Assembly: GCF_014202975.1 (NCBI RefSeq)
Contig: NZ_JACHHZ010000001.1
Span: 558,001 to 622,000, forward strand
Direction of reading: 5' to 3'
Source: Povalibacter uvarum
GTDB lineage: Bacteria > Pseudomonadota > Gammaproteobacteria > Steroidobacterales > Steroidobacteraceae
Length of the DNA: 64,000 bases
Below, in pieces: positions 1-64,000 of this stretch. Within the stretch, counting starts at the first letter, position 1. Each line of letters starts with the position of its first letter. A program made the position numbers and the translations under genes. The notes under the pieces were generated by a model. It worked only from the letters and a program-made list of their open reading frames with translations, was not told where the DNA came from and did no database searches.

Positions 1-332
1 CGCAGAACAGCACGTTCTTCTTCGTCGAGATCAAGACGTATGACGAGAAGGCGGCAAAGAAGAATCTGACCGCGGAAAGCGCGCCCGTGCTTCGTTCGGT
101 TCACGCGAAGCTCTCTGCGCTGAGTGCGTGGACGGCCGCTGCGATTCACGATGCCGTGAACGAGGTCGCGACAACGTCCAGCATCGGACTCGGCAAAGTG
201 GCGCAGCCCATCCGCGTCGCTGTCTCGGGCACGTCCGTTTCGCCGCCCATCGATGTCACGCTCGAGGTGCTGGGTCGTGAGACGACGCTCAGCCGCATCG
301 ATCGTGCAATCGCAGTTGCGGGTGCAGCCTGA
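1..332 (+). CDS. gltX: Glutamyl-tRNA synthetase, C-terminal fragment (cut by window start)
   Basis: This is the last ~109 residues of a reading frame that enters from the left edge (codons in frame with position 3) and stops at 330-332. It charges tRNA-Glu in the cytoplasm. The visible part is the anticodon-binding domain of class I GluRS, with the typical ending: a KVAQPIRVAVSGTSVSPPID stretch followed by a LEVLGRETTLSRIDRA-type helix. The catalytic Rossmann fold with HIGH and KMSKS lies outside the window. It is followed by tRNA-Ala and tRNA-Glu, its own substrate, an arrangement familiar from gammaproteobacteria. No start can be assigned. Confidence 0.93.
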   Translation, partial: QNSTFFFVEIKTYDEKAAKKNLTAESAPVLRSVHAKLSALSAWTAAAIHDAVNEVATTSSIGLGKVAQPIRVAVSGTSVSPPIDVTLEVLGRETTLSRIDRAIAVAGAA

Positions 333-377
333 GAAATCAGTCAGGGAAGAGCGGGTGAGAATCGGCCCGATCTTTCC

Positions 378-406
378 TTGACAGTGCAGGGACCCTCCAA
401 TACATT
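378..406 (+). promoter_or_regulatory. Sigma70 promoter of the tRNA-Ala/tRNA-Glu pair
   Basis: A consensus -35 TTGACA (378-383) is separated by exactly 17 bases from a -10 TACATT (401-406). A GC-rich discriminator (GCGCGCC) follows, and the tRNA-Ala gene begins at 422. A GC-rich discriminator is the known signature of stringently controlled stable-RNA promoters; that this one is so controlled is an inference. Confidence 0.8.
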
Positions 407-421
407 GCGCGCCTCTCGCGT

Positions 422-497
<76 letters not shown>

Positions 498-520
498 AGC
501 CCTTCGTTGTTTCGATTTGC

Positions 521-596
521 GTCCCCATCGTCTAGAGGCCTAGGACATCGCCCTTTCACGGCGGTAACAAGGGTTCGAATCCCTTTGGGGACGCCA
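521..596 (+). tRNA. tRNA-Glu (anticodon TTC)
   Basis: This is a 76-nt cloverleaf with encoded CCA at 594-596. The acceptor stem GTCCCCA pairs with TGGGGAC, with discriminator G. The anticodon loop CTTTCAC gives anticodon TTC, and the T loop is GGTTCGAATCC. It lies 23 bases after tRNA-Ala and is probably cotranscribed with it from the promoter at 378-406. Confidence 0.97.
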
Positions 597-671
597 CTTC
601 ATCACGGTGGCCAATTCGTTGATCAGTCGCGCGAACCTGTTGCCGTTCAGCGACTCTGTCGGCCGTCCATG

Positions 672-782
672 CAAATCAGTAAGTTATCGGGTTGGCGGGT
701 GCTTGGCGCCGATTGGCTGTGCGCAATCGGCGACATGGAACGTTCGGCCAATGCAGCGCGTTATCGGCAACCCGTTGATTTG
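672..782. repeat. Nested inverted-repeat region between tRNA-Glu and the lipoprotein gene
   Basis: Outer arms: CAAATCA (672-678) pairs with TGATTTG (776-782), and CGGGTTG (688-694) pairs with CAACCCG (768-774). An inner 9-bp hairpin CGCCGATTG (707-715) / CAATCGGCG (724-732) sits inside. The 8-mer GTTATCGG also occurs directly repeated (683-690, 760-767). No reading frame here looks coding. It could be a structured RNA, a leader or a degenerate mobile remnant; its role is unknown. Confidence 0.45.
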
Positions 783-882
783 AAAGACTTACAGGGTTTT
801 TGATCTTCCTGGCATAGCTTTTGTAACGAACGCTCGACGCTTCCGTGAAAGTGCGGAGGCAGCGCAGCAAACGCGGAGCGAT

Positions 883-1554
883 ATGCAGGCATTCAACAGG
901 CAGAGATGGGCATCGGCACTCCTCACGGCGCTGCTGCTGGCAGGTTGCGGCGGTGGCGGCGGTGATTCGCCCAGCTCGTCGCCCCAGACCGATCCTGACC
1001 CTCCTGCAGCGACGAACTCGCCTCCGACGATTCAGGGGCAGCCCAGCACATCGGTGCTGGCGGGCCAGAGCTACAGTTTTCAGCCCACGGCGAACGATCC
1101 AAATGGTGATGCGCTGACCTTCAGCGCCACGAACTTGCCTTCCTGGTTGTCCGTCAATGCCAGCACGGGTCGGCTGAGCGGCACGCCCGCGGCGGGCGAT
1201 GTCGGAACGTATTCAGGCATCACGCTCACGGTATCGGATGGAAAGGCGAGTGCGTCTCTCACTGCTTTCAACCTGACGGTATCCGCGGTGGGCTCGGGCA
1301 GCGCCACGGTGTCCTGGGTGGCACCGACGCAGAATACGGATGGAAGCTCGCTGACGAACCTTGCGGGCTACACGATTCTGTACGGCCGAAGTGCGGGCGA
1401 TCTAACGCTGTCCGTGAACATCAGCAATCCCTCGCTCAGCACCTACGTCGTCGAGAATCTCACGTCGGGTGCCTGGTTCTTCGCGGTGGTTGCAGTCAAC
1501 TCAAATGGTGCTTCGAGCGTGCCGTCGAACGTCGCCACCAAGACCATCAGCTGA
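883..1554 (+). CDS. Secreted lipoprotein with Ig-like and fibronectin type III domains
   Basis: This 223-aa protein begins with a lipoprotein signal peptide whose lipobox LLLAGC places the lipidated cysteine at residue 22. A Gly/Ser/Pro-rich linker follows. Residues ~47-135 form a cadherin-like putative Ig module (SPPTIQGQPSTSVLAG start, LSGTPAAGDVGTYSGITLTVSDG core). Residues ~137-223 look like a fibronectin III module (ATVSWVAPT and GYTILYG). Such modules bind surface polysaccharide or protein, so a cell-envelope adhesin-like role is likely, but no specific ligand can be read. The gene stands alone, facing the bfr gene end to end. A sigma54-like element, TGGCAT-N5-TTGTA, lies at 810-825 but has GT in place of the critical -12 GC. 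Confidence 0.8.
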   Translation: MQAFNRQRWASALLTALLLAGCGGGGGDSPSSSPQTDPDPPAATNSPPTIQGQPSTSVLAGQSYSFQPTANDPNGDALTFSATNLPSWLSVNASTGRLSGTPAAGDVGTYSGITLTVSDGKASASLTAFNLTVSAVGSGSATVSWVAPTQNTDGSSLTNLAGYTILYGRSAGDLTLSVNISNPSLSTYVVENLTSGAWFFAVVAVNSNGASSVPSNVATKTIS

Positions 1555-1616
1555 TCGCGAATCCATTCGCGCGTGGGGCTCCGGGAAGGAGCCCCCGCAA
1601 TTCATCGCGAGCTCTC

Positions 1617-2090
1617 TCAGCTCGCTTCCACTTGCAGCTGGCAGTAGTTCTCGAGGCCGATCCGCTTGATCAGGCCGAGCTGCGTCTCCAGCCAGTCGAT
1701 GTGTTCTTCTTCCGATTCCAGGATTCGCTCGAAGATCTCGCGCGATACGTAGTCGCCTGACTTTTCGCAGTCGACGATCGCGGCGCGCAGGTCGGGATGA
1801 GCCTGCATTTCCAGCTTCAGATCGCACTCCAGCGCTTCCTGCACGTTCTCTCCGATGAACAGCTTTCCGAGATCCTGGAGATTGGGCAGGCCATCCAGAA
1901 AAAGGATGCGCTCGATGAGCTTGTCGGCGTGCTTCATCTCATCGATGGATTCGTCGCGGGAGTGCTTGCCCAGCTTCTTGAGCCCCCAGTTGTCGAACAT
2001 GCGGGCGTGAAGGAAATACTGGTTGATCGCGGTCAGCTCGTTCTTCAGGACGAGATTCAAGTGCTTGATGATCGTGGCATTGCCTTGCAT
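1617..2090 (-). CDS. bfr: Bacterioferritin
   Basis: This 157-aa ferritin-like four-helix protein stores iron as a 24-mer. The dinuclear ferroxidase ligands are all present at canonical positions: E18, E51, H54, E94, E127 and H130. M52 is the bis-Met haem ligand that separates Bfr from plain ferritin. Length is typical of the family. The start is supported by a GGAG seven bases upstream of the ATG on the minus strand. It lies downstream of bfd on the same strand, the ferredoxin that reduces stored iron, across a 160-base gap. Confidence 0.96.
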
Positions 2091-2252
2091 GGAAAGACTC
2101 CGAAGACGGGCCGGACGGCCGGGCGGAATCTTGAAGGACGCTCAGGGTGGAGGCAACGTCGAAAGAGGAGAAAACCCGAAGGTTTTTCTATAGATACGAA
2201 TACTGTGGCGAATGGTAATCAGTCAGCCGCTTACGCGTCGGCCCCGCGAAAC

Positions 2253-2441
2253 TCAGGCCGCGACGGGCCGGGACGCTGATTCGATGTGGCCTTCGATGAC
2301 TTCCTGCGCGGTGTCTTCGCAGCGGCCGCAGCAGTTGGCGACAGGGAGGTAGCACTGGACTTCCGTCAGCGTGCCCGCGCCACGATCCACGACTTCGCGA
2401 ATCTGGCGATCACTGATTCCGTTGCAGAGACAGACGTACAT
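2253..2441 (-). CDS. bfd: Bacterioferritin-associated ferredoxin
   Basis: This 62-aa [2Fe-2S] protein delivers electrons to Bfr to release stored iron. It shows the family pattern C4-x-C6 (MYVCLCNG) and C38-x-x-C41 (NCCGRC) that binds the cluster. A longer in-frame extension exists upstream to 2579, but it crosses the Fur box and -35 element and has no family resemblance, so I start at the MYVCLCN methionine. A Fur-type operator lies 44-58 bases upstream, matching the known iron repression of bfd. No clear Shine-Dalgarno is visible before the chosen start. Confidence 0.92.
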   Translation of the reverse strand: MYVCLCNGISDRQIREVVDRGAGTLTEVQCYLPVANCCGRCEDTAQEVIEGHIESASRPVAA

Positions 2442-2482
2442 GGAGGAGGTCAGTCCGGCTAAGATGTGCCCATCTAAATACA

Positions 2483-2501
2483 AATGCGAATGATTGTCAA
2501 T
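2483..2501 (-). promoter_or_regulatory. Fur box overlapping the bfd -35 element
   Basis: The core 2485-2499 reads TGCGAATGATTGTCA, matching 12 of 15 positions of the Fur consensus TGATAATGATTATCA. On the minus strand the same bases contain TTGACA (plus 2495-2500), a perfect -35 hexamer for bfd, with TTAGAT as a weak -10 seventeen bases further on. Fur binding here would block polymerase when iron is plentiful. The sequence match is direct; the regulation is inferred. Confidence 0.72.
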
Positions 2502-2735
2502 TAACAGAACGCCGATCTGGGAACGGAATCCCTCAGGGCTGCTTCGGGATTTGACAGTAGTGCCTGTGAAGCCTTTCACGCGCCTGTGAGGGTGATGTGA
2601 TTAGACTTCGGTCCGCTTGCTGAACCGATCTCCCTCGGGCTCCATACCGACCCCGGTCGCCTTGGGCTGACGCCCGACGCTACGGTTCCACGTTGATCGA
2701 TCACGCTTTTTTCGGTTAGAAGGCATCAGAACCCA

Positions 2736-4136
2736 GTGGCGATTCGAATATTTCAGCACTATTGGCAGCTTCCACTGGCGCTTCTGGCCCTCGTCGAGGC
2801 GGCGATTTTTTTCCTGGCTCCCTATTCGGCGGTGATTCTTGGCCTGGATCCCGAGTTGCCGAAATCTGCGGCCCTGAATCACACCATCTTCCCTCGCGCG
2901 CTGTTGTTCTCCGGCGTGCTGTTCCTGTCGATGACGGCCATGGGGCTTTACAACGCGCGGCAGCGTTCGCGTCTGTCGGGTCTCCTGGCGCGTGTCGGCG
3001 CCAGCGTGCTGGGCGGCGTGCTGGTGATCGCGGTCATCTTCTATCTGTTTCCGGCACTGCAGATCGGCCGCGCGGCCCTCATGTTCGCGGCGTTCGTGGC
3101 GGTCGTGGGTTCGGCCATTTCCCGGGTCATCTTTGACAAAGTGGCCGATGAGGATGTGTTCAAGAGACGCGTATTGATCTACGGCGCGGGCAAGCGCGCG
3201 CTCAGCATCGCGCGTCTGCGCCGCCGATCGGACCGACGCGGGTTCGTGCCTGTGGGCTACGTTCCAGCGGACGGCGACGACTTCGACGGCGTGCCCGAGG
3301 ACGAAAAGATCCGCTCGGGAGAGTCGCTGCTGGAGGTGTGTCATCGCCTTCGCGTCGATGAAATCGTCGTCGCGATGGACGATCGTCGCCGGCAGTTTCC
3401 GATGGATCAGCTTCTCGAGTGCCGCCTCGACGGTCTCGAGATCATCGAACTGATCACCTTCCTCGAGCGCGAAACAGGCAAGGTCCGGCTCGATGTTCTC
3501 AATCCGAGCTGGATGATTTTCTCCGAAGGATTCCGCCAGGGCCGGATCCACGGCACGTTCGAGAGGGCATTCGACGTTCTGGCCAGCCTGCTGCTGCTCG
3601 TCGTCGCGTTGCCATTCATGCTCCTCACGACGATTGCGATCAAGCTCACCGAAGGTCCGCGAGCCAGCGTCTTCTACAGGCAGGTGCGCGTGGGCCAGTA
3701 CGGTCATCCCTTCAAGTTGCTCAAGTTCCGCAGCATGCGCGAAGACGCCGAACGCGACGGCGCTGTCTGGGCGCAGAAGAACGACAATCGCGTCACTCTC
3801 GTCGGGTCGTTCATCCGGCTGACCCGCATCGACGAGCTGCCGCAGATCCTCAATGTGCTGCGGGGCGAGATGAGCTTCGTCGGACCGCGCCCCGAGCGGC
3901 CCGAGTTCGTCGAACAGCTCAACGAGCGCATTCCGTACTACCGCGAGCGCCACACGATCAAACCAGGGATTACCGGTTGGGCGCAGTTGTGTTACCCATA
4001 CGGCTCGTCGGAACAGGATGCGGCGGAGAAGCTGCAGTACGATCTGTTCTACGTGAAGAATCATTCGCTGCTGTTTTATCTGGCGATCATCCTGCAGACA
4101 GTGGAAGTCATCGTTTGGGGCAAGGGCGCCCGGTAG
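2736..4136 (+). CDS. Polyprenyl-phosphate sugar-1-phosphate transferase, XrtA-system type
   Basis: This 466-aa inner-membrane enzyme starts exopolysaccharide synthesis by moving a sugar-1-phosphate from a nucleotide sugar to undecaprenyl phosphate. Residues 1-130 hold four to five membrane segments. Residues ~143-155 (VLIYGAGKRA) open a CoA-binding-like Rossmann domain. Residues ~275-460 are the bacterial sugar transferase domain, with the KFRSMRED and VGPRPERPEF motifs and a GITGWAQ segment. The start is GTG with AGAAGG upstream. The MAIRIFQHYWQLPLALLALVEA opening is typical of the exosortase-linked subgroup (TIGR03013 type, from memory). It begins the XrtA operon, 57 bases before prsK. Confidence 0.92.
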   Translation: MAIRIFQHYWQLPLALLALVEAAIFFLAPYSAVILGLDPELPKSAALNHTIFPRALLFSGVLFLSMTAMGLYNARQRSRLSGLLARVGASVLGGVLVIAVIFYLFPALQIGRAALMFAAFVAVVGSAISRVIFDKVADEDVFKRRVLIYGAGKRALSIARLRRRSDRRGFVPVGYVPADGDDFDGVPEDEKIRSGESLLEVCHRLRVDEIVVAMDDRRRQFPMDQLLECRLDGLEIIELITFLERETGKVRLDVLNPSWMIFSEGFRQGRIHGTFERAFDVLASLLLLVVALPFMLLTTIAIKLTEGPRASVFYRQVRVGQYGHPFKLLKFRSMREDAERDGAVWAQKNDNRVTLVGSFIRLTRIDELPQILNVLRGEMSFVGPRPERPEFVEQLNERIPYYRERHTIKPGITGWAQLCYPYGSSEQDAAEKLQYDLFYVKNHSLLFYLAIILQTVEVIVWGKGAR

Positions 4137-4192
4137 ATCGCCCGCGCGAAAGGGGCCAGCGCGGCCCGCACCACAAGGGCTGAACGACTTCG

Positions 4193-6334
4193 ATGGGTAA
4201 TGCGGGAGTAGCGGGCTACGGCATCGCGGGAACAGCGTTTCTGTTCCTGACGGCGTTGCTCGTCGTCAGCTGGCGCGGCCGCAAGGTCGGTGCCCGACTG
4301 ATCGGCGCCAGCGCGGTGACGTTCCTGTGGGCGCTGACGCTCGCGTTCGAAAGTGCGCGCGGCTCGATGCCCATGATCTTCGTCTACGTTGCGGAGATCG
4401 CGAAGGGCGCAGCGTGGCTCCTCGTCCTCACTGAACTTGCCCGCGCGACCGCACCCCGCATCCTGATTACCGGCGCGCACATTCTGTGGATCGGACTGCT
4501 CGTGTTCGGATTCGCAGCGCCGCTGCTGCCGAAACTCAACATCCCGATTGAAAGTCCTTCGATGCTGCTCTCGCGCGCGGGGCTCGCTCTGGCGCTGTGC
4601 GGACTCATTCTTCTCGAACAGATCTATCGCAATTCCAGTCACGCCGGTCGTGCGTCGCTGCGCTACCTCGTCATCGGTGTCGGCGGAATACTGGCTTACG
4701 ACCTCTTTCTCTATTCGCAAGCGGAGCTCATGCATGGGATCTCCGTCACCGCGTGGGAAGCCCGCGGCATCGTCGTCACGTTCGCGGTGCCGTTGATTGC
4801 ACTCGCAGTGCGGCGTAATCCCCAGTGGTCGCTCGATATCTTCGTATCGCGTCAGGTGGTTTTCTACACGACCACTTTCGTCGCGGTCGGGATCTATCTG
4901 GTCGTCATGGCGCTTGCGGGGTACATCATCCAGGACCTGGGAGGAACGTGGGGCGCGGTCGGGCAGATCCTGTTCTTCGCAGGTGCAGCGGTGGTGCTTG
5001 CGTTCCTGCTTGCGTCGAACACGCTGCGACGTCAGGCCGTCGTCTTCATCAACAAGCATTTCTACAGCAACAAGTACGACTACCGGATCGAGTGGCTGCG
5101 CTTCATCCGCACCCTGTCGACGACGACCGAGGACAGCGTCAGGCGAACGGCCATTCGTGCTGTCGCCCAGATCTTCGATAGTCCGGGCGGCGTACTCTTT
5201 CTTGCCGATGAACAGGCCGGACAGTTCGTGCCGGTGAGTGCCTGGCCGCTGCGGCTCGAGAGCATCAACGGTGTCGGACCGATCAACGCCGACAGCGAGC
5301 TGATCCGTTTCGTCCGCAAGCGGCAATGGATCATCGACGTTCACGAATACCGGCGCGCACCGGACATCTACGAGAACATCGAGCTGCCCGTCTGGCTCGG
5401 CGAAAACCCATCGCTGCGCATCATTTCTCCGCTGCTCGAGGTGGACCGGCTCTTCGGCCTGTTCGTGTTGTACGATCCGCCGCCGCCCTTCGAGCTGACC
5501 TACGAAGACCGGGACCTGTTGAAGACCGTGGGACGTCACGTTGCGACGCAGCTTGCGCAGCAGGATGCGGACAGGCGTCTCGCCGAGAGCCGGCAGTTCG
5601 AGGCCTACAACCGGTTGACCGCGTTCATGATGCACGACCTGAAGAATTCGGTGGCGCAGCTGCAGCTCATCGTCGCGAACGCGGGCCGGCACAAGCACAA
5701 TCCAGAGTTCGTCGACGACGCCATCGAGACGGTCGACAACACGGTGGAGCGCATGACGCGACTGATCGAGCAGTTGCGTCACTCCACCGCCGGAGCGCAG
5801 TTGCAGTCGGTGCGATTCGACGACCTGGTGCGCAACACTGTCGATCGATGCAGTCTGAGAACGCCTGTGCCGGAGCTCGTCGTGAATGCCGACGGCATCC
5901 GGGTCCGGGCCGATCCTCAGCGGCTCTCCGCGGTCGTCGAGCACGTCATCAGGAACGCCCAGGACGCGACACCCACGGGAGGCGTATCCGTGCGACTGGA
6001 TGAGAATGGCGGTCGCGCGATTCTCATTGTGAAGGATAATGGCAAGGGGATGGACGCGGAGTTCATCCGCGAGCGGCTGTTCCGCCCTTTCGACAGCACC
6101 AAGGGATCGAAGGGGATGGGCATCGGTGCGTACCAGACCCGCGAGTACGTCCAGATGCTCGGGGGGCGGGTGGAAGTGCAGAGCAGTCCCGGTCAGGGGA
6201 CCTCGTTTTCGATTAGTCTGCCGCTCGAGCAGGTGGCCGGCGCGGCGGATGCGGACCGGAACGTCGCCGATCCATCGGGCAAGCGACAACAAGCAGTACC
6301 CAATATCAGCAGTCATCGGAGCAGTGAGACGTGA
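4193..6334 (+). CDS. prsK: XrtA/PEP-CTERM system sensor histidine kinase PrsK
   Basis: This 713-aa membrane sensor kinase pairs with PrsR, encoded next. The first ~290 residues are hydrophobic with about eight to ten membrane segments (7TM-type sensor). Residues ~310-460 look like a GAF domain. The dimerisation helix carries the phosphoacceptor H481 in FMMHDLKNSVAQL. The ATPase domain shows an N box (VEHVIRNAQDA), G1 (VKDNGKGMD) and G2 (GSKGMGIGAYQTREYV). The combination of an N-terminal membrane region, GAF and kinase core is the PrsK layout. Its stop overlaps the prsR start (GTGA), so the two are translationally coupled. The signal it senses is unknown. Confidence 0.94.
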   Translation: MGNAGVAGYGIAGTAFLFLTALLVVSWRGRKVGARLIGASAVTFLWALTLAFESARGSMPMIFVYVAEIAKGAAWLLVLTELARATAPRILITGAHILWIGLLVFGFAAPLLPKLNIPIESPSMLLSRAGLALALCGLILLEQIYRNSSHAGRASLRYLVIGVGGILAYDLFLYSQAELMHGISVTAWEARGIVVTFAVPLIALAVRRNPQWSLDIFVSRQVVFYTTTFVAVGIYLVVMALAGYIIQDLGGTWGAVGQILFFAGAAVVLAFLLASNTLRRQAVVFINKHFYSNKYDYRIEWLRFIRTLSTTTEDSVRRTAIRAVAQIFDSPGGVLFLADEQAGQFVPVSAWPLRLESINGVGPINADSELIRFVRKRQWIIDVHEYRRAPDIYENIELPVWLGENPSLRIISPLLEVDRLFGLFVLYDPPPPFELTYEDRDLLKTVGRHVATQLAQQDADRRLAESRQFEAYNRLTAFMMHDLKNSVAQLQLIVANAGRHKHNPEFVDDAIETVDNTVERMTRLIEQLRHSTAGAQLQSVRFDDLVRNTVDRCSLRTPVPELVVNADGIRVRADPQRLSAVVEHVIRNAQDATPTGGVSVRLDENGGRAILIVKDNGKGMDAEFIRERLFRPFDSTKGSKGMGIGAYQTREYVQMLGGRVEVQSSPGQGTSFSISLPLEQVAGAADADRNVADPSGKRQQAVPNISSHRSSET

Positions 6335-7692
6335 ATGATGCCAAGCCGAAATTGCTGATCGTCGAGGACGACGCGGGCCTGCAGCGCCAGCTCAAGTGGT
6401 GCTTCGACGACCATGAAGTGTTCATGGCCGCCACGCGTGCCGAAGCGATGGTCATGCTGCGGCGTTTCGAACCGCCGGTCGTACTGCAGGATCTCGGCCT
6501 CCCGCCCGACGCCGAAGGCGTCAGCGAAGGAATGGCGACGCTGAAGGAAACGCTGAGCATCGCACCGCAGACGAAAGTGATCGTCGTCACCGGCAATCAC
6601 GATCGCGACAACGCAGTGCGCGCCGTATCGCTCGGCGCTTACGATTTCTACCAGAAGCCTGTCGACACCGACGTGTTGCGGCTGATCGTGAGCCGCGCAT
6701 TCAACATGCACGCGCTCGAAGAACAGAATCGGCAGCTGCGCGAAGCGCAGTACAACTCGCCGTTCGAAGGGCTCATTGCCACGGACGAAGCGATGCTCAA
6801 AGTCTGCCGCATGATCGAGAAGGTCGCGCCGACCGACGTGTCAGTGCTCATTCTCGGCGAGAGCGGCACCGGCAAGGAGCTGCTCGCTCGCGCCGTGCAT
6901 ACGCAGAGCAATCGCAGGGAAGGCCGGTTCGTCGCCATCAACTGCGCTGCGATTCCGGAGCAGCTGCTCGAGAGCGAACTGTTCGGGCACGAGAAGGGTG
7001 CCTTCACCGGCGCAGTGAAGCAGACCATCGGCAAGGTCGAACTCGCCGACGGCGGCACGTTGTTCCTCGATGAGATCGGCGACATGCCGCTGGCGCTGCA
7101 GGCGAAGCTGCTGCGCTTCCTGCAGAATCGCGTCATCGAACGCGTGGGCGGACGACAGGAAATTCCGGTCAACGTCCGCGTCGTCTGCGCGACCAACAAG
7201 GATCTGCAGGCGCAGATCAATCTGCAGCAGTTCCGTCAGGATCTCTATTTCCGGGTCGGTGAGGTGACGGTGAACGTGCCGCCCTTGCGCGATCGGCCGG
7301 GCGGCACGACGGTGCTCGCGCATGCGTTGCTGCGCAAATTCGGGGGCGCTCACGGGCGGCCCAAGCGAGGTTTCACGGACGAGGCAGTGGCGGCGCTCGA
7401 GGCCTACGAGTGGCCCGGCAACGTGCGCGAACTCGAGAACAAGGTGAAGACCGCGATGATCATGGCCGAAGGGTCGCTGATCACGGCGGAGGATCTCGGG
7501 CTGCGTGAATCGGTCGATGGGACGCTGCTGTTCAATCTCAAGGAAGTGCGGACGCGTGCAGAGCGGCAGGCCATTCGCCAGGCGCTGTCGATCACCGACG
7601 GCAATATCTCGAAGACGGCCGAGCTGATCGGCGTCAGTCGTCCCACGCTTTACGACCTGATGGAAAAATACGGCATCCGGGCTCCGCAGTAA
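6331..7692 (+). CDS. prsR: Sigma54-dependent response regulator PrsR
   Basis: This 453-aa NtrC-class activator has three parts. The receiver domain has acidic pocket E12/D13/D14 and phosphoacceptor D54 (QDLGLPP). The AAA+ domain (~145-380) has Walker [11 protein letters not shown], the sigma54-contact loop GAFTGA, and the ARG-finger region. A Fis-type helix-turn-helix ends the protein ([26 protein letters not shown]). Known PrsR proteins activate PEP-CTERM and exopolysaccharide genes with RpoN. The GTG start overlaps the prsK stop; its own stop overlaps the xrtA start by one base. Three putative sigma54 promoters in this window (12117, 28189, 57067) are natural targets. Confidence 0.95.
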
Positions 7693-9221
7693 TGGCGGAA
7701 TCCGGGCTCAATCCGCAAACCCAGGGGATTCCAAGTGCGCCGGCGACCAGCCGCTGGCGTTCCCGCCGCGTCATGGTGCTGTTGCTGATCGCGGCCCTGG
7801 CGATTGTGTTCTGGCCGACGATTGAAACGCTGCGGATCGCCTGGACCGATACCGACAGCCTTACCTATACACACGGTTATCTCGTCGCCGCCATCAGCCT
7901 GTGGCTGCTGATGCGGTCCGCAAAGACGCTCGACGCGACAGCGACATCCGATTGGCGATTCGCTGCCGTACTCGTTGTGCTCAGTTTGTGCTGGTTGTTG
8001 TGCCTCAGGGCGGGCATCGAGCTTCTGCATCAGATCCTTCTGCCGCCGATGGCGCTGGTCGCGGCGTGCGCGGCGTTCGGCGTGCGCAATGGCTGCAAGC
8101 TCGGCTTCGGGTTCGCGTATCTCTACTTCGCCATTCCCATCTGGAGCGCGGGCAACGGGATCCTGCAGGCGATCACGGTAAAGGCGGTTCAACTGCTGCT
8201 GCAGATCACCGCGGTGCCGGCGTACGTGACGGGAAACTTCGTCTACATCCCGGCAGGCGCGTTCGAGATTGCCGGCGGCTGCAGCGGTCTGCATTTCTTC
8301 ATCGTGGCGATCGCCATCGCCGCGCTCTTCGGAGAGATCCACTACGATTCGCTGCGAGTCAGAATCAAGCAGCTCGCTCTCGCGGCGGTGCTCGCGATGA
8401 TCAGCAACTGGGTGCGCGTGTACGTCATTATCGTCGCCGGACATCTGACGGACATGCAGCACTACCTGATCACCGTCGATCATTACTACTTCGGCTGGTT
8501 CCTCTTCGTCTTCACGATGGCCGCTTTCTTCTGGCTCGCGGGTCGGATGCCGGCATCAGCAGAAGGCGCCGTTCCCGTTGCCGGCGACGGGGGCACTCCG
8601 TCGGTGTGGATTCGCGGCGCGATCATCGCTCTCGTCGCGGCGGGTGTCGGACCGGCACTCAATGCGCTATCGCCCATTCGCGACGCCGTCGCCTCACCCG
8701 TGCTGTTGCCTGCCTCGAGCGATCGCTGGACCGGGCCTGAGGCAGCCGGCGGTGCATGGCGGCCGCTCTTTCCTCATGCCGACAGATCGCAAGCCGGTGA
8801 CTATCGCCGCGAGGGTCGTGTTGCCACCGCGTTCGTCGCGCAATATCTGCAACAGCGCCAGGGCAAGGAGCTGATCGGCTACGACAACGCGGTGTCCGGC
8901 GAGCAGGGCGGTGCCGTGCATTCGCGCCAGCAGGTCCGGACACAACAAGGAGACGTCGTTCTGCTCGAAGCAGGGAACGATAGGGAGCGCTTCGTCGTTG
9001 CGTACCGCTACCTGATCGGCGACCGGCGCGAGACCGGTGATTTGAGCGCACAGTTTGCGTACGCTGCGGCCTCGTTGCGCCGCCCGGTACTTTCGCAGAT
9101 CGTCGCCGTGCGAACGCAATGTACATCCGACTGCGCAGCGGCGACCGAGGATGCGACGGATTTGCTCGACGAACTCGACAAGGCGATCGTCAGGGCGATC
9201 GCGGCATCACCCGGCCAGTGA
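7692..9221 (+). CDS. xrtA: Exosortase A with fused EpsI domain
   Basis: This 509-aa integral membrane cysteine transpeptidase recognises and cuts PEP-CTERM tails. Residues ~20-290 hold about eight membrane helices. The catalytic triad is visible: C197 in AGGCSGLHFF, R242 in SNWVRVY, and H264 in TVDHYYFGW. Residues ~300-509 form the periplasmic EpsI-type domain that is often fused to XrtA or encoded beside it. ATG overlaps the prsR TAA by one base. At least one candidate substrate is encoded in the window at 28237-28890. Confidence 0.95.
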   Translation: MAESGLNPQTQGIPSAPATSRWRSRRVMVLLLIAALAIVFWPTIETLRIAWTDTDSLTYTHGYLVAAISLWLLMRSAKTLDATATSDWRFAAVLVVLSLCWLLCLRAGIELLHQILLPPMALVAACAAFGVRNGCKLGFGFAYLYFAIPIWSAGNGILQAITVKAVQLLLQITAVPAYVTGNFVYIPAGAFEIAGGCSGLHFFIVAIAIAALFGEIHYDSLRVRIKQLALAAVLAMISNWVRVYVIIVAGHLTDMQHYLITVDHYYFGWFLFVFTMAAFFWLAGRMPASAEGAVPVAGDGGTPSVWIRGAIIALVAAGVGPALNALSPIRDAVASPVLLPASSDRWTGPEAAGGAWRPLFPHADRSQAGDYRREGRVATAFVAQYLQQRQGKELIGYDNAVSGEQGGAVHSRQQVRTQQGDVVLLEAGNDRERFVVAYRYLIGDRRETGDLSAQFAYAAASLRRPVLSQIVAVRTQCTSDCAAATEDATDLLDELDKAIVRAIAASPGQ

Positions 9222-9228
9222 GGGCACG

Positions 9229-12018
9229 ATGATCAACTCGATACACAGACGCTTCGTGTGGGTAGTGCCTGCGCTGGCGTGGCTGCTGCTGGCATCGGGC
9301 TGCGATGCCTTTCTGAGCGCCGACCAGCGTGTCGCTCGCGCTGACGAGCGTATCGCCGCGAAGGACTATCGCGCAGCGATGATCGAGCTGAAAAACGCGC
9401 TGCAGGATCAGCCCAACCACATGGGCGCCCGCCTGAAGCTGGCCGAAGTCGAACTGACGCTCGGCGACGCACCCGCTGCGGACAAGGATTTGCGCCGGGC
9501 AATCGAACTGGGTGCTCCGCCCGAAGCGACCGCGGAACTGATGGGGCGAACGCAGCTTGCGCTGGGCAACGCCAAAGAGCTGGTCGTGCAGATCGATTCA
9601 GGCGAGGTGGTTTTGTCAGAGCCGACCCGCGCATTGTTTCGCGGCCAGGCGCTGCTGCAGCTGCAGCAGTACGAACAGGCGCAGGCGTCATTCGGCCAGG
9701 TCGCTGAAGGCGATGAACATTGGCTGCCGGCGCGCGTCGGTATTGCCGAGGCACTGACCGGACAGGGCAAGAGCGATGAGGCAATCGCACTGCTCGATGC
9801 CGTGCTGAAAGAGGCGCCGGAAGCGCCTCAGGCATTCCTTGTCCGAGGCGTCATTCGCGCCAAGCGGGGAGAGTTCGAACTTGCGGAGCAGGATCTGCAG
9901 CAGGCGCGGCAAAGCGGGCAGGGCAGTTTCAGCTCCACGCAGTATCTGAACCTGCTCGCTGCGATCGCCGAGGTCCAGGTATCCCGCGGCTTGCCGGACG
10001 CGGCGACGCAGACGCATGCGGAGCTCGCGAAACTCGCACCCGATGCGGTCGTGACCCGCACGATCGCAGCGCGCATCGCGCTCGCGAAACAGGACTACAC
10101 AGCGGCCATCTCCGAGCTGCAGCGTGCACTCGCGGCCGCGCCGAACTTCGTGCCAAACCGCTTTCTCCTTGGCGCTGCGTTCCTTGCGCAGGGCAATCTT
10201 CGGCAGGCGGAGCAGCAGTTGTCGCAGGCGTTGCAACGCGCGCCCGAGAACATGGAGGCACGCAAGCTCCTGGCGCAGACACGATTGCGGCTCGGGCGAC
10301 CCGATGCCGCAATGCAAGTGTTGCTGCCGGTGCAGGATTCGGGAGATGACGCGGAATTCGCCGCGCTTCTTGGACTCGCTCATCTGCAGCAGGGTGAAGA
10401 TGCTCGCGGCGTGGCGTATCTCGAGCGCGCGGTCGCCGCGCAACCTCAGAACGCGAACCTGAAGCTCGATCTCGCCGTCGCATATCTGCGATCCGGTCAG
10501 GCGGACAAGGCGCTGCAGCTGATGTCCGGCATCGATCGGTCGAAGGCCGACGTTCGACAGATGGGCTTGCTCATCGCTTCGCTCGCAACTGCGAAGGACA
10601 TGCAGCACGCGAGGGTAGAGATCGATCGGCTGCTGGCCGCTCGGCCGCCCGATGCGCAAGTCCTGAACCTGGCTGCGGCCTTCTTTGCACGGCAGGGCGA
10701 ATTCGATCGGGCGCGGGCGACTTCGCAACGCGCGATCGATGCGGCGCCGAATGACGTTGCTTCGCTTCTTGCGCGCGCACGAATCGAGAATGCGGCGGGC
10801 GAAGCGGCTGCGGCACAGACGTGGCTGGACAAGGCGATCGCCGTGGATCCCAAGAGCGGCCCCGCGCACATGGCGCTCGCGGATCTGGCTCTGCGCCGCA
10901 ACGATCTTGATGCCGCGACCAAAGTGCTCGAGGACCTGCGCAAGAGCGACCCTGCGGCTGTCGAAGCGCGATTGCAGCTTGCGCGGTTGTATCTGCGGCA
11001 GAGCAAGGCCGATGCTGCGGGACCGGTTGTCGAGGAACTGGCTGCGCTCGGCAAGGATCGGCCCGAGATCCTGAACGCACTCGGCCTGCTGTATCTCGAC
11101 GCCGGCCGCTACGACGAAGCGCTGTCTCGCTTCCAGGCGGCGACGGCGCAGGACAATGCAACGCCTGAGTACTGGCTCAACACTGCGCGCGCTCAGATTT
11201 CATTGGGAAACAGCGCCACTGCGCGCGAGGCGCTCGAAAGAGCGCTGACCGCGCAGCCCGGCTGGATTCCCGCAGTCGGCGTCCTCGCGATGCTCGATGT
11301 GAAAGAAGGGCGAGGGCAGTCGGCGCTCGATCGGGTAACGCGCGTCAAAGCCGATCGACCGCAGGACCCTGCCGTGCTCGCGCTCGAAGGCGACGTTCAC
11401 ATGGCGCTTCGTGACTACCCGAAGGCGTCGGGCGCATACGACGCTGCGATCGCGGCAAAGCCCAGCAGCGTGCTGGCAATGAAGGCCTACAAGGCCCGAC
11501 AGGCCGGTCGCCTTCCAAACACATTGCAGCCGCTCGAAAGCTGGCTGGCTGCGCATCCGGCCGACAACACCGTCCGGCTCGTGCTCGCGGAGGGCTGGCA
11601 GCAGGCAGGCGACAAGCGTCGCGCGGTTGCGGAGTACGAAATCATCGATCGCAACGGCGGCACGAACGCGATCGTGCTCAACAATCTGGCGTGGCTCTAC
11701 TATGAGCTCAAGGACGGTCGAGCGGAGGCAGTGGCGAAGCGGGCCTACGACGCAGCACCATCGGTCCCTGCGATCGCCGATACGTACGGGTGGATACTGG
11801 TTCATGCTGGCAAGGCGACGCAGGCCGTCGATGTGCTGAAGCGCGCGGCTGCCGAGGCGAAGGATCCTTCGATCGACTATCACTACGCGGTCGCACTGAT
11901 AGAGTCGGGTGCGGCACAGGAAGGGCGCCAGCGGCTGAACGATCTCCTGAATCGTTCGTCCAATTTCCCCGAGGCCGCGGAGGCCCGCAAACTGCTCGAA
12001 TCCCCACCGGGCGGATGA
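9229..12018 (+). CDS. prsT: PEP-CTERM system TPR-repeat lipoprotein PrsT
   Basis: This 929-aa protein begins with a lipoprotein signal ending LASGC, then consists almost entirely of tetratricopeptide repeats from residue ~40 to the end. It matches the long TPR lipoprotein that accompanies XrtA (TIGR02917 type, from memory). TPR arrays scaffold protein complexes, so it probably organises the export or sorting machinery at the envelope. I chose the ATG at 9229, seven bases after the xrtA stop and preceded by GAGG. An upstream in-frame extension to 9055 reads through xrtA in another frame and lacks a signal peptide. Confidence 0.92.
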   Translation: MINSIHRRFVWVVPALAWLLLASGCDAFLSADQRVARADERIAAKDYRAAMIELKNALQDQPNHMGARLKLAEVELTLGDAPAADKDLRRAIELGAPPEATAELMGRTQLALGNAKELVVQIDSGEVVLSEPTRALFRGQALLQLQQYEQAQASFGQVAEGDEHWLPARVGIAEALTGQGKSDEAIALLDAVLKEAPEAPQAFLVRGVIRAKRGEFELAEQDLQQARQSGQGSFSSTQYLNLLAAIAEVQVSRGLPDAATQTHAELAKLAPDAVVTRTIAARIALAKQDYTAAISELQRALAAAPNFVPNRFLLGAAFLAQGNLRQAEQQLSQALQRAPENMEARKLLAQTRLRLGRPDAAMQVLLPVQDSGDDAEFAALLGLAHLQQGEDARGVAYLERAVAAQPQNANLKLDLAVAYLRSGQADKALQLMSGIDRSKADVRQMGLLIASLATAKDMQHARVEIDRLLAARPPDAQVLNLAAAFFARQGEFDRARATSQRAIDAAPNDVASLLARARIENAAGEAAAAQTWLDKAIAVDPKSGPAHMALADLALRRNDLDAATKVLEDLRKSDPAAVEARLQLARLYLRQSKADAAGPVVEELAALGKDRPEILNALGLLYLDAGRYDEALSRFQAATAQDNATPEYWLNTARAQISLGNSATAREALERALTAQPGWIPAVGVLAMLDVKEGRGQSALDRVTRVKADRPQDPAVLALEGDVHMALRDYPKASGAYDAAIAAKPSSVLAMKAYKARQAGRLPNTLQPLESWLAAHPADNTVRLVLAEGWQQAGDKRRAVAEYEIIDRNGGTNAIVLNNLAWLYYELKDGRAEAVAKRAYDAAPSVPAIADTYGWILVHAGKATQAVDVLKRAAAEAKDPSIDYHYAVALIESGAAQEGRQRLNDLLNRSSNFPEAAEARKLLESPPGG

Positions 12019-12116
12019 GTGTGGGACCCGTCGGAAATCCTTACGGCGGGCGATGCTTAAATGCGAACCGATTCACAAGCTTGGCCACCAGTATTCGACA
12101 GTATCTGATAGGCTTT

Positions 12117-12132
12117 CGGCACCCTGAGCGCA
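12117..12132 (+). promoter_or_regulatory. Putative sigma54 promoter before the export operon
   Basis: CGGCAC-CCTGA-GCGCA has the invariant GG and GC spaced by ten bases and matches 8 of the 11 consensus positions of TGGCAC-N5-TTGCA. The predicted start of transcription is near 12143, giving a 36-base leader before the export gene ATG at 12179. It lies in the only sizeable gap (160 bases) inside the XrtA block, downstream of the gene for the sigma54 activator PrsR. Confidence 0.6.
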
Positions 12133-12178
12133 CTGCGGTACGGCCCTCGACCGCACATAATCCGTCGGCAATTCCCTG

Positions 12179-12823
12179 ATGAACCGCACCACGTTCCTTC
12201 TCTCGAGCCTCCTGTCAGGCTTGGTTTTCGTCGTGTCTGCAGTGGCCGCGGATACAACCCAGCCGGCGCCCGCTGCGGCACCGCTTGCGCCGGCCCCGCT
12301 TGCGCCGGCCCCAAGCGTGACCCCGAGCTACGTGATCGGCCCAGGCGATACGCTGCAGGTTTTCGTCTGGCGCAATCCTGAACTGACGACGACCATTCCA
12401 GTGCGTCCCGATGGCAAGATCTCCACGCCGCTCGTCGAGGACATGACGGCTGTGGGCAAGACACCATCCGAGCTGGCGCGCGATATCGAGAAGGTGCTCG
12501 CTGAATACGTTCGCTCGCCGCAGGTCAACGTGATCGTCACGCAGCCGGTCAGCACATTCAGTCAGGTGAAGGTCATCGGCCAGGTCACGAACCCGCAGGC
12601 GCTCGCGTATCGCGAAGGCATGACGGTCCTCGACGCCGTTCTCGCCGTCGGCGGCCTCGGGCCGTTTGCATCGGGCAACCGCGCTAAGATCATCCGGACC
12701 GAGAACGGCAAGCCGCGCGAGATCAAGGTGAAGCTCGACAACGTTGTGAACAAGGGCGACCTTGCGACCAACGTCGCGCTGAAGCCCGGTGACGTTCTGG
12801 TCATTCCCGAAACTGCTTTCTGA
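12179..12823 (+). CDS. Wza-like exopolysaccharide export protein, XrtA-system type
   Basis: This 214-aa periplasmic/outer-membrane polysaccharide export protein has a type I signal peptide (residues 1-24, no lipobox cysteine, unlike Wza). A proline-alanine linker follows with a repeated APLAP unit. Residues ~50-125 form the poly-export domain (YVIGPGDTLQVFVWRNPELT, IPVRPDGKISTPLV) and ~130-205 an SLBB domain (VKVIGQVTNPQALAYREGMTVLDAVLAVGGL). The family forms the outer gate of the export channel with the Wzz-like protein encoded next. It sits behind a putative sigma54 promoter, which fits control by PrsK/PrsR. Confidence 0.93.
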   Translation: MNRTTFLLSSLLSGLVFVVSAVAADTTQPAPAAAPLAPAPLAPAPSVTPSYVIGPGDTLQVFVWRNPELTTTIPVRPDGKISTPLVEDMTAVGKTPSELARDIEKVLAEYVRSPQVNVIVTQPVSTFSQVKVIGQVTNPQALAYREGMTVLDAVLAVGGLGPFASGNRAKIIRTENGKPREIKVKLDNVVNKGDLATNVALKPGDVLVIPETAF

Positions 12824-12832
12824 CGCATCCGC

Positions 12833-14443
12833 ATGAGTCAGGTCGTCGATCAGGTCGTTGATGAACTGCGGGGCGCGTGGCGCTTCCGCTGGATCGCCAT
12901 GGCGGCTGCCTGGGCGGTCTGTCTGGGCGGCTGGCTGTTCGTCTTCGCCATGCCCGACATGTACGAGGCGACCGCGAAGGTCTACGTCGATACCCGCACC
13001 ATCCTCAAGCCGCTGCTCGAGAAGCTCACTGTCGAAACCGACGTCGAGTCGCAATTGCGTCTCGTGCGTCAGGCCATTCTCGGCCGGCCGCAGCTCGAAC
13101 GGGTTGCACGCGAGACCGACCTCGATCTTCGTGCGGAGACCCCCGAGCAGAGAGCCGCGCTCATCGACAAGCTGCGCAGCCGGATCACGATCCAGGGCGG
13201 CGCTGCGAGCAGCCGCGATACCAGCGGTGGCCTGTACGTCATCTCGTACCAGGACGAGAATCGCGAGAAGAGCATCCAGGTCGTCGAGAAGCTGCTGAAC
13301 AGTTTCGTCGAGGACACGCTGGGCGGGAATCGCGAAGGGTCCGAGACGGCGCAGCGCTTCCTGCTGAAGCAGATCGAAGAATACGAAGCGCGACTGTCGG
13401 AGGCCGAGAACCGGCTGGCCGAGTTCAAGAAGAAGAACGTCGGCCTCATGCCGGGAGAGCAGACGGGCGATTACTTCTCGCGCCTCCAGAACGAAATCGA
13501 TGCCACGAAGAAGGCGGAATCGTCGCTGGGCGTTGCGCTCAGTCGCCGCGAGGAGCTGCAGCGTCAGCTGCGCGGGGAGGTTCCATTCCTGGCGGCAGGC
13601 TCATCGACGGGCGGTTCGAAGAACTCCGGCGGCAGTGGCGGCGGTGGGAGCGACACCTCGACGCGCATTCAGGAGACCCAGGCCCGCCTGGATGAATTGT
13701 TGCTGCGCTTCACCGACAAGCATCCGGACGTCGTTGCTACACGCGAAACGCTCGAGCAGTTGAAGCAGCGTCGCGACGCGGAGGTCGACGCGCTGAGGCG
13801 CGGCGATCCGAGCGCGATGGCCACGGCGGGGGCCGCATCGAATCCCGTTTATCAAAGCATCCAGCTCGCGCTGAATCAGGTCGAAGTCGAGATCGCCGCA
13901 CTGCGCGGTGAAATCGCCGAGCACAACCGCAAGGTCGGCCAGCTGCGTGGGATGGTCGACACCGTGCCGCAGGTCGAAGCCGAATTCGCGCGCCTCAACC
14001 GCGACTACGAAGTGACGCGAGAGGGCTATCGCGAGCTCGTCGACCGATTGCAGAAGGCACGGTTGTCAGAACGTGCGGAAGAAACGGGCGTCGTGAAGTT
14101 CGAAGTGGTCGATCCGCCCTCCGCGGGATTCTCACCGGTCGCGCCGAATCGCGTGCGGTTGCTCGCAATGGTGCTGGTCGTCGGGCTGGCCATCGGCGGC
14201 GGTATCGCATACCTGCTGCATCAGCTGCGCCCGGTCTTCAACAACACCCGAACGCTCGCCGACATTACCGGCCTGCCGGTGCTGGGTGCCGTGAGCATGA
14301 CGTTCGTGGACAGGAAACGCGCGGAGAGTCGTCTGCGCAAGATTGCCTTCGGCGGAGCGGCGGCGGCCCTCGTCGTCGTGTTTCTGGGCGTGGTGGTGTT
14401 TCAGAGTGCCGGCGCGCGATTCATGCAGCGCCTGATCAGCTGA
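12833..14443 (+). CDS. Wzz-like chain-length determinant protein, XrtA-system type
   Basis: This 536-aa polysaccharide co-polymerase anchors in the inner membrane and sets polymer length. Membrane segments lie at ~20-42, ~440-462 and ~500-525. Residues 25-100 are the Wzz domain (FAMPDMYEATAKVYVDTRTILKPLL). Between lies a long periplasmic coiled coil (~180-420), broken by a Gly/Ser-rich loop at ~255-275. The extra length and third membrane segment match the exosortase-associated subgroup. It sits ten bases after the export gene and eight before the BY-kinase gene, so the three form one unit. Confidence 0.92.
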   Translation: MSQVVDQVVDELRGAWRFRWIAMAAAWAVCLGGWLFVFAMPDMYEATAKVYVDTRTILKPLLEKLTVETDVESQLRLVRQAILGRPQLERVARETDLDLRAETPEQRAALIDKLRSRITIQGGAASSRDTSGGLYVISYQDENREKSIQVVEKLLNSFVEDTLGGNREGSETAQRFLLKQIEEYEARLSEAENRLAEFKKKNVGLMPGEQTGDYFSRLQNEIDATKKAESSLGVALSRREELQRQLRGEVPFLAAGSSTGGSKNSGGSGGGGSDTSTRIQETQARLDELLLRFTDKHPDVVATRETLEQLKQRRDAEVDALRRGDPSAMATAGAASNPVYQSIQLALNQVEVEIAALRGEIAEHNRKVGQLRGMVDTVPQVEAEFARLNRDYEVTREGYRELVDRLQKARLSERAEETGVVKFEVVDPPSAGFSPVAPNRVRLLAMVLVVGLAIGGGIAYLLHQLRPVFNNTRTLADITGLPVLGAVSMTFVDRKRAESRLRKIAFGGAAAALVVVFLGVVVFQSAGARFMQRLIS

Positions 14444-14451
14444 GGAAGCCC

Positions 14452-15411
14452 ATGAGCCTCGTCGAACTGGCCATCAAGAAAATGCAGGCAGCAGCACGTG
14501 GTGCGTCCGATGCGCCCGTGCCGCAGCCACCGGCAGCAGATAGGCCTCGCACTGTGCCTCTGGCGGAGCCAGCGCCGGTTGTCGCACGCCTTGCACCTGG
14601 CGTCGTGGGTGAAATGGTTTCAACGGGCGTCCACCGGGCGCTTGGATCGCAGCCCGTCGAGCATCGGACCGACAAGATGCTCCTCGTCGATCGCCGTGCC
14701 TTGCGAGCCGCGGGCCTCATGCCGCCGGAGAATCAGGAACGCGCGCTCGCCGACCAGTATCGACACATAAAGCGGCCGCTCATTGCCGCGGCCACGGGGC
14801 GAGGCGGGCAGAGGCTCGACCGCGGCCAGCTCATCATGATGGCGAGTGCGATGCCGGGCGAAGGCAAGACGTTCACTTCGATCAACCTGGCGCTGAGCAT
14901 GGCGCTGGAGAAAGACATTTCCGTGCTGCTCGTCGATGCCGACGTGCCCAAGCCGCACATCAGCAGGACGTTCGGCGTCGAGTCGGAGCTTGGACTTCTG
15001 GACGTACTGCGCGATCGCAAGACCACGGTAGAGTCCGTGATCATTCCGACCGACGTCCCGAATCTGAGCATTCTGCCCGCTGGCGTGCGCTCCGATACTG
15101 CGACCGAGCTGCTGGCGAGCCATCGCATGGAAGAGACAGTCAACCACCTTGCGACGGCCAATCCGCGACGCGTGGTCGTGATCGATTCGCCGCCGCTGCT
15201 GCTGACGAGCGAGTCTCGCGCGCTGGCTCACTGGGTCGGGCAGATCGTCCTCGTCATCCGAGCCGGATTCACTCCGCAGCAGGCGGTCATGGATGCGATC
15301 GCGTTCCTCGGCGAGAACAAGTCGATCGGGTTGATCCTGAACCAGAGCAACACCGCAACGCCGGGCTATTACTACGGCTACGGCGACGCGACCACCGTCC
15401 CGAGCCCGTGA
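14452..15411 (+). CDS. Cytoplasmic BY-kinase (CpsD/CapB-like), XrtA-system type
   Basis: This 319-aa bacterial tyrosine kinase controls polymer assembly with the preceding chain-length protein. Walker A is PGEGKT at ~134-140. Walker A' is LLVDADVPKP with D162 and D164. Walker B is the VVIDSPPLL stretch. The C-terminus carries a tyrosine cluster (GYYYGYGD) for autophosphorylation. It lacks a Wzz part, as expected for the split form. The N-terminal ~90 residues are low-complexity Ala/Pro-rich. It lies eight bases after the chain-length gene. Confidence 0.92.
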   Translation: MSLVELAIKKMQAAARGASDAPVPQPPAADRPRTVPLAEPAPVVARLAPGVVGEMVSTGVHRALGSQPVEHRTDKMLLVDRRALRAAGLMPPENQERALADQYRHIKRPLIAAATGRGGQRLDRGQLIMMASAMPGEGKTFTSINLALSMALEKDISVLLVDADVPKPHISRTFGVESELGLLDVLRDRKTTVESVIIPTDVPNLSILPAGVRSDTATELLASHRMEETVNHLATANPRRVVVIDSPPLLLTSESRALAHWVGQIVLVIRAGFTPQQAVMDAIAFLGENKSIGLILNQSNTATPGYYYGYGDATTVPSP

Positions 15412-15453
15412 CGCTCGGCCGGTTGCGGCAAACAGAACAGAAGGGAGACAACG

Positions 15454-16800
15454 ATGTCGTGCGAAGTTCGCAATCGACGCCTGCGCGTTGCAATCGCGTT
15501 GACCGCGGCGCTGGCTTCGGCCGGTGCCGTTGCGCAAACGGCTCCTGCCGCTGCCACATCGCCGGCCAAAGCCGATGACGGTGGCTTCAGCTTCGCCGTG
15601 ACCGGCGGCGCCAGCTATTCGGACAACGTTGCGCGTACGCCGACGGACGAGCAGGAAGGCACGATCGGTCGGGCGGGCGTGGAGCTCGGCTATGAGCAGC
15701 GAACCCGCCGTCTCGACGCCGACATCGACCTCAATACCGGATACGAACACTACTTCGACGACGAATTCGACAGCGACGTCGTCGGCGGCGTCGACGCCAC
15801 GCTCAATGTCGGCCTCGTGCCGGAACGGTTCCTCTGGTTCTTCCAGGAGAACTTCGGGCAGATCACCTCCGATCCCTTCGCGGCCAGCACGCCGGACAAT
15901 CGCGAGAACGTCAACTATTTCACGACCGGTCCGGATCTGATCCTCAACTTCGGCAGCGCGACGTCCTTCCGCGCGTCCGCGCGCTACTCGGATCTCAAGT
16001 ACGAAGTGACCGAGACCGACGGGGAGCAGTACGGCGCCACGCTGTCGCTGATCCGCAGGTTGTCGGGTACCGCGTCGCTCTCGCTGAATGCCGAGGGCGA
16101 ACAGTTCGAGTTCGACAACAAGCTTCTCAACACCGACTACGATCGCTACCAGGGTTTCCTGCGGTACGAGCTTCAGGGCTCGCGCACGACGTTGTCCGTG
16201 GACGGCGGTTACACGACGCTCGATATGGACGGAGAAACTTCCGACGGTCTTCTCGGGCGAGTGTCGCTGTCGCGTCGACTGTCTCCCGCATCGACGCTGT
16301 CGTTCGGTCTCGGGCAGCAGTTCTCGGATTCAGGCGACATTTTCCGCGAGGGCCAGAATACGCGGGGCGTGAGTCTCGACAGCGAGAACGTCATCGGCAC
16401 GAGCGACCCGTTCGAGAGCCGCTCCGCTTCGCTCGGGTATGACTTCAACCGCAACCGGACCACTTTCGGTGTCAGCGTCTCGTACGGCAAGGAGAGCTAC
16501 GAGACCCAGACTGATCTCGATCGCGACGTCACGACGTATGGGGCGTACTTCAGCCGGCAGCTGTCACGGGTCATGGACCTGCGCATCTTCGCGTCGCTGG
16601 AGCAAGAGGAGTTCGAGGCGACCAATTTCGAGGATGACGAGCTGCGCGCTGGCGCGTATCTGAACTGGGCGCTCGGCAGGACGCTTTCGCTGCGGTTGCA
16701 GTACGACCGCTTCGACCGTGAGAGCACGGACGCGGGCACGGAGTACACCGAAAATCAGGCGTCGCTCTTTCTCATCTGGTCCCCGCTGGATCGCTCATGA
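15454..16800 (+). CDS. Outer-membrane beta-barrel protein of the XrtA exopolysaccharide system
   Basis: This 448-aa protein has a signal peptide ending ASAGAVAQ and then alternating hydrophobic/acidic strands typical of an outer-membrane barrel (repeated Y-S-D-N-V, R-L-S-G-T-A-S-L-S-L and similar). It ends in a short strand-like segment, ASLFLIWSPLDRS. Position and character match the PEP-CTERM-associated outer-membrane protein (TIGR03016 type, from memory). It probably serves as the outer-membrane part of polymer secretion. GGGAG lies before the start. Its last codons overlap the deacetylase start (ATGA), leaving no room for the ATPase gene that usually sits between these two families. Confidence 0.85.
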   Translation: MSCEVRNRRLRVAIALTAALASAGAVAQTAPAAATSPAKADDGGFSFAVTGGASYSDNVARTPTDEQEGTIGRAGVELGYEQRTRRLDADIDLNTGYEHYFDDEFDSDVVGGVDATLNVGLVPERFLWFFQENFGQITSDPFAASTPDNRENVNYFTTGPDLILNFGSATSFRASARYSDLKYEVTETDGEQYGATLSLIRRLSGTASLSLNAEGEQFEFDNKLLNTDYDRYQGFLRYELQGSRTTLSVDGGYTTLDMDGETSDGLLGRVSLSRRLSPASTLSFGLGQQFSDSGDIFREGQNTRGVSLDSENVIGTSDPFESRSASLGYDFNRNRTTFGVSVSYGKESYETQTDLDRDVTTYGAYFSRQLSRVMDLRIFASLEQEEFEATNFEDDELRAGAYLNWALGRTLSLRLQYDRFDRESTDAGTEYTENQASLFLIWSPLDRS

Positions 16801-17669
16801 CTCAGGTTGCCCAGACTGCTCTGCGTAATGCGATGACCGTGGACGTGGAGGATTACTTCCACGTCGCCGCGCTTTCGAGCGTGATCAGTCGTGACGACTG
16901 GCCGACGATGGAATACCGGGCCGAAGCGAATACCCACAAGCTGCTCGACCTGTTCTCCGAGACCGGGATCAAGGCGACGTTCTTCATCCTGGGCTGGGTT
17001 GCACGCCGCAGTCCGCAACTCGTGCGCGACATCCATGCCGCGGGGCATGAAGTCGCCTGCCACGGCATGAGTCACCGACTCGTGTACGAACAGACGCCCG
17101 AAGAGTTCAGGCAGGAAACGTTCGATTCGAAGGCGATGCTCGAAGACGCGATCGGATCGAAGGTGGGCGGGTACCGCGCCGCCAGCTGGTCGATCACCAA
17201 GCAGTCGCTCTGGGCGCTCGACGTCATTCACTCGGCGGGCTTCGAGTACGACTCGAGCGTGTTTCCCATTCGCCACGACCTGTACGGCATCCCGGATGCG
17301 CCGAAGCGCCCCGGCATCCTGAAGACGCCGAGCGGTGAATCGCTGGTCGAGTTCCCGCCATCGACAGCGACGTTCATGGGCGTCCGCGTTCCCGTTGCCG
17401 GCGGCGGCTATTTCCGACTGCTGCCGTACTGGGTGACGAAGATGGGCCTGCGCCAGATCAACCGCGATCTGAAACAGGCGTTCATTTTTTATCTCCATCC
17501 CTGGGAAGTCGATCCTGAACAGCCGCGAATCGACGCGGGCCTGCTCTCGCGCTTCCGCCACTACACGAACCTGCGCAAGACTCACCAGCGTCTGCGCGAT
17601 CTCATCGGTGAGTTCCGCTTCACCACGGTGAGGAACGTGCTCTCCGACACGGGCCTGCTGGCGCCCTGA
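16797..17669 (+). CDS. NodB-type polysaccharide deacetylase, XrtA-system type
   Basis: This 290-aa carbohydrate esterase family 4 enzyme removes N-acetyl groups from the exopolysaccharide. The metal-binding and catalytic motifs are visible: TVDVEDYFH (D16, D19), GHEVACHGMSH with the H-x3-H pair, and RAASWSI. The C-terminal FYLHPWEVDPEQPR motif carries the last catalytic histidine. No signal peptide is evident, as usual for this XrtA-linked subgroup. The ATG overlaps the previous stop by four bases. M13 is a possible alternative start close to the conserved block. Confidence 0.93.
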   Translation: MTQVAQTALRNAMTVDVEDYFHVAALSSVISRDDWPTMEYRAEANTHKLLDLFSETGIKATFFILGWVARRSPQLVRDIHAAGHEVACHGMSHRLVYEQTPEEFRQETFDSKAMLEDAIGSKVGGYRAASWSITKQSLWALDVIHSAGFEYDSSVFPIRHDLYGIPDAPKRPGILKTPSGESLVEFPPSTATFMGVRVPVAGGGYFRLLPYWVTKMGLRQINRDLKQAFIFYLHPWEVDPEQPRIDAGLLSRFRHYTNLRKTHQRLRDLIGEFRFTTVRNVLSDTGLLAP

Positions 17670-17688
17670 AGGCTTGGGCTAGCACTCT

Positions 17689-18840
17689 ATGCTCGAATGG
17701 ATTTTCTGGATCCTGTTGCTGCTGGGCGTCTATCCGTACGTCCTCTATCCGATCTTCGTGAAGCTGATCGGGAAGGTCGTGCATCGGCGCATTGCAGCCT
17801 CCGACACCTACTTGCCGCGGGTGACGGTGCTGACCGCGGCGTTCAATGAAGCCGCGCACATCGAAGCGACCGTGCGCAACAAGCTCCAGCAGGACTATCC
17901 GGCGGAGCTGCTCGACGTCATCGTGATCTCCGACGAATCGGTCGATGGGACCGACGACATCGTCGCGCGCATCGCTGCCGAGAATTCGCGCGTGCGGCTG
18001 CTGCGCCAGGTTCCGAGGCAGGGCAAGACTTCGGGCCTCAATCTCGCCATGCCCGAAGCGCGCGGCGAGATCGTGATCTTCGCCGATGCCAATTCGATCT
18101 ATCGCCCCGACACGATCCGTCGTCTCGTGCGGAATTTCGCGGATCCGAAAGTCGGCTATGTCACGGGCAAGATGGTCTACGTCAATCCGGACGGCTCGCT
18201 GGTGGGCGACGGCTGCAGTGCCTTCATGCGCTATGAGAACGCGCTGCGTGCCGCCGAGACGCAGGTCGGGAGCGTCGTAGGCGTCGACGGCGGCGTCGAT
18301 GCGGTTCGCCCGCGCCTCTACAAGCCGATGCGCGCCGACCAGTTGCCGGACTTCGTGTTGCCGCTGACGGTGGTGGAACAGGGGTACCGCGTCGTGTTCG
18401 AGCCGGAAGCCAATCTCACAGAGGACACGCTCACGACGGAGGGCTCCGAGTACCGGATGCGCGTTCGCGTTGCTCTGCGCGCGCTGTGGGCGCTTTGGGA
18501 CAAGCGTGGGCTGCTCAATCCCTTTCGCTACGGACTGTTCGCCTGGCAGCTCTGGTCGCACAAGGTGCTGCGATACATGAGCTTCCTCCCGCTGGTGGTG
18601 GCCATGGTGCTCAACTGGTGGCTGCTCGATTCCGGACCGATCTATATCGCGGCCCTCGTCGGCCAGCTCGTATTCCTGGTCTTCGTGGCAACCGCGCTTA
18701 TCGGGCCCCGGGCCATTGGCCAATCGGCGCTGGGGCGCTACTGCTTCTATTTCGCTTTGCTCAACTGGGCGTCGGCTGTCGCCTTTACGCGCTTCCTGCG
18801 CGGCCAGAAGCAGGTGCTCTGGCAGCCCCGGGTGGGATGA
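17689..18840 (+). CDS. Membrane glycosyltransferase family 2
   Basis: This 383-aa inner-membrane glycosyltransferase has an N-terminal membrane segment (residues 1-26), a GT-A domain (~45-275) and three C-terminal membrane segments (~285-365). Motifs seen are VTVLTAAFNEAAHIEAT (nucleotide binding), the DxD-like FADANSIYRPD, VDGGVDAVRP, and DFVLPLTVVEQGYRVVFEP. This layout resembles processive hexose transferases such as hyaluronan and cellulose synthases, but the QxxRW motif is not clear, so a single transfer is as likely. It lies 19 bases after the deacetylase and is the last gene of the core operon. Sugar specificity cannot be read. Confidence 0.88.
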   Translation: MLEWIFWILLLLGVYPYVLYPIFVKLIGKVVHRRIAASDTYLPRVTVLTAAFNEAAHIEATVRNKLQQDYPAELLDVIVISDESVDGTDDIVARIAAENSRVRLLRQVPRQGKTSGLNLAMPEARGEIVIFADANSIYRPDTIRRLVRNFADPKVGYVTGKMVYVNPDGSLVGDGCSAFMRYENALRAAETQVGSVVGVDGGVDAVRPRLYKPMRADQLPDFVLPLTVVEQGYRVVFEPEANLTEDTLTTEGSEYRMRVRVALRALWALWDKRGLLNPFRYGLFAWQLWSHKVLRYMSFLPLVVAMVLNWWLLDSGPIYIAALVGQLVFLVFVATALIGPRAIGQSALGRYCFYFALLNWASAVAFTRFLRGQKQVLWQPRVG

Positions 18841-18849
18841 GGGGGGGGG

Positions 18850-20721
18850 TCAGCGCCTGAGGATGCCGAAGCCGTCCACGAGGCTCCGGAATCGTTCTGA
18901 AGAGCACATCCCCGAGAACCGGCCGAGCTCGAAGCGCGTGTTCGCGGAGACCTCGGAGGGGACCGACAGCACCGCCTGCTCATAACCCGCCTGCCGGACT
19001 GCGGTGACCACATTCTCGGGCGCATCGTCGCGAGTGCCGTTCGGATACGCAAAGCTGCGCACAGCCGTGCCGAGCTTGGACTCGAGCAGTCGCTTGCTTT
19101 CGGTGAGCTCCGCACCGAGCGTCTCGGAAGAGACCAGCGACAGGCTGGCATGAGAGGGCGAGTGATCGCCGATCTCGAAGCCCGCGTCCTTCAGCTGCCG
19201 CAGTTGCTCCCAGGTCATGGCGTCGTAGGGCTTCATGTCGGCGTCGGTGAGCGTGACGCCCAGTGAACGCTCGAGATCCTCGAGCGCTGCATGACGGACC
19301 GATTCGGTGACGAAGACGAGCTGATCCGCCAGCCGGTTCCAGGTGAGCTCGCGTTCGGCTTTGTTCGTCAGGTTCGCCTGTTGTCCTGCCCAGAATCCCG
19401 TCAGTTCGATGCTGCTCGCCGGAGCGCGATCGAGCAGTGCGCGGATGCGATCGGGCCAGAGATGGAGTTTCCGGTCGATGAAGCCTGTCGTGACGAAGAC
19501 CGTCGCGCGCAGGTCCAGCTCGCGCAACACGGGATAGGCGATGCGGAAGAAATCTTCATAGCCGTCATCGACCGTCACGACCGCTCGCGGTTTGCCGTTG
19601 CCGATCCGCTTTGCATCGAATAATTCCGACAGCGTGACGACGTCGCAGCGCGCCTTCAGGATGAGCATCTGGCTGCGGAACTCGTCCGGACTCATCGCGC
19701 GCTCGGCGGCTTTGCGGCCGAAGCGGTGGTACATGAAGATTCGCGGCTCCGCGCCTGTCAGCAATCGGACCGCGGGGGAGAGCGATCGCTTCAGCGCGTA
19801 GTGATTGTCGCCGCGCCGTTCGAACTCCGTCACCTTGCCCCGCGTGCGCATCGCGTTCAGCAGCGTGCGTCCCGTCGTCTTCCATGAATAGGCGGTCCAG
19901 GGATCCAGTGCGAGTCCCTGCGCGGCATCCTGGATCGCCGCCATCGGATGCTCGTGCATCCTGGCCCGTGCCCTGTTCGAGTAGGTATTGGCGAATGCAC
20001 GGCGCTGGATTTTCGGCGCCACAGCCTGCGGGTGCCGGCGCAGGAAGTTGTCCATGATCCGGAAGGCATTCGAGTAGCGACCGCGCCAGTTCTTCGACAT
20101 CTGGCCGGACCAGATGCGATACGCGTACGTCGACTGGGCCACGTAGTCGAAGTGATACCGGGCGCTGATGCGCAGCCACAGATCCCAGTCGATTCCCATC
20201 GCGAGCGACTCGTCGAAGCCGCCGACTTCTTCCATGCAGCGGCGCCGGACCATCGCCGTGCCGAAGGGAACGAAATTCCGCAGGAACAGCTCGTGCGTCA
20301 CCTGTCCGGAAAACTTCTCGGCGATTTCTCCGCCGAGGGATTTGCCGTGTTCGTCGATCGTGTCGGCCGGGCTGTAGACGACGCCCGTGCGCTCGGACTG
20401 CTGAAACTTCGGCAGCTGCAGTTCCAGTTTGTTCGGATACCAGTAGTCGTCGCCGTCGCAGAAGCCGATGAACTCGCCGCGCGAACGGCGTACGCCGTGG
20501 TTCTTGGCGGACGTCTGGCCCGCGTTGGGCTGCCAGATGTAGGTCAGGCGAGGGTCGGAGACACGGGCCACCAGATCGCGCGTGCCGTCAGTCGATCCGT
20601 CGTCGACGACGAGGAGCTCCAGATCGGCGACGGTCTGACCCAGGACGGAGTCGATCGCCTCTTTCAGGTAGTCGCCCGAGTTGTAAGTTGCGATGACGAC
20701 GCTGACGGTGGGAATGGACAT
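18850..20721 (-). CDS. Glycosyltransferase family 2 fused to a NodB-type deacetylase
   Basis: This ~623-aa protein combines two enzymes. The first ~250 residues are a soluble GT2 domain (SVVIATYNSGDYLKEAIDS, VVDDGSTDG, DxD-like FCDGDDYWYPN, QPNAGQTSAKNHGV). After a ~90-residue helical linker, the last ~290 residues are a family 4 deacetylase (VTVDDGYEDF with the catalytic Asp, FEIGDHSPSHASLS for the H-x3-H metal site, FAYPNG). It may add a GlcNAc-type sugar and deacetylate it. I start at the ATG before SIPTVSVV; a GTG 36 bases upstream (20757) is also possible. Neither has a good ribosome site. It converges on the GT2 gene with only nine G residues between the two stops. Confidence 0.85.
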   Translation of the reverse strand: MSIPTVSVVIATYNSGDYLKEAIDSVLGQTVADLELLVVDDGSTDGTRDLVARVSDPRLTYIWQPNAGQTSAKNHGVRRSRGEFIGFCDGDDYWYPNKLELQLPKFQQSERTGVVYSPADTIDEHGKSLGGEIAEKFSGQVTHELFLRNFVPFGTAMVRRRCMEEVGGFDESLAMGIDWDLWLRISARYHFDYVAQSTYAYRIWSGQMSKNWRGRYSNAFRIMDNFLRRHPQAVAPKIQRRAFANTYSNRARARMHEHPMAAIQDAAQGLALDPWTAYSWKTTGRTLLNAMRTRGKVTEFERRGDNHYALKRSLSPAVRLLTGAEPRIFMYHRFGRKAAERAMSPDEFRSQMLILKARCDVVTLSELFDAKRIGNGKPRAVVTVDDGYEDFFRIAYPVLRELDLRATVFVTTGFIDRKLHLWPDRIRALLDRAPASSIELTGFWAGQQANLTNKAERELTWNRLADQLVFVTESVRHAALEDLERSLGVTLTDADMKPYDAMTWEQLRQLKDAGFEIGDHSPSHASLSLVSSETLGAELTESKRLLESKLGTAVRSFAYPNGTRDDAPENVVTAVRQAGYEQAVLSVPSEVSANTRFELGRFSGMCSSERFRSLVDGFGILRR

Positions 20722-20835
20722 GCCGTGAGGAACCTGGGTGCTCTTACTCGCCTGCACAGACGGGCGAATCCCGCATGATAGCCACAGGGGAGGGTGGAAG
20801 CTGCCTGCAGGTCACAGTTTTTCCGTCGGAACGGC

Positions 20836-22290
20836 TCATTGCTGGCCGTATCGGGGTCGGTTGAACACAGCGCGTGAAGGCGCGCGTTGCGCTGGCACGG
20901 CACCGGGCGCGATTGCCGCCAGCTCGTCGCAACGTTGTTCCGCAACGATCCTCATGTTGTTCAGCGCCATCACCAGACCGGCGGCGAGCCACCAGTAGAT
21001 TTCGAGAAAGTCGTGGCCGAAGACGCCCAGGACGAGTCGCACCAGCGTGTAGACGATCAGGGCGTTCGTGGTCGCGAGCATCAGCCGCGCATCACCCAGT
21101 TCGGATGTCGCGAGCTCATTGGATCCCGCCAGCTGATTGGATCCCGGGGGTCCGGCGGCGCTGTGTCGCTCGAGCCTTTCGACGATCGCGCTGAACGAGC
21201 GGCGGCAGCGAAACGCCTTGCGCAACACCACGATGACCAGCGCGATGAAGCAGAGGAAGCCCTGGATGCCGGTTTCCGCCAGTACCTGCGTGTAGAGGTT
21301 GTGGGTGTCCTGTGCGTTTCGATCGTGCATTGCCTGGTACGTCGGAAAGCAGGCGATGCCCACACCGAGCGGATTGTCCGCGAACGCACCGAGTGAATCG
21401 AAGAACAGTCCCTTGCGGGTTGCCGAGGAGGCGCCTTCCGCCTCCACGCCGGTGAAGGAGGACATGAAGCGTTCTTTGTATTCCTGGGGGAAGACCGCGA
21501 CAGTCAGGATGCTCGCGCCGATGAAGATCATGATCAGCCGCATCTTCTTCTTGCCCGAGAACATGATGATCAGGAAGGCGGCGACGATCGCCGTCATGTA
21601 GCCGGTGCGCGATGCGGTGAACACGACGATGTTGATGACGAACACGAGCTGGATCGCGATGAGAATCTTCACCCAGCGGTTCTGGATCACGGGATAGAGA
21701 TACCAGACCCAGGGCACCAGGCTCACTATCTTTCCGGACAGCGAATTCGGATGTCCGAACATCGTTCCCGCGGTTCCGTGCAGTCGCGGCACGCCCTGGT
21801 TTTCCCACACCATGTTGCCGGTGATCTTTCCCAGGAACCCTTCCTGGCCGATCTTCATGAACGCGGCCAGCGAGGTGAGCAGGTAGATCCGCAGGGTGTG
21901 CGGCGATACGACGAACTGCGAGATGAGTACGCCGATCAGAGCAAGCTTCGCCACCCGGTTGAAGAAATTGAACCACGCGATGTTGAAGTCGATCGCGAGC
22001 GGCAGGCTCAGCGTGAGCACCACGATGAAGATGATGATGACGCGGGTGATATCGGAGTTGTCGTCGACCTTCCGCTTGCGCTGCGGCGCCCGGGAGCGGC
22101 TCTGCATTCGCATGATCGCCATGGCCGTGGCCGTGGCCGCGAGCAGGAACTCGAACCGGATCGTGCCCAGGAACGACACGCGCAGGCCCACTTCCAGCCA
22201 CCACACGAAGATCAGCAGATTGAATACGACGATCTGCGGGAGGCTGAGGGTCGGATACGAGGAAGGAATGGGGTTGGTGGTGGTGGCCAT
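20836..22290 (-). CDS. O-antigen-ligase-like polytopic membrane protein (WaaL/Wzy type)
   Basis: This 484-aa protein has about ten to eleven membrane segments. It also has a large extracytoplasmic loop around residues ~275-330, with the family-like ending DNPLGVGIACFPTYQAMHDRNAQDTHNLYTQ. The H-N pair followed by a Y-x-x-x-E-T-G-like segment (LAETGIQG) is the usual Wzy_C signature. The protein would polymerise repeat units or ligate glycan to an acceptor in the periplasm. It is the only Wzy/WaaL-like protein in the window, so polymerase for this exopolysaccharide is the better guess. It is on the same strand and 114 bases upstream of the GT2-deacetylase gene. Confidence 0.85.
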   Translation of the reverse strand: MATTTNPIPSSYPTLSLPQIVVFNLLIFVWWLEVGLRVSFLGTIRFEFLLAATATAMAIMRMQSRSRAPQRKRKVDDNSDITRVIIIFIVVLTLSLPLAIDFNIAWFNFFNRVAKLALIGVLISQFVVSPHTLRIYLLTSLAAFMKIGQEGFLGKITGNMVWENQGVPRLHGTAGTMFGHPNSLSGKIVSLVPWVWYLYPVIQNRWVKILIAIQLVFVINIVVFTASRTGYMTAIVAAFLIIMFSGKKKMRLIMIFIGASILTVAVFPQEYKERFMSSFTGVEAEGASSATRKGLFFDSLGAFADNPLGVGIACFPTYQAMHDRNAQDTHNLYTQVLAETGIQGFLCFIALVIVVLRKAFRCRRSFSAIVERLERHSAAGPPGSNQLAGSNELATSELGDARLMLATTNALIVYTLVRLVLGVFGHDFLEIYWWLAAGLVMALNNMRIVAEQRCDELAAIAPGAVPAQRAPSRAVFNRPRYGQQ

Positions 22291-22631
22291 GGTTGCGCGC
22301 GGCGGTCTCCGGATCGCCGCTGTCGGAATTCTTGACTCCTCGGACTATGTTACAGGCCCGACTCATCCTAAGTAATGTTGGTGATCTGTGACTGCGTCAC
22401 AGGTCGGCCGCGGGCCCCGGGGCTACGATTTCCCGGCTCGGAGCGATGGGCGCCTTTCCGCCCCGATTGGACCGCCGAATAGACCGCCGAATAGACCGCC
22501 GAATAGACCGCCGAATAGACCGCCGAATAGACCGTAAGACGCGTTGAAATCCCGGCGGGCGCTCGTCAGACTCGCCGCGCCTGTGCGACCCGGTTGGGCT
22601 GCCGCGGGCTATTACAGGGTAAGAATTTCCA
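22291..22631. promoter_or_regulatory. Divergent regulatory region between the ligase-like gene and the Gtr-like cassette
   Basis: This 341-base gap has no credible gene. It holds a perfect dyad CTGTGAC-TGC-GTCACAG at 22386-22402 and a 12-base tandem repeat at 22470-22534. Both divergent genes presumably have their promoters here. I could not assign confident -35/-10 elements. A short minus-strand reading frame across the repeat encodes repeated SIRR and overlaps the start of the next gene; I do not regard it as real. Confidence 0.5.
22470..22534. repeat. 12-bp tandem repeat, five full copies
   Basis: The unit GACCGCCGAATA starts at 22470, 22482, 22494, 22506 and 22518, followed by a partial GACCG. 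Copies are identical. The array lies ~98 bases upstream of the GtrB-like start. Perfect short arrays like this vary in copy number by slippage, so it could tune spacing in the upstream region. Confidence 0.95.
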
Positions 22632-23633
22632 ATGCAACAACTCAGCGACCACGCACTCCCGACCGCTACCGTATCGGCGCCTCTCGCCCTTGCCTCCACC
22701 GACGTCACGCTCAGTGTCGTGGTGCCCCTCTACAACGAGGAGCTGGTCATCGGTGCGATGTACGATCGATTGACCAAGGCGCTCAAGGGCTGCGTCGACA
22801 GCTACGAGATCGTGATGGTCAACGACGGCAGCCGCGACAAGACCGTCCAGCTGGCGCTCGACATCTGCCGCAAGGACAAGGCAGTCAAGCTCATCAATTT
22901 CTCACGCAATTTCGGTCACCAGATCGCGATCACCGCCGGCATGGACCGCACCCGCGGCAAGTGCATCGTCGTCATCGACGCTGACCTGCAGGACCCGCCG
23001 GAAGTGATTGCCGAGATGCTCGAGAAGTGGCGGCAGGGCTATCACGTCGTGTACGGCGTGCGCGCCCACCGCAAGGGCGAATCCTGGTTCAAGAAGATCA
23101 CCGCGAAGATGTTCTACCGGCTCCTGCGTCGCATGACGGCGGTGCAGATTCCGGTCGACACGGGCGACTTCCGCCTGATCGATCGTCGCGTGCTCGACCA
23201 GTTGTACCGGATGCGTGAGCAGGCGCGGTTCGTGCGCGGCATGGTGAGCTGGGTCGGATTCAAGCAGGGCGAAGTGCAGTTCGTGCGCGAAGAGCGCTTC
23301 GCCGGCGAGACGAAGTATCCGTTCAAGAAAATGCTGAAGTTCGCCATCGATGGCGTGCTGTCGTTCTCACAGGTGCCGCTGAAGCTCGCATCGGCATTCG
23401 GCCTGCTGGCCGCCGGCGTGAGTTTCCTGGCGATGGTGTACGGCCTGGTGCAGAAGGCGTTCTATCCGGAGACGGTCGTCCCTGGCTGGGCATCGACCTT
23501 TTCCGCCGTCCTCTTCCTCGGCGGCGTGCAGCTGATCTGCCTCGGCATTCTCGGTGAATACGTGGGCCGCATCTACGAAGAAGTGAAGCGCCGGCCGCTC
23601 TACGTGGTGCAGGACGAAGTCAATTTCGAATGA
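22632..23633 (+). CDS. GtrB-like polyprenyl-phosphate glycosyltransferase
   Basis: This 333-aa GT2 enzyme of the DPM1/GtrB/ArnC type transfers a sugar from a nucleotide donor to undecaprenyl phosphate on the cytoplasmic face. Motifs are VVVPLYNEELVIGAMYDRL, VNDGSRDKT, the DxD-like VIDADLQDPPE, and DTGDFRLIDRRV. Two C-terminal membrane helices (~235-260 and ~275-300) anchor it. The ending EYVGRIYEEVKRRPLYVV is the family tail. The next two overlapping genes encode a GtrA flippase and a GT-C transferase, making a three-part Gtr-like cassette. Confidence 0.92.
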   Translation: MQQLSDHALPTATVSAPLALASTDVTLSVVVPLYNEELVIGAMYDRLTKALKGCVDSYEIVMVNDGSRDKTVQLALDICRKDKAVKLINFSRNFGHQIAITAGMDRTRGKCIVVIDADLQDPPEVIAEMLEKWRQGYHVVYGVRAHRKGESWFKKITAKMFYRLLRRMTAVQIPVDTGDFRLIDRRVLDQLYRMREQARFVRGMVSWVGFKQGEVQFVREERFAGETKYPFKKMLKFAIDGVLSFSQVPLKLASAFGLLAAGVSFLAMVYGLVQKAFYPETVVPGWASTFSAVLFLGGVQLICLGILGEYVGRIYEEVKRRPLYVVQDEVNFE

Positions 23634-24040
23634 TGGGCAGCGCCCGACAGTTCCTCGTCTTCGCCCTGATCGGAGTCATCAACACGGCGGTGCACTTCGT
23701 CGTGTTCGTCCTGTTGCTGCGCGTGTTCGGTGTACCGATGCTGGCGGCGTCGGCGATCGGCTACTGCGCAGGCGTAGCGAACAGCTACGTCATGAACCGG
23801 TTGTGGACGTTCAAGGTCACGACGCGCGCGAACTCGAAGGAGTTCCTGCGATTCGCGGCGGTGAACGTCGTCTCGCTCGGCATCAACCTGCTGGTTCTGA
23901 AGTACCTCACCGAGAGTGCGGGGCTGGGTCCGGAGGTCGCGCAGATCGGAGCGATCGGAGCGTCACTGGTGGCGAACTTTGCCGGCAACAAGTGGTGGGC
24001 CTTCGCGGGTGCGCGCGAACCCCGGGATCAACTGAAATGA
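23630..24040 (+). CDS. GtrA-family lipid-linked sugar flippase
   Basis: This 136-aa protein has four membrane helices and the GtrA pattern: FLVFALIGVINTAVHFVVF, a GYCAGVANSYVMNRLWTF loop, and a C-terminal ANFAGNKWWAF. It would flip the sugar-phosphate-undecaprenyl made by the preceding enzyme. The ATG overlaps the upstream stop (ATGA) and its own stop overlaps the next start (ATGA), so the three genes are tightly coupled. Length is normal for the family. Confidence 0.92.
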   Translation: MMGSARQFLVFALIGVINTAVHFVVFVLLLRVFGVPMLAASAIGYCAGVANSYVMNRLWTFKVTTRANSKEFLRFAAVNVVSLGINLLVLKYLTESAGLGPEVAQIGAIGASLVANFAGNKWWAFAGAREPRDQLK

Positions 24041-25692
24041 ATGGCAGCAAGGCGATGCCGGCACTCCTCGATACTCTGAAGAAGCCGACGACCTTCGGTT
24101 TGCTCGCGCTGTTTGCCGTAGCGATCCTGCTGCGTGTCAGCGTCATCGGGGTCGGCGCGCCGCACATCACGATCGACGACGACACGGCGTTCGAAGGCGG
24201 ATTCCTGGTCTGGTTCGGACAGGCGCCGCCGCAGCGCATGTACATCGAGAGCTGGCTCTACGGCCTCGTCTGCATCGTCGTCTATGTTGGCAAGGTATTC
24301 GGTGGACTCGTCGGCACTGGTATCGGCGTCAATCTCGTCGCTGACGCCTACCGCGATTTCTACGCCGATCCGAGCGCCTACGTGCTTGCGTACAGATGGT
24401 TCACGCTCTTCGTGGATCTCGTCTCGACCTGGTTGATCTATCGCATCGCGCGTCACGTGCTGGGCGATCGATGGGGCGGTTGGGCGGCCGTCATCGTCGC
24501 TGCGATGTATGTTCTTTCCTACAACATCCTGTGGTCGGGCATCGTCGCTCGTCCGGACTCCTTCCTGACTCTCTACTGTGCCCTGGGGTTGCTGTTCTAC
24601 CTGCGCTCCGACGCGGGCCGGCAAACCGGCTGGCTCATCGCAAGCGCCGTGTTCCTGGGAATAGCAGGAGGCCAGAAGCTTCACGGGGCATTCCTCGCGA
24701 TCTTCCTGAGCATCGATCTGCTGCGTGTCCACGGACTGCGCAACGGCTTCGGGAAATTCGCGCTGCTCGCTGGCATCTCGGGATTCTTCTTCTGCGTCGC
24801 CGCCGGATCGCCGCTGTTCGATCCGCTCATGTACCTCAAGCTGCGCATGGCTAACGTCAAGGATGATGCGTCGCCGTGGATCCTGTGGGGCGAGCAGTTC
24901 GTGACGCTTCTGCGCGGCACCGGCTGGATCATCGTTCCTGCAACCCTTGTGGGCATCTGGATGGCCTTCGTCGCCCGAGGCACCAAAGAAGCGGAGCGGA
25001 TTGGAACCCTCGCCGTGGTCGCCCTGGGCTGGCTGCTCCTGTTCGGTTCGATACGCCAGATGCGGGCCTACTGGATGCTGCCCGCGTTGCCGGTGTTCTA
25101 CGTGATGGCGGTACATGCGCTCAGCAGCATGCGAGCGCGGACAGTCGGGCTCGCCGCATCCGCAGCGATGCTGGCGGTGCTGGCTGCTCAATCGGTGAAG
25201 CAGATCTCGGATCTGCGGGCGGCGCCATATCAGGAGTTGCAGCAATGGGCGTTCGAGGACGCTCGTGATCGCGCGTTCTACGTGCTCGGCTACGATGCGC
25301 TGACGGCGCCGAAGAACACGCAATGCATGGCCCGCACGCGACAGGTCGTTCAGCACCTGCTGGATCAGGATCGTGCGGCAGGCGTGTCGTTCACGGAGCG
25401 ACACGTGAAGAACTGGGAGGAGCGCACGACGCTCATGCTCTTCGACATGCTCGGGAGCAAGTTCGACCCGGGCTACGAGTTCTACGATTTCCACAGCGCG
25501 CCGCCGGAAGTCTTCGGCAGCGTCGTCGGATGGGACGCCATCCAGTTCCTGGTGGTCCAGGACCGGTTCGATCTCGACCTCGCGCCGGCCGTTCGCGATC
25601 TGCTGGACAGTCAGTTCGAGTTCGTCGCGGAGAAGACGGGTGCGGGCGGCGGCGATGCCGGCCTGAAGTACAGGATCTACCGAAGGCGATGA
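24037..25692 (+). CDS. GT-C fold membrane glycosyltransferase (family 39-like)
   Basis: This 551-aa polytopic protein has about eleven membrane segments. The first periplasmic loop has the acidic motif expected of GT-C enzymes (ITIDDDTAFEGG near residues 40-52), which in the family binds the polyprenyl-linked donor. A soluble C-terminal region of ~130 residues follows the last helix. It would use the lipid-linked sugar from the GtrB/GtrA-like proteins to modify a periplasmic acceptor. I start at ATG 24037, overlapping the GtrA stop. An upstream in-frame extension to 23803 is just the GtrA gene read in another frame. Its stop overlaps the next gene by four bases. Confidence 0.82.
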   Translation: MNGSKAMPALLDTLKKPTTFGLLALFAVAILLRVSVIGVGAPHITIDDDTAFEGGFLVWFGQAPPQRMYIESWLYGLVCIVVYVGKVFGGLVGTGIGVNLVADAYRDFYADPSAYVLAYRWFTLFVDLVSTWLIYRIARHVLGDRWGGWAAVIVAAMYVLSYNILWSGIVARPDSFLTLYCALGLLFYLRSDAGRQTGWLIASAVFLGIAGGQKLHGAFLAIFLSIDLLRVHGLRNGFGKFALLAGISGFFFCVAAGSPLFDPLMYLKLRMANVKDDASPWILWGEQFVTLLRGTGWIIVPATLVGIWMAFVARGTKEAERIGTLAVVALGWLLLFGSIRQMRAYWMLPALPVFYVMAVHALSSMRARTVGLAASAAMLAVLAAQSVKQISDLRAAPYQELQQWAFEDARDRAFYVLGYDALTAPKNTQCMARTRQVVQHLLDQDRAAGVSFTERHVKNWEERTTLMLFDMLGSKFDPGYEFYDFHSAPPEVFGSVVGWDAIQFLVVQDRFDLDLAPAVRDLLDSQFEFVAEKTGAGGGDAGLKYRIYRRR

Positions 25693-26852
25693 GCGCGGCG
25701 ACCGCAGCGGCGCCTCCCCGGCGCCGGATCATGCACCTCATCGAATCCGCGGGCATCTACGGTGCCGAGAGCGTGATTCTCAATCTCTCGCGGGAAATGC
25801 AGGCGGACGGCAGGTTCGTCCCCGTCGTCGGCTGCATCGTCCAGAAAGCGGACGAGCACACCGACCTCGTCGATGTCGCCGCGACCTACGGCATCGAGGC
25901 TCATCGCATCAGGATTTCGAACAAGCTCGTGCCCTTCGATCTGCTGCTGGCCGCGAAGCGGCTGCGGGCGCTTCGCATCGATGCGATCCACTGTCACGGC
26001 TACAAGCCGGGTGTGTTCGCGTACCTCATCGGCAAGCTGACCGGCATCGAGGTCGTCGCAACCTGTCACCTGTGGTTCATGGACAGCTACGCGCCGTGGA
26101 AGATGCGCGTCATGATCTCGATCGAGAAGCGGCTGTACAGTCGCTACAAGGCGGTTGTCGCCGTGTCGGACCAGATCCAGCGCATCCTGCTCGAGAACGG
26201 CGTCCGGCCGGAACGCACACGAGTGATCAAGAACGGCATCGTGCTGGCCGACTACGAGAGCGAGCGGCACAGCGAGGCTCCGCGGGATTCGATCCGGGTA
26301 TTGAACGTAGCTCGGCTGGCTGAGCAGAAGGCTCAGACGGATCTGATCGCCGCGGCTGGTGTGCTCGCTTCACGGAAGGTGAACACGGAGATTCTGATCG
26401 TCGGTGAGGGCGAGCTGCGCCCCGCGCTCGAGAAGCAGATCGCGGACCAGGGATCGGGCAGCAGCGTGCGGCTGCTGGGATTTCGCGACGACGTGAGAAA
26501 GCTTCTGTCGGACTCGGACATCTTCGTCCTCGCTTCGCTCGATGAAGGCATGCCGATCAGTCTTTTGGAGGCTGTCGCGTCGCGAGTGCCCGTGATCGTG
26601 ACGCCGGTCGGCGATATTCCGAAGCTCATTTCGGATGGCGAAAGCGGCATCGTCGTCGAGCCGAAGGAGCCAGCAATGCTTGCAGCCGCGATTCAACGGC
26701 TGGCCATGGATGCGCAGTTGCGCCGTACGCTGGCGGAGCGCGCGTGGCATCGCCTGCAGCAGACTTTCTCGAGCAGGCAGATGTTCGAGGGGTACGCGGA
26801 GGTGTATGAGGGATTGCTGCGGAATCGGCCAGCTGGCCCGCTAGCCAGCTAG
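25689..26852 (+). CDS. Glycosyltransferase family 4
   Basis: This 387-aa GT-B enzyme is cytoplasmic. The N-terminal half opens with IMHLIESAGIYGAESVILNLSREM, with the GGAE-like acceptor loop. The C-terminal half has VLNVARLAEQKAQTDLIAA, EILIVGEGELR, and the donor-binding E-x7-E block (ASLDEGMPISLLEAVASRVPVI). It is a retaining transferase of the family that includes WcaL and GumH-type enzymes; sugar specificity is not readable. The ATG overlaps the preceding stop. A longer frame to 25323 overlaps the GT-C gene and is rejected. Confidence 0.9.
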   Translation: MSAATAAAPPRRRIMHLIESAGIYGAESVILNLSREMQADGRFVPVVGCIVQKADEHTDLVDVAATYGIEAHRIRISNKLVPFDLLLAAKRLRALRIDAIHCHGYKPGVFAYLIGKLTGIEVVATCHLWFMDSYAPWKMRVMISIEKRLYSRYKAVVAVSDQIQRILLENGVRPERTRVIKNGIVLADYESERHSEAPRDSIRVLNVARLAEQKAQTDLIAAAGVLASRKVNTEILIVGEGELRPALEKQIADQGSGSSVRLLGFRDDVRKLLSDSDIFVLASLDEGMPISLLEAVASRVPVIVTPVGDIPKLISDGESGIVVEPKEPAMLAAAIQRLAMDAQLRRTLAERAWHRLQQTFSSRQMFEGYAEVYEGLLRNRPAGPLAS

Positions 26853-26856
26853 CGGG
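26837..26856. terminator. Hairpin between convergent glycosyltransferase genes
   Basis: CCCGCTAG (26837-26844) pairs with CTAGCGGG (26849-26856) around a CCAG loop. The stop codon of the upstream GT4 gene lies in the right arm. There is no T run, so it may be a weak bidirectional terminator or simply an mRNA 3'-end stabiliser. Confidence 0.4.
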
Positions 26857-26869
26857 AAAGGGCCGCTTC

Positions 26870-27994
26870 TCAGTTGACCGGTTGCACCAGCGATCGGTAA
26901 TAAGCCTCGATATCCGACATCGATTTTTCCCACGAGAAGAGCGTGAGAGCTTTTTCGCGTGATGTCCTGCCGAGTCTTCCCCGTAGTTCGCGATCACCGA
27001 CGAGCCTCTGCAGCGCTGAGGCCATGGCGTCCACGTCGTCCGGCGGGACGATCACGCCGTTGTCGGCATTGACCAGTTCGCCGTTGCCGCCGACCTGCGT
27101 TGCGACCACTGGAAGGGCGTACGACATGTACTCGAGGATCGCGTTGGACAGTCCTTCGCGATCGGAGCAGAGCACGCCGATGTCGACATGCCGCAGGTAC
27201 GCGCCGACATCCTTCACGGCACCTTCGAAATGCACTCTCTCGCTGACGCCGCATTCGCGTGCGAGCGCCTCGAGCGTCGCGCGTTGCGGTCCTTCACCGA
27301 GCAGCAGCAATCGGGCGGGGGATGCAGCGCCGAGACGCGCGAAGGAACGAATGAGCAGGTCGTGGCGTTTGACCGGCGTCAGGCTCGCAACGATGCCGAT
27401 CCAGACGTCGTTTGCGTGCGTGGCGAGGAGGTCGGGGGCGGGGACCGTGATGTTTGCATCCGGAAACGCGACGCCGTTGTAATGAACTTTGATCTTTGAG
27501 AGCGGTGTGCGTTCACGCTGGGAGACGTACTGCCTGACCTGCTCGCTGTTGGCGACGATGCCGGCGAACGTGCGATTGACGTACGGCAGCGCTCGTCCGA
27601 ACAGTCCGTGATACCAGGGCTGATTTTCGCGGCCGAGGCCGATGTCCCTGCGGCTCGAAAGCAGCACGGGACGCGGGCGGGCAAGCGCAGCGCCGAGCCA
27701 GGCGACGAAGATCGAATCCTCGAAGAACGTCTGCACGACGTCGATGCGTTGCTCGGACAACATTGCGGCGAGCCGGCGAACGACTCCCGGAAAATTGCTC
27801 TTCACGAAGCCGCGGTAGCCGAGCACCGTGCACGGACAAGGCAGCGTGTTCCGCGTCATCCATGGCGACTCCCACAGACAGATGAGTTGCGGCTCGAATG
27901 CCGTGCGGTCGAGACGACGAATCATCTCGAGCAATTGCTTCTGCGTGCCCGCGGTGTCGGTGCTGATCGTGTCGATGAGAAACGCGATTTTCAT
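26870..27994 (-). CDS. Glycosyltransferase family 4
   Basis: This ~374-aa GT-B enzyme has an N-terminal MKIAFLIDTISTDTAGTQKQLLEMIRRLD acceptor half. The donor half has WIGIVASLTPVKRHDLLIRS, LLLLGEGPQRATLE, and CSDREGLSNAILEYMSYALPVVATQVGGNGELV with the conserved E-x7-E. I use the ATG at 27994; a longer frame starts at 28045 but adds a tail unlike the family. It is divergent from the PEP-CTERM gene and convergent with the preceding GT4 gene. It is a paralog of that gene in fold, though not closely similar along its length. Confidence 0.88.
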   Translation of the reverse strand: MKIAFLIDTISTDTAGTQKQLLEMIRRLDRTAFEPQLICLWESPWMTRNTLPCPCTVLGYRGFVKSNFPGVVRRLAAMLSEQRIDVVQTFFEDSIFVAWLGAALARPRPVLLSSRRDIGLGRENQPWYHGLFGRALPYVNRTFAGIVANSEQVRQYVSQRERTPLSKIKVHYNGVAFPDANITVPAPDLLATHANDVWIGIVASLTPVKRHDLLIRSFARLGAASPARLLLLGEGPQRATLEALARECGVSERVHFEGAVKDVGAYLRHVDIGVLCSDREGLSNAILEYMSYALPVVATQVGGNGELVNADNGVIVPPDDVDAMASALQRLVGDRELRGRLGRTSREKALTLFSWEKSMSDIEAYYRSLVQPVN

Positions 27995-28188
27995 TGTCGT
28001 TGCGAGCGCCGGTCCGTGCCGGGATTCGTGCGTGAAGTATGCCATGCGGCACTGCGGCTCCCCGCTGTGTGCACGTTGGTGTCGGTGGTTTTCTACGTCG
28101 CGGATTTTTACATTATTCGTCCTGTTGCGAACTGTAATGCAGATGTATGCTCTCGACGTGAGTTGTTATGACAGCGGACGTTGTGAGG

Positions 28189-28204
28189 CGGCACAACGCG
28201 AGCA
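28189..28204 (+). promoter_or_regulatory. Putative sigma54 promoter of the PEP-CTERM gene
   Basis: CGGCAC-AACGC-GAGCA has GG and GC ten bases apart and matches 8 of 11 consensus positions. The predicted transcription start is near 28215, 22 bases before the ATG. PEP-CTERM genes are known targets of PrsK/PrsR with RpoN, which supports the call. Confidence 0.68.
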
Positions 28205-28236
28205 AATGATCGGATTCATCGACAGGGAGAATCTCC

Positions 28237-28890
28237 ATGCTGAGATCAGGATTGCTGGTGGCGCTCGTCGGCTTCGCATCTTTCAGCGAAGCAGCGATCG
28301 TTCGCTTCGATGTTCAGTTCGGCGTCAACACATCGCCAGGTGCGCCGACGAACTGGACCGGTTCCGGTGCTGTTCCCACGACGATCACGGGATCGTGGTT
28401 CATGGACAGCGAAGCATTCGATGCCGCCAATTACACGATGGGCCAGCTGACGCCGACTTCGGCGCAGACGCTCACCCGATACTCCGTCGACGGCATCGGC
28501 GTTTCGGGTGTGACCTTCCTCGCCGACGGAGCTCCGCTGTGGTCAGGCAATCTCGCCGACGGACTCCTGCGCGGAGATCAGACATCGACGTTCTATGACG
28601 CCGCCCTGGGTGTCGTGGACGGCGGTCGCAGCTTCAGCCTGGGGCATGCGCGCAGCGGGCCGGCATTCGATGCAGCGGCCTTCCAGGCGCTTACAGACCC
28701 GGTGTCGGCGCTGCTGCTGAGCTTCACTTCGCTCAATGTCGGGCTGCTCACCGGCGAATGGGGTCGTCTGGCGCTGAGCCAGGTGAGCTTCACCGCATCG
28801 AGTGTTCCCGAGCCCGGTACGCTGGCGCTGCTGGGGCTGGGTGTCGCGGGGATCATGCTGGGGCGCAGCCGTCGAAAGGCGCGCGAATAA
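28237..28890 (+). CDS. PEP-CTERM sorting-domain protein
   Basis: This 217-aa exported protein has a signal peptide (LLVALVGFASFSEA) and a body of beta-rich, low-cysteine sequence without recognised domain. It ends in the full sorting tail from residue ~189: VPEPGTLALLGLG, a hydrophobic helix, and the basic cluster RSRRKARE. It is the one clear XrtA substrate in the window. GGGAG lies seven bases before the ATG and a sigma54 site lies upstream. Function of the body is unknown; such proteins are often surface or matrix proteins that act with the exopolysaccharide in aggregation. Confidence 0.93.
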   Translation: MLRSGLLVALVGFASFSEAAIVRFDVQFGVNTSPGAPTNWTGSGAVPTTITGSWFMDSEAFDAANYTMGQLTPTSAQTLTRYSVDGIGVSGVTFLADGAPLWSGNLADGLLRGDQTSTFYDAALGVVDGGRSFSLGHARSGPAFDAAAFQALTDPVSALLLSFTSLNVGLLTGEWGRLALSQVSFTASSVPEPGTLALLGLGVAGIMLGRSRRKARE

Positions 28891-28905
28891 GTCGATCGAC
28901 CACCG

Positions 28906-28928
28906 GGGGTCATCGCTTCGGTGACCCC
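28906..28928 (+). terminator. Stem-loop after the PEP-CTERM gene
   Basis: GGGGTCA (28906-28912) pairs with TGACCCC (28922-28928) around a nine-base loop, 16 bases after the stop codon. It has no T tract and may act with the stronger hairpin that follows. Confidence 0.4.
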
Positions 28929-28970
28929 TCATTCAGGGATTCGCTCCCCGGTCGATTGTCGAAGCGAAAA

Positions 28971-28998
28971 AAAAGAGGCGGCCAAGGCCGCCTCTTTT
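28971..28998. terminator. Strong bidirectional rho-independent terminator
   Basis: A 13-bp perfect stem, AAAAGAGGCGGCC (28971-28983) with GGCCGCCTCTTTT (28986-28998), closes on a two-base loop. It is flanked by an A run on the left and T run on the right, so it works in both directions. It lies between convergent genes ending at 28890 (+) and 29033 (-). Confidence 0.9.
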
Positions 28999-29032
28999 CA
29001 TTCCAGCGATGCGCCGGCGATGCGAACTGCGA

Positions 29033-30094
29033 TCAGTTCGCCGTCACGTTCGTCGGAGGGGAAGGGGCCTTGGAGCCCGCGCCGATCGTCACGGCGATCC
29101 CGTTCGAGTTCACCGCGCCGCTCGAGTCGACCACGTACAGGTACGCGGTGGAGCCCGAAGCGAACGTGCCAGTGCTGACGTTGACTGTGACCGAGCTCGC
29201 CGACCATGCGGTCGGAACCTGGATTTCACGCTTCGTCGAGCCGGAGTAGGTGTTGGCGTTGCCCAGTTCCACGCGCGCCCACGAGGTGTCGATGTACACG
29301 TTATCGAGGAAGAGGTCGGCGCCGCTGTTGGCACCGCACTCAGCGACTCCGTCCATCGCCCAGTAGTGACCGATGCGGATCTGATCCCAGTGCGCAGAAC
29401 CCCGGCGCGTCACCACGCCAGTGTGGTTGCTGATGAGTCGGCCGTTGATGTACTGCATCACTGCGCCGTCAGCTGCACCGCCCGAGGACGAAGCGCGCAG
29501 CGCGACCTGGTAGTGCTGCCACTGACCGTTGTTGAAGTCGCCGCCTTCCCACCAGAAGCCCGCTTCAGCGGACTCGTTGATGACGCTCAGGCCCGAGCCG
29601 TTGCACATGATGACGGCGTTCGCGGTCATCGTGTCGGCGTTGCCGTAGATGCGCCACGGCTTCCAGTTGCGCGACACGCCGCTGAGCTGATTCACACGGA
29701 CCCACCAGTCCATGTAGATGACGGGGAACGAGCCGTTCTGATTGACAGAAAGGTTGTACGCGCCGTTGCTGCGCGCGGAGAGTCGGACGGACTTCGAACC
29801 GGCGTAAGCCAGTTCAGTGGTGTACACGGGCTGGTCGTGACCCGCGCCATCTTCCCACTTGCCGACGACGGCATTGTTGGTCATGACCTTCGAGCCGTTG
29901 CTGCCGCCTTCGAAGTTGTCGTAGACGAGCGGCGCCGCGGTCGACTTCGTGCCGAAGCCGCTGCCCGTGATGGTCACGGAGTTGCCATTCGAAAAAGTGC
30001 CCGATGCCTGCGACACAGTGGGAGCGCCCTGCGCCTGCGTTGCCAGAACGGATGCGACCGCGAGTGCGCACAACGACTGTAGATGCAATTTCAT
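29033..30094 (-). CDS. Secreted protein with IPT/TIG domain and lyase-like beta-sandwich
   Basis: This 353-aa exported protein has a signal peptide (MKLHLQSLCALAVASVLATQAQGA). A short IPT/TIG-like segment follows (PTVSQASGTFSNGNSVTITGSGFG). A large beta-sandwich resembles polysaccharide-lyase/concanavalin-like folds (VYDNFEGGSNGSK, YMDWWVRVNQ, WQHYQVALRAS, DLFLDNVYIDTSWARVELG). It may bind or cut a polysaccharide; catalytic residues cannot be assigned. The ATG at 30094 has GAGG eight bases upstream and begins the signal peptide; the frame extends to 30319 without support. The chain stops at SPPTNVTAN, the usual first residues of a fibronectin III module that is absent. No PEP-CTERM tail. Confidence 0.75.
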   Translation of the reverse strand: MKLHLQSLCALAVASVLATQAQGAPTVSQASGTFSNGNSVTITGSGFGTKSTAAPLVYDNFEGGSNGSKVMTNNAVVGKWEDGAGHDQPVYTTELAYAGSKSVRLSARSNGAYNLSVNQNGSFPVIYMDWWVRVNQLSGVSRNWKPWRIYGNADTMTANAVIMCNGSGLSVINESAEAGFWWEGGDFNNGQWQHYQVALRASSSGGAADGAVMQYINGRLISNHTGVVTRRGSAHWDQIRIGHYWAMDGVAECGANSGADLFLDNVYIDTSWARVELGNANTYSGSTKREIQVPTAWSASSVTVNVSTGTFASGSTAYLYVVDSSGAVNSNGIAVTIGAGSKAPSPPTNVTAN

Positions 30095-30270
30095 TGACCA
30101 AACCTCGATGAACTGAATGGAGGCCGTTTCCCTGGGAGAAGCGAGCGTGGGATATTTATACCGCTGAGCGACTTCCAATACCCCCTGACACTCCCTGAAA
30201 AGTAACCCTCCGACACTCGCAGGGGAACGCGAATCGGATACTGCAATATTGTCCATACCGACTGCCAAAG

Positions 30271-30330
30271 GAAATCGTCGGTACGCGACGACAGCAGCCT
30301 GGCGATTCGTCGCTGACATGCGACGATTTC
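30271..30330. repeat. Nested inverted repeats with four TCGTCG half-sites
   Basis: The outer arms GAAATCGTCG (30271-30280) and CGACGATTTC (30321-30330) are a perfect 10-bp inverted repeat. Inside, GCGACGA (30285-30291) pairs with TCGTCGC (30307-30313). The same half-sites also form two tandem local dyads, 30275-30291 and 30307-30326, with centres ~33 bases apart. This reads as two operators on one helix face or a cruciform. No protein can be named. Confidence 0.7.
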
Positions 30331-30451
30331 ATCATCGCAGGTCGGTGTAATGAAGCGTCCTTTCGCTCGCATGCACACGCGCACTTTATGTTGTGCCTGC
30401 AACCGGGCGTCAATGCGGGGCGTCATCGTCTGCCGATTCCCGCAGCGAACC

Positions 30452-30467
30452 TGTGACGCAGTTCACA
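30452..30467. promoter_or_regulatory. CRP-type binding site
   Basis: TGTGA-CGCAGT-TCACA matches the CRP core TGTGA-N6-TCACA exactly on both arms. It lies 202 bases before the CapK-like gene start and 358 bases before the divergent secreted-protein start. A CRP/Vfr/Clp-family regulator in this organism could use it; regulation is inferred. Confidence 0.55.
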
Positions 30468-30668
30468 CAGCATGCGGACGGACCATTGCGATTGCATTTC
30501 CGGCCCGATTTCCCGGCCAGGATGCCCTGACCACACGCGTCGGTTTCCTGGCGGTCCGGGAACTGGTACTTCGGGGCAACTTGATGCAGTGCAAAGGCCA
30601 GGGGCCCGCAACCGCGATAAGATTGCCCGCAATCAAACGAGAGCAGCGGTCAGCGAAGCCTAAGCACG

Positions 30669-32015
30669 ATGGGGTCCGGAACAACTATGTGGCAGGCGAT
30701 ATGTACGTACGTGACATATCCGATCTGGGATCTGTGGGACGGGACCGGTCGGTTGCGGGAGCTGCGTTCGTTGCGCCAATCGCAGTACCTCGACAGCGAT
30801 CGCCTGCGGCAACTGCAGCTCGAGCGGCTGCGTGCGATCGTGAGCTATGCCCACCGCAACTGTCGTTTCTATCGCGAGCGCTGGGCGAAGGTGCCGCGGC
30901 TCGATCGCCTCGACGACCTGAGACAGATCCCGATCGTCGAGAAAGCGGATGTCGGCGCCCACGTGGATGATCTGATCTCATCGGAATTCAAATCCGAATC
31001 GCTGGTCGCGGCGAAGACGGGCGGGTCCACCGGCGTTGCCCTACGCGTTTACTTCGACGAGCCCACCCAGAAGGCCCGGAACGCCGCCGCCATGCGCACC
31101 GATGGGTGGGCCGGCTGGCGTCCCGGCTCGATGATTGCGGGACTGTGGGGCACACCGCCCGTGCCGGTGACGCTGAAAGAGAAGATCCGCAACACGTTCC
31201 ACGACCGTCTCATCTTTCTCGACACGATGCGGCTGGACGAAGCATCGATGACGCAATTCGCGGCGACGATGCGCAGGCTCGAACCGGAGATGCTCTTCGG
31301 TCACGCGCACTCGCTCTTCATCTTTGCGCAGTTCCTGCAGCAGCGCGGCATTCCTGTGCCGCGCGTGGACGGAATCATTTCGACGTCGATGATGCTCATC
31401 GACAGCGAGCGCAAGGTGATCGAGTCGGTGTTCGGCTCGCCCGTCACGAACCGATACGGCTGTGAAGAAGTCGGCTTGATCGGGAGCGAATGCGAAGTAC
31501 ACCGGGGCATGCATCTCAACTCTGAGCATGTGTTCGTCGAGTTCATCCGGGAGGATGGCGAGCCGGCTCAACCAGGCGAGGAGGGTCGCATCGTCGTGAC
31601 GGACCTGATGAACCGGGGCATGCCGCTCATCCGCTACGCTGTCGGTGACATGGGCGTGCCGTCGGCGCGCCGCTGTGAGTGTGGCAGGGGCTTGCCGCTC
31701 ATGGAGCGCTTGACCGGACGCACCGCCGATTTCCTCAAACGTCGCGATGGTTCGCGCGTGGCGGGAATCTCGCTCGTGGAGAAGACGCTGACGGCGATCC
31801 CCGGGCTCGGCCAGTTGCAGATCGTCCAGGAAAAGCTCGACGAGTTCGTCCTGAATCTCGTGCCCTCGCCCGAATACACGGAGCACGCCGGCCGCGAGCT
31901 CGAGGGCGTGCTGCGCACGGAGTTCGGTGAAGATGTCCGTATCCACCTGAACAAGGTCGAGCGCCTCACGCAGGAACGAAACGCCAAGTATCGTTTCTCC
32001 ATCTGCAAGGTATGA
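30669..32015 (+). CDS. CapK/phenylacetate-CoA-ligase-like adenylating enzyme
   Basis: This 448-aa protein belongs to the ANL superfamily branch with PaaK and CapK. The ATP loop is KTGGSTGVAL near residue 117. Further motifs are NRYGCEEVGLIGSEC, IVVTDLMNRGMPLIRYAVGD, and a zinc-site-like C-x-C (RCECGRGLPLMERLTGRTADF). CapK homologs occur in capsule loci, where the acyl or aminoacyl substrate is unknown. It overlaps the GNAT-like gene by four bases, which suggests activation of an acid then transfer by that enzyme. ATG 30687 is an alternative start with GGAA upstream. A related but divergent copy lies at 35590-36984. Confidence 0.85.
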   Translation: MGSGTTMWQAICTYVTYPIWDLWDGTGRLRELRSLRQSQYLDSDRLRQLQLERLRAIVSYAHRNCRFYRERWAKVPRLDRLDDLRQIPIVEKADVGAHVDDLISSEFKSESLVAAKTGGSTGVALRVYFDEPTQKARNAAAMRTDGWAGWRPGSMIAGLWGTPPVPVTLKEKIRNTFHDRLIFLDTMRLDEASMTQFAATMRRLEPEMLFGHAHSLFIFAQFLQQRGIPVPRVDGIISTSMMLIDSERKVIESVFGSPVTNRYGCEEVGLIGSECEVHRGMHLNSEHVFVEFIREDGEPAQPGEEGRIVVTDLMNRGMPLIRYAVGDMGVPSARRCECGRGLPLMERLTGRTADFLKRRDGSRVAGISLVEKTLTAIPGLGQLQIVQEKLDEFVLNLVPSPEYTEHAGRELEGVLRTEFGEDVRIHLNKVERLTQERNAKYRFSICKV

Positions 32016-33706
32016 CAGCCCGCGTCGGTCTCCCGGCACTGCGTGCCGTTTCTGTCATCGAGACCGGCAACATTCATTCGATCGATTCGCGCGAATGGGA
32101 TGCGCTCTGGGAACAGTGCCCGGACGCGACTGTGTTCCAGCGCCGGGAGTGGCTCCAGACGTACGCACGGGTCTTCGCGCCGAACGCTCTGAAGATCTTC
32201 GTTGCCAGCGAGGGTGGCCACGTCGTCGGGTTGGCGCCGCTCATGCGTGCAGGTTCGTCCGACCGCGGCCAGGGTGCCGACTGGCTGATCCTCGGCGACG
32301 ACTATTCTGATTACCAGTCGTTTCTCGCCCGGCGAGGCGATGCGGCGATCACCGAAGCGCTGCTCGACTGCATCGATCGGTCGTTGCCGCCGGGGGACTC
32401 GATCGGCTTCTTCGACGTACCGCAGTTTTCGTCTCTGGGGCTTTGCCTGGCTGCGCGTGCACGCCGAGGAGAGGTCACCGCGGACGCTGTGACGCCTTGC
32501 CCTACGCTTCAACTCCGGCACAACGCCAACGGTGCGGCGAGAGTGCTTGCGAAGGCGAGCCTGCGTCGCAGCGAACGCAGCCTGAGCATGCTGGGTGCGG
32601 TGGCAGTGGAACATTTCGAGAGCGCCGCAGCCATCGGTGAGCGGCTGCCGGCGCTGTTTGCTCAACATGAAAGCCGATGGCAGGGCTCGAGCAGTCCGAG
32701 CCTGTTCCGCTCCGAAACTCCTCGTGAATTCTATCGGCAGATCACTGCGGCTCTCGCGCCGACGGGCGGCGTGCAATACACGGCCGTGTCTCTGGACGGT
32801 AGGGTGGTCGCGCAGCATTTCGGGTTGCGGTCGCGCGATACATTGATCTGGTACAAGCCGGCATTCGACGTGGCTTTGCGCGAGCATTCGCCCGGCGATG
32901 TTCTGCTCAAGGCTCTCGTGCAGAACGCGCAGGACGCCGGGCTCGCGGAGCTCGACTTCAGTCGCGGCGACGAGACCTTCAAGAACCGGTTCGCTTCGCT
33001 GGTCCGATACGATCGAAATTTCCTCTGGCATCGCCATTGCGGCAAACGAACCCTGGCAAAACTCAAGGAGCACGCACGAACGATTCGCGACAGCGTGAAA
33101 CCGCGTACCCCGGCAGAATTGCCGGCGCTGGGAGGTGCCGCGTGTGCAAAGCGAAGAGACCTCGTTCTGCTGGTGAATGCCGATCCTTCGACTATCGATG
33201 CCTGGGAATCTGTCAGTCGCAGTGAGGACGTGCGCGTACAAGCCGTTGCGGACTCTGAGCTGGATGCGATCGACGACGCGACGCTGGTCGTTCCCTGCGA
33301 TGAAGCATCCGCCGAGTGGCTCTCGCAGTTGTCGCTGGATCATCCGGCGAGACGCGGAGCTTTGCTGCAGCAATCTTCTGCACGCACCGCACCCGGTGGT
33401 TCGTCAGGGGCAGAAGCGCGGCTCGTCTGCGTTTGCGCCGGCGGCAGCGTGATTCAGTATTTCACCACGGAGCAGGGTGCATCCGCGGCGGACTGGGTTC
33501 AGCTGGCACAAGCAGAACTTGGTCGACGCGGATGGCACGGCGCCGCTACTGTTGAGTTCGGCGCCAATGCCGATGGGCAGCTCACGATAAGCAGCGTGTT
33601 GCCGCTGCTTCGCGATGTTGACGACGCAGTCCGTTCTGGCGTCGATCTGCCGCTGACGTTGTGGAGGCTCGCCAGCGGAGTGGGCACGCCACCCCAGCCG
33701 GTCTGA
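32012..33706 (+). CDS. FemAB/CelD-like GNAT acyltransferase with a degenerate ATP-grasp tail
   Basis: This 564-aa protein has an N-terminal GNAT-6 (FemAB/BcsL-like) acyltransferase region, residues ~20-350 (DATVFQRREWLQTYARVF, HESRWQGSS, YTAVSLDGRVVAQHFGLRS, SPGDVLLKALVQNAQDAGLAELDFSRGDETFK). This pattern occurs in proteins that modify extracellular polysaccharides. Residues ~385-564 resemble a shortened ATP-grasp carboxylate-amine ligase: a pre-ATP-grasp opening (LVLLVNADPS), then GWHGAATVEFG and GVDLPLTLWRLASG. The usual metal-binding E-x-N-P-R is replaced by SSVLPLL, and the central nucleotide-binding part is missing. Its start overlaps the CapK-like gene. The tail is probably non-catalytic. 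Confidence 0.78.
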   Translation: MTARVGLPALRAVSVIETGNIHSIDSREWDALWEQCPDATVFQRREWLQTYARVFAPNALKIFVASEGGHVVGLAPLMRAGSSDRGQGADWLILGDDYSDYQSFLARRGDAAITEALLDCIDRSLPPGDSIGFFDVPQFSSLGLCLAARARRGEVTADAVTPCPTLQLRHNANGAARVLAKASLRRSERSLSMLGAVAVEHFESAAAIGERLPALFAQHESRWQGSSSPSLFRSETPREFYRQITAALAPTGGVQYTAVSLDGRVVAQHFGLRSRDTLIWYKPAFDVALREHSPGDVLLKALVQNAQDAGLAELDFSRGDETFKNRFASLVRYDRNFLWHRHCGKRTLAKLKEHARTIRDSVKPRTPAELPALGGAACAKRRDLVLLVNADPSTIDAWESVSRSEDVRVQAVADSELDAIDDATLVVPCDEASAEWLSQLSLDHPARRGALLQQSSARTAPGGSSGAEARLVCVCAGGSVIQYFTTEQGASAADWVQLAQAELGRRGWHGAATVEFGANADGQLTISSVLPLLRDVDDAVRSGVDLPLTLWRLASGVGTPPQPV

Positions 33707-33711
33707 GCGTT

Positions 33712-35571
33712 CTAGTGGCTGGCCGCCGGTTGCGCGATGGCGTTCTGCCACAGATGGATATTGAGCAGGACCCAGAGCGCTTCCGTGTGATCTGCTTTGC
33801 TGCTCGTGTGTTCGCTCACGAGTCGTCGAATGACGTCGCGCGGGAAGAGGTTCGAAACGATGGACTTGTCGCCCGACATGTCATCGAGCATCGAGCGGAA
33901 CGCCGGCTGCTGGCGGAACCACACTGTCAGCGGCACGCCGAAGCCGACCTTGGGCCGGTAGACGAGTTCGTGCGAGAACGTGCGTGCGCACTCTGCCTTG
34001 AGCGTGGGTTTGTTCGCCCAGCCGCTGCCGACCTTCTCGGAGGCGGGCCGCGTCTTCGACCACAGCACCATCCGGTAGTCGAGGAATGGAGTCCGCGCTT
34101 CCAGGCCATGAGCCATTGCCATCTTGTCGAGCCGGACCACGAGCGACTGCATGTAGGAGCGGCGCTCATATTCGAGCAGCTGTTCGAGGAAGGGCTGGTT
34201 CGCAGGAATGCCGGAGCGCAGTGCTTCACGGCTGCCGACGTAGCTGACCCTGGGCTTCAGCGCGTCCAGATCGTCGCGATCGATGAATCGATGGGAATCG
34301 ATTCTTACGTCCACGTCGCCTGACATGGCATCGAACAGTTTGCGCAGCCGTCGCATGCCCAGCCCGCGCGCCGTGCTGCTGGCGAGGCGCCCGACCCATG
34401 GGCCCAGCGGGCCGGCGGCGTTGGAGTAGAGCGGTATCCGCAGTCGTGGATAGCCCGCAAAGAGCTCGTCGGCACCTTCGCCCGTCAGGGCCACGGTCAC
34501 ATACTTGCTGGCGATTCCGCACAGGTGCATCAGGTGCACCGAATGCGGATGACACAGCGGTTCATCGTTGTGCCAGATGGCCTTGGGCAGCGACTCCGCG
34601 TACTGATCGACGCTGATGTATTCGGCGTGATGAATCGTGCCCAGCTTGCCTGCGACTTCCTGCGCGTACTTGCTCTCGTCGTGGCTCTGTTCCGAGAAGC
34701 CGACGGAGAACGTGTGCAGTTCGCCGACCTTGTGATTCCGAACTTCGCGCGTGATGAGCGAGCTGTCGACGCCGCCGCTGTTGAAAGTGCCGAGCGGGAC
34801 GTCGCTGACCAGTCGATAGCTCACCGAGCTCGACAGCATGTCGAGCAGTGAAGCGTCCGCGGCGCCGGATGCGCGAAACCGCGCAAGAGCTTCCGTTTCC
34901 GACCACCAGCGCTTGATCTGCACGCCGCGGCTGCCCGGAGTGATATGGATGTAGTGTCCACCGGGAAGCTGCTGAACGCCTTTCAGGAAGGTCGAGGGTT
35001 CGAGGACGTGCCGGAACGCGAGGTACTCAGCGACCGAGTCAGTGTTCACTTCGGCGCGCACGCCGGGAATCTGCAGCAGCGACTTGATCTCGGACGAGAA
35101 GGCGAAGAACTCGGGCGTGCTCACGTAGTAGAGCGGTTTGACGCCGAAGCGATCCCGCATGACCAGCAGCGACCGTTCCCGCGGATCCCACAGCGCGAAG
35201 GCGAACATGCCGTTGAGCTCGTGCGCCCAGCTCTCGACGGCGGGGTTGGCGAGCTTGAGCAGCACTTCGGTATCGCTCTTCGTCCGGAAGCTCGTGCCGC
35301 CGTTCTTCAGCGTCTCGCGCAGCTCGCGGTAGTTGAAGATCTCGCCGTTGTAGACGATGACGCGGCGCGAAGGCTCGTCGATCATCGGCTGGCCGCCGCC
35401 GTCCAGGTCGATAACCGAAAGGCGGCGATGACCAAGGCCCACCTGGCCATCGATGAAGAATCCGTGCCCATTCGGTCCGCGATGACTGATCACCGACGTC
35501 ATGCGCTCGAGCAACGGCTGCTCCACGCGAGCCGCGGAGTCGAAATAGTAGATGCCTGCTATGCCACACAT
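33712..35571 (-). CDS. asnB: Asparagine-synthase-like amidotransferase, XrtA-locus type
   Basis: This 619-aa glutamine-hydrolysing amidotransferase has the N-terminal nucleophile C2 (MCGIAGIYYFD) of class II glutaminases. The glutaminase also has SHRGPNGHGFF, GLGHRRLSVIDL and YNGEIFNYRELR. The C-terminal synthetase domain has the pyrophosphate loop FNSGGVDSSL and LTGEGADELFAGYPR. Such enzymes are a regular part of exosortase/exopolysaccharide loci, where they probably amidate a sugar acid or an amino-acid substituent and do not make free asparagine. It lies 18 bases after the second CapK-like gene on the same strand and converges with the GNAT-like gene. Confidence 0.9.
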   Translation of the reverse strand: MCGIAGIYYFDSAARVEQPLLERMTSVISHRGPNGHGFFIDGQVGLGHRRLSVIDLDGGGQPMIDEPSRRVIVYNGEIFNYRELRETLKNGGTSFRTKSDTEVLLKLANPAVESWAHELNGMFAFALWDPRERSLLVMRDRFGVKPLYYVSTPEFFAFSSEIKSLLQIPGVRAEVNTDSVAEYLAFRHVLEPSTFLKGVQQLPGGHYIHITPGSRGVQIKRWWSETEALARFRASGAADASLLDMLSSSVSYRLVSDVPLGTFNSGGVDSSLITREVRNHKVGELHTFSVGFSEQSHDESKYAQEVAGKLGTIHHAEYISVDQYAESLPKAIWHNDEPLCHPHSVHLMHLCGIASKYVTVALTGEGADELFAGYPRLRIPLYSNAAGPLGPWVGRLASSTARGLGMRRLRKLFDAMSGDVDVRIDSHRFIDRDDLDALKPRVSYVGSREALRSGIPANQPFLEQLLEYERRSYMQSLVVRLDKMAMAHGLEARTPFLDYRMVLWSKTRPASEKVGSGWANKPTLKAECARTFSHELVYRPKVGFGVPLTVWFRQQPAFRSMLDDMSGDKSIVSNLFPRDVIRRLVSEHTSSKADHTEALWVLLNIHLWQNAIAQPAASH

Positions 35572-35589
35572 CCTGACCGGTCCTCGTGC

Positions 35590-36984
35590 CTACGCCTGCG
35601 GCAGCCCAACGATCACGCGCATCTTGCCCGAACGCTCACGTTCGATGCGCTGCACGCGTGTCACATTGACTGTCATGTCCTCACCCAGCAGGGAGCGGAT
35701 GCGGTTCACCAGCGACCTTTCCGCCTCGGGCGTGAAGCCGCCCGGAGATGGCACGGCAAGCACCTCGAGCGTGTCGATCTTCGTCTGACGAACCTGGAAC
35801 TGTGCGATGCCGATCTCGTGCCGCTGCGCTTCTTCGAAGATGTACATCAGGAACTCGGCGTGGAACTTGCGACCGGACGGACTCAGGATGAAGTCGTAGG
35901 CGCGGCCGTACAGCTTGTCGATCACCTTGAGCTGGCGTCCGCAAGGACAGGGCTCCTCGGCGAACGCGGCGAAGTCACCGGTGCGATAGCGGATGAGCGG
36001 CATCGCGGTGTTGTTGAGCTCGGTGATGACCATCTCGCCCTTTTCGCCGGGCTTGCAGGGCCGCTCGCCATCGAGGATTTCGACGATCATGTTCTCGTCG
36101 CTCGTATGCAGCCGGCCTTCTGCGCACTCGTGCGCGATGGTGCCCAGTTCGCCGCAGCCGTATTCGTTGAATACGCGTGTGCGGAAAGCGGTCGCGATCG
36201 CCGCACGGTCATCGGGGGACAGGACTTCCGAAGTCGTAACCACTGCCCGCGGCTGCACCGGAGATTCGCGGCCGCTTTCGATGTACCAGCGCGCGAACTC
36301 AGCGACCATCGAAACGTAGCCGTAGAACCAGTCGGGAGAGAATTCCTTCAGGCGACGCTCGTACTCCGGAAAACTGTCGCGGCTGAAGCCGAAGGCCGAG
36401 AAGCGCTTGCGATGACAGACGAAGTCGATCAGCTGTGCCTTGGCCCGGCTCTTCGAATCGATCGCCACGCCCCAGAAGCGCGCCTGGCTGTCGCCGATGT
36501 CGATGCCGGCCCAGGAGTAGCCGCGCCAGGTGGCCGCGAGCTCCCACGCCATTGCGTATCGGGTCTTGAGCAGGGTGACCGGTTCGCCGGTCGATCCGCC
36601 GGTCGTTTTGGATACGCAGAGCGCCGGCAGGTTCGTGCTTTGCAGTTCGGCCTTCTCACTGCGAAGGTCCTGCTTGCTGAGCGTCGGGATCCGGTGCAGG
36701 TCGTCGAGGCTGGCGATCGTGCGGGGCGAGTCGGCGAGGCGGCGACCATAGGCCGGGGAGTCGCGCCGTACCGTCGGCAGCAGCGCCTGCAAGCGTTCCA
36801 GCTGGATCGCTGCAATCTTGTCCGCGGGGAGCCACTGGGTCTTGTCGAGGCGTCCGAGATAGCCGAAGACGTTCTGACCGCGTATCCAGGTGACAGGCCG
36901 GTAGATCAGGTTCCTGAAAACGAATTGGTCGACGCGCACGTTGATGGACTCTGTACCCGAAGAGCACTTCTCGAGAGTTCGCAC
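35590..36984 (-). CDS. CapK/phenylacetate-CoA-ligase-like adenylating enzyme, second copy
   Basis: This 464-aa ANL-superfamily protein shares the layout of the ligase at 30669: SKTTGGSTGEPVTLLKT (ATP loop), FNEYGCGELGTIAHEC, MVITELNNTAMPLIRYRTGD, and a C-x-C pair (PCPCGRQLKVIDKLYGRAYDF). It likely adenylates a carboxylic acid for transfer onto the polymer. The GTG start has AAGG four bases upstream; a GTG at 36939 (VRVDQF) is another option. It is the first gene of a two-gene minus-strand unit with the amidotransferase, so the two may act on the same acid. Confidence 0.85.
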   Translation of the reverse strand: MRTLEKCSSGTESINVRVDQFVFRNLIYRPVTWIRGQNVFGYLGRLDKTQWLPADKIAAIQLERLQALLPTVRRDSPAYGRRLADSPRTIASLDDLHRIPTLSKQDLRSEKAELQSTNLPALCVSKTTGGSTGEPVTLLKTRYAMAWELAATWRGYSWAGIDIGDSQARFWGVAIDSKSRAKAQLIDFVCHRKRFSAFGFSRDSFPEYERRLKEFSPDWFYGYVSMVAEFARWYIESGRESPVQPRAVVTTSEVLSPDDRAAIATAFRTRVFNEYGCGELGTIAHECAEGRLHTSDENMIVEILDGERPCKPGEKGEMVITELNNTAMPLIRYRTGDFAAFAEEPCPCGRQLKVIDKLYGRAYDFILSPSGRKFHAEFLMYIFEEAQRHEIGIAQFQVRQTKIDTLEVLAVPSPGGFTPEAERSLVNRIRSLLGEDMTVNVTRVQRIERERSGKMRVIVGLPQA

Positions 36985-37272
36985 GGGACCTTAGCGGGTC
37001 CGCGTGCCGGAGGAAGTGTTGCAAGCCGCGGAAACGCGAAAACATAGCACAATTGATCATCCGGCCCGACGTCAAAAGTGTGAGGTGCTTCCTGCACCGA
37101 CCTGGACCGAAGGGCGATTGCATCACATCGGCGCGTTGGTTCCAGAGCATGCCGCGGCAAGGCATGAGAACATTCGCCGCCGGATCGTGCATGCGACGCC
37201 TGCAAACGACGTACCTCGGTTGCGCATGGACCCGGCTCACACTTTTCTTCGAGCACCATGAGTTTTTCGTAG

Positions 37273-38253
37273 ATGGCTGACTCTGCGCCAATGACTGCTG
37301 AGATGACCGCCGGAACCGCCCGCCGGCTGACCTTCTCGATCGTCATCCTGACGTTCAACCGTGGTCACCTGCTGAAGCGGCTGCTCGATGATCTGCGCAG
37401 CTTCAGCCGGTCGGGTGCCGAGATCATCGTTGTCGACAACGCTTCGGACGAACCGGCGAGCAACTTCACGTCCGGCTACCCGGATGTCGTGACACTGCGG
37501 GCGCCCCGGAATCTCGGAGCCGCGGGGCGCAACCTCGGTTTCGATGCGGCTCGCGGCGATGTCATCGTCTGCCTCGACGACGACGTGTTCGGGCTGAGCA
37601 CCGATGCGCTGGAGCAACTCGACCGGATCTTCGCCGATGCCAAAGTGGCCGCGGTCAACTTCAAGGTGCTGGAGGAAGGCACCGGCCGAGTGGTCAACTG
37701 GGTTCATCACCGCGAAATCGAGAAATTCGCCGACGAGACGTTCGACACGTACGAGATCACCGAGGGCGCCGTCGCTTTTCGCCGCAACGTGCTGCGCGAC
37801 GTCGGCGGCTATCCCGAATCGTTCTTCCTGAGCCACGAAGGACCCGACCTGGCCTTTCGCGTCATGAACGGCGGCTGGCGTGTCATCTACAGCCCCGCGC
37901 TGAACGTCACGCACTCGTTCGCGCCGGAAGGGCGGAAGTCGTGGCGCAACTATTACTTCGATACCCGCAACACGCTCTGGCTGGCGGTGCGAAATCTTCC
38001 CGTAGGGTACGGCTCCTGGACGTTCTTCCGTCAGACGGCGGCCATGTTCTTCTACTCGATCCGCGACCGGCACTTTCGCTGGTGGTTCAAGGGCGCATGG
38101 GACGGGTTGAAGGGGTTGCCGCAGGCCGTTCGTGAGCGGCGCAAGATGTCGCGCGAGACCATGCGGCGCATCCGGGAGATCGATTCCTTCCGGCCGCCGC
38201 TTCGCTACGTGATCAGAAAGCGCCTGTCCAAATCGGGCAGCATGCGTCTGTGA
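37273..38253 (+). CDS. Glycosyltransferase family 2
   Basis: This 326-aa cytoplasmic GT-A enzyme has TFSIVILTFNRGHLLKRLL, EIIVVDNASDEP, NLGAAGRNLGFDAARGDVIVCLDDD (DxD) and a C-terminal acceptor region with EGPDLAFRVMNGGWRVIYSP. The NLGAAGRN segment resembles rhamnosyl- and galactofuranosyltransferases, though the sugar cannot be assigned. It begins a plus-strand run of genes that continues with a flippase and another GT2. The 288-base gap upstream (36985-37272) shows no clear promoter or structure. Confidence 0.88.
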   Translation: MADSAPMTAEMTAGTARRLTFSIVILTFNRGHLLKRLLDDLRSFSRSGAEIIVVDNASDEPASNFTSGYPDVVTLRAPRNLGAAGRNLGFDAARGDVIVCLDDDVFGLSTDALEQLDRIFADAKVAAVNFKVLEEGTGRVVNWVHHREIEKFADETFDTYEITEGAVAFRRNVLRDVGGYPESFFLSHEGPDLAFRVMNGGWRVIYSPALNVTHSFAPEGRKSWRNYYFDTRNTLWLAVRNLPVGYGSWTFFRQTAAMFFYSIRDRHFRWWFKGAWDGLKGLPQAVRERRKMSRETMRRIREIDSFRPPLRYVIRKRLSKSGSMRL

Positions 38254-38276
38254 ATCCAACACGGTGTCCGATCTGA

Positions 38277-39779
38277 ATGACTGACGAGAGCAGGAGTCCC
38301 CCGCGGTCCGGCGAGTTGCGCTTCCTCGCGAAGCACTCCGTGGTCTACGGCATCGGCAACATGCTTTCGCGCATCGTCGCGTTCCTCATGCTGCCGCTGT
38401 ACACGTCGCAGCTCACGCCGTTCGACTACGGCGTGCTCGAGATCATCGACACGTCGATCAACATGGTGGGGCTCGTCGCCGGCCTGGGCGTTGCCGGCGC
38501 GATGACGCGGTTCTATTTCGAGTACACGGAGCGGACGGATCAGGACCGGGTCATCAGCACCATCTACATCCTGGTTACCGTCACCGGTGCACTGATCATC
38601 GGCGTCTGCGCGCTTGGAAGTACGTTCCTCGCGGAAGCGTTGTTCGACAGTCCGCAGTTCGCTTCGTATTTCCATGTGGCATTCGCGTCCCTGCTGATCG
38701 GACTGATCGTCGACCTGGGCCAGGTCTACCTGCGCATCCAGCAGCGATCGATGATCTACGTCGGCATCTCGCTGACCAACCTGCTGCTCAGCGTCAGCCT
38801 GAACATCTATTTCGTGCTCTTCGCCAAGGAAGGCGTCTTCGGCATCCTGCTCGCGAGCCTGATCACGAAGATCGTCATCGCGGTGCCGTTGACCGTGGCC
38901 ATCCTCCGCAAAGTCGGAATGGCGTTCTCAAAGGCGCTTGCGGGCGACATGTACCGGTTCTCCCTGCCGCTGATCCCGTCGGAGCTTGCCAGCACCGCGA
39001 TCGCGTACTCGGACCGGTACTTCATCAATCACATGCTGTCGACGGCCGATGCCGGCATCTACGGCCTTGCCCAGAAGCTTGGCACGGTCGTGCATACGCT
39101 GGTGACCGCGCCGTTCCTGCTGACCTATCTGCCGCGGCGTTTCGAGATCGCCAAACAGGACGACGCGCCCCGGACCCTGGCCCGGGTGTTCGACTACCAC
39201 ATGCTGCTGCTCGTGATCGTGACGATGGGGCTGGCGTTCTACGCGCGTGAAGTCCTCATGATCATGACGACGCCGGCGTACTACCCGGCCGCGCAGTACA
39301 TCCCGGTCATCGGGCTGTCCATGATCGTCCTGGCGATGAAATATCACTTCCAGTTCGGGATCCTGTACTCCAAGCAGACGAAATACATGGCGCACGTGAA
39401 CATCACCTCGGCGGTGGCGCACGTGACGCTCAATGCGGCACTGATCCCGCTGCTGGGTCTCTGGGGCGCCCTCGCGGCTTCCCTGGCGGCGTATACCTGC
39501 AACACGGTGCTGTCGCTGAAGAAGGCGCAGCCGCTTTTTGCGATCCGCTATGACTTTGGTCGCTTGCTGAAGCTGCTGGTTCTGGCCATCCTCTTTGCCG
39601 GCGCGGGAGCGATGGTGCAGCTCGGGGTCGTCGCCGGGATCGTCGTGAAAGCGATCCTCTTCGTGGCGTTCATCGGCGCTTTGCTGGCCACCGGGGTGGT
39701 GACGCCCCAGGAACGGCAACTCGTCGTCGAGCAGGTGGGCTCGCTCCGCGCACGAATCAGCCGCAGGGGAGCCCAGTGA
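38277..39779 (+). CDS. Wzx-type polysaccharide flippase
   Basis: This 500-aa membrane protein of the MOP/polysaccharide-transport family has about 12-14 helices. It begins FLAKHSVVYGIGNMLSRIVAFLMLPLYTSQLTPFDYGVLEIIDTS, the usual Wzx opening. The mid-protein segment PLIPSELASTAIAYSDRYFINHMLSTADAGIYGLAQKLG is a family hallmark. It flips the undecaprenyl-linked repeat unit to the periplasm for the polymerase. It is the only Wzx candidate in the window. It lies 23 bases after the GT2 gene and ten before the next. Confidence 0.92.
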   Translation: MTDESRSPPRSGELRFLAKHSVVYGIGNMLSRIVAFLMLPLYTSQLTPFDYGVLEIIDTSINMVGLVAGLGVAGAMTRFYFEYTERTDQDRVISTIYILVTVTGALIIGVCALGSTFLAEALFDSPQFASYFHVAFASLLIGLIVDLGQVYLRIQQRSMIYVGISLTNLLLSVSLNIYFVLFAKEGVFGILLASLITKIVIAVPLTVAILRKVGMAFSKALAGDMYRFSLPLIPSELASTAIAYSDRYFINHMLSTADAGIYGLAQKLGTVVHTLVTAPFLLTYLPRRFEIAKQDDAPRTLARVFDYHMLLLVIVTMGLAFYAREVLMIMTTPAYYPAAQYIPVIGLSMIVLAMKYHFQFGILYSKQTKYMAHVNITSAVAHVTLNAALIPLLGLWGALAASLAAYTCNTVLSLKKAQPLFAIRYDFGRLLKLLVLAILFAGAGAMVQLGVVAGIVVKAILFVAFIGALLATGVVTPQERQLVVEQVGSLRARISRRGAQ

Positions 39780-39789
39780 GGATGTCGGT

Positions 39790-40728
39790 GTGACCGCGCT
39801 CGTTTCCGTCATCGTCGCTGCGTACAACGCAGCGGATCTCATTGGGGAGACGCTCGAGAGCATCCAGAGCCAGAGCTATTCCGACATCGAGATCATCGTC
39901 GTCGACGACGGCTCGGGCGACTCGACCCGCGAGGTCGTGAGGCGGTTCGACGGGGTGACCCTGATCGAGTCGACGAACAGCGGCGGGCCATCGGTTCCCC
40001 GCAACATCGGAGCACGGCATGCGCGGGGCGACTATCTCGCCTTCTTCGACGCCGACGATCTGATGACGACCGACCACATCAGGATGCTCGTGGAGTTCCT
40101 GGAGTCCCATGCGTCAGCGCAGCTGGCGATCTGCAACTACCGGAACTTCACGGAGCAGGGGCCGTATCCGCGGACGCATTTCGATACATGCACGAATCTG
40201 CGGCGGGTTCTGGCGAAGCTCGACAGTAATCTGCTGACGGGCTCACAGGCGCGGGACGCGTTGTTGATCGAGAATTTCGGCTGTACGTGCGCATCCATGT
40301 TCCGGCGCGCCGCGTTCGAGGCGTCGGGTGGGTTCGACGCCGGGCTGCACGTGGGCGAAGACTACGACCTGATCTATCGGGTAGCGGGAATGGGAGACGT
40401 CGGGGTCGTACCGTACGTGGGCTTCGACAGGCGTCTACATGGCAATAACGTATCGAACCGCGTGGAATACAATCTGCGGCAGAAGCTAAGGACGCGACAG
40501 AAGATCCTGGCGGGGGAGCCGGACGCCGCTCGGCAGCGTTCTCTGCGGCACATCATCGGCCGATTGCACGCCGATCTGTTTCAGCATCTCTCGCGACGCT
40601 CGCCGCGCGAGGCATTGATGCATCTGTGGCATGCGGCCAGCTCCGGTGCCGGCGTCGTGAACATTCAGACGCTCAAGGGACTGGCGAAAGTGGCGATCGG
40701 ATCGTCGGAGCGCCTGCTGCGCGGTTGA
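39790..40728 (+). CDS. Glycosyltransferase family 2
   Basis: This 312-aa GT-A enzyme opens with ALVSVIVAAYNAADLIGETLESIQSQSY, then IIVVDDGSGDSTREVV and the DxD motif in FFDADDLMTTDH. GSQARDALLIENFGCTCASMFRRAAFEASGGFDAGLHVGEDYDLIYR is the usual acceptor-side block. It starts with GTG ten bases after the flippase stop and is presumably cotranscribed with it. Substrate unknown. Confidence 0.88.
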   Translation: MTALVSVIVAAYNAADLIGETLESIQSQSYSDIEIIVVDDGSGDSTREVVRRFDGVTLIESTNSGGPSVPRNIGARHARGDYLAFFDADDLMTTDHIRMLVEFLESHASAQLAICNYRNFTEQGPYPRTHFDTCTNLRRVLAKLDSNLLTGSQARDALLIENFGCTCASMFRRAAFEASGGFDAGLHVGEDYDLIYRVAGMGDVGVVPYVGFDRRLHGNNVSNRVEYNLRQKLRTRQKILAGEPDAARQRSLRHIIGRLHADLFQHLSRRSPREALMHLWHAASSGAGVVNIQTLKGLAKVAIGSSERLLRG

Positions 40729-40819
40729 CGTTCCGGATCGGCGGTTGTGTTCGATCAGTCAGCGAAGGAAGAAGTGCTAGTGGCGAGGGACGCCCCGAGA
40801 ATGCCCGGAGAGTGCCCGA

Positions 40820-42442
40820 ATGAGTTCCACTGCTACCCGCAGTGAGTGGCAGCGATGGATGCTGGTGCTGACACCGATCGCAATCGTCGTGGTCGGTCTC
40901 GCGCTGGCGTACCGCCCGCAATACCTGAGCGTCGATGTCGCGCAGTACGTCGATACTGCGCGCAACGTGATCGAAGGCAGGGGTTACTCCACGACGCTCA
41001 TCTATTACGAAGAGCAGATGACTTCGGGCGTATCTCCCGCGCCCCAGACCGTCTGGCCGCCTGTGTTCCCGCTGATGATCGCTCTGCTTCTGGCTATGGG
41101 CGTGCCGACGCTGTACGCGCCGTTCATCGTAGCCGTCCTGAGTCACGCCGCGAGTTGTGTGGCTCTCTATGTGCTCATGCGCCGGCTTCGTGTGGTCCCG
41201 GCCATCGCAATCGGCGCGACTCTCGCCTGGACCGTGGCGGTGCTGCCGAACGTACTCGTGCTGCGCGGACTGTCGGAGTCGACTTACGCGCTCTTCACAC
41301 TGCTCACGCTGCTCGTGCTTGCGCCCCATGATCGCGAGCTTTCGCGCAGGGACTGCTTTCTCGCGGGCGTCTTCGCCATCGCGACGTTTCTGGTCCGGTA
41401 CGCGGGGATAGCCGTCGTCGGCGGGCTCGGTGTCGTGATGGCGGCGCGATGGGTGGCGCGGCCGCGATGGAGCACGTTCTGGGATGCAGTCGTGGCGATG
41501 GCCGTCCCGGTGCTGATCATGGCGGCAACGTTCATTCGCAATCTGATGCTGGCGGGAACGCTGTCCGGCGGGCCTTCGGTCGAATACGGCAGCACCGGCA
41601 TGGAAGTCGCGCGCAGTCTCATCTGGAGCACGCTGCAGACCCTTGGCTTCTACGGCTCGACGGGCGGGTTCCTGGTCCTTCTGCTTCTCGCGGTGGCGAG
41701 TTGGTTCACCTGGGAGTTCCTGGCCGCGCGCAAGGGGCGGGTACACACCACCGAACTGTCCGGCGCGAACTACGTGCCGCTTGCCGTTGCTGCGTCATCG
41801 ATCGTCTTCAGTGTCGCGCTGCTTGCCTTGCTCGGCTACCAGCGCACGCCCGCGATGATCAATTCGCGATACATGCTGCCGCTGCTGCCGCTCGTGATCG
41901 CAATCGTTGCGTACGTGTTCTCCGGCATCCTGTCTGCCCGGCCCGACGAACCGGTGCGCAGGATGCGCACGCTGTCGGCAGCGGGCGTGATTCTGGTGGG
42001 ATTTCTGGCCGTGCAGGTCCACGCGGGTGTCTACTGGAGCGACTGGTTCCGGCGGGAAAGCCAACTCGGTGCCGTGATGGCCGCGCTCAACCAGCGCTAC
42101 GAGGACCGATCCGTTCGCGACTGGCTGCTCGAGCATTCCTCCGGCGATGATGCTCTGCTGTCCGACGGCGGCCAGCTGCTCGGCTTGCTCATCGATCGCA
42201 CGACGATCGGCCTCGCCGACCGGGAATGGACCACGCGCACATGGACCGAGGCGGAAGTGCACAGCCTCGCCCAGCGATTCAAGGTGAAGTTCGTGCTGTT
42301 TTTCCCGGAGTCCTTCGATCCGACCGCCGAATCGAACGAACATCGCGTCTTCTTCAGGGAGCTGGCCGCCGGGACGCGACCGGACTGGCTGGCCCTGGAA
42401 GTGGATACGCCTTTGCTGAAGATTTATCAGGCCCGGGACTGA
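40820..42442 (+). CDS. Polytopic GT-C fold (family 39-like) glycosyltransferase
   Basis: This 540-aa protein has about eleven membrane segments. The first loop has the GT39-like pattern VDVAQYVDTARNVIEGRGYST, with an acidic residue after the first helix, then PQTVWPPVFPLMIALL. A ~140-residue soluble C-terminal part follows (WLLEHSSGDDALLSDGGQLLGLLIDRTTIG, YFVLFF-like strands). It probably transfers a polyprenyl-phosphate-linked sugar outside the membrane. The next gene encodes a polyprenyl-phosphate glycosyltransferase that could supply that donor. It resembles the GT-C protein at 24037 in plan only. Confidence 0.75.
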   Translation: MSSTATRSEWQRWMLVLTPIAIVVVGLALAYRPQYLSVDVAQYVDTARNVIEGRGYSTTLIYYEEQMTSGVSPAPQTVWPPVFPLMIALLLAMGVPTLYAPFIVAVLSHAASCVALYVLMRRLRVVPAIAIGATLAWTVAVLPNVLVLRGLSESTYALFTLLTLLVLAPHDRELSRRDCFLAGVFAIATFLVRYAGIAVVGGLGVVMAARWVARPRWSTFWDAVVAMAVPVLIMAATFIRNLMLAGTLSGGPSVEYGSTGMEVARSLIWSTLQTLGFYGSTGGFLVLLLLAVASWFTWEFLAARKGRVHTTELSGANYVPLAVAASSIVFSVALLALLGYQRTPAMINSRYMLPLLPLVIAIVAYVFSGILSARPDEPVRRMRTLSAAGVILVGFLAVQVHAGVYWSDWFRRESQLGAVMAALNQRYEDRSVRDWLLEHSSGDDALLSDGGQLLGLLIDRTTIGLADREWTTRTWTEAEVHSLAQRFKVKFVLFFPESFDPTAESNEHRVFFRELAAGTRPDWLALEVDTPLLKIYQARD

Positions 42443-42560
42443 AGAGCGCGGTGGGTGCGGTTGTCGGCAGCCTTTACAGCCGATTGCCGCAATGTCTCAT
42501 CGCGCCCTCCGCGGCGCCCGTCTGGCTACAATAGAAAAGAACTAACGGATAACGCTCGAC

Positions 42561-43613
42561 ATGAAATCGACTCAGGACAGACCGCTGGTGACCATCATTC
42601 TGCCCGCCTACAACGAGGCGGCAGTGCTGGAAGAGAACGTGGGCGTCATCGAGCAGTATCTGCGCACGCTCGAGTCGCGCTATCGCTTCGAGATCGTCAT
42701 CGTCAACGACGGCAGCCGCGACGGCACCGCCGAGATCGCCGAGCGCCTCGAATCGAGTTTCTCCAATCTTCGCGTCCTGCATCACCCGACCAACTTCGGA
42801 CTCGGCCAGGCGTTCAAGACGGGATTCGGCGAGTCGCGAGGCGACTACGTCGTGACGATGGATGTGGATCTGAGCTATGCGCCCGATCACATCGGACTGA
42901 TGCTCGACAAGATCGTGAAGACGCGCGCGAAGCTCGTGCTGGCGTCGCCTTACATGGAAGGAGGGCAGCTCACGAACGTGCCGGCCAAGCGCAAATTCTT
43001 CAGCATCTGGGGCAACCGTTTCCTGCGCGCTTTCGCCCGCGGAAACGCATCGACCATCACGTGCATGGTCCGTGCGTACGATGGTCCGTTCATTCGCGCG
43101 CTGTCGCTGCGCTCTCTCGGCATGGATGTGATGCCCGAGACGGTCTACAAGACCATGGTCCTGCGCGGCCTCATTCTCGAGGTGCCGGCGCATCTCGACT
43201 GGACCCGCCAGATCGCGGCCGGTCCCCAGCGCCAGTCGAGCATGCGCATCCTGCGGCACATCTTCTCGACGATCCTTTCGGGGTTCCTGTTCCGGCCCTT
43301 CATGTTCCTGGTGGTGCCGGGCCTCGTGATGCTGGCGTTCTCGATGTGGGTAAACATCTGGATGATCGTGCACTTCTTCGAGGCGTACCTGAGCCCGGAT
43401 GCAGCCCAGGCCGCGGATCGCATCTCAGCGGCCGTATCCATGGCCTACCAGCGGTATCCGCACACGTTCCTCGTCGGCCTGCTGTCGCTGATGGTCTCCA
43501 TCCAGCTGATCGGGCTGGGTGCCATCGCCCTCCAGGCGAAGAACTACTTCGAGGAGCTGTTCCACCAGGGATCAGTGCTCAGACGCCGCGTCGACCAGCT
43601 CGAACGGGATTAA
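42561..43613 (+). CDS. Polyprenyl-phosphate glycosyltransferase (DPM1-like GT2)
   Basis: This 350-aa GT2 enzyme has PLVTIILPAYNEAAVLEENVGVIEQYL, EIVIVNDGSRDGTAEIAERL, the DxD-like MDVDLSYAPDH, and two C-terminal membrane helices (~245-270 and ~300-325). It is of the dolichol-phosphate-mannose-synthase type that loads a sugar on polyprenyl phosphate. A TACAAT -10-like hexamer lies 31-36 bases before the ATG, so it may have its own promoter. It stands between a GT-C gene and sugar-nucleotide genes. Confidence 0.87.
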   Translation: MKSTQDRPLVTIILPAYNEAAVLEENVGVIEQYLRTLESRYRFEIVIVNDGSRDGTAEIAERLESSFSNLRVLHHPTNFGLGQAFKTGFGESRGDYVVTMDVDLSYAPDHIGLMLDKIVKTRAKLVLASPYMEGGQLTNVPAKRKFFSIWGNRFLRAFARGNASTITCMVRAYDGPFIRALSLRSLGMDVMPETVYKTMVLRGLILEVPAHLDWTRQIAAGPQRQSSMRILRHIFSTILSGFLFRPFMFLVVPGLVMLAFSMWVNIWMIVHFFEAYLSPDAAQAADRISAAVSMAYQRYPHTFLVGLLSLMVSIQLIGLGAIALQAKNYFEELFHQGSVLRRRVDQLERD

Positions 43614-43665
43614 GTCGAACGGTCAGGTGTGACGAATTGCCCGTTCTCGGGGCCATTCGTTCGCC

Positions 43666-43671
43666 TATAAT
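43666..43671 (+). promoter_or_regulatory. Perfect -10 element before the epimerase operon
   Basis: TATAAT at 43666-43671 lies 57 bases before the epimerase ATG. The hexamer 17 bases upstream (GTTCTC) is a poor -35. The 115-base gap after the preceding gene and the new transcription-like start suggest a promoter for the 43.7-53.5 kb run of genes. Confidence 0.5.
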
Positions 43672-43728
43672 TTCCGGGCAAATTCATAGGATTGCCTCCG
43701 TCGAGGCACTGTCGATATTCCTTACGAG

Positions 43729-44742
43729 GTGTCGTTCATGACCCGCTCCAGCGGACGTTTCGTGGTGACCGGCGTGGCCGGCTTTCTGGGCTCGAACCTG
43801 CTGGAGCGCATGCTGCGTGACGGCCACGAGGTCATCGGCATCGACAACCTGTCGATGGGCCGGCTCGAGAACATCGCCGCGTTCGAAGGGAACCCGAAGT
43901 TCCGCTTCCTGAAGCGCGATGTGATCCACGCGGAGACTTTTGCGGACCTGGACGGCCAGTTCGACGCGATCGTCCATCTGGCGGCGTTCAAGATCCCGCG
44001 TTATGGCAAGGCGATCGATACGCTGAAGATCAACTACCAGGGCACCGAACAGGCCCTCGAGTTCGCGCGCAACCGGAACATCAAGGCGGTGCTCGCATCG
44101 ACCTCGGACGTGTACGGTCGCAACCCGAATCTGCCGTTCGCGGAAGAGGGCACCGACTCGGTCATTGGTTCCTCGAAGTCCCCGCGCTGGGCCTACGCCG
44201 TTTCCAAGCTGTTCGACGAGCATCTCGGCCTGGCCTACGCCGACGCGTACGGATTCCCCGTGACGGCGTTGCGCTTCTTCGGCTCGTACGGCCCGAACCA
44301 GAACACGACGTGGTGGGGCGGCCCCCAGTCGGTGTTCATCGATTGCGTGCTGACCGGCAAGCCCATCCCGATTCACGGCGACGGCATGCAGACGCGCAGC
44401 TTCACGTATGTGTCCGACACGGTTGAAGGCATCTACCAGGCCACGATCCGCCCCGAAGCGAACGGCGAGATCATCAACATCGGCAACAACAAGGAAATCA
44501 CGATCCTCGAGCTCGCCAAGCTGATCAAGCGGCTGAGCAACACGCCGGGCGAGCTGAATATCCAGTTCACGCCGTATGAGTCCTTCAATGGCAAGAAGTA
44601 CGAAGACGTGATGCGCCGGGTACCCGACATCCGTCTGTGCGAGAAACTGCTGGGCGTGCGCGCGAAGGTCGACGTCGAAGAAGGCATGGCTCGCGCCATC
44701 GAATGGCAGCGCGCGTTCATGGCGAAGCAGAAAGCAGGCTGA
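43729..44742 (+). CDS. NAD-dependent epimerase/dehydratase (extended SDR)
   Basis: This 337-aa extended short-chain dehydrogenase acts on a nucleotide sugar. The NAD site is VTGVAGFLGSNLLE (TGxxGxxG). The catalytic pair is YAVSK with the upstream Ser/Thr in STSDVYG. Other features are IDNLSMGRLENI, RFFGSYGPNQ, and the substrate-side EIINIGNNKEITILELA. It resembles UDP-glucose/UDP-glucuronate 4-epimerases, but exact substrate is not readable. It begins a closely packed run with the FAD oxidoreductase (6 bases later) and WecB. Confidence 0.9.
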   Translation: MSFMTRSSGRFVVTGVAGFLGSNLLERMLRDGHEVIGIDNLSMGRLENIAAFEGNPKFRFLKRDVIHAETFADLDGQFDAIVHLAAFKIPRYGKAIDTLKINYQGTEQALEFARNRNIKAVLASTSDVYGRNPNLPFAEEGTDSVIGSSKSPRWAYAVSKLFDEHLGLAYADAYGFPVTALRFFGSYGPNQNTTWWGGPQSVFIDCVLTGKPIPIHGDGMQTRSFTYVSDTVEGIYQATIRPEANGEIINIGNNKEITILELAKLIKRLSNTPGELNIQFTPYESFNGKKYEDVMRRVPDIRLCEKLLGVRAKVDVEEGMARAIEWQRAFMAKQKAG

Positions 44743-44748
44743 CGACTC

Positions 44749-46113
44749 ATGCGGATCGGTATCGTTGGCGGCGGTTTGATGGGGCTCGCGCTTGCCGATC
44801 ATCTGGCAGGCGACGGGCATCGTGTCAGCGTGTTCGAGCGCGGCAAGCAGCTCGGCGGGCTCACGACCTGGCACGACTTCGGACAGTTCGTGTGGGACCG
44901 CTTCTATCACGTCGTCCTGCCTACCGACGCAGCGCTGCTCGGGCTCATGAAGCGCATCGGTCTCGAAGACCGGATGCGCTGGGGCGCCACGCAGACGGGC
45001 TACTACGTCGATTCGAAGTTCTATCCGCTGAGCAACAACGTCGACTTCCTGAAGTTTCCGCCGCTGAACCTCTGGAACAAGTTCCGGCTCGCCGCGACGA
45101 TCCTCTACTGCGCACGCATTTCGGACTGGCGCAGCCTCGAGAAGATCACCGTCGAGGACTTCCTTCGGCGCACCTCGGGCAACGCGACCTTCGAGAAGTT
45201 CTGGAAGCCGCTGCTGCTCGCGAAGCTCGGCGAACAGTACAAGCGTGTGTCCGCCGTCTTCATCTGGTCTTACATCAAGCGCATGTTCTCGGCGCGCGAC
45301 GCGGCTGCGTCGAAGGAACAGCTCGGGCACATCAGCGGCGGATACCGCGCCGTGTTCCAGCGCCTGCGCGAACGGATCGAAGCGACTGGTGGGTCCGTTG
45401 CGACGGATGTCGAAGTCACCCGCGTAGAGCCGCGCGAGGGCGGCGGCGTATCCATTCGAGTCGGCTCGCAGGTGGAGCATTTCGACAAGGTGATCTTCAC
45501 GGGGCCGGTCAACGTGATGCGACAGACCGTCGCCGAATCGCTGGTCGAGCTGCCGGTGCAGGGTAAGGATGTCGAGTATCTCGGCGTCGTCTGCATGGTG
45601 CTCGTCACGAAGCGCCCCCTGATGCCGTACTACATCCTCAACATCGGCGATGAGCGCATTCCGTTCACCGGCATCATCGGCATGAGCAATCTCGTGTCGA
45701 CGCAGGAGACGGCCGGGCTGCATTTCTCGTATCTGCCGAAGTACGTGCTGTCCGATGACCCGATCCTGCAGAAGACCGATGAAGAACTGCGCGCGCTGTT
45801 CCTGAACGGCCTGCGCCAGATGTTCCCGGATTTCTCCGAGAGCGATATCGAGAGTGCGCATATCAACCGCGCGATCAAGGTGCAGCCGCTGCAGGTGCTG
45901 AATTACTCGTCTCTGGTGCAGCAGCCGCGCACCAGGCACCAGGACTTCTACGTGGTGAACACGGCGCAGTTCGTGAACAACACGCTCAACAACAACCAGG
46001 TCATCCAGACGGTGAATGGATTCCTGGATCAGTACGGCAAAGAATTCGCGCGCGTACAGGGTGAATCGGCGGAAGCCGTGACGCCTGTGCGCGTTGCCGC
46101 GGGAGGCCGCTGA
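44749..46113 (+). CDS. FAD-dependent amine-oxidase-like oxidoreductase
   Basis: This 454-aa flavoprotein opens with IGIVGGGLMGLALADHLAGDGHRVSVFERGKQLGGLT, the dinucleotide-binding fold of the protoporphyrinogen-oxidase/amine-oxidase family. A later GGYRAVFQRLRERIEATGG segment and a C-terminal flavin-closing block are present. Relatives in polysaccharide loci are near UDP-galactopyranose mutases and sugar desaturases, but the mutase signature is not obvious. It lies between a sugar epimerase and WecB, so a role in a nucleotide-sugar or lipid-linked sugar step is likely. Substrate unknown. Confidence 0.8.
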   Translation: MRIGIVGGGLMGLALADHLAGDGHRVSVFERGKQLGGLTTWHDFGQFVWDRFYHVVLPTDAALLGLMKRIGLEDRMRWGATQTGYYVDSKFYPLSNNVDFLKFPPLNLWNKFRLAATILYCARISDWRSLEKITVEDFLRRTSGNATFEKFWKPLLLAKLGEQYKRVSAVFIWSYIKRMFSARDAAASKEQLGHISGGYRAVFQRLRERIEATGGSVATDVEVTRVEPREGGGVSIRVGSQVEHFDKVIFTGPVNVMRQTVAESLVELPVQGKDVEYLGVVCMVLVTKRPLMPYYILNIGDERIPFTGIIGMSNLVSTQETAGLHFSYLPKYVLSDDPILQKTDEELRALFLNGLRQMFPDFSESDIESAHINRAIKVQPLQVLNYSSLVQQPRTRHQDFYVVNTAQFVNNTLNNNQVIQTVNGFLDQYGKEFARVQGESAEAVTPVRVAAGGR

Positions 46114-46114
46114 T

Positions 46115-47272
46115 ATGCGCTTGTTGAACGTCGTTGGCGCAAGACCCCAGTTCGTCAAGCTCGCGCCGGTCTGTCGTGCGATCGAGGCCTACAACGGCCG
46201 CAATCCGGCGACGCCGGTCGACAACGTGATCCTGCACACAGGTCAGCACTACGATCCGGGTCTGTCGGATGTCTTCTTCGAAGAGCTGGAGATTCCCCGT
46301 CCGAACGTCGCGCTCGGCGTGGGGTCGGGCAGTCACGGTCAGCAGACCGCGCGCATGCTGGATGGAATCGAACAGCTGTTGCTCAAGGACAAGCTCGACG
46401 CCGTCGTGGTCTACGGCGACACCAACTCCACGATCGCAGCCGCGCTTGCCGCGGTGAAACTGCACATTCCGGTCGTTCACGTCGAAGCGGGGCTGCGCAG
46501 CTTCAACCGGCGCATGCCGGAAGAGATCAATCGCATCGCCACCGATCATGTGTCGGACCTGCTGCTGGCGCCGACGCCGACAGCCGTCCGCAATCTCGAA
46601 GCGGAGCGTCTGAGCTCGCGCACGAAGTTCACAGGCGACGTCATGCTCGATGCGATCCATTTCAATCGTGAGATCGCGAAGCGCCGTTCGTCGATCATGG
46701 ATCGGTTTGAGCTCTCAGGCGTCGACTACGCCGTCGCAACGGTGCACCGCGCCGAGAACACGGACGGGCCGCGGTTGCAGCAGGTCATGGACGCACTGGC
46801 CCGGGTTGCCAGCGACGGCCTGACGATCGTGCTGCCGCTGCATCCCCGAACCAGCAACAAGCTCAAGACCGACCTGCCGCAATGGCGTCCGCCGCAGAAC
46901 CTGCGGATCGTCGAACCGCTCGGCTATCTCGACATGCTGCGCCTCGTGGACGGGGCGAAACTCGTGCTGACCGATTCGGGTGGCCTGCAGAAGGAAGCTT
47001 TCTTTCTCGGTAAACCCTGTGTCACGTTGCGCGACGAAACTGAGTGGGTCGAGACGGTCGAGGGCGGCGGCAACATCGTCGTCGGCGTCGATGTCGCCGC
47101 GATCCTCAATGCCGTCGGCCACTGGCGCGACAAGATAGCGACGGGCAGCGCCGACTTCTCCTCCGGCATCCGCAGCGGCTTCGGCGATGGCGCCGCCGCG
47201 GACCATACGATCAAAGCGATCGTGGAATTCCTTCAGACCAGCCGCGACGGCGCGGCGACATTGAACGGGTAA
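46115..47272 (+). CDS. wecB: UDP-N-acetylglucosamine 2-epimerase
   Basis: This 385-aa non-hydrolysing epimerase converts UDP-GlcNAc to UDP-ManNAc. Family motifs are visible: VVGARPQFVKLAPV, HTGQHYDPGLSDVFFEEL, VYGDTNST, HVEAGLRSFNRRMPEEINR, TVHRAEN, and LTDSGGLQKEAFFLGKPCVTLRDETEWVE. The ATG at 46115 has GGGAGG eight bases upstream and one base separates it from the previous stop; a longer frame to 46094 is not needed. It suggests ManNAc or a derivative (ManNAcA) in the polymer, consistent with three deacetylases in the window. Confidence 0.94.
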   Translation: MRLLNVVGARPQFVKLAPVCRAIEAYNGRNPATPVDNVILHTGQHYDPGLSDVFFEELEIPRPNVALGVGSGSHGQQTARMLDGIEQLLLKDKLDAVVVYGDTNSTIAAALAAVKLHIPVVHVEAGLRSFNRRMPEEINRIATDHVSDLLLAPTPTAVRNLEAERLSSRTKFTGDVMLDAIHFNREIAKRRSSIMDRFELSGVDYAVATVHRAENTDGPRLQQVMDALARVASDGLTIVLPLHPRTSNKLKTDLPQWRPPQNLRIVEPLGYLDMLRLVDGAKLVLTDSGGLQKEAFFLGKPCVTLRDETEWVETVEGGGNIVVGVDVAAILNAVGHWRDKIATGSADFSSGIRSGFGDGAAADHTIKAIVEFLQTSRDGAATLNG

Positions 47273-47276
47273 TACG

Positions 47277-48248
47277 ATGAACCCTTGCGCAAGCGTATCG
47301 CTGGACCTCGACAACAAGTGGTCCTATATGAAGACCCACGGGAACAACGCCTGGCAGGCGTTCCCGTCGTATTTCGATATCGCGGTGCCGCGCATTCTCG
47401 AGTACCTCGACAAGCGGCGGCTCAAGATCTCGTTCTTCATCGTCGGCCAGGATGCGGCGCTGGAGAAGAACCAGGCGCTGCTGCGATCGATCGCTGTTGC
47501 CGGCCACGAGATCGGCAATCACAGTTTCAATCACGAGCCCTGGCTGCATCTCTACGAAGAGAGCGACCTGGACAAGGAGCTCGAGCGTGCCGAACAGGCC
47601 ATCGAGCATGCGACTGGCGTGAAACCGATCGGCTTCCGCGGCCCCGGGTTCAGCCTGTCGGGTGCCACGCTCCGCGTACTGTCGAAGCGCGGCTATCTGT
47701 ACGACGCCTCCGTCTTCCCGAATCTCCTCAACCCGCTTGCACGCGCGTACTTCTTCGCGACCAGCAACCTGAGCAAGGAAGAGCGCGAGCAGCGCAAAGC
47801 ATTGTTCGGAACCCTCGCGGACGCGCTGCGTCCCGTGAAGCCATTCAACTGGAACCTGCCGCAGAAGGGGCTGCTCGAGATTCCGGTGACCACGATGCCG
47901 CTGTTCAAGGTGCCGATGCACCTGAGCTACGTGCTCTATCTCAGTCACTACTCGCGATTCGCCGCCCGCACGTACTTCAAGACCGCGCTGGGCATGTGCC
48001 GGCTCACCGGCACCGAGCCGTCGATCCTGCTGCATCCGCTGGACTTCCTCGGTCCTGATGATGCGCCCGAGCTGAAGTTCTTCCCCGGCATGGCCATTCC
48101 GCTCGCGAAGAAGCTCGCGGTCGTCGACGAGACGCTCGATGCGCTGGGCCGCAAGCATGACCTGGTGACGATGCGCGAACACGCCGAGCGGTTGCTTGCA
48201 CGGCGCGGCCTGCCGACGCTCGAGCCCGCTTTCAACGTTGGAAACTGA
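47277..48248 (+). CDS. NodB-type polysaccharide deacetylase
   Basis: This 323-aa family 4 carbohydrate esterase has SVSLDLDNKWSYMK (catalytic Asp and metal Asp), AGHEIGNHSFNHEPW (H-x3-H metal site), FRGPGFSLS and a C-terminal LLHPLDFLG with the last histidine. The DLDNKWSY opening differs from the DVEDYF type at 16797. It starts four bases after wecB and comes before the carrier-protein module, so it may expose an amine that the acyl enzymes then modify. No signal peptide; likely acts in the cytoplasm on a lipid-linked sugar. Confidence 0.9.
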   Translation: MNPCASVSLDLDNKWSYMKTHGNNAWQAFPSYFDIAVPRILEYLDKRRLKISFFIVGQDAALEKNQALLRSIAVAGHEIGNHSFNHEPWLHLYEESDLDKELERAEQAIEHATGVKPIGFRGPGFSLSGATLRVLSKRGYLYDASVFPNLLNPLARAYFFATSNLSKEEREQRKALFGTLADALRPVKPFNWNLPQKGLLEIPVTTMPLFKVPMHLSYVLYLSHYSRFAARTYFKTALGMCRLTGTEPSILLHPLDFLGPDDAPELKFFPGMAIPLAKKLAVVDETLDALGRKHDLVTMREHAERLLARRGLPTLEPAFNVGN

Positions 48249-48273
48249 TACAGGATCGTTCCTGGGAGTCGTG

Positions 48274-48579
48274 ATGAAAGATCAACTGTTGCCGTTCATT
48301 GTCGAGACCGCCCGCAGCATCGCCGAGGAGCAGGGCATCGACGTGTCGAAGGAACTGAACGACAGCACGCGCCTGTTCGGTGAAGGCGGCCTGCTCGATT
48401 CCCTGGCGCTGGTGTCGCTGGTGATCGCGGTGGAGCAGGGCATCGAAGAACGGTTTGGCGTTCGCGTCGAGATCGCTGACGACAAGGCACTGTCGCAGAA
48501 GAACAGCCCGTATCGCACCATCGGTTCGCTGGCCGCCTACGCGGCACAGGAACTCGAAGCCAAGAAAGCAGCTGGCTGA
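48274..48579 (+). CDS. Acyl carrier protein
   Basis: This 101-aa four-helix carrier has the phosphopantetheine site at S43 in GGLLDSLALVSLV. It carries an acyl thioester for the ligase, SDR and acyltransferase encoded just after it. It is longer than a FabF-type ACP and has acidic early helices. The ATG at 48274 has GGGAG seven bases upstream; an in-frame extension to 48196 overlaps the deacetylase. It is one of two dedicated carriers in the window (the other at 63316). Confidence 0.9.
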   Translation: MKDQLLPFIVETARSIAEEQGIDVSKELNDSTRLFGEGGLLDSLALVSLVIAVEQGIEERFGVRVEIADDKALSQKNSPYRTIGSLAAYAAQELEAKKAAG

Positions 48580-48592
48580 ACGGCGATCGCGC

Positions 48593-49294
48593 ATGTCTGA
48601 GCAACGAGTCACGCTGATCACCGGTACCCGCAAAGGCATCGGCCGCTTTCTGGCCGAGCACTACGCGGCGCAAGGCCATCGCGTCGTCGGCTGCAGCCGC
48701 CAGGCGCCTGACTGGGAGCACGCGAACTACACGCACGTCGCTGCCGACGTTACCGACGAAGGGCAGGTCAAGGATCTCTTCGCACGTGTGCGCAAGGACT
48801 TCGGCCGCCTCGATCACCTGATCAACAACGCCGGCATTGCTTCGATGAACCACTCGCTGCTGACGCCGTACGCGACGGTGCGCCGGGTGATGGACACGAA
48901 CCTTGGCGGCACCTTCCTTTTCTCGCGCGAAGCGGCGAAGTTCATGCAGCGCGCGAAGTACGGCCGCATCGTCAACTTCACGACCGTCGCCGTACCGCTC
49001 AAGCTGGAAGGCGAAGCTGCCTACGTGGCATCGAAGGCGGCGGTGCAGTCGCTCACGCAGGTGATGGCCCGCGAGCTGGCGCAGTTCGGCATCACGATCA
49101 ATGCGATCGGTCCGGTACCGATCGAAACGGACCTGATCCGCGCCATTCCGAAGGACAAGATTGCGTCGCTGATCGAGCGCCAGGCGATCAAACGCCTCGG
49201 GACCTGCGAGGACGTCGCCAACGTGTGCGACTTCTTCCTCAAACCCGAGAGTGCTTTCGTGACCGGGCAGATGATTTTCCTGGGAGGTGTCTAG
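48593..49294 (+). CDS. Short-chain dehydrogenase (FabG-like)
   Basis: This 233-aa classical SDR has the NAD(P) site TLITGTRKGIGRFLAEHY, NNAGIAS, and the catalytic YVASK. The residue at the usual catalytic serine, 13 before the tyrosine, is threonine (NFTTVAVPL), which may alter activity. It resembles 3-oxoacyl-ACP reductases, fitting its place after the ACP, 13 bases downstream. It probably reduces a carrier-bound 3-oxoacyl group to 3-hydroxyacyl. Its TAG shares one base with the next GTG start. Confidence 0.88.
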   Translation: MSEQRVTLITGTRKGIGRFLAEHYAAQGHRVVGCSRQAPDWEHANYTHVAADVTDEGQVKDLFARVRKDFGRLDHLINNAGIASMNHSLLTPYATVRRVMDTNLGGTFLFSREAAKFMQRAKYGRIVNFTTVAVPLKLEGEAAYVASKAAVQSLTQVMARELAQFGITINAIGPVPIETDLIRAIPKDKIASLIERQAIKRLGTCEDVANVCDFFLKPESAFVTGQMIFLGGV

Positions 49295-50640
49295 TGCACA
49301 TCGACTTTCTGCGCGAGCGCTTTGCGGCGGCACGCGACAAGGATGCCCTGATCTGGCGCGATCAGTCGGTCACGTACGGCTGGCTCCTCGAGGAACTCGA
49401 TCGTCTCAGTGCTTCGCTGGAAGCCGCTGGCGTGAAGACCGGTGCAGTGGTGAGCGTGGAGGCGGATTTCTCGCCTCGCGCCGTTGCGTTGTTGCTGGCG
49501 CTGATCGAACGCAACGCGATCCTCGTGCCGCTCACGAGCTCGGTCGAAGAGAAGAAGCCCGAGTTTCGCGAGATCGCTGAAGTCGAGTCGGTCGTCGAAA
49601 TTCGTTCCGACGATTCGCTGCACGCGTGGAACACGGGTACTACCGCGAGTCATCCATTGCTGGTGGGGCTCAAGCAGAGCCAGTCGCCCGGATTGATCCT
49701 GTTTTCGTCGGGTTCGACGGGCAAGAGCAAAGCGGCGTTGCACGACATCGTCCCGATGCTCGAGAAGTTCAAAGTGCCGCGGCAGACGCTGCGGACGATC
49801 ACGTTCCTGCTGTTCGATCACATCGGCGGCTTCAACACGCTGATGTACAACCTGTCGAACTCCGGCTGCGTGATCACTGTTGCCGATCGCCGTCCTGACA
49901 CGATCTGTCGGGCTATCGAACAGCACAAGGTGCAGCTGTTGCCGACATCGCCGACGTTCGTGAACCTGCTCCTGGTCAGCGAAGCGTATCGCCAGTTCGA
50001 TCTCTCCAGCCTGCAGACGGTGACTTACGGCACCGAGGTCATGCCGGAGAGCACGCTGCGTCGGTTCCACGCATTGTTCCCGAACATCAAGCTGCAGCAG
50101 ACTTACGGCCTGTCCGAGGTCGGCATCATGCGGTCCAAGTCGAAATCCTCGGATTCGCTGTGGGTGAAGGTCGGTGGGGAAGGCTTCGAGACGCGCATCG
50201 TCGAAGGCCTGCTGGAGATCAAGGCGAAGTCCGCCATGCTCGGTTACCTGAACGCCCCGAGCCCGTTCACCGATGACGGCTGGTTCAAGACCGGAGACGC
50301 CGTCGAAGTCGATGGAGAGTACATCAAGATCCTGGGCCGCAAGTCGGAGCTGATCAACGTCGGCGGCGAGAAGGTGTACCCGGCCGAGGTCGAGAGCACG
50401 CTTCAGCTCATGGACGGCGTCGAAGACGTCGCCGTACGCGGTGAGCCGAATCCGATCACGGGCCACGTCGTGTTCGCGCGCGTGAAGCTATCGACGGATG
50501 AGGACTTGCCCGCGTTTCGCAAGCGCATGCACGAGTTCTGCAAGGACAAGCTCGCGCGCTTCAAGATTCCGCAAAAGATCGAGCTGGTCGAAAAGGCCAT
50601 GCACGGCGAGCGGTTCAAAAAGATGCGACGCGGCGACTAG
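49294..50640 (+). CDS. AMP-forming acyl ligase (ANL superfamily)
   Basis: This 448-aa ligase adenylates a carboxylic acid and probably loads it on the ACP at 48274. Motifs are LILFSSGSTGKSKAALHD (ATP loop), QTYGLSEVG, DGWFKTGDAV, and GRKSELINVGGEKVYPAEVE (hinge). The C-terminal catalytic lysine block GERFKKMRRGD ends the protein. It is shorter than fatty-acyl ligases (~450 instead of 510-560), as in carrier-loading enzymes. I chose GTG 49294, with GGAGG six bases upstream and its G shared with the previous TAG. Confidence 0.87.
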   Translation: MHIDFLRERFAAARDKDALIWRDQSVTYGWLLEELDRLSASLEAAGVKTGAVVSVEADFSPRAVALLLALIERNAILVPLTSSVEEKKPEFREIAEVESVVEIRSDDSLHAWNTGTTASHPLLVGLKQSQSPGLILFSSGSTGKSKAALHDIVPMLEKFKVPRQTLRTITFLLFDHIGGFNTLMYNLSNSGCVITVADRRPDTICRAIEQHKVQLLPTSPTFVNLLLVSEAYRQFDLSSLQTVTYGTEVMPESTLRRFHALFPNIKLQQTYGLSEVGIMRSKSKSSDSLWVKVGGEGFETRIVEGLLEIKAKSAMLGYLNAPSPFTDDGWFKTGDAVEVDGEYIKILGRKSELINVGGEKVYPAEVESTLQLMDGVEDVAVRGEPNPITGHVVFARVKLSTDEDLPAFRKRMHEFCKDKLARFKIPQKIELVEKAMHGERFKKMRRGD

Positions 50641-50660
50641 GATGACGCGCGGGTCGTCCA

Positions 50661-51308
50661 ATGCGTAAGGCGGAGCGGATCAGCGCGGAGCGCTATCACG
50701 ACATCGACTATCACCAGTTCACGCAATCCCGTGTGCTGAGGATCGCGATGGCGGTCACGGGGGTCCTGACCTGGCCGATCGTCCTGCCGCTGGTCCTGTT
50801 CTCGCGACTGTCCGATTTCATCTTCCTGACCTGCTCGCAGATCCTCGCGTTCGTGCCGTATCTCCTCGGCACGATCGTCCGCTACGAGTTCTATCGCTTC
50901 ACGCTGACCCGATGCGGCCGCAACGTCATGATCGGCTTCGGCACGGTATTCCTGTATCGCGACGTGAGCATCGGTGACAACGTGCTGATCGGCATGTACA
51001 ACACGATCCACTACTGCGATTTCGGATCGTACGTGCTCACGGCAGAGGGCTGCCGTTTCCTGAGCGGCGCGAAGTATCACAACTACGACCGGACAGATGT
51101 GCCCATGGCACTGCAGGGCGGCAAACTGCGCCGCATTTCTCTCGCCGACGATTGCTGGATCGGAACGAACGCCGTCGTCATGGCGGAAGTGGCGACCGGT
51201 GCAATCGTCGGGGCCGGCGCAGTGGTCAACTCGCCGGTGGAGTCGTACCAGATCGTCGGCGGTGTTCCTGCGAAGGTCATTGCGTCGCGAAAGCCTGCCC
51301 AGGGTTGA
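50661..51308 (+). CDS. Left-handed beta-helix acyltransferase with membrane anchor
   Basis: This 215-aa protein has two N-terminal hydrophobic segments (~28-75) and a hexapeptide-repeat domain from ~85. The repeats are imperfect (NVMIGFGTVFLYRDVSIGDNVLIGM, AVVMAEVATGAIVGAGAVV) and end with IVGGVPAKVIASRK, the standard CatB/LacA/NodL tail. It likely transfers the carrier- or CoA-bound acyl group to a sugar on the inner face of the membrane. It lies 20 bases after the ligase, in line with a shared pathway. Confidence 0.85.
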   Translation: MRKAERISAERYHDIDYHQFTQSRVLRIAMAVTGVLTWPIVLPLVLFSRLSDFIFLTCSQILAFVPYLLGTIVRYEFYRFTLTRCGRNVMIGFGTVFLYRDVSIGDNVLIGMYNTIHYCDFGSYVLTAEGCRFLSGAKYHNYDRTDVPMALQGGKLRRISLADDCWIGTNAVVMAEVATGAIVGAGAVVNSPVESYQIVGGVPAKVIASRKPAQG

Positions 51309-51311
51309 GCG

Positions 51312-52172
51312 ATGCAATGCTTGCCGAGCACTGGGATGCTTGCGGTGGCCGCATTCGCGCTGGGCGCTGCGGGCTGCGGCAAGGCAGAGCGATGCGCATC
51401 CGGCCGGCCGGTCCTGTTCGTTCACGGGTCGGGACTCGATTCATCGACGTGGAAGCCGATGCGCGGCGCTTTCGAGTCGGCGGGATATCCGTCGTCCTGG
51501 CTGGTCGCTGTCGATCTGAAGCCGTCGGATGGTTCGAGCATTGCGGCGGCGGAGCAGACGATCGAGCCAGCAGCGCGCCGCTTGCTCGATGCGGCGCAGG
51601 CAACGGCGAAAGAAGCGGGATGCTCGCCGCCCGAGAAGATAGACATCATCGCTCACAGCATGGGCTCGATGTCGGCGCGTTGGTACATCGCCAAACGCAG
51701 GGCGGACCTCGTCAGGAATCTCGTCGGCATCGCGCCTGCGAATCACGGCAGCGATGCGTTGTGCGGCTTGTCCGGGGAAGGCAATCGCGAGTTGTGCCCC
51801 GCGTTTGCGCAGGACGCCACCAGCCATCGTTTGCAGGTCGAACTGAACGGGACGCGGGACCAGCCTGCCGACGAAACTCCGTTCGGACGCGGGACGGATC
51901 GGCCGGGAGTAGCATCGTTGCCTCCGGATGAGATGCGCCACGTTCAGTACACGACGTTCCGCCTGGGCACCGATGAGTGGCTGCGGCCCGAAACCAGCGC
52001 CGTGCTCGATGGGGCAGGCGGATTGCAGCTCCATGAGCTTGCCGGTAACGGCACGGAGACCACGCCTGGGAACGTCTTGTGGCAACGCGAGGTGAGGCAT
52101 GATGATCTGCCCACGGACCCTGCGCTCATTGTTACGGTGATTGCTTCTTTGCAGCGGGATATCGCGCCATGA
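51312..52172 (+). CDS. Exported alpha/beta hydrolase (lipase/esterase-like)
   Basis: This 286-aa protein has an N-terminal hydrophobic signal with a possible lipobox (ALGAAGC, residue ~22). The alpha/beta-hydrolase core has PVLFVHGSGLDSSTW (oxyanion HG) and the nucleophile elbow IIAHSMGSMSARWY. It is closest in plan to bacterial triacylglycerol lipases of the EstA type. Placed in the acyl module and apparently exported, it may trim or remove acyl groups from the polymer. Its stop overlaps the next start by four bases. Confidence 0.8.
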   Translation: MQCLPSTGMLAVAAFALGAAGCGKAERCASGRPVLFVHGSGLDSSTWKPMRGAFESAGYPSSWLVAVDLKPSDGSSIAAAEQTIEPAARRLLDAAQATAKEAGCSPPEKIDIIAHSMGSMSARWYIAKRRADLVRNLVGIAPANHGSDALCGLSGEGNRELCPAFAQDATSHRLQVELNGTRDQPADETPFGRGTDRPGVASLPPDEMRHVQYTTFRLGTDEWLRPETSAVLDGAGGLQLHELAGNGTETTPGNVLWQREVRHDDLPTDPALIVTVIASLQRDIAP

Positions 52173-52852
52173 GCTCCAATGTGAGCGCCAGAATCAACTA
52201 TCGGGTTCAGCCTTTCGGCACGGGAGTGACGGCAGAGGTGTCCCGGGATCTCGCATCGTTGCACGGCGCGCTGCTCTCTCACAGTCCCGTGGCGCTGCTG
52301 GGCCCTGACTTCATGAGCCGGTTTTACTACAGCGTCCTGCCGCGGATGGGGCTCATCTCCGGCGCAGTGGCCTACATGGACGACAGGCCCGCGGGGTTCA
52401 TCGTGGTCACCGATGATTCTTCCGGTTTCATGCAGCAGGCAATCCGGCGGAGTCTGTTCCGAATCGGCTGGGTGATGGCGACATCCGTCCTCAAGGACCC
52501 GAAGCGGATTGCAGCGGTGTGGGAGGCGCTCCAGATCATGCGCAATCTGCCGCCGCCGGATCCGAACGCACCCCAGTCCGGTGAGGTGCTGTCCTTTGGT
52601 GTGATGCCCGAATTCCGTGCGCGCGAGTTCATGATTCGTACGAAACTGCGCATCAGCCAGGACCTCCTCAAGTCAGCCATGGGCCAGTTCGCCGACAAGA
52701 AGGTGACGCGTGCGCGCGTGATCGTCGATGCGGACAACCTCGAGGCCCGGCTATTCTATCTGGGCAACGGCTGGCAACCCGGTCTCGATGTCGTGCCTGG
52801 CTGGCGCAAGAAGACCGTCGAATTTCTCTGGCAACCGGCAAGCGCGGGATAA
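52169..52852 (+). CDS. GNAT-family N-acyltransferase
   Basis: This 227-aa protein has a GNAT fold. A divergent N-terminal part includes MDDRPAGFIVVTDDS. The acetyl-CoA region is VLSFGVMPEFRAREFMIRTKLRISQDLL. A closing ARVIVDADNLEARLFYLGNGWQ is the typical last-strand pattern. Together with deacetylases, it could acylate a freed amine on the sugar. Start overlaps the hydrolase stop (ATGA). Substrate unknown. Confidence 0.8.
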   Translation: MSSNVSARINYRVQPFGTGVTAEVSRDLASLHGALLSHSPVALLGPDFMSRFYYSVLPRMGLISGAVAYMDDRPAGFIVVTDDSSGFMQQAIRRSLFRIGWVMATSVLKDPKRIAAVWEALQIMRNLPPPDPNAPQSGEVLSFGVMPEFRAREFMIRTKLRISQDLLKSAMGQFADKKVTRARVIVDADNLEARLFYLGNGWQPGLDVVPGWRKKTVEFLWQPASAG

Positions 52853-52886
52853 GCGGATCCCTCGCCCTCCAACACAAAGGACCCTC

Positions 52887-53540
52887 ATGGGCGCATCGGA
52901 CAACGAATTGAAGTTACTGCCTGAGTCTGCGCTGGTGCGCACCGGGCCCGTCGACCACGCGGACTGGAACTACCGTCCCTTCATCGGAACGGTGCAGCGC
53001 ATTCGTTTCCGCCTGATTCGCCGCCTGCTGGCGGGGCGCCAGTTCAACCGGCTGCTGGAGATCGGCTACGGCAGCGGCGTCTTCATGCCGGAGCTGGCGC
53101 AGCGGGCGTCGGAGCTGTATGGCATCGATCCTCATCCGATGCCGAGGGAAGTCGAGGCCGCGCTCGCGAAGCATGGCATCAAGGCGACGCTTGCGACTGC
53201 CGGTGCGGAGTCGCTGCCGTTCGAAGATGGGTTCTTCGATTGCGCCGTGTCTGTCAGCGCCATCGAGTACGTCGATGACATCGACAAGGCCTGCCGCGAG
53301 CTCATTCGCGTGATGAAGCCGGGTGGTGTCATCGCGATCGCGACGCCCGGCGTTTCACCGATCTGGGATCTCGCGCTGAAGCTGTCGACGGGCGAGAGCC
53401 CGAAGCAGTACTCGGATCGCCGGCAGCGGCTGCTGCCCGCGCTGAAGCGTCATTTCAAGGTGGAAGACGAAGTCTTCGTGCCGCCGATCGGCGGCAAGCT
53501 GGTCCGGCTCTACACAGGCGTTTCGCTGCTGCGCGCCTGA
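52887..53540 (+). CDS. Class I SAM-dependent methyltransferase
   Basis: This 217-aa enzyme has SAM motif I LLEIGYGSGVFMPELA, an acidic residue at the end of strand 2 (LYGIDPHPMP), and motif post-I/II FEDGFFDCAVSVSAIEYVDDIDKACRELIRVMKPGG. It belongs to the methyltransf_11 group. It probably methylates a sugar or lipid intermediate of the local pathway. ATG 52887 follows AAAGGA; a frame extension to 52728 overlaps the GNAT gene. It is the last gene of the run and is followed by a strong terminator. Confidence 0.87.
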   Translation: MGASDNELKLLPESALVRTGPVDHADWNYRPFIGTVQRIRFRLIRRLLAGRQFNRLLEIGYGSGVFMPELAQRASELYGIDPHPMPREVEAALAKHGIKATLATAGAESLPFEDGFFDCAVSVSAIEYVDDIDKACRELIRVMKPGGVIAIATPGVSPIWDLALKLSTGESPKQYSDRRQRLLPALKRHFKVEDEVFVPPIGGKLVRLYTGVSLLRA

Positions 53541-53552
53541 TGCATCCCTTCG

Positions 53553-53593
53553 GTCCTTCTGCTCCCTTGCGAGAGCAGAAGGACGTTTTCCCT
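53553..53593. terminator. Rho-independent terminator between convergent genes
   Basis: A perfect 12-bp stem, GTCCTTCTGCTC (53553-53564) with GAGCAGAAGGAC (53573-53584), surrounds an eight-base loop and is followed by GTTTTCCC. It ends the plus-strand acyl module 13 bases after the methyltransferase stop and may also serve the minus-strand gene ending at 53604. Confidence 0.9.
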
Positions 53594-53603
53594 TCAGGTC
53601 AGA

Positions 53604-56600
53604 TCAAAGCGTCGTGACCGTGAAATCGTCGTACGAGTAGGTCGCTTCGACATAGCCGCCGAGTGCACCCACGCCCGGCGTCGTGAGCCGATCCGATGCC
53701 GAATCGCTCGCCGTCGTCTGGCCGATGATCGTCCAGTTGCCCGATACGAACCGCTCGACAACCGCCTGCAGCTGAACCGGCGAAGTGCCCGTTGCGCTCA
53801 GGCGCAAGCGGAACAGATCCGTCGTGTTGAGCGGCGTCGAGAGCGTGAACGACGAGAGCGTCGTCACGAATTGCTGACCGCGCTGACGACCCAGCACCAC
53901 GCTCGTCGAGCTGTCATCGAAGTACAGCATGTAACCGTCGACGACGTTGCTCTGCGCGACGGTGTTGGACTGAACGCGTGTGAAGAGCGAGGGATAGCCG
54001 ATCGAAGTACTCGACATGCGCAGCACCGTCGAAACTTCCGCGTTCAGGAGCGCTTCGGACGACGGGCGATACAGGATCGTGTCGCGGTAGTCGACCGTCG
54101 ATGCCTGCTTCACGACGCGGCCGCCGACCAGCGAGAAGGCCGACGGGGTCTTCTCGACCCAGCCGTTGCCGATCGTGTCCGAATCCGAACGACCGAACGC
54201 ATCAGTGAACGAGCCGCCGCCGCCAGCCGCGACGATCGTGAACTGCGGGCTCTGCGGCGACGTGCCGCCATTGGCGCCCGAGTTGAAGACCGTCACGTTC
54301 GCTGTGCCTGCCGACTGCACATCAGCCGCAGTGATCGCCGCCTGCAGCTGGGTCGGCGAGATGAATGTCGTGGTGCGGTTGGCACCGTTCCACCGGACGA
54401 CCGAGCCGGCGGTGAAGTTCGCGCCATTCACGACCAGGTTGAACGCGCCAGCACCTGCTGTGGTGGCCGTCGGCACGATGCCGGAGACCGCGGGCACGTT
54501 GCTCACCGGCGCGCCGTTCGACAGCGTGCGGTAGTGGAAGTTGTCGTAGGCCTCCGAGTTGGTCTCCCACTTCGCGAAGCCGACCGAACCGGCCGTCCCG
54601 ATCGGTGCAGGCGTCTGAGCGTAGGGGCAGAAGTAGCCGTTGTCCTGGGTGTTGTTGTCGTGGGTCATCGAGCCCGACACGACCAGGTCCCACGAGCCGC
54701 CGTTGAAGCGTTCGAGGATGCCGTTCAGCTGGACCGGATAAGTGCCCGTGACCTGGAAACGCAGGCGGTAGCGGTTGCCGTTCACCAGCGGGCTCGGCAG
54801 CGGAACGAACTGCAGCACGCACTCGCCGAGGTTGTAGGTCGGCGGCTGGATTGCGAAGGCCAGCGCGCCCGGCGAGGGGAGATAGTCTTCGACGTACAGG
54901 ATGTAGCTGTGCAGCGTGTCGGTCTGCTGCACGGTGTTGCGCTGTACGCGTGAGTGCAGCTGAGCGAAGCGTTCGCCGTTCGGCTGACGGATGAATTCGA
55001 TCGACGTTTCCGCGTTGAGCAGGTCTTCACCGGTCGGGCGATAGACGATGGCATCGTGATAGTCGACCGGGAACGTGTTGCCCGCCGAAACCGTGCCGTC
55101 CGCGTTGATCGAGAACGCGGTCGGCGTCTTCTCGACCCAGCCGTTGCCGATGTTGGCGTTCGGGCCACGATTGAAGCCGTCGAAGAACGCGGAGTCAGTG
55201 CCCGGGAGCACGTAGAAGCTCAGCGGACCCGAAACGTTCGTGCTGTTCGCGACCGTGATGGCGCCGATGCGATCGCCGTTCAGATCGGCAGTCGTCAGCG
55301 TGACCTGGATCTGCGTCGCCGAGACGAAGTTCGTCGTGCGGCTCGAGCCGTTCCAGCGACCCACGGAGCTGGCAGTGAAGCCGGAGCCGTTGATCGTCAC
55401 CACTGCGTTCGCCGAGCCCACGATCGTGGAGATCGGTGCGAGGTCAGTGAGGACGGGCGTGCCGCCGCCACCGCCGCTCGAGCTGATGGTGAACGTCTGT
55501 GCGCCGGAAGTGCCGCCGCCCGGCGTCGGGCTGAACACCGTCACCGATGCCGAGCCTGTGGTCGCGACGTCGGCCGCCGTGATGGCAGCTGTGAGGGAGG
55601 TAGCAGAGACATACGTCGTCGTGCGGGCCGAACCGTTCCAACGGACGACCGACGACGGGACGAAGTTCGCGCCCGTGACGGTGAGCGTGAAGGCGCCGGC
55701 ACCCGCGGTGCGCGACGTCGGGTTCAGGCTCGACAGCGTCGGTGCGGGATTCGTGGCCGCGGTGATCGTAAAGGTCAGCGCACCAGAGGTGCCGCCGCCC
55801 GGCGTCGGATTGAAGACCGTGACCGAAGCCGAGCCGGTGCTCGCCACGTCGGACGCGGTGATTGCCGCCGTAAGCTGCGAGTTCGACACGAAAGTCGTCG
55901 TGCGATTCGAGCCGTTCCAGCGCACCACTGCGCCGCTCGCGAAGCTCGAGCCGTTCACCGTCAGCGTGAAGGCGCCCGCGCCCACGGTGCGCGAAGAGGG
56001 GTTCAGGCTGGCCGTTACGGGGACCGGATTCGAGCCGCCGTTCGGGTTGATCGTGAAAGTCTGTGCGTTCGAGGTGCCGCCGCCCGGAGTCGGCGAGAAC
56101 ACCGTGACCGAAGCCGAACCGGCGCTTGCGAGGTCGGCCGATGTGATCGCTGCTTCGAGCGTCGTTGCGGACACGAACGTCGTCGTGCGTGCAGCACCGT
56201 TCCAGCGAACTTCAGAGCCTGCAACGAAGCCGGAGCCGGTGACCGTCAGGGTCAGACCGGATTCACCGGCGAGGGCGCTGCCCGGAGCGATGCTGGAAAG
56301 GGTCGGTGTCGGGTTCGAAGGCGCGCCGGTCAGGTTCGTGCGAACGAAGTTGTCGAAGCTGTAGGTCGTCTCGACGTAGCCGGAGAAACCCACCGAGCCG
56401 GCGTTGACGATGCGCTGTGCCGACGAGTCGCTGTAGAGCGCCTGGCCGACGACTTGCCAGCTGCCGCCGCTGAAGCGTTCCACGTAAGCGGCGAGTTCGA
56501 CCGGGCTCGTGCCTGTGGTCCGCAGGCGGAGGCGGAAGTTGTCCGTCGTGTTGAGGGCAGGGGACAGCGAGATCGTAGCGAGTGTCGTGACGAAGGCCGT

Positions 56601-57023
56601 GCCGCTCTGGCGTCCGAGAATGGCCTGCGATGTGCTGTCGTTGATGTACAGCATGTAGCTGTCGAGCCAGCCTGCGAAGGTCACTGTGTTCGTCTGAACA
56701 CGCGTATGGACCTGCGGGTAGCCCGGGCTGCCGGTGAAGCGCAGCTCTACCGATGCTTCGACGTCCGCGACGTTCTCGGCGGCCGGGCGGTAGACCAGGT
56801 TGTCCGGGTAGCCGGTGCCGACCGACAGCTTGGTCACGCGGCCGGAGGCGATGGAGAACGCGCTGGCGTTCTTTTCGACCCAGTTGTTGCCGATGGTGGC
56901 GCTGTCCGTCCTCTGGAAGTCGTCAGTAATGTTCGCCTGGGCCGTCCCGACCACTGCCGCGAACATGAGCAACACTGCAATCAACCGTGCAGTGAACGTG
57001 GAACCGAACAACGACGCTTTCAC
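53604..57023 (-). CDS. Large secreted IPT/TIG-repeat protein with three beta-sandwich modules
   Basis: This 1139-aa exported protein has a signal peptide ending GTAQA (residue ~30). Three copies of a ~200-residue module start with a DxFxRxDSxTIGNxWVEK-like block and include YMLYxDDSTS and PVxLxAxVERF. They lie at about 31-232, 610-835 and 935-1139. Between them are IPT/TIG domains, four in a row at ~238-605 and one at ~840-925, each with VRWNG-x-x-RTTTFVS and SASVTVFxPTPGGGTS. The order is module-IPT4-module-IPT-module. It is probably a surface or matrix adhesin that binds glycan. It lacks a PEP-CTERM tail and a barrel. GTG start with AGAGG upstream; a strong sigma54 site lies 44 bases before it. 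Confidence 0.85.
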   Translation of the reverse strand: MKASLFGSTFTARLIAVLLMFAAVVGTAQANITDDFQRTDSATIGNNWVEKNASAFSIASGRVTKLSVGTGYPDNLVYRPAAENVADVEASVELRFTGSPGYPQVHTRVQTNTVTFAGWLDSYMLYINDSTSQAILGRQSGTAFVTTLATISLSPALNTTDNFRLRLRTTGTSPVELAAYVERFSGGSWQVVGQALYSDSSAQRIVNAGSVGFSGYVETTYSFDNFVRTNLTGAPSNPTPTLSSIAPGSALAGESGLTLTVTGSGFVAGSEVRWNGAARTTTFVSATTLEAAITSADLASAGSASVTVFSPTPGGGTSNAQTFTINPNGGSNPVPVTASLNPSSRTVGAGAFTLTVNGSSFASGAVVRWNGSNRTTTFVSNSQLTAAITASDVASTGSASVTVFNPTPGGGTSGALTFTITAATNPAPTLSSLNPTSRTAGAGAFTLTVTGANFVPSSVVRWNGSARTTTYVSATSLTAAITAADVATTGSASVTVFSPTPGGGTSGAQTFTISSSGGGGGTPVLTDLAPISTIVGSANAVVTINGSGFTASSVGRWNGSSRTTNFVSATQIQVTLTTADLNGDRIGAITVANSTNVSGPLSFYVLPGTDSAFFDGFNRGPNANIGNGWVEKTPTAFSINADGTVSAGNTFPVDYHDAIVYRPTGEDLLNAETSIEFIRQPNGERFAQLHSRVQRNTVQQTDTLHSYILYVEDYLPSPGALAFAIQPPTYNLGECVLQFVPLPSPLVNGNRYRLRFQVTGTYPVQLNGILERFNGGSWDLVVSGSMTHDNNTQDNGYFCPYAQTPAPIGTAGSVGFAKWETNSEAYDNFHYRTLSNGAPVSNVPAVSGIVPTATTAGAGAFNLVVNGANFTAGSVVRWNGANRTTTFISPTQLQAAITAADVQSAGTANVTVFNSGANGGTSPQSPQFTIVAAGGGGSFTDAFGRSDSDTIGNGWVEKTPSAFSLVGGRVVKQASTVDYRDTILYRPSSEALLNAEVSTVLRMSSTSIGYPSLFTRVQSNTVAQSNVVDGYMLYFDDSSTSVVLGRQRGQQFVTTLSSFTLSTPLNTTDLFRLRLSATGTSPVQLQAVVERFVSGNWTIIGQTTASDSASDRLTTPGVGALGGYVEATYSYDDFTVTTL

Positions 57024-57066
57024 GATCTCGGACCTCTGGGCATCGACTTAACAGTGCACCAAGAGT

Positions 57067-57082
57067 TGCAAGCCCCGTACCA
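57067..57082 (-). promoter_or_regulatory. Near-consensus sigma54 promoter of the IPT-repeat protein gene
   Basis: Read on the minus strand, TGGTAC-GGGGC-TTGCA matches 10 of 11 consensus bases with correct GG-N10-GC spacing. The predicted transcription start is near 57056, giving a 33-base leader before the GTG at 57023. It is the best sigma54 site in the window. Confidence 0.82.
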
Positions 57083-57232
57083 AGAGTGAAAAGCTGAATC
57101 AGTTCATTCGGTTATCGCGTTTTTCGAGGGTCGACGGAGGCCCGCTGTTAACTATTTCGACGCGCTGTGAGGGAAAAGTGTGAACTGGCGCAAATTCTTG
57201 TTCCGAAAGGGCGATTTCTGTCCGACAGGTCC

Positions 57233-58252
57233 TTACGGGGTATTGCTTTCAGCGTTCGCTTCACGCGTGCCTTTCGCCACGTCGCGGACGCTCATGCCCA
57301 CGACGGGCAGCATCGCGAGGCCGCAGACGACGACCGAAACGTAGGCCAGCAGGTGGAAGAACAACGATGCCGCGATGGCTTCCGCGCCAGGAACGCCGAA
57401 CGGCTCCAGGGCGAGTGTGAAGGCGAGCTGGATGCTTCCGACATAACCTGGGCTGTTCGGCAGGCTGATGCCGATGACGGTGAAGACTGTCGTCAGCACC
57501 GCGGCGAGTGCACCCAGGTCCAGGTGCATGGCGTAGAGACTGAGCCAGATGCACGCGAACATGAACAGCCATTGCAGGATCGACATCGCCATCACGGCGG
57601 AAATGGAGCGGATGCTGCGCAATGCGTTGAGGCCGGTCGCGGCCGCGCGCAGCTGATCGAGGATGCGGGCGCGCAGAGGCGGCGGCGCCTTGCCGAGCAG
57701 GTGCTCGCACAGAGCCAGGCATTGCTCCGTCCGGAACACGAAGATCAGGAACAGGATCAGCGCGACGAATGCGCCGGCGGCCAGCAGCCAGATGACCGAC
57801 GAAAGCCATGCTGAAGCCGATTTCGCCGTCAGGAAGGCCAGCGCCGCGAGCAGAAGGATCGACAGCAGATCGAACACCCGTTCGAGCGCGACCGACATCA
57901 GCGAGGCGAGCATCCGGATGTTCAACCGCTGAGCGCCCAGCCACGCGCGCACGATCTCGCCGAACTGCATCGGCAGCAACGCACCCGCGGCGTAGCCGAT
58001 CATGACCGGCGCGAAGAGGCGGCCCGCCGTCACGCCAGGAACCACGCTGCGCAGCAAGTATGCCCAGCGAACGGTCTTCACCCAGTAGTAGGCGAAGAGA
58101 CTCAGCAGGAAGGGGCCGATCACCCACCATCGTGCCGCCGCAAGCACGCGGCGCAGTTCTGCGCCGTCAACATCACGAAGCGCGAACACCAGCAGGATGG
58201 CGCTCAGCACGACGCCCGCGCCGAGCGCGAGCCAACGCTTGTTGGAACTCAT
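57233..58252 (-). CDS. UPF0104 family membrane protein (flippase-like)
   Basis: This 339-aa protein has eight to nine membrane helices of the lysylphosphatidylglycerol-synthase TM/YbhN type. Family features are FLLSLFAYYWVKTVRWAYLLRSVVPG, YAAGALLPMQFGEIVRAWL and the late GISLPNSPGYVGSIQLAFTLAL. Relatives are proposed to flip or transfer lipids. Its ATG overlaps the stop of the LamG gene upstream on the same strand, so the two are coupled. A diverged paralog (59785) lies on the other side of the LamG gene. Confidence 0.85.
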   Translation of the reverse strand: MSSNKRWLALGAGVVLSAILLVFALRDVDGAELRRVLAAARWWVIGPFLLSLFAYYWVKTVRWAYLLRSVVPGVTAGRLFAPVMIGYAAGALLPMQFGEIVRAWLGAQRLNIRMLASLMSVALERVFDLLSILLLAALAFLTAKSASAWLSSVIWLLAAGAFVALILFLIFVFRTEQCLALCEHLLGKAPPPLRARILDQLRAAATGLNALRSIRSISAVMAMSILQWLFMFACIWLSLYAMHLDLGALAAVLTTVFTVIGISLPNSPGYVGSIQLAFTLALEPFGVPGAEAIAASLFFHLLAYVSVVVCGLAMLPVVGMSVRDVAKGTREANAESNTP

Positions 58253-59601
58253 CGCGCGACGCGAAGGGTCGGCGAGCTGTATCCGCGGCGTGCGAGCAAG
58301 GCGAGGAAGCCGAAGACAATGAATCCGAGTCCGAATTGACCGCCGCCACCACCACCACCCGAACCGCCGCTCGGCGGCGGCTGTGTCACTGTAATCGTCG
58401 TCACGGTAAGACCGCCGGACCTGTCGGAAGCATTGCCCGCAGCATCACGGGCGCGCACCGTGTAGATGTAGGTGCTCGCGGCCGTGAGCCCGGAGTCCGT
58501 GTAACTCGTAGCAGTCGGAGAGGCGATCAGGTCGCCGTCGCGATAGAGATCGTAGCCGGCGACGCCGACGTTATCGGTGGCTGCGTCCCAGGCGAGATTT
58601 ACGCCGCTTGCGGTGGCTCCGGAGGCGCGAAGGTTAGCGGGTACTGTAGGTGCCGACGTATCGCTGCCGCCACCCGATCCAGTGAGCGGAGGCTCGGCGG
58701 AAGAAAGAGCTCCTGACTTCAGATTGCTTGCGTTGATGCAGGCACCGCCGCCGCCCACCTGGTTGCATGGGCTCGTCGCTTCGAATGTGTAGTGGCCCGC
58801 GAGCCCGGTTTCGGCACCAGTCACCCGTGCGCGATAGTTCTGTGCGATGTCCGTGCTGGACTTGGCGATCGACCAGAACCGGAGTTCGTCGATGTTGCCT
58901 TTGTAGTCTTCGTACTGGGTGATCTGACCGAGCGCTGCCTGCTTCTCCGCGCCCCAGATCCAGCCCGCCTGCGGAAAGCCGGTCCAGTTGTTCCACCACT
59001 GCCGCATGTCCGTCATTTCGCTGGTCGTTTCGGTGTCGGAAAGCGCACCGTCGATCCACATTTCCAGCGTTGCGCCGCTGCCGCTCTGACGCCGCACCAG
59101 CGTCACCTGATGCCATTGGCCGTCGAGCAGGGAAGCGCCGCTTGCGTTCTGCACGGCGTGCAAGTCGCCGCTGCGTGCGTCCGCGGGTGCGCCGTCGCCG
59201 AACAACCAGCGAAGACGGCCGCCGTTGAAGAACTGCAGGCTGAACGTTCCGCTCGAGTAGCTGGTGTTGTTGTGACCATCGAGCAGGAAGTTTCCGGCGT
59301 ACCACCAGCTCGATGAGCTGTACGGCGTCGGGTTCGCGTTGCTCCAGTTCCGCAGCTGATTCGTGCCGCTGTCCGTGGAGCCGACCGGCAGCGAACTGTC
59401 CGGCCGCAGCCAGATCTCCAGCGTGAACTCGCCGGTGCCGAACCCGGCGGGAATGGTGTTCTGCCGCCCGTAGTCGTAATCGCTCGCCGCGTTCTCGAAG
59501 AACTCGAGCGAGCTCGCTCCCGCAACGGCGGTGCACAGCAATGCAACCGCGAACGTGGTCCAGCGCCAATGCGAGGTCCTGCGGGAAAGGGGCGTTACCA
59601 C
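58249..59601 (-). CDS. Secreted LamG plus fibronectin III protein with Gly-rich C-terminal anchor
   Basis: This 450-aa protein has a signal peptide ending AVAGA (residue ~29). A LamG/concanavalin-like domain covers ~30-270 (FTLEIWLRPDSS, GQWHQVTLVRRQSGS, LEMWIDGAL, GNIDELRFWSIA). A fibronectin III domain covers ~315-405 (APTVPANLRASGATASGVNLAWDAATDNVGVAGYDLYRDG). The tail is a run of glycines, a hydrophobic helix (FGLGFIVFGFLALLA) and RR. That tail has the three-part form of a sorting signal of the GlyGly-CTERM kind, not PEP-CTERM. Start GTG 59601 is the best available but has no good ribosome site. Its stop overlaps the UPF0104 start. Confidence 0.8.
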   Translation of the reverse strand: MVTPLSRRTSHWRWTTFAVALLCTAVAGASSLEFFENAASDYDYGRQNTIPAGFGTGEFTLEIWLRPDSSLPVGSTDSGTNQLRNWSNANPTPYSSSSWWYAGNFLLDGHNNTSYSSGTFSLQFFNGGRLRWLFGDGAPADARSGDLHAVQNASGASLLDGQWHQVTLVRRQSGSGATLEMWIDGALSDTETTSEMTDMRQWWNNWTGFPQAGWIWGAEKQAALGQITQYEDYKGNIDELRFWSIAKSSTDIAQNYRARVTGAETGLAGHYTFEATSPCNQVGGGGACINASNLKSGALSSAEPPLTGSGGGSDTSAPTVPANLRASGATASGVNLAWDAATDNVGVAGYDLYRDGDLIASPTATSYTDSGLTAASTYIYTVRARDAAGNASDRSGGLTVTTITVTQPPPSGGSGGGGGGGQFGLGFIVFGFLALLARRGYSSPTLRVAR

Positions 59602-59784
59602 TATTAAGTTCCTGTCATTGCGCTGGTCTGGCCGGCGGGATTGTGACTGCTTCGACAGAACGCGTCACTCGCCCACTGGAACATTGCAGAGGTCGCAAAA
59701 GTTGCTTGGCCCGAGCACTTTCCCACGTTTTTCGTTGCTTATGGTAAGTAATCCAGAGACGGTCTGTCTCATCCGGTACCGCAG

Positions 59785-60774
59785 ATGACGTCACGCCCGT
59801 CCTGGCTCGTCCTAGGCCTCGCCATCGGGAGCGTATTCCTGTGGCTGTCGCTGCGGTCGGTGAACCTGTCCGAAAGCCTGAACATCGCCCTGCAGGCGCA
59901 TCTTCCCTGGGAACTCGTCGCGATCGTCGCGTCGATCGCCTTCATGTGCTTCAAAGCCTGGCGATGGCGGGTGCTGCTATCGCCGCTCTACGACTTCCGC
60001 ATCACCCAGTTGATTACGGCGGTGTACGCCGGAACCGCGGTCAATCTCGTCGTTTCGCATGTAGGTGAGCTGGCGCGTGTGGCAATCGTCAGCAAGCGCC
60101 ATCGCGTGCCCGCAAGCGCGCTGCTCGGCACGATCGCGATCGAGCGGCTTTTCGATACGGCTTCCGTGCTCGTGTTTCTCGGCGTGCTCGTGCTGACCAC
60201 TGACGAAGTGGCGCCGATGGTCGTCTCGGCAAGCTATGTTGCACTGGGACTCGTCATCTGCGCGTTGTTCGCAATGGTCGTCGTATTCCTCTGGACCGAC
60301 GCTGCGCTGCGTCTTGCAGAGAAGCTCCTGTTCTTCGTCTCGCCGCGCTGGCGCGAGAAAATCCTCTGGCACCTGCGCGAAGCGCTGAGCGGTTTGAGCA
60401 CCATCCGCAATGGCAGGCTGCTGCCGAAAGTGATCATCCTGTCGGTGCTGCAATGGACGTGCATTCTCATCGGCATTCTCGCCAGCATGCGGTCGCTGGG
60501 ACTGACTACCGAGGCTGTCTCCGCGATCGCGGTGCTCGTGCTCATCGTCGTGGGGCTGACGCTGCCGGCTGCGCCGATTCACGTCGGCACGACGCAGCTC
60601 GGGTTCACCTTCGGGCTCGCTGCCTTCCATGTGACGGCGCCCAATGCCTTCGCGGCATCGATCGTTTACACCGTGTTCGTCCTGCTGCCGATGGTCATTC
60701 TCGGCCTGGCTGCGCTCTATCGTTCGGGACGCCGCTGGCGCGTGAAGGCACCAGCGGTCCGTACCGACCCCTGA
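59785..60774 (+). CDS. UPF0104 family membrane protein (flippase-like), second copy
   Basis: This 329-aa polytopic protein shares the family plan of the one at 57233: an early IAFMCFKAWRWRVLLSPL helix, AGTAVNLVVSHVGELARVAIV, and a late GLTLPAAPIHVGTTQLGFTFGLA. It has eight or so helices. A lipid- or polyprenyl-flipping role is possible. It is the first gene of the plus-strand run that continues with the SGNH-like protein (6 bases later), MBOAT, ACP and ligase. It could supply a lipid-linked or lipid substrate to that system. Confidence 0.85.
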   Translation: MTSRPSWLVLGLAIGSVFLWLSLRSVNLSESLNIALQAHLPWELVAIVASIAFMCFKAWRWRVLLSPLYDFRITQLITAVYAGTAVNLVVSHVGELARVAIVSKRHRVPASALLGTIAIERLFDTASVLVFLGVLVLTTDEVAPMVVSASYVALGLVICALFAMVVVFLWTDAALRLAEKLLFFVSPRWREKILWHLREALSGLSTIRNGRLLPKVIILSVLQWTCILIGILASMRSLGLTTEAVSAIAVLVLIVVGLTLPAAPIHVGTTQLGFTFGLAAFHVTAPNAFAASIVYTVFVLLPMVILGLAALYRSGRRWRVKAPAVRTDP

Positions 60775-60780
60775 TCCATC

Positions 60781-61833
60781 ATGAGCAAGCAGGCTTCCTG
60801 GCGCTCCATCGGGGCCGTCGTCCTCGCGGCGATCGCAGTGATCGTTGCCGCGGACTACGCGTTTCACTACGTGACGCCCCGCATCTGGCTGCGACAGGTC
60901 GACGATGGCGTCCGCGATTTCGCGCATTCCAATCCACGAATCCTGTCGATCAGTTCGAGTCACGGAAGATCGATGGATGTCGTCGGCAAGGAACTCGCGC
61001 GAAGAACTGGCGAGTCCGACGTCATGGTGTCGGTCGCGATGGAAGCAGGCAAGGCCACGCACTTTCAGTTCGTGCTCGATGAGCGCCTGCGGCCCTTGAT
61101 CGAGGAGCGCGATGCGACCGGCAGGCGGGTCCACGATCACCTGGAGCGCGCATTGCTGGTTACCGAATGGTGGGACAGCTGTTCGTGGGAGAAGGGCAGG
61201 CCCGCTGTTGAACTGCCTTCGCACGCGTGGACGCTCGGGCATTTCGTTCGCGATGTCGAGCAGCAGGGCATTACCCCCATCAATCGCAACTATCTGCGCT
61301 GGCGCTGGAAGCGGCTGCTGTCTGATTCCGTGCTCGTCACGGATCGTGGTCGCGGAGCCATCCTCAAGGACGGCATGGCGGAGTTGCGGGGCCAGCCGAC
61401 CGGCCGTACGGCGGAGGAAGAGAAAGCCTTCACCGAGTGGTGGCTGAAGTACAACGAGGGCGGCAAGCGCTGTCTCTTCAGTGACGACCAGGCGCAAGCG
61501 TACGCGCACATCGTCGACTACCTGAAATCCCAGGGACTCGACGTCACGATCGTCATCTTTGCCCGCAGGCCGGGCACGCTGAGCGAAGAGGCGATTCAAG
61601 GCACGCTCGCGGAGTACTCGGCGCGCATGCGCGAATTTGCCGATGAGCACGGCGTGCGGCTCATAGACATCACGACGCGTTCGCCGCTCGGTAATGACGA
61701 TTACATGGCCGACTACGATCACGTGAATGCCCAGGGCAACCGCAAGCTGGCTGGCTGGCTTCTCGATGGCGATCTCGCGTTCCTCGCGCAACACACCACG
61801 CCGACTTCGACAGTCGGCATGACGGCCCGGTGA
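60781..61833 (+). CDS. SGNH-like (DltD/AlgX-like) membrane-anchored acyltransferase partner
   Basis: This 350-aa protein has one N-terminal membrane anchor (~10-25) and a periplasmic domain. The fold signature is partly visible: an early ILSISSSHGRSMD with a likely nucleophile serine at ~60, and a late DYMADYDHVNAQGNRKLAGWLL with D311-x-x-H314 as the Asp-His pair. The TIVIFARRPGTLS strand resembles block III of DltD/AlgJ. Such proteins receive an acyl group from an MBOAT channel and place it on a polymer. It lies four bases before the MBOAT gene. No closer family could be named. Confidence 0.72.
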   Translation: MSKQASWRSIGAVVLAAIAVIVAADYAFHYVTPRIWLRQVDDGVRDFAHSNPRILSISSSHGRSMDVVGKELARRTGESDVMVSVAMEAGKATHFQFVLDERLRPLIEERDATGRRVHDHLERALLVTEWWDSCSWEKGRPAVELPSHAWTLGHFVRDVEQQGITPINRNYLRWRWKRLLSDSVLVTDRGRGAILKDGMAELRGQPTGRTAEEEKAFTEWWLKYNEGGKRCLFSDDQAQAYAHIVDYLKSQGLDVTIVIFARRPGTLSEEAIQGTLAEYSARMREFADEHGVRLIDITTRSPLGNDDYMADYDHVNAQGNRKLAGWLLDGDLAFLAQHTTPTSTVGMTAR

Positions 61834-61836
61834 CGC

Positions 61837-63306
61837 ATGGATTTCGTCGACATCGAAGCGTTCTTCATCCTGCCGGTCGCGCTCATCGCGTACTGGTTGC
61901 TGCCGCGTCGCGCGGGCTGGCAGAACGCCTATCTCCTGCTGTTGTCATGGGCGCTGTACGCGACCTGGAACTGGCGCTGGCTGCCTCTGATCTGGGTGGG
62001 CACGCTGATCGACTACTGGGCCGGCCGGCACATCGAAGCGCATCGTGCCGAATCCGGTGCGGGGCAACGACGTTTCGCGCTGGCCGTGAGCCTCGTCTGG
62101 AATCTCGGCGCGCTGTGCTTCTTCAAGTACGCGAACTTCTTCATCGAGTCCGCCGCTGAACTATTGAAGCTCTTCGGCGTCGATGCGGCGACGCCCGCGC
62201 TGAGCATCGTGCTCCCGTTGGGCATCTCGTTCTATACGCTGCAGAGAATCAGCTACGTGGTCGACGTCTACGTCGGCCGTGAGACCGCCGGCCGATCGCT
62301 GCTCACGTTCGCAGCGTTCTCCAGCTACTTTCCGCAGCTGACTGCCGGTCCGATTGCACGGGCGTCCGAGTTGCTGCGCCAGTTGGAGCAGCCGCGGTCG
62401 CTCGAAGCTTCCTGGATCGCGCGGGGTGCAGCCGCCTTCCTGTTGGGCTACGCGCTGAAGGGATGGATCGCGGATACCTACGGGCCGACACTCGTCGATC
62501 CGGTCTTCGCAGCCCCTGATGAGTGGAGTGTGCTTTCGCACTGGATCGCCATCGTCGCCTATGCGCTGCAGGTCTTCGGCGATTTCGCGGGCTACAGTCT
62601 GATGGCGATCGGCTGTTCGAGACTGTTCGCGATCGAACTGCCTCCGAACTTCGACTGGCCTTTCCTGAGCCGCAGCCTGCCGGAGTTCTGGCGACGCTGG
62701 CACATCACGCTGAATCGCTGGCTGTTCGACTACATATACAGTCCGCTGACGACTGGCCGAAGCTGGTTCCGCGGCCGGATGGATGTCGCGCTGATGATCA
62801 CGTTCCTCGCGTCGGGCCTGTGGCACGGTGCGGCTGCGACATTCATCCTGTGGGGCGCCATTCACGGTGTGGGCATGATCGTGCAGCGCCAATGGGATGA
62901 GCGCTATCGCGGCTGGTGCAGGGCCGACAGGCGTTTCGTGCAGTGGCGCAAGACGCTGGGTTACGCATTCGTTGCGTGGGTGCTGACGCAGCTCACGTTC
63001 GTACTCTCGCTAGTCCCGTTCCGGTCGCCCGACATGGCGACCGCCGGCCATTTCGCCGCGGGACTCTTTGCATCCGCGGGCACGCGTACCTTCGATCTGT
63101 GGATCGTCGCGGTCGCGAACCTGCTGCTCGGCTTTGGCTTCATCGTTGCGTGCCATGCGATCGCGACGAAGTCAGTTGCGCAGCTCTGGGAGAAGTTCAC
63201 AGCCATGCCGGCACCCGTGCGGGGCGCGGCCTATGGCCTCGGCATCGTCTACCTGCTGCTGTTCGTGCCGCTGGGCGCGAGCACTTTCCTGTACCAGCAA
63301 TTCTGA
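61837..63306 (+). CDS. MBOAT O-acyltransferase (DltB/AlgI-like)
   Basis: This 489-aa membrane-bound O-acyltransferase has about eleven helices and carries acyl groups across the inner membrane. The family active-site region is present: RSLPEFWRRWHITLNRWLFDYIYSPL, then SGLWHGAAATFILWGAIHG with H330 and H343, the two conserved histidines. The early LPLGISFYTLQRISYVVDVY and FFPQLTAGPIARASELL motifs match AlgI/DltB. Together with the SGNH-like protein before it and the ACP after it, it forms a Dlt-like set. Confidence 0.93.
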   Translation: MDFVDIEAFFILPVALIAYWLLPRRAGWQNAYLLLLSWALYATWNWRWLPLIWVGTLIDYWAGRHIEAHRAESGAGQRRFALAVSLVWNLGALCFFKYANFFIESAAELLKLFGVDAATPALSIVLPLGISFYTLQRISYVVDVYVGRETAGRSLLTFAAFSSYFPQLTAGPIARASELLRQLEQPRSLEASWIARGAAAFLLGYALKGWIADTYGPTLVDPVFAAPDEWSVLSHWIAIVAYALQVFGDFAGYSLMAIGCSRLFAIELPPNFDWPFLSRSLPEFWRRWHITLNRWLFDYIYSPLTTGRSWFRGRMDVALMITFLASGLWHGAAATFILWGAIHGVGMIVQRQWDERYRGWCRADRRFVQWRKTLGYAFVAWVLTQLTFVLSLVPFRSPDMATAGHFAAGLFASAGTRTFDLWIVAVANLLLGFGFIVACHAIATKSVAQLWEKFTAMPAPVRGAAYGLGIVYLLLFVPLGASTFLYQQF

Positions 63307-63315
63307 GGACGAACG

Positions 63316-63588
63316 ATGAGCCTCGCATTGCGTCAACGCGTCGTCGACTGGCTCGATGACAACTATCACTTCGGCGATACCGAGGCGCTTCTCGCGGGAG
63401 ACGACGAGAAATCATTCCTGCGCAACGGCATCCTCGACAGCCTCGGCTTCGTGAAGCTGATGCTGTTCCTCGAGGACACGTTCACCGTTCGCATCGACCG
63501 CAAGGACGTGCGGCCCGAGAACTTCGACAGTCTCGGGAAGATCGTGCGTTACATCAGTGTGCTGCCCGGATACCGGGAACCCGCTTGA
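63316..63588 (+). CDS. Acyl carrier protein (DltC-like)
   Basis: This 90-aa carrier has the phosphopantetheine serine S42 in FLRNGILDSLGFVKLM. The WLDDNYHFGD N-terminus and RKDVRPENFDSLGKIVRYI end are those of small acyl or D-alanyl carriers. It probably delivers an acyl group to the MBOAT. GAGGA lies before the ATG. Its stop codon overlaps the next gene's TTG start, so it is coupled to the adenylating ligase that most likely loads it. Confidence 0.9.
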   Translation: MSLALRQRVVDWLDDNYHFGDTEALLAGDDEKSFLRNGILDSLGFVKLMLFLEDTFTVRIDRKDVRPENFDSLGKIVRYISVLPGYREPA

Positions 63589-64000
63589 GCGCGGATCTCT
63601 ATCGTGATGTCGATGAACAGCGCGCGAACACGAGCGCCATGCGTGCGTTCATGGGGTTCTGTGCGAACCGGACGCAACTGAAGTTCGACGGTTATGCGCA
63701 GCTTCAGCAATGGGCCATCCGCGACTCGGCGGAGTTCTGGAAACTGTTCCTCGAGTGGAGCCGGCTTCCGGTAAGCGGCTCGCCCGATCCCACGGTAACC
63801 AGCAGCGATTGCGAGCACGCCCAATTCTTTCCGAACGTTCGGCTCAACTACGCGCGCTGTCTCCTGCGGTCGTTTGACGCTGAGGCGGAGAATCGCGAAG
63901 CCGTCGTTGGCGTGCGCGAGGACGGTAACCGCGCCGCACTCACACGAGCCGAGCTGCGCGCGGCAGTGGAGCGATTTGCGGCAGGACTTCGCAGCCTGGG
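63585..64000 (+). CDS. Acetoacetyl-CoA-synthetase-like ligase, N-terminal fragment (cut by window end)
   Basis: An open reading frame starts at TTG 63585, overlapping the ACP stop, and runs off the right edge after ~138 residues. The visible part is the N-terminal cap of acetyl/acetoacetyl-CoA synthetases: a LQQWAIRDSAEFWKLFLEWSRLP segment and FFPNVRLNYARCLL, very close to the WFPGARLNYAENLL signature of acetoacetyl-CoA synthetase. The ATP loop and catalytic lysine are outside the window. The next in-frame ATG is at 63639. In this operon it probably activates a short acid for the ACP. Confidence 0.82.
   Translation, partial: MSADLYRDVDEQRANTSAMRAFMGFCANRTQLKFDGYAQLQQWAIRDSAEFWKLFLEWSRLPVSGSPDPTVTSSDCEHAQFFPNVRLNYARCLLRSFDAEAENREAVVGVREDGNRAALTRAELRAAVERFAAGLRSL

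Follow-up and report, generated by a model that had tools for sequence, protein, structure and literature searches.

A conserved Dlt-like operon with an acetoacetate-CoA-ligase-type enzyme: a candidate carrier-dependent surface acylation system

Introduction

The D-alanylation system Dlt (DltA-D, DltX) brings together an AMP-forming ligase, a small carrier protein, an MBOAT membrane acyltransferase and an anchored SGNH protein, the shuttle motif being located on DltX. Gram-negative dlt operons are known, for instance in Bordetella, so that the type of host alone does not set a system apart from Dlt. In the PatA/PatB acetylation pathway, the MBOAT carries an FxYxxF motif at its C-terminus and the SGNH protein is separate. 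According to PMC12148441, DltB receives the acyl group from the carrier, PatA uses acetyl-CoA, and MBOAT/SGNH pathways other than Dlt are described as having no carrier protein.

Here we describe an operon that unites the four roles of Dlt with the shuttle motif and separate SGNH protein of PatA/PatB. Unlike Dlt, its ligase belongs to the acetoacetate-CoA-ligase family, its shuttle motif lies at the C-terminus of the MBOAT, its gene order is D-B-C-A and D-alanine is not indicated; unlike PatA/PatB, it includes carrier and ligase genes among its conserved parts. Literature searches on MBOAT/SGNH proteins with an ACP, on acetoacetate ligases and on Gram-negative Dlt, covering titles and the opening of abstracts of open-licence papers, returned no description of this operon among the matches listed, and the passages of PMC11279074 consulted yielded nothing on Gram-negative Dlt operons. 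The lyngbyapeptin system was set aside as unrelated: there, a polyketide synthase is the proposed source of the acetoacetyl-carrier.

Results

The window, a stretch of 64,000 nucleotides from Povalibacter uvarum (G000:C1:558001-622000 in genome coordinates), ends in four tightly packed genes on the + strand. The first-pass annotation had read them as an SGNH-like anchored protein, an MBOAT, an acyl carrier protein (ACP) and an AMP-forming ligase with the roles and order D-B-C-A, and both the open reading frames and the family matches agreed with this. The SGNH/GDSL-like protein in the DltD role (60781..61833, 350 aa) was recognised by conserved residues and a fold match, the DltB-like MBOAT (61837..63306, 489 aa) by a Pfam match and conserved residues, the stand-alone ACP in the DltC role (63316..63588, 90 aa) by a conserved Ser42, and the ligase in the DltA role (63585..64000, cut by the window end) by family models and a tree. 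The ligase starts at the TTG at 63585, overlapping the ACP stop by 4 bp (TTGA), and extending it to the right, as had been suggested, gave a complete protein of 659 aa ending at C1:623564. An LPG_synthase_TM/flippase-like membrane protein is encoded just upstream (59785..60774, + strand, ending 6 bp 5' of the operon) and is possibly co-transcribed with it in this genome; none of the 74 loci covered by the ligase scan had a relative of this gene, and it is thus not conserved alongside the operon.

Of the 16 genomes found with an operon-type ligase, mostly Myxococcota but also Lysobacterales and Planctomycetota, 13 had the four genes side by side in this order; in the other three, all four families were present but split. 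The same order in such distant bacteria points to more than chance, and the overlap of ACP stop and ligase start recurred as NTGA in 14/14 adjacent pairs checked, plus L158, so that a chance adjacency of the four genes was rejected. The ligase type is rare near the home taxon: it occurred in 1 of 321 genomes of the class sample (this genome only, at E up to 1e-160) and, by identity, in 2 of 196 of the order sample. The class of the Myxococcota genome G514 contained it in 8/52, all 8 already in our set; the scan of genome contigs with two peptide patterns misses members, such as the Planctomycetota operon found only later. Pairwise identities of the four proteins covaried across 12 loci (r 0.78-0.96), as expected of any orthologue set. 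We also observed one stop within the SGNH reading frame of G517, one of the genomes with split genes, and, in L074, an ATG 6 bp beyond the overlapping TTG that offers an alternative ligase start.

The MBOAT matched PF03062 with 108.6 bits (cut-off 27). Both sequence and fold gave DltB as its best match among solved structures, but the MBOAT scored below the cut-off of the DltB equivalog TIGR04091 (162.3 against 375 bits). His289, His330 and Tyr486 were invariant in 14/14 sequences, the latter within the C-terminal acyl-shuttle motif FLYQQF, which was recovered in all 16 operon-type MBOATs; in the predicted model the last 12 residues, motif included, had pLDDT below 50. FxYxxF was also present in 31/31 ordinary MBOATs (28 loci of the order sample and 3 others, Myxococcota MBOATs excluded) and is therefore not specific to this system. 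In the operon, an SGNH gene lies beside an MBOAT with invariant His and C-terminal FxYxxF, as in known MBOAT/SGNH pairs. The SGNH protein scored just below the PF13472 cut-off (32.7 against 32.9 bits) and its N-terminal helix (residues 7-31) is likely a membrane anchor. Ser60, Asp311 and His314 were kept in 13/13 relatives, and the AlphaFold model (mean pLDDT 85.6) matched GDSL esterases and DltD, with modest TM-scores on the query of 0.35-0.44 for the DltD chains among the matches listed. Helix, Ser/Asp/His and modelled fold together suggest an anchored protein with a DltD-like fold, and a relative was found near 15 of the 17 operon-type loci.

The ACP matched PF00550 weakly (17.6 against a cut-off of 20.8), as it did DltC, also under the cut-off, but its Ser42, in ILDSLGF, was invariant in 15/15 relatives, as would suit a dedicated small carrier like that of Dlt. 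Relatives of this ACP were found near all 17 operon-type loci (G167 counted twice) and near none of the 20 fusion-type loci described below. Phosphopantetheinyl transferase genes of the kinds looked for were seen in only 2 of the 17. Such a gene adjoins the L087 operon, and in L070 one lies 4.5 kb away.

The ligase matched PF00501 and cleared both curated acetoacetate-CoA-ligase models, TIGR01217 (621.3 bits, cut-off 520.9) and PRK03584; its best solved match was the acetoacetyl-CoA synthetase PDB 4wd1. It shares with the housekeeping synthetases full-length homology, Lys619, the phosphate-binding loop and the acyl-pocket columns. The earlier reading of the ligase as an acetoacetyl-CoA-synthetase type and not a D-alanine enzyme thus held: TIGR01734, the DltA model, was absent from its best 25 of 83 families, and the G167 ligase reached only 54.5 against a cut-off of 559.85.

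One might suppose, since database models call the ligase acetoacetate-CoA ligase, that a housekeeping acetoacetyl-CoA synthetase merely lies downstream of a Dlt-like trio. We consider this extremely improbable and rejected a housekeeping identity: the genome has a separate housekeeping copy, 39% identical and scoring 871.9 bits with TIGR01217, the operon is conserved in distant bacteria, and the operon ligases branch apart. Trees were built from 97 rows (the duplicate and partial rows L067, L107, L132, L133 and L135-L138 removed) and from our own selection of 49 rows; operon ligases formed one clade (99/96), with ligases fused to a carrier as sister group (100/99), both apart from the housekeeping enzymes (100/100). 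The counter-case named in the first-pass annotation, a housekeeping ligase found equally without the MBOAT and ACP genes, did not materialise: no relative of the operon ACP, MBOAT or SGNH protein was found at any of the 39 housekeeping-type loci, some short or partial and some with short flanks, against an ACP at every operon-type locus. The Planctomycetota ligase L095 was a deeper branch belonging to no group, with no carrier seen in its flanks; the L070 ligase, labelled Spirochaetaceae, fell inside the Myxococcota ligases, so its label may be wrong.

The fused ligases, from alpha- and betaproteobacteria, were the nearest relatives of the operon ligase (44-50% identical) and likewise have the carrier after the ligase, but in a single chain that continues, where identified, into a GNAT (L086), AAC(3)-like (L085) or thioesterase (L091, L093) domain. 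Pfam recovered the carrier domain in all six tails scanned; a pattern search showed the motif in 16/20 tails, the remaining 4 aligning with those. The operon SGNH family was found in none of the three fusion-type genomes searched, and MBOATs there were distant (best E 1.1e-82) or none were found.

Alignment columns were counted with L130, L131, L134 and L139 left out besides the tree exclusions, and L158 not included. The pocket columns 324, 325, 397, 398, 423 and 424 were identical in 92/92 rows. Of the acyl groups proposed earlier, acetoacetyl and 3-hydroxybutyryl stand as the most likely, whereas acetyl appears unlikely given these retained acetoacetate-type columns. Column 531 is Gly in the housekeeping enzymes and Arg in 31 of the 34 carrier-type rows, which is reminiscent of the A8 motif in amino-acid adenylation domains. 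This change, together with four roles identical to Dlt, could be taken to indicate a true Dlt system for D-alanine or another amino acid, activated on an acetoacetate-ligase scaffold that replaced the original ligase; with the pocket columns checked unchanged and the ligase so distant from DltA, we regard this as improbable.

On the CoA side, we take column 594 to be Arg584 of Acs, from the alignment and the numbering of Salmonella Acs, and column 205 to be its Arg194. Column 594 was Arg in 52/58 housekeeping rows but in 2/15 operon and 1/19 fusion rows (Lys or Arg in 5/15 operon rows), and Gly in the housekeeping copy of this very genome; column 205 was Lys or Arg in 53/58, 3/15 and 2/19, respectively. 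In PMC10455477, Arg584 of Acs is described as binding the 3'-phosphate of CoA. Arg191, the strongest CoA contact of Acs, maps to column 202, which is aromatic in the housekeeping ligases too (Tyr, Phe or Trp in 58/58).

The basic residues of columns 205, 594 and 600 are thus mostly gone in the operon and fusion clades, a clade-level change that represents few independent events. They persist in some operon ligases, the ligase clears the acetoacetate-CoA-ligase cut-off, so that CoA activity is possible, and the MBOAT bears its own shuttle motif, as PatA does; all three would suit an MBOAT/SGNH pair that acylates from acyl-CoA like PatAB, the ligase supplying acetoacetyl-CoA and the carrier serving something else. 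We consider this unlikely in view of the tight coupling of ACP and ligase, by overlap and by co-occurrence, of the carrier-fused sister clade and of the loss of most basic residues.

Discussion

We favour, with a probability of roughly 0.7, a Dlt-like, carrier-protein-dependent surface acylation system in which an acyl group would pass from ligase to carrier, MBOAT, SGNH protein and finally an extracytoplasmic glycan. From the operon, its conservation, the protein families, the catalytic-type residues and the ligase clade, we infer the transfer steps, the acyl group and the acceptor as follows. The ligase would adenylate a small acid similar in size to acetoacetate, most likely acetoacetate or 3-hydroxybutyrate, and load it not onto CoA but onto the phosphopantetheine of the neighbouring carrier protein. 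On the cytoplasmic side, the carrier would hand the acyl group to the MBOAT, which would bring it across the membrane to its own Tyr486, and Ser60 of the anchored SGNH protein would accept it for transfer to a glycan hydroxyl. Passage through a dedicated carrier, as originally proposed, thus gains comparative backing from the conserved operon, the carrier-fused sister clade and the altered CoA side.

Such a scheme would keep the logic of Dlt but use another ligase type and place the shuttle Tyr in the MBOAT. The relationship of the ligase to acetoacetate-activating enzymes suggests that the surface is probably decorated with a small acid other than D-alanine. The system suggests that ligase, carrier, MBOAT and SGNH protein form a modular route across the membrane for such acids. 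More tentatively, and with somewhat less than even confidence, we propose a second carrier-dependent MBOAT/SGNH surface acylation system besides D-alanylation, occurring in at least Pseudomonadota, Myxococcota and Planctomycetota, that places acetoacetyl esters, with their reactive ketone, or 3-hydroxybutyryl esters on surface glycans, its ligase being one member of a broader clade of acetoacetate-ligase relatives that load carriers. A clade of proteins scoring as acetoacetate-CoA ligase may thus load carrier proteins instead, and automatic annotation can hide the operon, as its ligases clear that model and would bear that name. The operon offers a directly testable candidate for a surface ester.

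The acceptor glycan is left open in this proposal. The XrtA core is present in the window, and the first-pass annotation had tied the operon to XrtA exopolysaccharide. This tie proved weak: among the 16 genomes with the ligase type, XrtA was above cut-off only in this one, with a weaker exosortase match in one more, and we rejected a dependence of the operon on XrtA/PEP-CTERM exopolysaccharide systems. Lipopolysaccharide, peptidoglycan or a glycolipid is about an even bet as acceptor, compatible with the carrier-dependent system favoured here. Several operons adjoin regulators or lipoprotein/redox genes, that of L068 lying by LGT, DsbA/VKOR and a sensor kinase and that of L066 by a transglycosylase, which fits such acceptors. 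Across loci, the neighbours point to no single acceptor: against these cases, glycan genes adjoin the operon in G167, L070 and L087, and in this genome a wecB-like epimerase gene, at 46.1-47.3 kb of the window, is no more than about 14 kb away.

Organization and conservation of the operon

ORF coordinates confirmed the four + strand genes where the first-pass annotation had placed them, SGNH (60781-61833), MBOAT (61837-63306) and ACP (63316-63588), with a 659-aa ligase starting at 63585 and ending, in the contig continuation, at C1:623564 beyond the window. A sigma-54-type response regulator gene lies 3' of the ligase on the opposite strand. The operon MBOAT matched PF03062 (108.6 bits) and scored 162.3 bits against the DltB model, under its cut-off of 375; DltB was its closest solved structure by sequence (8.4e-36) and the best fold match (6.3e-14) of its structural model (mean pLDDT 80.1). 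The SGNH protein scored slightly below the GDSL cut-off and its profile reached only E 1.1 at best among solved structures by sequence; GDSL esterases and DltD were among the 23 fold matches (E <= 0.001) of its model (mean pLDDT 85.6). Carrier-protein families, including DltC, matched the ACP weakly. The ligase exceeded the cut-offs of both acetoacetate-CoA-ligase models (621.3 vs 520.9 and 676.3 vs 639 bits), and its closest solved structure by sequence was the acetoacetate-CoA ligase 4wd1 (4.1e-129).

The four-gene system is real and conserved. Among the 196 genomes of the order sample, 34 had matches to the MBOAT query (E <= 1e-20) and 139 to the ligase query (E <= 1e-100), and relatives of both at >50% identity were found only in the genome itself (G000) and in G167. 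In G167 the SGNH, MBOAT and ACP genes adjoin each other, and the ligase is encoded on the opposite strand at a distance of 5.6 kb, inside a polysaccharide locus. A ligase scan of GTDB genomes yielded 74 loci (L numbers). We recovered the contiguous SGNH-MBOAT-ACP-ligase order in 13 of the 16 genomes with an operon-type ligase (G000, L066, L068, L069, L070, L072, L073, L074, L075, L076, L087, L129, and L158, the last reached via a second ligase found in G529, Planctomycetota). G517 keeps MBOAT, ACP and ligase in one group, with its SGNH gene, which has one in-frame stop, at another site; in G524, SGNH-MBOAT and ACP-ligase are on two contigs. The ACP stop overlapped the ligase ATG, GTG or TTG as NTGA in all 14 adjacent pairs (G000, L066, L068-L076, L087, L090, and L129), the L158 ligase starts with the same ATGA overlap, and SGNH and MBOAT overlapped by 4 bp in 9 of the 11 operons measured. 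Near operon-type ligases (17 loci, G167 being counted twice) we found ACP relatives at 17, MBOAT at 16 and SGNH at 15; no relatives of the three were found near fusion-type ligases, which are fused to a carrier domain (0/20 loci), or near housekeeping-type ligases (0/39 loci, some with short flanks). The literature search found no published account of the operon in the portions of open-licence papers that it covered.

In G517, the SGNH position is taken by a 2650-aa megasynthase (L071:275-8227) that shares 4 bp with the beginning of the operon-type MBOAT gene; the megasynthase domains are condensation, adenylation, carrier, ketosynthase, acyltransferase, carrier and aminotransferase.

Phylogeny and probable substrate of the ligase

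We rejected the possibility that the operon ligase is the housekeeping enzyme because the genome has a separate copy (C3:1113703-1115610, 39% identical, 871.9 bits with the same model) and the operon ligase falls in a separate clade. Two trees were built, one of 97 rows and a careful one of 49 selected rows. In both, the operon ligases formed a single clade, sister to the fused ligases, and the housekeeping enzymes were separate from both groups (99/96, 100/99 and 100/100, respectively, in the 49-row tree). The carrier domain of the fused proteins is C-terminal to the ligase and was Pfam-positive in all six scanned. A pattern search located its Ser motif in 16 of 20 tails; the remaining four (L077, L079, L082, and L086), two of them among the six Pfam-positive, align with these 16. 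Beyond the fused carrier we found GNAT in L086, an AAC(3)-like domain in L085 and a thioesterase in L091 and L093. Since ligases of this clade come either as carrier fusions or with a coupled carrier gene, they most likely load carriers. Phosphopantetheinyl transferases (PF01648) are encoded adjacent to the L087 operon, 4.5 kb upstream of the L070 operon and adjacent to the L091 fusion ligase; relatives of those found occur at just 2 of the 17 operon-type loci.

The fusions (L077-L086, L088, L089, L091-L094, L107, L112, L124, and L128) are ~1000-1200 aa where complete and come mostly from Bradyrhizobium and Acetobacteraceae-type bacteria. Another ligase of the carrier-type group, encoded at L095:9857-11869 (Planctomycetota), branches more deeply; it is without a fused carrier, and no ACP, MBOAT or SGNH relatives were found in its flanks.

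In the alignment of 92 ligases (15 operon, 19 fusion and 58 housekeeping rows), pocket columns 324, 325, 397, 398, 423 and 424 and Lys619 were identical in all rows, so that the likeliest candidate for the operon ligase substrate, as judged from these residues, is an acetoacetate-like acid. Column 328 is Leu in 57/58 housekeeping rows and Gln in 13/15 operon rows, and column 395 Leu in 52/58 and Gln in 11/15. Basic residues on the CoA side are mostly lost: column 594, aligned with Acs Arg584, which binds the CoA 3'-phosphate according to the cited part of PMC10455477, is Arg in 52/58 housekeeping, 2/15 operon and 1/19 fusion rows; column 205 is Lys/Arg in 53/58, 3/15 and 2/19; and column 600 is Arg in 57/58 housekeeping and 0/34 other rows. 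Column 531 is Gly in 57/58 housekeeping and Arg in 31/34 carrier-type rows. There are, however, contrary points: the genome's own housekeeping copy has Gly at column 594, Lys is retained at this column in three more operon rows, housekeeping acetoacetate ligases also lack the Arg191 contact of Acs, and the changes represent few independent events.

Proposed transfer of the acyl group

In the Dlt pathway, as described in the cited passages of PMC12148441, DltC, the carrier, supplies D-alanine to DltB, which delivers it to a Tyr of DltX; transfer to lipoteichoic acid is carried out by DltD. Non-Dlt MBOAT/SGNH pathways are there said to work without a carrier, evidently with acyl-CoA as donor, and to have FxYxxF as a motif of their MBOAT. 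This motif was present at the C-terminal end of 16/16 operon MBOATs. The operon thus resembles Dlt in having a carrier but differs from it by a shuttle Tyr motif on the MBOAT instead of DltX, as in systems of the PatA kind, and seems, from these sequence features, to combine a PatA-kind shuttle with a Dlt-kind donor. FxYxxF is common to 31/31 ordinary MBOATs as well; the shuttle Tyr is followed by an aromatic residue in 30/31 of these vs 0/16 operon-type MBOATs, which have Ala, Gly, Gln or Arg at this position, a difference that may be linked to the acyl group. The operon MBOATs fell on one side of a branch opposite the 31 ordinary ones (SH-aLRT 100, quick tree).

A different pairing of MBOAT and AMP-forming ligase occurs at L065:7414-10535 (G024, same genus), where an XrtA-associated ligase (TIGR03098, 653 bits vs a cut-off of 592) comes directly after another MBOAT, 39% identical.

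Candidate acceptors

The first-pass annotation had placed the operon in an exopolysaccharide locus. An XrtA exopolysaccharide core (PrsK, PrsR, XrtA, export protein, tyrosine kinase and deacetylase) is in the window at 4.2-17.7 kb, ~43 kb from the operon, with XrtA at 211.2 bits vs a cut-off of 208, and more glycan genes extend as far as 47 kb. However, of the 16 genomes with an operon-type ligase, just one had XrtA above the cut-off; G529 had a weaker match (119 bits). The operon neighbours are glycan genes in G167, L070 and L087, LGT, DsbA/VKOR and a sensor kinase in L068, and a transglycosylase in L066. In general, the acceptor is probably a surface glycan; that this is the XrtA polymer is only a possibility. 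An exopolysaccharide of Rhizobium leguminosarum bears 3-hydroxybutanoyl substituents (PMC11598398, cited part), which provides a precedent for such chemistry.

The second exosortase of the genome (G000:C1:139149-139922) scored 194.8 bits to XrtA, slightly below the 208-bit cut-off. A protein encoded at 58249-59601 (-) of the window combines laminin-G and fibronectin type III domains; a glycine-rich segment precedes its hydrophobic C-terminal tail, and this arrangement may resemble a sorting signal.
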